The notes beneath the pieces were generated by a model. The model searched no databases. It had not been told where the DNA came from and saw only the letters and a list, made by a program, of their open reading frames with translations. From Ochromonadaceae sp. CCMP2298 (taxonomy: Eukaryota > Sar > Synurophyceae > Ochromonadales > Ochromonadaceae), in contig MU633832.1 in the NCBI GenBank assembly GCA_026770595.1, positions 1 to 22,095 of the forward strand: a stretch of 22,095 bases of DNA, written 5' to 3'. The stretch's first letter is position 1, and each line of letters opens with the position of its first letter. The translations under genes were made by a program, and so were the position numbers. Of the stretch, positions 1 to 22,095 are shown one piece after another.

Positions 1-102
1 ACATGGACGATGCAGATTACGAGGCAGGGGCGGCTGGGGAGATCTGAGTGCAGACACCGATGTCAGCACCACCGGAGCGGCTGCCCACCACCTCAGACGA
101 GC

Positions 103-120
103 CCCACAATCGACTCCAAG
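103..120. repeat. 18-nt direct repeat, copy 1
   Basis: CCCACAATCGACTCCAAG is identical to 282-299. The copies are 179 nt apart, which is not a multiple of three. Flanking bases do not match beyond a base or two. Confidence 0.7.
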
Positions 121-281
121 CTCCGAAATAGGATAGATAAGACATGTTAGAGCTCGTTAGACCTGTCTGCATGTCCATTATGATTATATTGACACATCGA
201 ATCTGCCCCATAACCACCTGCAAAAGAGCCATTTCCAGATCTTGAGTGCCGTAGATCTTCGGCCCAAGCGCTTCTAGGGCG

Positions 282-299
282 CCCACAATCGACTCCAAG
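282..299. repeat. 18-nt direct repeat, copy 2
   Basis: Exact second copy of the 18-mer at 103-120, in the same orientation. Confidence 0.7.
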
Positions 300-593
300 A
301 ACCCAAATGAGACCATCGACAGCCTCCAATCTTCAATCCTGGCATCGAGTGGCGTCCACTGACGTGGCGAGCCGATTTCGGCGGATTTCCTCAATTCCCG
401 ATACTCCCTTTAGGTCTCCTCTGCTTTTTGCTGCTGCGGAATCCACCAACACCGATGGCTCTTGCAATGCCACTGTGTTCCAACGCTAGAACGAAAGGCG
501 ATCTGCTCCCTACCACTTCCTTGAGCAGACGGATCTGCGGGTCAAGCAGGCGGATATAGAGCAGGCGGGTCGCCCAGACAGCATCGAACGACC

Positions 594-3500
594 ATGTTCG
601 AGCAAGGCCTGGCCTACTTGTTGAAGAAGTTCTTGGGCACCTTCGTGGAGGATGGGGACGCGATCAAGGAGAAGGTTCAGGTGGGGGTCTGGTCGGGTCT
701 CATTGTGCTGGAGAACCTGCGTCTCAAGAACTCTCTCCTGAGCCTCATCGACGTGCCCATCTCGCTGGCCTACGGCTTCATCGGCCGCCTCGAGGTGCGC
801 ATTCCATGGGGCAACCTGGGCGTGGACCCGGTGATGATTATCGTGGACAAGATCTATCTCCTGATCGAGCCCAAGTACGAGTGGAACCCGGGGGCGGCAG
901 ACAGACGCGAGCAGGCGATGAAGCAGGCCAAGCTAGCGGCCACAGAGCTCTTCGCCAACAAACGCCTGAGTGCTGCGCAGGGCGGCCAGAGCTTCGGGGA
1001 CTACGCGCGGAACTGGCTGATCACCTCGTTTATCAACAAGATCGTGGACAATGTGCAGATTACGGTGCGCGAGGTGCACGTGCGCTACGAGGACGAGCTC
1101 TCCTGCCCCTCCAACTTCTGCGTAGGCATCACTCTGGAGTCGCTGCACATCCAGTCCAGGGACGCCTCCTTCAGCTTTGAGGACAACTACTCACCCCGGA
1201 AGGACAGCGGGAAAGACCAGGGGCAGAGTACGCCGCCAAAGGGGGGTGGGGGCGGTGGAGGTGCGTTCAACGCAGACAAGCTCTCCGAAGCTTTGAACAA
1301 CGAATTACGCACGCATGGGTTCGAGACCTTCCACAAGCTCGTGCAGATAAACCACCTCAGCGTCTACTGGAGCCCCCTGGTCACATCAGGCCTGAATGTG
1401 TGCTACTGCAGCTTTAAGGGCCGCTCACCGCAGGAGATGCGGGCCTTCATGAGCCGCACCATCCCCACTCGAGTGCACCAGCAGACAGACCGGCCCAGGC
1501 ACCACTACATCCTGCTGCCCGTGGACATCAACAACTACATCGACATGTCCTTCAACACATCTACTGGAGTGGCGAAGGTACCCTTTGCACCTACTTTGCA
1601 TCTTCTTTGCACCTGCTTTGCACTTGCTACCTACCATTCTCATCCCAGGGGCGGTCCCAGTTGTTGTGCTACAATTGCTCGGTATTTGTCCATGTCTCAC
1701 CTCTTCCACTGCTGTACTGCCCTTCCCTACCCCCCACATCACCACCATCACTCCTATCACCACACACACCTCCCAGGCGAACGTGAAACTCGTCATCTCC
1801 GAGCTAGCGCTCAACATGGAGGACCAGCAGATCCGCGAGATCATATCCATGGCCATTAATATGGGCAGTTTCGCGAAACTGCAGCGGTTTAGCGAGTTCC
1901 GGCCCACCACCACTATCTTCGATGAACCCTCTGCGTGGTGGCGGTATGCGATCAATGCGGTCATCCTGCAGCTGCGCATCGACAGCAAGAAGCAATTAAG
2001 TCTGCTGCAGCTCTCTAGGCGGTACATGGACAAATTGGTGTATATGGAGCTGTGGAAGAGCCGCCTGGTCAGCGCGCAGGGGGTTGTGAACCAGCTGAAC
2101 CAGGTAGACAACACAATAAAACCCATCTTAGACCGCGCCACCTCTGGGCTCTACCAGAGCATCTACGAGCGCGCTAAGCGCAAGCTGCAGGGGGAGGAGC
2201 GCAAGGGCCCCACGCACACGCACCGAGGCCGGGAGAGCAAGTTCACTGCGAGTTTGAACACCAGCGCCATCCCGGACACACGGCGCGAGGCCTCTGGGAC
2301 CTCAACCTCTCCTCCATCTGCGACCGCGCCTGCGGAGCTGATCCATCCCCTGGTGAAGGACACGATCGAGCTGCTGCAGGTGCTGGAGTACCACCTCAGC
2401 TTCGAGGACATCATTCTCTTCCGCGGGCTGGCGGAGAAGAAGCTCGCGCTGGCCAGCTCGCCCCAGAGCTGGCTTGGGGGCATGCTGAGCTGGGTGACGG
2501 GCGCGCCGTCCGTGTCTGAGGAGCAGAAGAGCAAGCTGTTCCAGGCACTCAAGTATGACCCCGATAGGGTGCTGAGGGGAGGGGCGAGGGCGGTGGACCA
2601 GAACGAGGTGGTGGCCATCGTATCTGTGCAGGTGCAGAGGGCCTACGTGACTATGGCGCTCACCTCTCCAGACGCCACGGCCACCTTCCAGTCATCGATT
2701 CCCTTCCTGCGCCTGGAGCTGGAGGACATGGGCTGCAGGGCGGTGGTTATGGGCGAGGGCGCGCACGTCAGGGTGAACCTCTCTCTCCAGGACCTAACTA
2801 TGTACGAGATGCTGCCCGCCTTTTCCTCACTCAGCATGAATATGGGGAATGCTTCCCGTCCCGGCAACCCCACCCGCAATAAGATTCTGTTCCGGCGGGA
2901 GCTGCGGGGCAGGCGAGGCAGTCCTGCTAGAGACGAGTGGGGGCAGGGCAGCGTGACAAGCAAGCTCAGCGTTGGCTCGGGTATGGGCAGGTCGGGAGCG
3001 ATGTACGCTAGTGCGGGGGGTGGGGGCTTGGGGGGCGGGTCTATGGGCATGGGGACGGGTGTGGGTGCGCCGCTGGTGTCGGCCAATATCGAGATGCTTC
3101 CCCCGAACAAGGAGACGGACATGATTGTCAGCCTGAACATAGAGGAATTGGAGGTGTGGGTCTCTCCCAGCGCGAAGTGGGTAGACTCCATGGCGACCTT
3201 CCTGGCCTGGCCTGCAGAGCAGCAGTTCTGGTCGGAGATGGAGATGGGCGCCATGAACGAGCTGGCCGACTTCAAGGCCCGCGTAGATGCGAAGTTGGAG
3301 TACATGATGCAGAACCACTCGAATATCATCATAGAGGGGCGAATCCTTGCACCCGTTGTGGTGGTGGTGGATCAGAGCGCGGCGGATGTGCTGGTGATAG
3401 ACCTAGGCACGATCGTGCTGAAGACGGAGAAGCTGGCCAAGGCGCAGAGGCAGAAGATTCTGGACCAGCGCAGCCACACGGGCTTCACCTCTGACGCAAC

Positions 3501-6500
3501 CGCCACCACGCCTGTGCTCGTACACCCCCACAACCAGCCCATATTTACCCCAGGAACTGGCGCGAGGGAGGCGAGGGATGCGAGGGCGGGGGAGAGGGAG
3601 GGGGAGGACACTCGTCGCGGTGGCGAGGTGGTGGTGAATCTGTTCTCGGATAAAAAGCTCAGCCCTGTGCGCGAGTACTCCCGACGCTCTTTGAGAAGCG
3701 CGCCTCCGGATTGGGAGGTGCTGGAGGAGGTGCGCGAGGGCACCCCGACGGCGGATATGGATATGGACATGGAGATGGAGATGGGGCTGGGCCTGGACCT
3801 GGGACGGGACTCTGAGGAGCACAGGGGGGGCTTTGCAGATGTGGACGACGACCCCAGGGACGACGGAGATGGGGGTAGATACAGAGACAGAGACAGAGAG
3901 GAAGACAGAGACTGGTCCAGCCCCATCGCCAGCAATCCTCCGCCCTCCGTGGGCGCCAGCACTATCAACACGGGGGGGTTGGAGTTCGATCAAGACGAGG
4001 AGGCTCTGTTCGACATATTCCAGTGCCAGATCAGCCAGATAGAGGTGTACCTCGTCAGCCTGCAGGTGTTCAGAGATCCCGAGGCGAGCGACCTGAGTGT
4101 GGGTTTGAGCAAGGCTGTTTTGGTGGACAAGTTCGAGATCGGGATAGAGATTCTGGTCTCCGTACTGCCCTGGGATACCACCATCCCCCCCACTAAGTTG
4201 ATCCTGCACATACCCGAGATCAACCTGTCCCTCTCGCTGCCCAAGCTGGTGCGCCTGAAGCAGTTCACCACAGAGCTCATATCGGACGATCCCACGCTGG
4301 CCGCCAATGTGCAGCGCATGCAGCAGCTGAACGCTCTACTGCGCCGGAAAAGCGACGCCGTTCTTCCGCGCTCCAAGGCCGCCAGCTCCCGCCTCTCTTT
4401 GATGTCCAGCACGGGCGGCTCGGTGACCGCTCTGCGCAGCAAGAGCCGCCGCGCACTATCGGTCGACGAAACCCGCAGCGATGCCGACTCGTCATTCTTA
4501 GACGCGCACCGGGGAGAGCGGGCACGCGGTGGTCCGTCGTCAAGCTCTCTGCTGGGTACGGGCAAGCCTCGGCGCAGGAGTAGGCGGTCGGGTCGGACTG
4601 TGGACGACTCCCAGAGCGACTCCCGCAGCTTAGACCAGTCCCAGGTGACCCAGCGCATGCGCAGCCTGGTGGACAACAGCTACGTGGTGGGCTCTGAGGA
4701 GGAGGAGGACTTCTTGGATGCGGAGGACGGGGGGGACGACGACAGCTTCTTCTCTGCCGACGAGCAGGTAGACTCCGCCGAGCACATGCGCCAGAAGCAG
4801 CACCTACAGTACGTACTGAGCCAGCGAGAGGCTATGCGCACGAAGCTTATGAGTGACGTGCGCACGTCGGAGGCCGACCCCAGCAAGGCGCCCTTGCACG
4901 CAACACTGCGACAGGAGCTGCTATTGTGTGAGCAGGAGCTGCAGCAATTGCGCGTAGCTTACGTGGAGTTGCTGATGAGCACAGAGGACCTCGACATGTA
5001 CACCACTGAAGAGTACGATGAGGGCCTGGTTCTGCCCATCGACAGCATGGGTGCCCAGGTGCAGGGGCATAAGCGGGACCTGGCGCACGCCTCGGTGTTC
5101 AAGCTCCCCCCCGCGGACAAGAAGCAGAAAGTCTCGAGCGTGAACAGAGAGCTGGTCTACGTCAAGGTCACACTCAGCGTGGTGAATGTGAACATGCAGT
5201 GCTCAGCGGACTCAGCGCTGGTGCGAGGCATTGCGGGTATCGAAAAGCCCAGGGCCCGGCGGCGGCAAGACAAGGAAAGAGACAGAGAAGAAGAGCTCCC
5301 GCTGGTCGTGTTTCGACTACAGTTGTCCGGAATGAGCATGCGTCTGCGGCATAAATCCCACGACTCCAGGATGGGGTTTTCCCTCCAAGAGCTGCAGGTG
5401 TTCGACTTTTTAACCCACAGCGACCCGGCCAAGGCGAGGGAGGCGCGGGAGAGGGGCCGCGAGTGCATATTCCTGCTGTCCTCTGAGCCCTCTAACTTCG
5501 GCATGCACATGAATCGGTATGGAGCTACCGACCTGCTGAAGGTGAAGTACGAGGTGGTGTACGGGTCCGAGGTGAGGGACGAGGCGGGCGAGGCGATCGA
5601 GGACCTAGGGCAAGCCACGCACAGCGCCAAGGTGTCCATGGGCATGGTGGGGGTGAACTTGGAGCAGCACAGGATTGCGCTGCTGCTGCTCACCGTGCAC
5701 GAGACACTGGAATGCGCGGGCCTGGCACCCTCCTCGTCCCCCCCCGCGGCCGAGCCCCATCTGTCGCTGGACCTACCGGCCGCCGTGCAAGCCGCTGCCG
5801 CAGGACCCGCTTCTGCTGCTGCGAGTCGCAGCTCCGCTCCCGCCCCCGCACCTGCGCCCACGCTGCCCACCCCCGCCTCGGACGCAGGGGCCGAAGGGGG
5901 TGCAGATCTGGCCCAGGGTCTCAGTGGCGACAACGCCACCAGTGGCTCTCCCGTCCCAGTGCCTGCCATGCAAGCACAGGGGCAGGGACAGGTGGCATGG
6001 GCAGCCTGGCCCAACCTCGTGCTGTGGGCCAAGGTGGAGGCCGTGTGCGTTACGCTTCTGAAAGACTCGCAGCCCCTGGTCACGGCGAGTCTGTGGGCGC
6101 TCTCGGGCACGGTGCAGTCCCACGGGAACGCGGCTAACGTCTCTCTGCGCTTGGCGGACCTTGCGGTACACTACCTGCGCCCCGTCAGTCTGGGGTCGGG
6201 GGATGCGGGTATAGGCATGGGCGCGGGCCTAGGTGTGGAGGAGGAGAGCGAGCGGGCCTCCGAGCGCGTGCTGCTGTTCGGTCGGGACACCGCCTCGATG
6301 TTGCCCTTCGCCTCTGCCGCACTGCAGTTCGAGCGTGCGTCCGACAGCTGTCCTATAGCCCAGGCTATGCTGACTGCCAAGACCGTGCCCCTGCAATTGC
6401 ACCTGCACCTGGACTGCCTGATGGACTGCGCGCAGGCGGCGGTGCACGGGCCGGTGGTGAAGGTGCTGGACAAGATGGGGGAGGGGCTCGCCCCCACAGC

Positions 6501-9500
6501 CACCGCCGCTCCGATTAGCCCTGTGCCCGCAGGTGTAGGTGCAGGTGCGGCCGAAGGTGCTCCCGCGTCTGCCCCTGTCTCCGCCCTGTCCGCCGCAGTG
6601 AACCCGCTGGTCGACTTGTGCAATGGCCGCCTGGAGCTGCTGCTGGGCAGCATCACTATCTGCTGCGCCGATCCGCTCAGCTCCAGCACCGCATCGGGGG
6701 CCGCAAACGGGGGCGCGAGCGGTGGCGGGTTGGGCAAGAGCAAGCGACAGGGCACTCTCCGCAACGAGGTGGCGCTGGTGGTGCACGCAGTGGAGGCCAA
6801 CGTCCTCTGGGGAGATGTGTGCGAGTTCGGGGCAGTGCAGGCTACCGTGGCGGCGCAGGGTGTCAGGTTAATTGTCGCCGAGTGTGTGGTGGTGGACCCC
6901 TTCGACGCCTTTTGCAAGGTGGGCGTGCACCCCGCGGGCTACTTCTACATCGCGAAGCACTCAGACACTGTCGGCAATCTGGCGTTCAACAGCCACTTTG
7001 CGCCCCCCGCGCTGCCCGATATCCGCCCCAATGAGGTGCAGGTGGCTCTGAGCGTGTCGCCGCTGCACCTGAGGGTACACGAGGAGACCCTGGGGGGAGC
7101 AGCGGCCTTCGCAGAGTACGTACTACCCGCCCTGCAGCGCATCAGTCAGTTGCTAGGGACACAGCCGCCCGTCCCCGACCCCACCAGGGTGTTGCTGCTG
7201 TCTGTGCCCCCGCTGCACCTCCCCGCCACCTCCGCCTCAGGTGTGGGTGAGCAGAGGCAGGAGGGGGTGGCGGGTCTGGGTCTGGACTTCACTCTCACTA
7301 TGGCTGCTGTGCTGCACGAGGCAGTGCTCTCCCTGGAGGTGGGCAGGAGCGCCCCCTCGGCTTCCAACTCCGCCTCCGCCCTACACCTGCAGGGACACGG
7401 AAACGGGTATTTGCATGGGTACGGACATGGGTTGGGACATCCGCATGGGTCCCAGGGGTCCTCCTTCCGCAGTGGGGTCGGTGGGGGGGTCCCACTGCCC
7501 AGCGCCGAGGAGGCCCGTCTTATGGGTTTGGCCTTCTCACCTGTGTTCCGGCTGGTGCTAAGGGGAGCTGCTGCGCAGGTGGGGATGGCTGCGAGCGGGG
7601 TAGGGCGGGAGGCCCAGTCCAACGTGCACGCTGAGAAGGGGGCAGAGAACGGGGCGGGGGCAACGGGCGTGGGCACTGCGGAGGCCTGGGTGCGCGTCTC
7701 CCTCCAAGTGGACGCAGTGCATCTGGAGCACGTGCAAGGCGGCACCTACAAGAGACTGCTCTCCACGGGCCTCTACGCTGACCACTGTCCAGACAGAGAC
7801 AAAGACGGAGATAGAGACCCCTCTGGGGAGCACACCTCTACCTCTGCCACCGCCGCCGCCTCTACCTCCACATCTGCCACGGGCTCCTCCGTCCTGCTCA
7901 GCGAAGAGTTCGCAGCCGCGCTGGGGCAGGCGCTGGACGGAGGAGCCCCCTCTGGCTCCGCCTCTGGCTGTGCCTCTGGCCATACGGTGCGGCGCTTCCT
8001 CTGCCTGGAGGCGTCTCTGACCCACGACCTGTGCGCAGAGCTGGGTGTAACTGCAGACAACCTGCATGGGACGGTGCTGGCAGACGCCGCCCTAGCCCTG
8101 GCCAAGCTGGGATCTGTATACGCCCAAGCACTGCGCACGCCCCAGGGTGCGGGTATGGGTGTGGGCATGGGCATGGGTGCGGGTGTAGTACGTACCCAGG
8201 CTCCCCCATTGGGCCTGGTGCGCCGAACCCCCAGCGGTCTGCGGCGCGTGACCTCGGGTAGCGGACTTGCCTTGGGGGTTGAGTTGCAAGCACACACCTC
8301 CCCCAGGAGCCTCGCAGGGGGTGCAGTAGGCGGTGCGGGTATGGGAGGTATGGGGGAAACTAACGGGGGTTCTGGTGTAGGGCTGGGGTCACCGTATCCC
8401 TCAAACGGGGTCGGTTTGTCGGGCTACGGCCACGGCTTCGGCACCTTCGCCCACCCCTCCTCCGTGCCCATGGCCCCCACTGCCCCCGCCTCCACCTCAA
8501 GCGCCCCCTTAGCCGCACCGCCCCTGCCGGCCACTTTGCTCACCACGGCCTCCCTGGGGCTGGGGGGTCTGAAGAGCCTGCGGGTGCGAGCCACGCTGAC
8601 CAGATTGTTCGTCTACCTGCCTGCGGGGGTTAGGGGGGGGGGGCTGTGTGCGGCGGGAGACGTGACGTTGGATGCGCAGGCGAGCGATGTGGGGGAGGGC
8701 TGGAGCCGCCTGCTGCCTGCGCGCGCGTTGGTCCACGCACAGGAGCTGGGTGCAGGTGGGGGTGCGGGGGTGCGCAGTGGGTCTGTCGCCTCAGTGGGTT
8801 CGGAGGATCCCGGCCCTGCACACCCGCAGACGCAGGGGCAGGAACAGGGGCAGACGTCCCAGCAGGTGCTTCTGCGCGTGCAGTGCGCCGCCACATCTGC
8901 GCAGCTCTTCCTCTGCCCCGCGCTGCCCCTAGATGTGAGCAGCCCCGTGCCCCCGCTGGTGAGGAGGGATGTGCCAGTGAAGTTAGCGTCGTTCGGCTGC
9001 CTTAGCCCGCTGAGAGACGCCAAGCCCTCATCGAACTCCTTGCATTCACACTCGGGGCACTCTCTGCAGAGTCTGCACTCGCACTCGTCCGGCAGCACTG
9101 GCGTGGGTGCTGGCGCAGGCGCGGGCACTGGCGCGGGTGCGGGTGCTGGTACGGGTGCGGGCGGGCAGCACAAGGCTTTGGTCTTCCCATTCGACGCACA
9201 GCTCTGCTACACGCTGGGCCTGACCACCACCCTGGACGATGCTCCGCACCATGGGTACGGCACCCCCACTTCCACCTCCACCTCCACCTCCACTGTGGGC
9301 CTTGCGCCTGTACGCTTCCATCTCTGGCAGCGGCTAGGTGTGGAGCTGGACACCGTCGAGGCGCAGTGCCTTCTGGACTACCGCCCCTTCATAAGCGTTT
9401 ACGAGCACTGCCTCCTGCTGCAGGGGGCGGTTGAGGCGGCAGAGGGGCTGGCCGCGCAGGGTGTGCGGGAGGCCGAGGCGGAGGCGGCTGCTGCCTACTT

Positions 9501-12500
9501 ACAGCCACAGCCGCACTCGCAATCGCGTGCACACACTTCCGGACTCGGAGCGGGGGCCGGAGCGGGGGGGCGAGATCACAGAGCGGAGATGGCCGCAGCG
9601 GCGGCAGCAGCAGTAGCCTCCATAGCATCTGCGTCCACCGCCTCCAAGGCCCCTGCTGGGAGTGTGAGGGACAGTGCCGGGCATGGGAATGGGCACGCAC
9701 ACATCGGTAGCCCCCAGCCCACCTCCCACGCATCGACATCCGCTTCTAATTCTGCTTCGGCGTACGTGTGTCTCGGCGCGGGACAGGCGCTGCTGCAGCC
9801 CTGCGCGTTGATCGACCTGCTGCCGCTACTGCCCGCCCTGGCGCCTATGCAGACCGAATTGCGCCTGCGCTCTCTGGTGCTCTACGTGATCAACGACGTG
9901 TGCAGGCAGCCCGTGTCTATCGCCCGCCTGTGTGCCACAGACGTGCTGCTGAGGGCCGATGTGGGCGCCCCGCCCCGCCCATTCCTCGTGCTGCTGCTGG
10001 CTGACGCTCCGGCTGAGCGGGCGCGGGGCGGCAGTGGGAGTGGGAGTGGTGGCGGCAGTCGCAGTGGTAGTGGCGGCGTCGACATTATTCCAGGCACCCC
10101 CGACCGCGCGGTGGGGCAGGGGCAGGGTCTCCTGCAGCTGCTGTCCCCCTCCTCTATCAGCTCCGTGCACAGCGCACTTCTGCACAACTTCGCAGGCAAG
10201 GGGGGAGGGGCAGGGCCGAGGAATGAGGGCGGGGCTAGCGCGATTGCTGGGAGCACGACTGCGGATGCAGGCTCCGGCTCTGTCCCCCCGTCCGCCGCGG
10301 ACAGAGAGGAGACTGCGGTGGTGACTGCGGAGGCCCAGGCAACTGTGTCTGTTGAGTATTACAACCAGCGCCTGCTCGCACGAGAGCCCCTCGTGGAGCC
10401 GTTCCTGCTAACAGGCAGGGCCAGCCTGCTGCAGCAGAGGAACGCGCTCGATGCGCCGGTGATGCTGCTGCTTAACGCACACGGTCACACACACAGCGCA
10501 CATACGACCCGCACACACGGTGTCCCAGTGCAGGCGCCATTGGGAGCGAGAGACGACCATCTGTTCGCTGCCTTCCTGACCCACCTCCTGGCCAAGCAGC
10601 CCTCGGAGCACCTGCCCCAAGCACAGGCGACACAGGCTCAGACGATGGTGCCCGCGCCAGTGCTGGTGTGTGTAGACGTGCCCGGTGCTGTGACTGTGAA
10701 CCTCACCATGTCCCTGCTGGAGATGCTGCTCGTCACAGGACAGACCTTGGCGGCGCTAGAGGCAGACGTGGGCCCTGCCTCTGGCTCCACCTCTACCGCC
10801 GCCTTCGCCTCTGCGTCTGCCTACCCAGCCGAGCGCGCGGACCTCTCCACCCTAGGCATCCGCAATGACTCGGGACTGCAGCTACGCTACTGGACCAAGG
10901 AGGGCGCCGGAGGGGGGGGCGGGGGTGGGCTGGGTGTGGGTGCGGTGGAGGTACCACCGAATACGGAGGCGCCTCTGCAGGTGGAGTACAGCTACGACAT
11001 GCGAGGGCAGGGGCAAGGCATGGAGAAGGGGGGTCTCGGGTCAGGCAGTGGGGGTAGTGCGTCTGAGGGGCGGTACGGCACTGCGCGCTGCATCAACCTA
11101 GCCCTGCACGACGCCCAGCACGACTCCTGGCCCGTGCTGCGCAGCATCCCGCTGGAGGGCGTGGGCACTAGACTGTTCGCAGTGCACTTCGACCAGGGAC
11201 AGGGGACGGGACAGGGGCGTGACGAGCGACACCCCCTCCCCGCCGGAGCGCGGTCCGACGCTTCTTCGCAGGTGCCCTCACTGGCCTTGGAGCTGGTGAG
11301 CAGGGGGGGCTCCAAGACGCTCATCGTGAGATCCACTATGCGACTCTTCAACGCCACCAAGATATGCTTCAAGGTGGCTCTGCTGAGCGACTGGGAGGGG
11401 GTAGGTGGGGGCGCGGGTGCGGGGGACGTGCTGTGGGAGGCGCTGATACCCCCCAACCAGGGCCTGCCCGTGCCCGCCAACCTGTGCAACATACCTGGCA
11501 GCTTCGTGGTCACCCCCGTGCTGGCCGCGCTCTCCTCCTCGTGGGAGGGTCCCTTCTGGCCAGTGAAGGAGACTGCCGCCCTGGCCTACGCCTGTGCAGC
11601 CCTGCCAGCCCCAGAGGTGCCGGGCATCACAGCTGCTGCGTGGGGCACCACTGCTGGTAAGAGAGCCACAAGCACCTCCGCTTCTGGGGCCGCTCAGGCG
11701 CAGACGCCGCCTGCTGAAGAGGAGCTGCAGGGACTGCCTGACAACGAGGTGCGTTGGCGCAGGAAGCTCCGGCAGCAGCGCGGCGCGGTGAACACTCTCT
11801 GCTACGCACAGTGGCTGCAGATGCACGTGCCCGCTGGGGCCGCAGGGGCTGGGGCTGGGGCGGAGACTGCCGAGCCTGCGAGTGCTGTAGGTGCGGGGCC
11901 TGTGGGGACAGGGACTGCTGACCTGATATCGCAGCTGGGCGCGGCTGCGGGCGCTGTGCACTGCGTGGTGGGTGTGAGCTCCAAGGGCCTTCCGCGCTCC
12001 TCCGGGCTGGCCACGCGCTCGCCCGAGTCCTGCATGCTCCGCACGCTCACGCTCTCCGCGCCCGTCACCGTGCTCAATCTGACCGCCGGGGAGATCAGAG
12101 TGGCCATAACGCCTGACCTGGCGCGCCACGGTCAGTCCAACGACCTCTCATCGCTCCTGCAGCTGGACCGGTCGGTCGACGCGCTCGTGCCACAGGCGCT
12201 GCTAGGGCCGGGCGAGTCGTGGGACTACTTCTCCGCCCACCCCTACGCCGACTTCTCTCTCAGCCTCAAACTCTGCAGCGCCTCCGGTGTGGGTGGTGTG
12301 GGTATGGGCATGGGTGGTATGGGTGTGGGTGCGGGAGTGGGTGTGGGGGGCGACCCTTGTGACAGCTGGAGTGAGGCACTAGTGTTGCGCGGCTGCCGCT
12401 CCAAGGTCGCCGAGCCCACCACCTACTCCCTCGATGTGCCGTACCCCAACGGCGCCCGCCTCACGGTGCAGGTGGAGGTGCACGACAAGGGGGGCTCCAG

Positions 12501-15500
12501 AGTGGTGCACGTGTATGTGCCCTTTTGGGTGGTGAGCAGCTCATTCCTGCCCCTGCAGTACCAGCACGAGACGTGGTTCGCATCGGGCGCGGACAGGGCA
12601 GTTAACGGTACCGACGCGCTCGCAGCGGACCAAGCCTACGCGCCCCCGGGCAGCCACGGCGATGAGCTGCTGCTGCAGAAGCGCCGACAGCAGACGCACG
12701 CGCAGGCTCAGCGGCGCGGGGGCGGGTACAAGCGCGGGGATGCCGATACACCCCACACACCCCACGCGGTGCGCATGCGGGGGCTGGGGCGGGCCCGGGG
12801 CCTGGACGGGGTCGTGCTGGGGCCCGAGCTGCCCCTGCGCGGTCTAGTCGATGTGCTCACGCCTGCCCCCGGCCTTAATGGACTGCTGAGCCGCCGCGTG
12901 CTGCGCGAGCAAGGGCGCATGGGCATGGGCAATGACGCGAACACGGACGGCAGGGGCGTGGGCTTGGGGCGGACTCGTCGGCGCCTGGGTGAGGGACAGG
13001 GCATGGGGTCAGTGGGCTCCGGGGGCTCACTCGCCTCAGCAGGGTCCACAGCCCAGACACACCGCAGCCGCAGCAACAGCCCCAATCGTCTCAGCGCCCC
13101 CGACAGACCACCCCCGCAAGGTCTGGGCCTGCTCGAGGCCCTGAGCGGGGGCGCGGGCGTGGGTGTAGGTGGGTTGGTGGGTGCGAGTGTGCGGGAGAGC
13201 CGGTCCTGGCGCCGCTTCTCGCTCATGCAGTGCGGCTTCTCCTCCGCCGAGAAGCGCTCCGCCCGCCTGCGCCTGCGCACCGGCCCCTGCTCCACCTGGA
13301 GCTCCGCCTTCTCCCTGGATGCCTCGAGCGCCCCATCCGCTATCGAGGTGGCCTCGCGACCCCGCGATTCGGCTGGGGAAGACGCCGACGTGGCTAGGGT
13401 TATGCCGCACATGGTTGGCGGGGGTGGTGGGGCGGGAAGTCGCATATTCCCCATGGGTGTGATGGTCACGCAGGCAGAGGCGCCCTTCTCCCGCACCCGC
13501 GTGGTAGTGGTGGCCGATAGATTCGTGATGGTCAACACTGCAGGCAATGCGATCGAGGTGAGGCAGCTGGGCAGGGAGGCCGTGTTCACCCTACGTCCTG
13601 GGGAGTCCGCGCCGCTGTGGTGGCACCCAGGCCCGCAGCTGCTGCAGGTGCGGCTGGCCCGGTACGGCTGGAGCTGGTCGGGGCGCTTCCGCGTGTCCGA
13701 AGGCGAGGTGCCTATCCGCCTGCGCAACGACTTCGACAACACGGTCTCCTTCGTGCTCGTGCAGGTGGTCTCCAGGGGCCCTAGTGTGCAGGTGATCTTC
13801 CGCGGGGGGGAGCAGTTCTCCCCCTATAGGTTCGAGAACCATACCCTTGATACCTTCAAGATCCGGCAGATGGGGCAGACACCCTGTACGGTGCTGCTGC
13901 CCTACCACTGCTCGGCCTATGCATGGGACGAGCCTCTGCAGGGGCACTACTTTGCAGTGGAGCTGCTGCTAAACGCGCTGCAGAGCCAGGACGAGTGGGG
14001 GCAGGTGGGCACCTTCTCCTTCGACCGCCTCGGACTACTGCCCCTGCCCCAGGCCGGCTCCGGTCTGGGTCTGGGTCTGGGTCTGGGCCTGGGTCTGGGT
14101 GGAAAGGGTGCGGTGGGGGGCTCTATGCAGCACTTGGTGCTACGGGTGTCCGCGCAGGGGCCCACGCGCGTGCTGCAGATTCTGGACCGCCGCACGCTGC
14201 GCAGTATGGAGCGTCTCTCGCACCTGTCCTTTGACGAGCACGCTGACGCGGCTGCGGTTGTGGGTGCGGGTATGGCGGGCTCTGGCAAGGGTGCTGGTGC
14301 GGGCACCAGCGGGGCAGGTGGGGCGGGTGCGGAAGGGGGCAGAGCGCTCCCCACCCCTGGCTCTCCCGTAGGGCAGGTGGGCAGGGTGGACAAGAGAGCG
14401 GGGACTGTCGTGTTGACTGGGAGTGCGGGGGTCGGGGCGGGTGCGGGTGGCTGGTCGGCTGCTGCGCTGGGCACACTGCTCGGCGAGACCCCCTCTTGGG
14501 GTGCCCCGGTGTCTGACTCTGCTGGGACTGGGACTGCCGTGGAGGTGCTGGTGCGCGCAGCCAAGCAATTACAGCTATCTGTGCGCGTGGCATCTCTGGG
14601 CCTATCTGTGGTGGACCAGGTTCCCCAAGAGCTGCTCTTCGTGGCCCTGGGTGGGCTGTCCCTGGAGCACTCCTTCTACGCACAGGAGCAGGTCACGCAC
14701 CTCAGCCTGAAGCGTCTTCAGGTAGACAACCAGCTCTGGTCCACGCCGTACCCCAGCCTGCTCTACCCGCTCATCGCAGACCGCACCTTCGTCAGCCTCA
14801 CATTACACCGCTCATTCCAGTACGCCGGCATCGAGTTCATCCCCCTGCTGAGCGTATCAGTCGCACCCTTCGACCTCAACCTGGACGGAACCATCATCGT
14901 GCGCGCATTGGAGACCGCCGCTCATGTGCTGGAGCTGCTCGAGTCCGCAGACGCCTCCTCGCAGAGCGCAATGATGCTGAGGTCCCGCGCCTACGTGAGC
15001 ATGCCCGCGGGCTTACCATCCTCTGCCGTGAATGGCACTGCTGGGCACCCACGCGATCGCTCCAGAGGTGATCCGCAGAGACAGGGACAGGGACAGGGTG
15101 CGGGCAGGGCGGGAATTTTCACTGCCACTGTCACTGCCACCAACACTGGCACGGGCACTAGTGCGCGTATGGAAAGCCCCCACTCGCTGGCTAACGCTAA
15201 TGGCCCGCCCCCCACCCCCGGCCCCTCAGCCCCCTCAGGCCTCACGTGGGCCTCTCCGGGATCGCTAAGCCACCACGACGCAGTGGACTTCGTGGCGCAC
15301 TCTCCCTACGCGCTGGCCTCCGTTGCGGGCGAGAGACTGAGGCCCGCGCAGGTGGGGCGCATCCACCAGCTGATGCAGACGCTCTCCCTCTCCGCGCAGA
15401 AGAGGCGCCGCCCCCCGCTCAGGGGCAGGCCCATGCCCCCGCGCCAGGCGCAGACCCAGACGTCTCAGGAGGTGGAGGCGCAGGTGCAGCAGCAGACGAA

Positions 15501-17685
15501 GCCCTCTCGCGTGCTGCAGCGGGTCTCAGGCGCGCCCACGGGCTCTCCGCAGCCGCGCAGCCGCCGGGCGTCTCGAGAGTCTCTCGTGTCAGCAGGGGGG
15601 ACAGGCAATGGGGGATCTGCGTCGAATCTAGGGACTGGCAAGCGCGTCAAGCACTCCACCTCGGGCTCCACCCACGCCGTGGGCCCCTTCTCCCCGCAGG
15701 CCTACCGCGCACAGGCGATGGCACAGGAGGTGGGCCCGACGCTCTCCCTGGCGCACCTGTACCTGCGCAGAGTGGTAGCAGAGGTAGCTGCCCCGCAGGT
15801 GGCCCCCCGCCCCACGGCGAAGACATACCTGCGCCGCCTAGAGGTGTCGGAGATCCGCTGCAACGTGTCTTTCAACCCAGGTGTGGCTGAGGGCGCGGGA
15901 GGCTTGGCAGTTGTGGGGGGCGTCAGGCTGGGGGCGGGGTTCGGGTCTGGCGGGGACGCGTCTCTGCTGAGCGCTGCGCTGCGCACAGTGGCGCTGGCGA
16001 TAGGCTCGGCGTTTGCGAAGATCGAGAATTGCCCCATCCGCTTCCGCCCCTACCGCCTGGAGCACGCGTTCGGCAGCGCGTCCTCGATCGGCCTAAGGCT
16101 GGGCACGAACTACACGATCCAGGCATTGACCCAGTCGTACATCGTGCTCTTCAGCAGCGAGGTGCTGGGCAACCCGGTGCGCCTGCTGCAGGGCTTGTCG
16201 GAGGGGTTGTGGGACTTCGTCTACCTGCCCACGGTGGGTTTAATGACCCTCTCCCCGCAGGCCTTCCTGCTGGGCGCTATGCGCGGCACCTCCAGCCTCG
16301 TACGCTCGCTACTGGCTTCCGTCTGCACCTCCGCGGGCGCGCTGGCATCATCGCTGCAGGTGGGGTTGGTAGCGCTGGGGGCTGTGGATCGATACCCCGC
16401 CCCCGCGCATGCACATGGACAGGGGCTGCTGCTCGAGAATGGCTCGGACGGGAAGGATGCGCGCACTGGGGCAGGTGCGGGTGCGAGCGACGAAGGGTCA
16501 GCGGGGGAGCTGGAGGAGGAGGGGGGCGCGGGCTCGGGCGTGCGCTCGCGCCTGCTCAGCGCCCGCAGCGCGCAAGAGCAGCAGCAGAGACGACCCAGCT
16601 CTGTGCTGGCGGGGGTGCAGATGGGCCTAGCGGGGGCGCTGCTTGACCCGCTGTGGGGATTCAAGGGCGACGGTGTGCGTGGCCTTATCGTCGGTGCGGT
16701 CAAGGGGGGCGTGGGGCTGTTCGCCAGGCCGCTCTACGGTGCCCTGGGCAGCGCCTCCAAGCGCCTAGACTGCGTCTCCTTCCGACTGCAGCCGCGCATA
16801 TTTGCCCACCAGAAATTGCGCCTGCAGAGGGCCCGCCCGCCGCGCTTCTTCCGCTCGCCCGATCTGCCCCTAAACGTATACTGCTCCGACGAGAACGCGG
16901 GGCAAGAGCTGCTGAGCCGCCTGAACGGAGGCGTGTACAGACACGAGGGGTATGTGTGGCACGGCGCACTGCTGAATCGCTCTCTGCTGCTGCTAACAAA
17001 GGTGCGTGTGCTGGTTATCAGCGCGGGCTTCGAGTTCGGCGAGGTGCTGTGGTCCTGCCCACTCAGCGCGCTGCTCTCCCTGGACGTGGAGTACGACAAG
17101 GAGCCCGCCGCGGGTGTGGGTGCTGGTGCGGGTGTGGGCGCGGGTGCGAAGGTGCGTCTACGCCCTGTGGACCTCAGCATCACCCAGGACTCGCCCCCGC
17201 CCTCCCCACGCACCCCCGGGGGGGGCTGGGCCGACTTCATGGGAAAGCGGGACCTTCCGGCTGTGCCGCTGCCCGGCACCCCCTGCCTGCACCTGTACCA
17301 CGTGCCGGAGCGACGACTCAAGGCAGGCGCGTCCCCAGCCAGGTCCCCGGGGCTGCGGCTGGCGCACCACCTGCTGGATCTGAGCAGCCACGCGCAGCTG
17401 CTCTCCCTGCTGCGCTGCCTGCTGGCCCTCAGCCCACAGCTCGCCTCCGCGGACGTGCTGCGATACTTGCGGGACGCGGGGGTGGACGTGGAAGCGGAGA
17501 GTAGGCTGCAGAGCCGCACCAGCCGCACCGACACCGGCAACAATGGCAGCCGAGGCACCAGCCGTGCAGGCGCCTTCGCGGCGAACCCTGCCTTCCCCGC
17601 CGCAGGGGTGCCAGGCGCAGTGGGGGCGCTGGGCGGGCTGCGTGTGGGGGCCTCGGCCTCTCGCTCTCTGCTGGGTGAAAGGTAA
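594..17685 (+). CDS. VPS13: VPS13-family bridge-like lipid transfer protein, very long (two exons)
   Basis: VPS13 proteins are rod-shaped bridges that move phospholipids in bulk between organelles at contact sites. Coding runs 594-1577 joined to 1777-17685, giving 5630 residues. Residues 1-110 are a chorein N-terminus (start MFEQGLAYLLKKFLG; later GFIGRLEVRIPW). Residues 136-190 match the extended N-terminal domain (NKIVDNVQITVREVHVRYED). WWRYAIN is at 382-388. The adaptor-binding (VAB/SHR-BD) region spans about 3300-4390, with PFWVVSSSFLPLQYQ, WWHPGP (4276), PYRFEN (4344) and YAWDEP (4376). The C-terminal family domain has IENCPIRFRPYRLEHAFGS (5077) and LLGNPVRL (near 5127). A PH-like end follows (PPRFF near 5349, EVLWSCPLSALLSLD). 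The ATG at 594 has A at -3 and begins exactly at the chorein start. Known homologues are roughly 3100-4400 residues; the excess here is low-complexity sequence, mostly between 900 and 4800. Assignment to a VPS13 subtype is not possible by eye. Further in-frame introns without stops cannot be excluded. Confidence 0.93.
1578..1776 (+). other. Intron 1 of VPS13 (199 nt, phase 0)
   Basis: The donor is AAG|GTACCC and the acceptor is CTCCCAG|GCG after a C/T-rich stretch. Exon 1 is exactly 328 codons, so the join falls between codons (…GVAK|ANVKLVISELAL…). Splicing is required: the first exon's frame reaches a stop at 1857-1859 if read through, while the VPS13 homology continues in another frame from 1777. 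The 5' part of the intron holds four CTTTGCA motifs 11 bp apart. The 3' part is rich in CACC and CCA. Confidence 0.85.
1583..1622 (+). repeat. 11-bp tandem repeat in the VPS13 intron
   Basis: CTTTGCA occurs at 1583, 1594, 1605 and 1616, an exact 11-bp period with variable 4-nt linkers (CCTA, TCTT, CCTG). It lies within 50 nt of the donor site. Confidence 0.8.
3016..3066 (+). repeat. In-frame Gly-rich low-complexity tract 1 (VPS13)
   Basis: G-rich DNA coding for an almost pure Gly stretch followed by Met-Gly and Val-Gly dipeptides. It lies between segments with normal composition and has no counterpart in typical VPS13 proteins. Confidence 0.8.
3754..3804 (+). repeat. GA(T/G)ATG hexamer tract coding acidic Asp/Glu-Met dipeptides (VPS13)
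   Basis: Codons alternate GAT/GAC/GAG with ATG, then shift to Gly-Leu and Asp-Leu pairs. A second charged tract made of AGACAG-like hexamers follows at about 3877-3909 and encodes RYRDRDREEDRD. Both look like slipped hexanucleotide repeats in frame. Confidence 0.75.
8146..8187 (+). repeat. In-frame GGGTNN/GGCATG hexamer tract (VPS13)
   Basis: Fourteen codons in which every other codon is Gly, alternating with Ala, Met or Val. G-runs of three recur every six bases on the coding strand. Confidence 0.8.
9100..9165 (+). repeat. In-frame Gly-Ala hexamer tract (VPS13)
   Basis: Twenty-two codons, mostly Gly-Ala with a few Gly-Thr and Gly-Val pairs, built from GGTGCG, GGCGCA and GGCACT hexamers. 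It directly follows a Ser/His/Leu-rich segment at about 9036-9090. Confidence 0.8.
9268..9294 (+). repeat. In-frame TCCACC repeat coding Thr-Ser (VPS13)
   Basis: Nine codons alternating Thr and Ser from a TCCACC hexamer, about 100 nt downstream of the Gly-Ala tract. A related Thr/Ser/Ala-rich tract lies near 7833-7887. Confidence 0.8.
12286..12351 (+). repeat. In-frame Gly-Val/Gly-Met hexamer tract (VPS13)
   Basis: Twenty-two codons of Gly alternating with Val, Met or Ala, inserted inside the adaptor-binding region just before a conserved-looking segment (about 12364 onward). G-runs recur every six bases. Confidence 0.8.
14062..14103 (+). repeat. In-frame GGTCTG repeat coding Gly-Leu (VPS13)
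   Basis: Six near-identical GGTCTG hexamers, with one GGC variant. This is the most regular microsatellite inside the coding region and so probably the youngest. Confidence 0.85.
17113..17148 (+). repeat. In-frame Gly-Val/Gly-Ala hexamer tract (VPS13 C-terminal domain)
   Basis: Twelve codons of Gly with Val or Ala, built from GGTGTG/GGTGCG hexamers. It lies immediately after the PH-like segment ending in LSLDVEYDKEP. Confidence 0.8.
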
Positions 17686-18047
17686 ACACCCACACAAGGA
17701 CAGAAGGATAACAGGGCAGGAGCAAGGAGCACAGCCCATAGAGCACGGATTATGGAGAGCAGTTCACAGAGCACTGAGCACAGAGAACAGAACATGGAGC
17801 ACGGAGCACGGAGCTCTGAGCACACGACTATTGAACACACTACGAAGGATTGAGGCGAAATATATATTCCCTCCGTTCCATCCAGCAAATTGTGCATAGC
17901 AATTGTATTCTATTCAGCACGTAAATAACATATTATACGTTCAAGGATGATTTAAGTTACTTCTTCTGTTCCAGATTCCTCTCTTGCTGCTTGCAGCCCC
18001 TAGAGATTCCTTTTTGCTTACTAGAGTAGAGTTAAATGCCACTCTTC
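17686..18047. other. Convergent 3' intergenic region, VPS13 / ankyrin-type gene
   Basis: Both flanking genes end here. The first half is purine-rich with scattered GAGCAC repeats. The second half, about 17850-18045, is clearly AT-rich compared with the genes, as expected for 3' untranslated and polyadenylation sequence. I see no exact AATAAA; GTAAATAACATA near 17921 is the closest. No coding sequence or RNA gene is evident. Confidence 0.65.
17727..17823. repeat. Scattered GAGCAC hexamer repeats
   Basis: Seven exact copies of GAGCAC occur within 97 nt (17727, 17741, 17769, 17776, 17797, 17804, 17818). Several copies are 7 bp apart. This looks like a decayed short tandem repeat in the VPS13 3' region. 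Confidence 0.7.
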
Positions 18048-19121
18048 CTACTCATCAGAGTCATCAGATTCATCAGCGTTATCATCGTTATCAGAGAAAG
18101 CAGAGTAATTCGACTCATATCCCTCATAGTCCTCGAACTGTCCGCTCCAAGGACAGGGCGGATCCTGCGCTGTAAGCCATTGCAGCACATGCAGGTGGCG
18201 ACCCTTTGCAGCTTCGATGCATGTTTCTTCGTCCCAAGGACAGGGAGGATCCTGGGCTCGCAGCCACTGCACCACGTCCAAGTGACCTTTCGCTGCAGCC
18301 CGTGTGCAAGTCAGCTCTTCCCAAGAGCAGGGAGGATCCTGGGCTCGCAGCCACTGCACCACGTCCAAGTGACCACCACTCGCAGCACTTGAGCAAATCC
18401 CCTCGGTCCAAGGGCAGGGAGGATCCTGGGCTCGCAGCCACTGCAACAGATCCAAGTGGCCACTGTACGCAGCAAGGGCACAAGTTAGTGTGCTCCAAGG
18501 ACACGGAGGATCCTGGGCTCGCAGCCACTGCATCACATGCAAGTGACCACTCTCCGCAGCCAGTGTACAAACATATGCGTACCAAGGGCACGGAGGATCC
18601 TGGGCTCGCAGCCACTGCAGCAGATCCAAGTGGCCATTTTTCGCAGCACTTGCACAAGTCCCCTCGGTCCAAGGGCAGGGAGGATCCTGCTCTCGCAGCC
18701 ACTGCAGCAAATCCAAGTGATTACCCTTCGCAGCACCTGCACAAGTCAACTCGTTCCAAGGACAGGGAGGGTCCTGGGATCGCATCCATCGCAGCATATC
18801 TAAGTGGCCCCTCATCCCAACTAATGCACTAGTACACTCGTCCCAAGGACAGGGGGTATCCTGGGCTCGCAGCCACTGCAGCACCTTTAGTTGTCCGTCT
18901 CGCGCTATCTCCTCGGTAACCAGATTCGTCCGAGGCATGTTGAGCTCCCTCCACGCCCAGGAAATCAGAGGAACGGACGACACAAAGTCCTTTATCTTCA
19001 GGTCCTCAACAGGCGTGGTTGCCAGTTCATCTCTGCAGAACCTCGATACGAGTCTGAGCTGCGGGTCACCTGTCGGGCCCAGGAACTCCCTCACATATCT
19101 CAGCACGAACTGATTCTGCAT
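18048..19121 (-). CDS. Ankyrin-type repeat protein, PPCPW class, with F-box-like N-terminus
   Basis: A 357-residue protein. Residues 1-32 (FVLRYVREFLGPTGD, then LRLVSRFCRDE) resemble an F-box, but weakly. From about residue 78 there are nine repeats of 29 residues with the pattern LLQWLRAQDPPCPW, two or three variable residues, TC, AA, and a turn ending GHLD. The helix-turn-helix pattern and GHLD turn are ankyrin-like, in the short form frequent in algal and giant-virus proteins. Residues 326-357 are an acidic tail rich in Asp, Glu and Ser. Two Cys per repeat are nearly invariant, except in repeat 1 and where repeat 9 ends. There is no signal peptide or membrane segment. The ATG at 19121 follows CGCCGCC, a good eukaryotic start context. 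The partner is unknown; a substrate-adaptor role would follow if the F-box were real. It converges on VPS13 and diverges from the E2 gene. Confidence 0.85.
   Translation of the reverse strand: MQNQFVLRYVREFLGPTGDPQLRLVSRFCRDELATTPVEDLKIKDFVSSVPLISWAWRELNMPRTNLVTEEIARDGQLKVLQWLRAQDTPCPWDECTSALVGMRGHLDMLRWMRSQDPPCPWNELTCAGAAKGNHLDLLQWLREQDPPCPWTEGTCASAAKNGHLDLLQWLRAQDPPCPWYAYVCTLAAESGHLHVMQWLRAQDPPCPWSTLTCALAAYSGHLDLLQWLRAQDPPCPWTEGICSSAASGGHLDVVQWLRAQDPPCSWEELTCTRAAAKGHLDVVQWLRAQDPPCPWDEETCIEAAKGRHLHVLQWLTAQDPPCPWSGQFEDYEGYESNYSAFSDNDDNADESDDSDE
18160..18881 (-). repeat. Nine tandem 87-bp repeats in the ankyrin-type gene
   Basis: The core around GGATCCTGGGCTCGCAGCCA (plus strand) recurs at 18160, 18247, 18334, 18421, 18508, 18595, 18682, 18769 and 18856, every step exactly 87 bp. 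No unit has gained or lost a base. The core coding QDPPCPW is best conserved; the part coding the second helix varies. Confidence 0.9.
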
Positions 19122-19175
19122 GGCGGCGCTCGGTGTGAAGAATCGCCCTTAGAACTGTTAACAGTAACCAGGTCT

Positions 19176-19229
19176 CTATCGGGCTAGTGCAAGCGCCACA
19201 ACGAGGTAGAAAAGGGTCTGCGCGATCAT
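19176..19229 (-). pseudogene. Truncated duplicate of the E2 signal-peptide ORF (possible uORF of the ankyrin-type gene)
   Basis: The left arm encodes MIAQTLFYLVVALALAR followed by TAG. The first 16 residues are identical to the E2 N-terminus; the copy stops before the signal cleavage site and the AFAPF sequence. It begins 108 nt upstream of the ankyrin ATG, thus in the same frame, but TAG (19178-19176) and two further in-frame TAA codons separate them. It would act as a 17-codon upstream ORF if the ankyrin transcript starts in the spacer. Translation is not demonstrated. Confidence 0.6.
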
Positions 19230-19286
19230 GGTCGAGGACCTTCCAGCACCGGACGGGTCTGCGCAAGGAGCAACGGGAGCGCTGGC
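19181..19286. repeat. Inverted repeat, left arm (copy of the E2 leader and signal-peptide start)
   Basis: The reverse complement of this 106-nt segment matches 19473-19579 at every position except one G missing from a G-run (GGG at 19255-19257 against CCCC at 19502-19505). On the minus strand it contains the E2 start codon (19229-19227) and the next 15 codons. Homology ends abruptly at both edges. Confidence 0.95.
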
Positions 19287-19472
19287 AAAGAGTCAAGAAA
19301 CGTGTGTCCCAGGGGACCACTCGAGTGGAATGGTCTTGAGGTCGAAAAGTTTTGGTGGCATGATGACGAAAAGAGGGTGGAGCCCAAGGGAGCTTGCACG
19401 CAATGCACAAGATAGCATTGTAGAGCAGAGCGCCCTTCGAGAGCATCTCCTTCGCAACGCAGAGCTGCTCAC

Positions 19473-19579
19473 GCCAGCGCTCCCGTTGCTCCTTGCGCAG
19501 ACCCCGTCCGGTGCTGGAAGGTCCTCGACCATGATCGCGCAGACCCTTTTCTACCTCGTTGTGGCGCTTGCACTAGCCC
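19473..19579. repeat. Inverted repeat, right arm (E2 leader plus first 49 coding bases)
   Basis: This 107-nt arm spans 58 nt of E2 leader and the first 49 nt of the E2 coding sequence, ending inside the signal-peptide hydrophobic core. Because it carries functional coding sequence, it is presumably the original and the left arm the copy. Confidence 0.95.
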
Positions 19580-21282
19580 AGGTGGCTGCATTTGCACCTT
19601 TCATGGGCGGTTTCCGCGTGCAGCGCCACATGAGTACGGAGGTGCGGGCAACAATCGATATCGCCATGCCTGCCCTGTCCAGCACGATGAAGGAGGGCAA
19701 GATCGTATCCTGGAACAAGAAAATCGGCGAGAAGGTAAACTCTGGCGATGTGCTGTTGGTGGTGGAGTCAGACAAGGCAGACATGGACGTGGAGTCATTC
19801 GAGGAGGGCTACCTGGCTGCCATATACACGCCCGAGGGTGGATCAGCTGATGTGGGCGCAGTGGTGGCTGTGATGGTGGAGCAGCAGAGCGAGATCGGCT
19901 CCGTGGGATCCGCCCCCGCCCCCGTGGCTACTCCCGCTGCCCCCGCCCCTGCTGCCACCGTCACCATCGCTGCCGCCCCTGCCGGTGCCTCCCCCGAGTT
20001 CGAGGCTATCACGATGCCAGCCCTTTCTAGCACGATGAAGGAGGGCAAGATCGTCTCCTGGAGCAAGAAGGTGGGCGACAAGGTCTCATCAGGCGACATG
20101 GTGCTGGTGGTAGAGTCTGACAAGGCAGACATGGACGTGGAGTCGTTCGAGGAGGGCTTCCTGGCTGCCATCACAGTAAAGGACGGTGAGGTGGCGGATG
20201 TGGGCGCACCAGTGGGATACCTCGCCCCCTCCGCTGAGGCCATCCCCGCCGTGCAGGCCTACGTGGCCTCCATGGGTGCCACACCCGCCGCCCCTGCTGC
20301 TGCTGCCCCTGCTGCTACTGCCCCTGCCGCTACTGCCCCTGCTGCTGCTCCTGCCGCCGCCGCCCCCGCCGTAGCGGGAGCGCACGTGCCTGCGATGGGC
20401 ACTGTCAACGCCTCCCCCATGGCGCGCAAGCTGGCCGCAGAGAACAACATAGCCCTCGCCTCCGTCACGGGCACGGGCAACTTCGGCCGAGTTGTGCCTG
20501 ACGATGTGCTCAAGGCTGCAGGGAAGTACGTCGCCCCTGTGTCCACCACACCTCCCGCCGTGGCCGCGGCCGCCTCCAAGGCCCCTGGCCCCGCGGCTGT
20601 GCAGGTGGTGTATGGAGTGCAGCCCATGAGCGGCATGCAGAAGGCGGTGGCGAAGAACATGGAGAAGACTCTGGACGTGCCGGTATTCCGCGTGTCGAGG
20701 GAGATCTACACTGACGACTTCGACGCCCTCTATGTGCAGTTGAAACCTAAGGGTGTTACCGTGTCTGCCATGCTGGCCAAGGCGGTAGCGGAGGTGCTTA
20801 AGAAGCACCCGGTTGTCAACGCTGCGTACGTAGATGGCGGGGTTAAGTACTCAAAGGATGTGAATGTGGCAATGGCTGTTGCGATCGATGGCGGGCTGAT
20901 GACGCCCACGATAGTGAAGGCCAACGAGATGGATCTGTTCCAGATAGGGCGGGTATGGAAGGAGCTCGTGGGCAAGGCGAAGGAGAAGAAGCTCACCCCT
21001 GCCGAATACAGCACCGGCACCTTCACCATCTCCAATCTAGGCATGTTCGGGGTGCAGCAGTTCGACGCCATCCTGCCCCCAGGCACAGGCTCCATCCTCG
21101 CGATCGCTGCGTCCACCCCAAAAGTGGTGCAGGACATGTCAGGCCAGCTTAAAACGGTCAAGTGTATGACCGTCACCATCACTTGCGACCACAGGCACAT
21201 CTACGGCGCAGACGCGGCAGAGTTCCTGAAGGACCTGGCGGACCTGATAGAGAACCACTCGCAGTCCCTAACCATGGGATAG
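19531..21282 (+). CDS. Plastid-type pyruvate dehydrogenase E2 (dihydrolipoamide acetyltransferase), two lipoyl domains
   Basis: E2 moves the acetyl group from E1 onto CoA in the plastid pyruvate dehydrogenase complex, feeding fatty-acid synthesis. The 583-residue product starts with a signal peptide (hydrophobic LFYLVVALALAQVAA) and then FAPF, the junction typical of red-lineage complex plastids. Lipoyl domain 1 covers about 41-117 and domain 2 about 157-232, each with ESDKADMDVESFEEG; the lipoylated lysines would be K82 and K198. Ala/Pro linkers follow each. The E1/E3-binding domain is 293-329 (ASPMARKLAAENNI). The catalytic domain covers about 362-583, ending in CDHRHIYGADAAEFL with the catalytic His at 554. 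The usual HxxxDG reads HRHIYG, with Tyr for Asp, as I recall for cyanobacterial and plastid E2 proteins. The frame is open back to an ATG at 19228, but the start at 19531 gives the signal peptide and has A at -3. No intron is needed. Confidence 0.93.
   Translation: MIAQTLFYLVVALALAQVAAFAPFMGGFRVQRHMSTEVRATIDIAMPALSSTMKEGKIVSWNKKIGEKVNSGDVLLVVESDKADMDVESFEEGYLAAIYTPEGGSADVGAVVAVMVEQQSEIGSVGSAPAPVATPAAPAPAATVTIAAAPAGASPEFEAITMPALSSTMKEGKIVSWSKKVGDKVSSGDMVLVVESDKADMDVESFEEGFLAAITVKDGEVADVGAPVGYLAPSAEAIPAVQAYVASMGATPAAPAAAAPAATAPAATAPAAAPAAAAPAVAGAHVPAMGTVNASPMARKLAAENNIALASVTGTGNFGRVVPDDVLKAAGKYVAPVSTTPPAVAAAASKAPGPAAVQVVYGVQPMSGMQKAVAKNMEKTLDVPVFRVSREIYTDDFDALYVQLKPKGVTVSAMLAKAVAEVLKKHPVVNAAYVDGGVKYSKDVNVAMAVAIDGGLMTPTIVKANEMDLFQIGRVWKELVGKAKEKKLTPAEYSTGTFTISNLGMFGVQQFDAILPPGTGSILAIAASTPKVVQDMSGQLKTVKCMTVTITCDHRHIYGADAAEFLKDLADLIENHSQSLTMG
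19666..19824 (+). repeat. Lipoyl-domain internal duplication, unit 1
   Basis: Fifty-three codons from MPALSSTMKEGKIVSW to GYLAAI. They match unit 2 (348 nt downstream) at 46 of 53 residues and closely at the DNA level, including a long identical run around the lipoyl lysine. Confidence 0.9.
20014..20172 (+). repeat. Lipoyl-domain internal duplication, unit 2
   Basis: Second copy, MPALSSTMKEGKIVSW to GFLAAI. All seven differences from unit 1 are mild (such as I/V, E/D, Y/F, N/S), which fits two functional domains under the same constraint. Confidence 0.9.
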
Positions 21283-21602
21283 AGCTTTACAAAGAAGCTG
21301 TAGGGGGTAGGGTGTAGGTATGCTGTGTAGGTTTAGAGAACCAGGACAGGTAGATAACAAAAATGGACAAAAATGATAAAATCGAACTGCTTCTTAAGCT
21401 TTTAGAAAACTCAGCGAACAGCTCGTAGCTCTCTCTAGCTGCCTGTTCTACCCACAGGTGAAGGGAACAGCCTACTCGCAGCTGGACAGCGGAACAGCTA
21501 TACTGTTACGTGCATACGTGCTTCTAGCACTCCCATCCACCATCCACCATCCCTCATCCCTCATCCCCCACCTCCTGCCTCCTCACTGCTCGGTGGACAT
21601 AC
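21283..21602. other. Convergent 3' intergenic region, E2 / Ldh_2 gene
   Basis: It contains an A-rich stretch (21357-21385) suitable for E2 3' processing, degenerate GAACAGC and TAGCT repeats around 21415-21500, and a heptamer repeat nearer the Ldh_2 stop. No open frame with recognisable content and no RNA gene was seen. Confidence 0.6.
21534..21568. repeat. CATCCAC/CATCCCT heptamer tandem repeat
   Basis: Five consecutive 7-nt units: CATCCAC twice, CATCCCT twice, then CATCCCC. It is non-coding and lies just downstream of the Ldh_2 gene stop. Confidence 0.85.
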
Positions 21603-22005
21603 CTACTCGAAACAGAAAACCGGATATTTCTCTTTAATACCCGGCAGGCTCTCCCGCAGCCCCTCCATGTCACTCAGCAGTGCCGGAGGCACCATCACGC
21701 CCCCGGCGGCGGTGCGGTTCGTGCGCGATTCGAACTCGGGCTCACCGGCGGTCCAGATTCTCCCCGGGCCCGTCGGGTCCTTCATTGAGCCACGCATGAA
21801 CCGCAGGAACTCCCCGGCGTTTTTGCGGAACACGTCCTCGTCACAGATGGCGGACACATCGATGGCGAGGAAGAAGTGGCCAAGTCTCATTGGCGAGGGC
21901 TTGCCGGTGACCGGGTCGACGCCCGAGATGGCGGACCCGTATTCGCCGCTCTGGAAGGCGATGCTGAGCAGCTCGACCACGGTGGCCCAGCCGAAGCCCT
22001 TGTAG
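21603..22005 (-). CDS. Malate/L-lactate dehydrogenase (Ldh_2) family oxidoreductase, C-terminal exon, 5' partial
   Basis: Members of this family (malate, L-lactate, ureidoglycolate and related dehydrogenases) oxidise 2-hydroxyacids with NAD(P). The last 133 residues are present, ending at TAG 21605-21603. Family signatures are YKGFGWATVVELLS, GHFFLAIDV, GRIWTAGEPEFESR and the conserved Gly-Ile/Val-x-x-Pro stretch near the end (GGVMVPPAL). Substrate cannot be deduced: the catalytic N-terminal part lies outside the window. The exon probably begins at 22005, after a CCACAG acceptor. The leading C completes a GGC if the previous exon ends in GG, restoring the family's GYKG. A GTG at 21980 is not a credible start, because homology continues upstream of it. 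There is no C-terminal SKL. The neighbouring E2 gene converges on it. Confidence 0.8.
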
Positions 22006-22014
22006 CTGTGGTAG

Positions 22015-22095
<81 letters not shown>
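22006..22095 (-). other. 3' end of an Ldh_2 intron (inferred), made of CCTCAC repeats
   Basis: Read on the minus strand this is a long CCTCAC repeat, then CTACCACAG and the exon. It supplies an unbroken C/T-rich tract before a good acceptor. If not spliced, the frame would read Leu-Thr repeats into TYHSYKGFG, which is unlike the family. The donor is outside the window. Confidence 0.6.
22015..22095 (+). repeat. GTGAGG hexanucleotide microsatellite, at least 13.5 units, runs off the window
   Basis: Perfect GTGAGG units without a single substitution over 81 nt up to the last base. The true length is unknown because the window ends inside the repeat. Confidence 0.97.

Follow-up and report, generated by a model that had tools for sequence, protein, structure and literature searches.

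Between two divergently oriented genes of a chrysophyte-like alga, on the one side an ankyrin-repeat gene and on the other side a gene for the dihydrolipoamide acyltransferase E2, lies a long and near-perfect inverted repeat, the left arm of which probably originated as a recent templated inverted insertion, i.e., by a template switch in the course of replication or repair. The window, i.e., the whole stretch of DNA that was analysed (22,095 nt), corresponds to contig C99 of an 11.2-Mb assembly of 724 contigs. As it stands, the feature would read from its sequence as one young mutation beside a housekeeping gene and is most likely a known kind of accident, unusually long, rather than a new control system. 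As such, it provides a fresh and long example of a known mutation class, where one step can add a perfect hairpin together with a foreign upstream open reading frame (ORF).

Arms, spacer and flanking genes

The elements under consideration are as follows:
18048–19121, minus strand: ankyrin-repeat gene, 357 codons plus stop, belonging to a large family in the same assembly
19122–19180, minus strand: 59-nt stretch from the left arm to the ankyrin ATG, the arm-side first 19 nt weakly resembling the region before the paralogue L028
19176–19229, minus strand: upstream ORF of 17 codons, 16 of which match the E2 signal-peptide start, followed by TAG; begins in the left arm
19181–19286, minus strand: left arm, 106 nt, repeating the E2 leader and start in inverted orientation and facing the ankyrin gene; presumably the derived copy
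19287–19472, no strand: spacer between the arms, 186 nt, 53% GC
19473–19579, plus strand: right arm, 107 nt, comprising 58 nt of E2 leader and 49 coding bases; presumably the original
19531–21282, plus strand: E2 gene, 583 codons plus stop, with the Pfam domains 2-oxoacid_dh, Biotin_lipoyl and E3_binding

The two arms are mutual reverse complements bar one indel, namely GGG at 19255–19257 against CCCC at 19501–19504 in a G/C run. Over the 107 columns compared, this indel is accompanied by no substitution (99.07% identity by blastn), and the longest exact match between the arms reaches 77 nt. The preliminary description of this DNA had reported a near-perfect inverted duplication between divergent genes with arms of 106 and 107 nt differing by one base, a right arm including the E2 leader, start codon and 49 coding bases, and a left arm pointing at the ankyrin gene, all of which is confirmed, with 58 nt of the right arm preceding the E2 start codon (19531) and the left arm lying 59 nt before the minus-strand ATG (19121). 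The 409 nt between the two start codons are composed of these 59 nt, the left arm (106 nt), the spacer (186 nt) and the leader part of the right arm (58 nt). Presumably, the spacer would hold whatever promoter E2 has and perhaps that of the ankyrin gene too.

The match breaks off abruptly at both ends, the sequence being unrelated at all four arm ends. Neither a direct repeat of 3–10 nt right at the outer arm ends nor microhomology just outside the arms is visible, and neither junction has a common adjoining base. Within the window, blastn (E up to 0.01) returned no other inverted pair of at least 25 nt, and the repeat listing adds four further weak inverted pairs of 27–34 nt, 74–79% identical and thousands of bases apart. 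Exact inverted pairs (arms of at least 13 nt, loops up to 400 nt, low-complexity arms omitted) were further counted in 41 sources of the same assembly, i.e., in 133,519 readable bases, where 14 were found, two of them belonging to the arms of the window, against a mean of 1.0 (range 0–2) in 10 first-order Markov resamples; since the longest resampled arm measured only 15 nt against 77 nt in the window, the arms are not the product of chance. Prior to counting, L001–L003, L027 and L041 (the window itself), L043 (overlapping L042), L061 (only 16 bases) as well as L053, L062 and L063 (duplicating L051, L054 and L055 fully or almost fully) had been dropped. Among the 20 ten-kilobase genome stretches sampled, 13 were wholly N and dropped, three were partly N and four fully readable, which makes the rates uncertain.

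Probable direction and mechanism of the insertion

Considering which arm came first, the right arm is much the likelier original and the left arm its copy, (i) because a random non-coding stretch would hardly supply an E2 start and signal peptide by being copied, and (ii) because E2 needs the right arm, which carries signal-peptide code, hydrophobic starts being present in the seven aligned relatives. The E2 product is probably targeted to the plastid, as suggested by a signal-peptide-like, hydrophobic start followed by AFAP; in algae with this type of plastid, such an arrangement is typical of proteins destined for the plastid. Out of 11 E2 relatives fetched, seven were aligned, and in 7/7 the first lipoyl domain is preceded by a short N-terminus that looks hydrophobic by eye, although this N-terminus is hardly conserved in sequence; in the other four (P0007, P0010, P0069 and P0084), which are perhaps truncated, the protein starts close to or even beyond the onset of that domain and has no such leader. 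The protein listed for the window itself (P0001) is likewise assigned a later start (499 residues). Among the best 120 of 7999 matches, the closest other E2 shares 63% identity over its length, the highest value noted being 78% over half (P0084); the best matches bearing an organism name point to chrysophytes, namely to an Ochromonas-type transcript (P0010), to Ochromonas danica (P0069) and to CCMP2298 (P0084), diatoms ranking lower, and no near sister locus was found through the E2 protein among these same 120. An E2 start at 19228, in the left arm, was also considered, the frame being open for 107 codons before 19531, and was rejected because such openness fits chance (426/5000 resamples of the stretch, 656/5000 with only the spacer resampled) and because the extension would bury the signal peptide.

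In the proposed course of events, replication or break repair between the ankyrin and E2 genes would see the nascent strand leave its template at E2 codon 17 for the opposite strand, copying would then run backwards through the E2 start codon and leader for about 107 bases, and the strand would finally return to its place. Expressed in the four-point notation, L to 1 would end at 19180, 2 to 3 would copy 19579 back to 19473, and 4 would resume at 19287, such that one two-jump template switch would account for the arms, the spacer and the flanks altogether. It is from the sequence that we infer the mechanism, the right-to-left direction and the recent age of the insertion. As a consequence, ankyrin transcripts initiated upstream of the left arm would acquire a 17-codon upstream ORF, and transcripts spanning both arms could fold into a hairpin of about 106 bp. 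The age would be recent because the 106 compared bases carry no substitution; the earlier suggestion of a very recent inverted duplication thereby gains support, with zero substitutions and one indel over 107 columns, the right arm being the likely original and the left one its copy. Subsequent correction of one arm against its partner could likewise have preserved the likeness.

The four-point model is that of Loytynoja and Goldman, as cited in PMC7954356, and as in such mutations a nearby sequence recurs in the window as its reverse complement (2 to 3). Template-switch mutations are local inverted copies between kept flanks, a single event giving a perfect inverted repeat (PMC7954356). In the confident set of great-ape template switches, half of the copies measure no more than 12 nt (the median) and the longest measures 128 nt (Walker et al., 2021, PMC7954356), so the copy of about 107 nt is far above the usual length yet inside the range; it differs further in the capture of a gene leader with its start codon and in its chrysophyte-like host. 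Template switching also creates RNA hairpins, and one event can make a perfect stem (PMC8794818); RNA genes are concerned there, whereas the leader of a protein gene is concerned here and the hairpin RNA is only potential. Judging by titles and the beginning of abstracts, none of the eight papers listed, out of 23, on inverted repeats in chrysophyte nuclear genomes bears on this feature.

A probable similar insertion and palindromes beside ankyrin paralogues

The ankyrin family amounts to 117 matching pieces in the assembly, and the N-terminus of the window's member is 65% identical to a protein of Ochromonadaceae sp. CCMP2298 (P0121). For comparison, 30 ankyrin 5' regions were considered, i.e., that of the window plus 13 plus 16 non-identical ones. 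Elsewhere in the family, the 5' regions of C25 and C693 (in two places) and those of C321 and C231 show no difference over about 500 bases, and C43 and C473 have equal ankyrin match scores.

The paralogue L029 (contig C83; L029:1782–1898) exhibits a near-perfect palindrome of 117 nt, with 58-nt arms around 1 nt, which ends exactly with its own ATG. Compared with L030 (contig C61), which is 97–98% identical on both sides and colinear in both flanks, L029 carries an insert of 63 nt, 58 nt of which repeat, in reverse-complement form, the neighbouring leader down to and including its ATG. The insertion can thus be seen beside an insert-free copy within one genome; no comparable inverted repeat was found in the next paralogue, L031. 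The palindrome looks unlike what a mobile element or a fold-back chimera would leave behind. The gene copy in L029 may be in decay, since its protein match is broken into pieces, one of them with a stop. Near-perfect arms of at least 50 nt beside the start are present in 2/30 ankyrin 5' regions, the unbiased count being 1/29 because the window was chosen for having such arms.

Respective to mechanism, a break-repair variant of the template switch, where the copy would be taken from the other side of a break before joining, would account just as well for the single central base of L029. Inverted fillers are also left by polymerase theta end-joining, usually shorter than 100 nt, whereas the copy in the window reaches 107 nt and is without visible microhomology. 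Such a filler is copied in inverted orientation from near the break (PMC9962433), in likeness to the left arm, and a copy running off a broken end would be compatible with the 1-nt centre seen in L029.

Shorter palindromes occur as well. A perfect one with 26-bp arms around 1 nt lies about 410 nt upstream of an ankyrin copy (L064:158–210, i.e., C198:6457–6509), and an exact one with 16-bp arms stands before the ankyrin copy of L048; L064 is outside the 133,519-base count and corrects the length of the pair counted for L046 from 17 to 26 nt. The four exact palindromes with a near-zero loop (L029, L046/L064, L048 and L024:99–133) all centre on 1 nt. An imperfect inverted repeat (82%) at L024:4807–5039 (contig C18), one of 29 inverted pairs returned by blastn in a 10-kb stretch, looks like a miniature inverted-repeat element.

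The region before the paralogue L028 was compared with the window in search of the state without the left arm, and the joined alignment did not convince. Joining the spacer with the 59-nt flank gives a score of 30.0 (shuffle mean 23.2, equalled in 34/500 shuffles), the spacer by itself does no better than chance (equalled in 265/500), and end-to-end alignment scores slightly higher with the arm (29.5) than without (27.5). The 19-nt resemblance beside the left arm is weak, 17/500 shuffles scoring as well.

Competing explanations and wider reach

A fold-back artefact of library or assembly had been raised from the outset, in which case a chimera would have been joined to the ankyrin contig. The feature is carried by a single contig of the 724, the protein cluster of the window (P0001) counts one member on one contig, and the arms differ only in the length of a homopolymer, a common type of sequencing error. 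A simple fold-back would, however, continue as the reverse complement of E2, whereas beyond 19181 the sequence enters a different open gene, 59 nt away; a chimera would need two independent joins; and in the same assembly L029 displays an event of this kind, although the sequence around it runs colinear with L030. Disfavoured on these grounds, an artefact appears unlikely.

Instead of a template-switch accident, the copied leader could be functional, where a divergent promoter in the spacer would drive both genes, the ankyrin mRNA would receive the 5' end of E2 and the upstream ORF would exert translational control. The genes are indeed divergent, the copied leader faces the ankyrin gene, and the ankyrin ATG follows 54 nt after the end of the upstream ORF, which encodes MIAQTLFYLVVALALAR* (19229–19176). 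The arms may possibly have a regulatory role. Against a common leader giving both genes matching 5' ends, as first envisaged, the left arm ends inside codon 17 and not at a gene boundary, i.e., the copy halts within the signal-peptide code and meets an immediate stop, and 0/29 further non-identical ankyrin 5' regions match the window upstream of the start codon over at least 60 nt. To judge from the reading frame, what the left arm supplies to the ankyrin gene is only the 17-codon upstream ORF and no common protein start, and a functional leader duplication is improbable.

Transcripts crossing both arms could form a hairpin of about 106 bp, as had been anticipated, and, when the 399 nt are folded as RNA, the near-perfect stem is predicted at −304.9 kcal/mol (z −27.3; 0/100 shuffles as good). 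New microRNAs arising from template switching are reportedly the subject of a paper, and the original inverted-duplication model of plant microRNA origin is said to be that of Allen et al. in 2004. Following this model of microRNA birth, double-stranded RNA from such a transcript would silence E2. In that model, part of a protein gene is likewise duplicated in inverted orientation and the hairpin could match that gene (PMC3237417), whereas here the arms are at the gene's own start instead of at a separate locus. In the assembly, Piwi, RNase III and PAZ domains had zero matches each, a weak result as the assembly is partial-looking and partly masked and matching was exon by exon; control searches for the three domains were positive in 1, 8 and 0 of 14 genomes, respectively, and actin was found in the assembly as a check on gene searches. 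Oomycetes are distant stramenopile relatives. RNA-silencing proteins have been reported from oomycetes (PMC10080066). A hairpin or small-RNA source maintained for silencing is, on balance, very improbable.

A foldback or MITE-type mobile element, the right end of which would have been taken over as E2 leader, is scarcely credible, since long terminal inverted repeats do flank a short spacer but the unmasked sequence of the assembly holds no further copies of arm or spacer (the 399-nt unit retrieving only the window itself) and the outer ends carry no target-site duplication of 3–10 nt, in contrast to the several genomic copies and target-site duplication of such elements, and one arm is signal-peptide code. 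No exact 30-base piece of the arm occurs in viral contigs.

Coming back to the templated inverted insertion, two unrelated genes, namely E2 and the ankyrin paralogue L029, have their leader and start codon copied backwards, and gene leaders might be repeated targets of long insertions of this type in this alga, an idea that we hold to be rather doubtful. Transcription starts, through R-loops or breaks, would perhaps provoke the template switch; quasi-palindrome mutations of yeast are reportedly initiated by RNA-DNA hybrids where the DNA is highly transcribed (PMC3820800). If true, leader targeting would equip genes with new upstream ORFs and hairpins, each time within one step, and, should leaders prove favoured sites, a link between transcription starts and template switching would emerge for algae that have received little study.

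As for the rest of the window, positions 1585–17685 stay open in one frame, without interruption, for 5366 codons; the putative product looks like a VPS13-type lipid transfer protein containing many low-complexity stretches rich in Gly/Ala. At the other extremity, the contig ends in a GGTGAG tandem repeat (22002–22095), just before which lies a piece of a minus-strand malate/L-lactate dehydrogenase (Ldh_2) gene.
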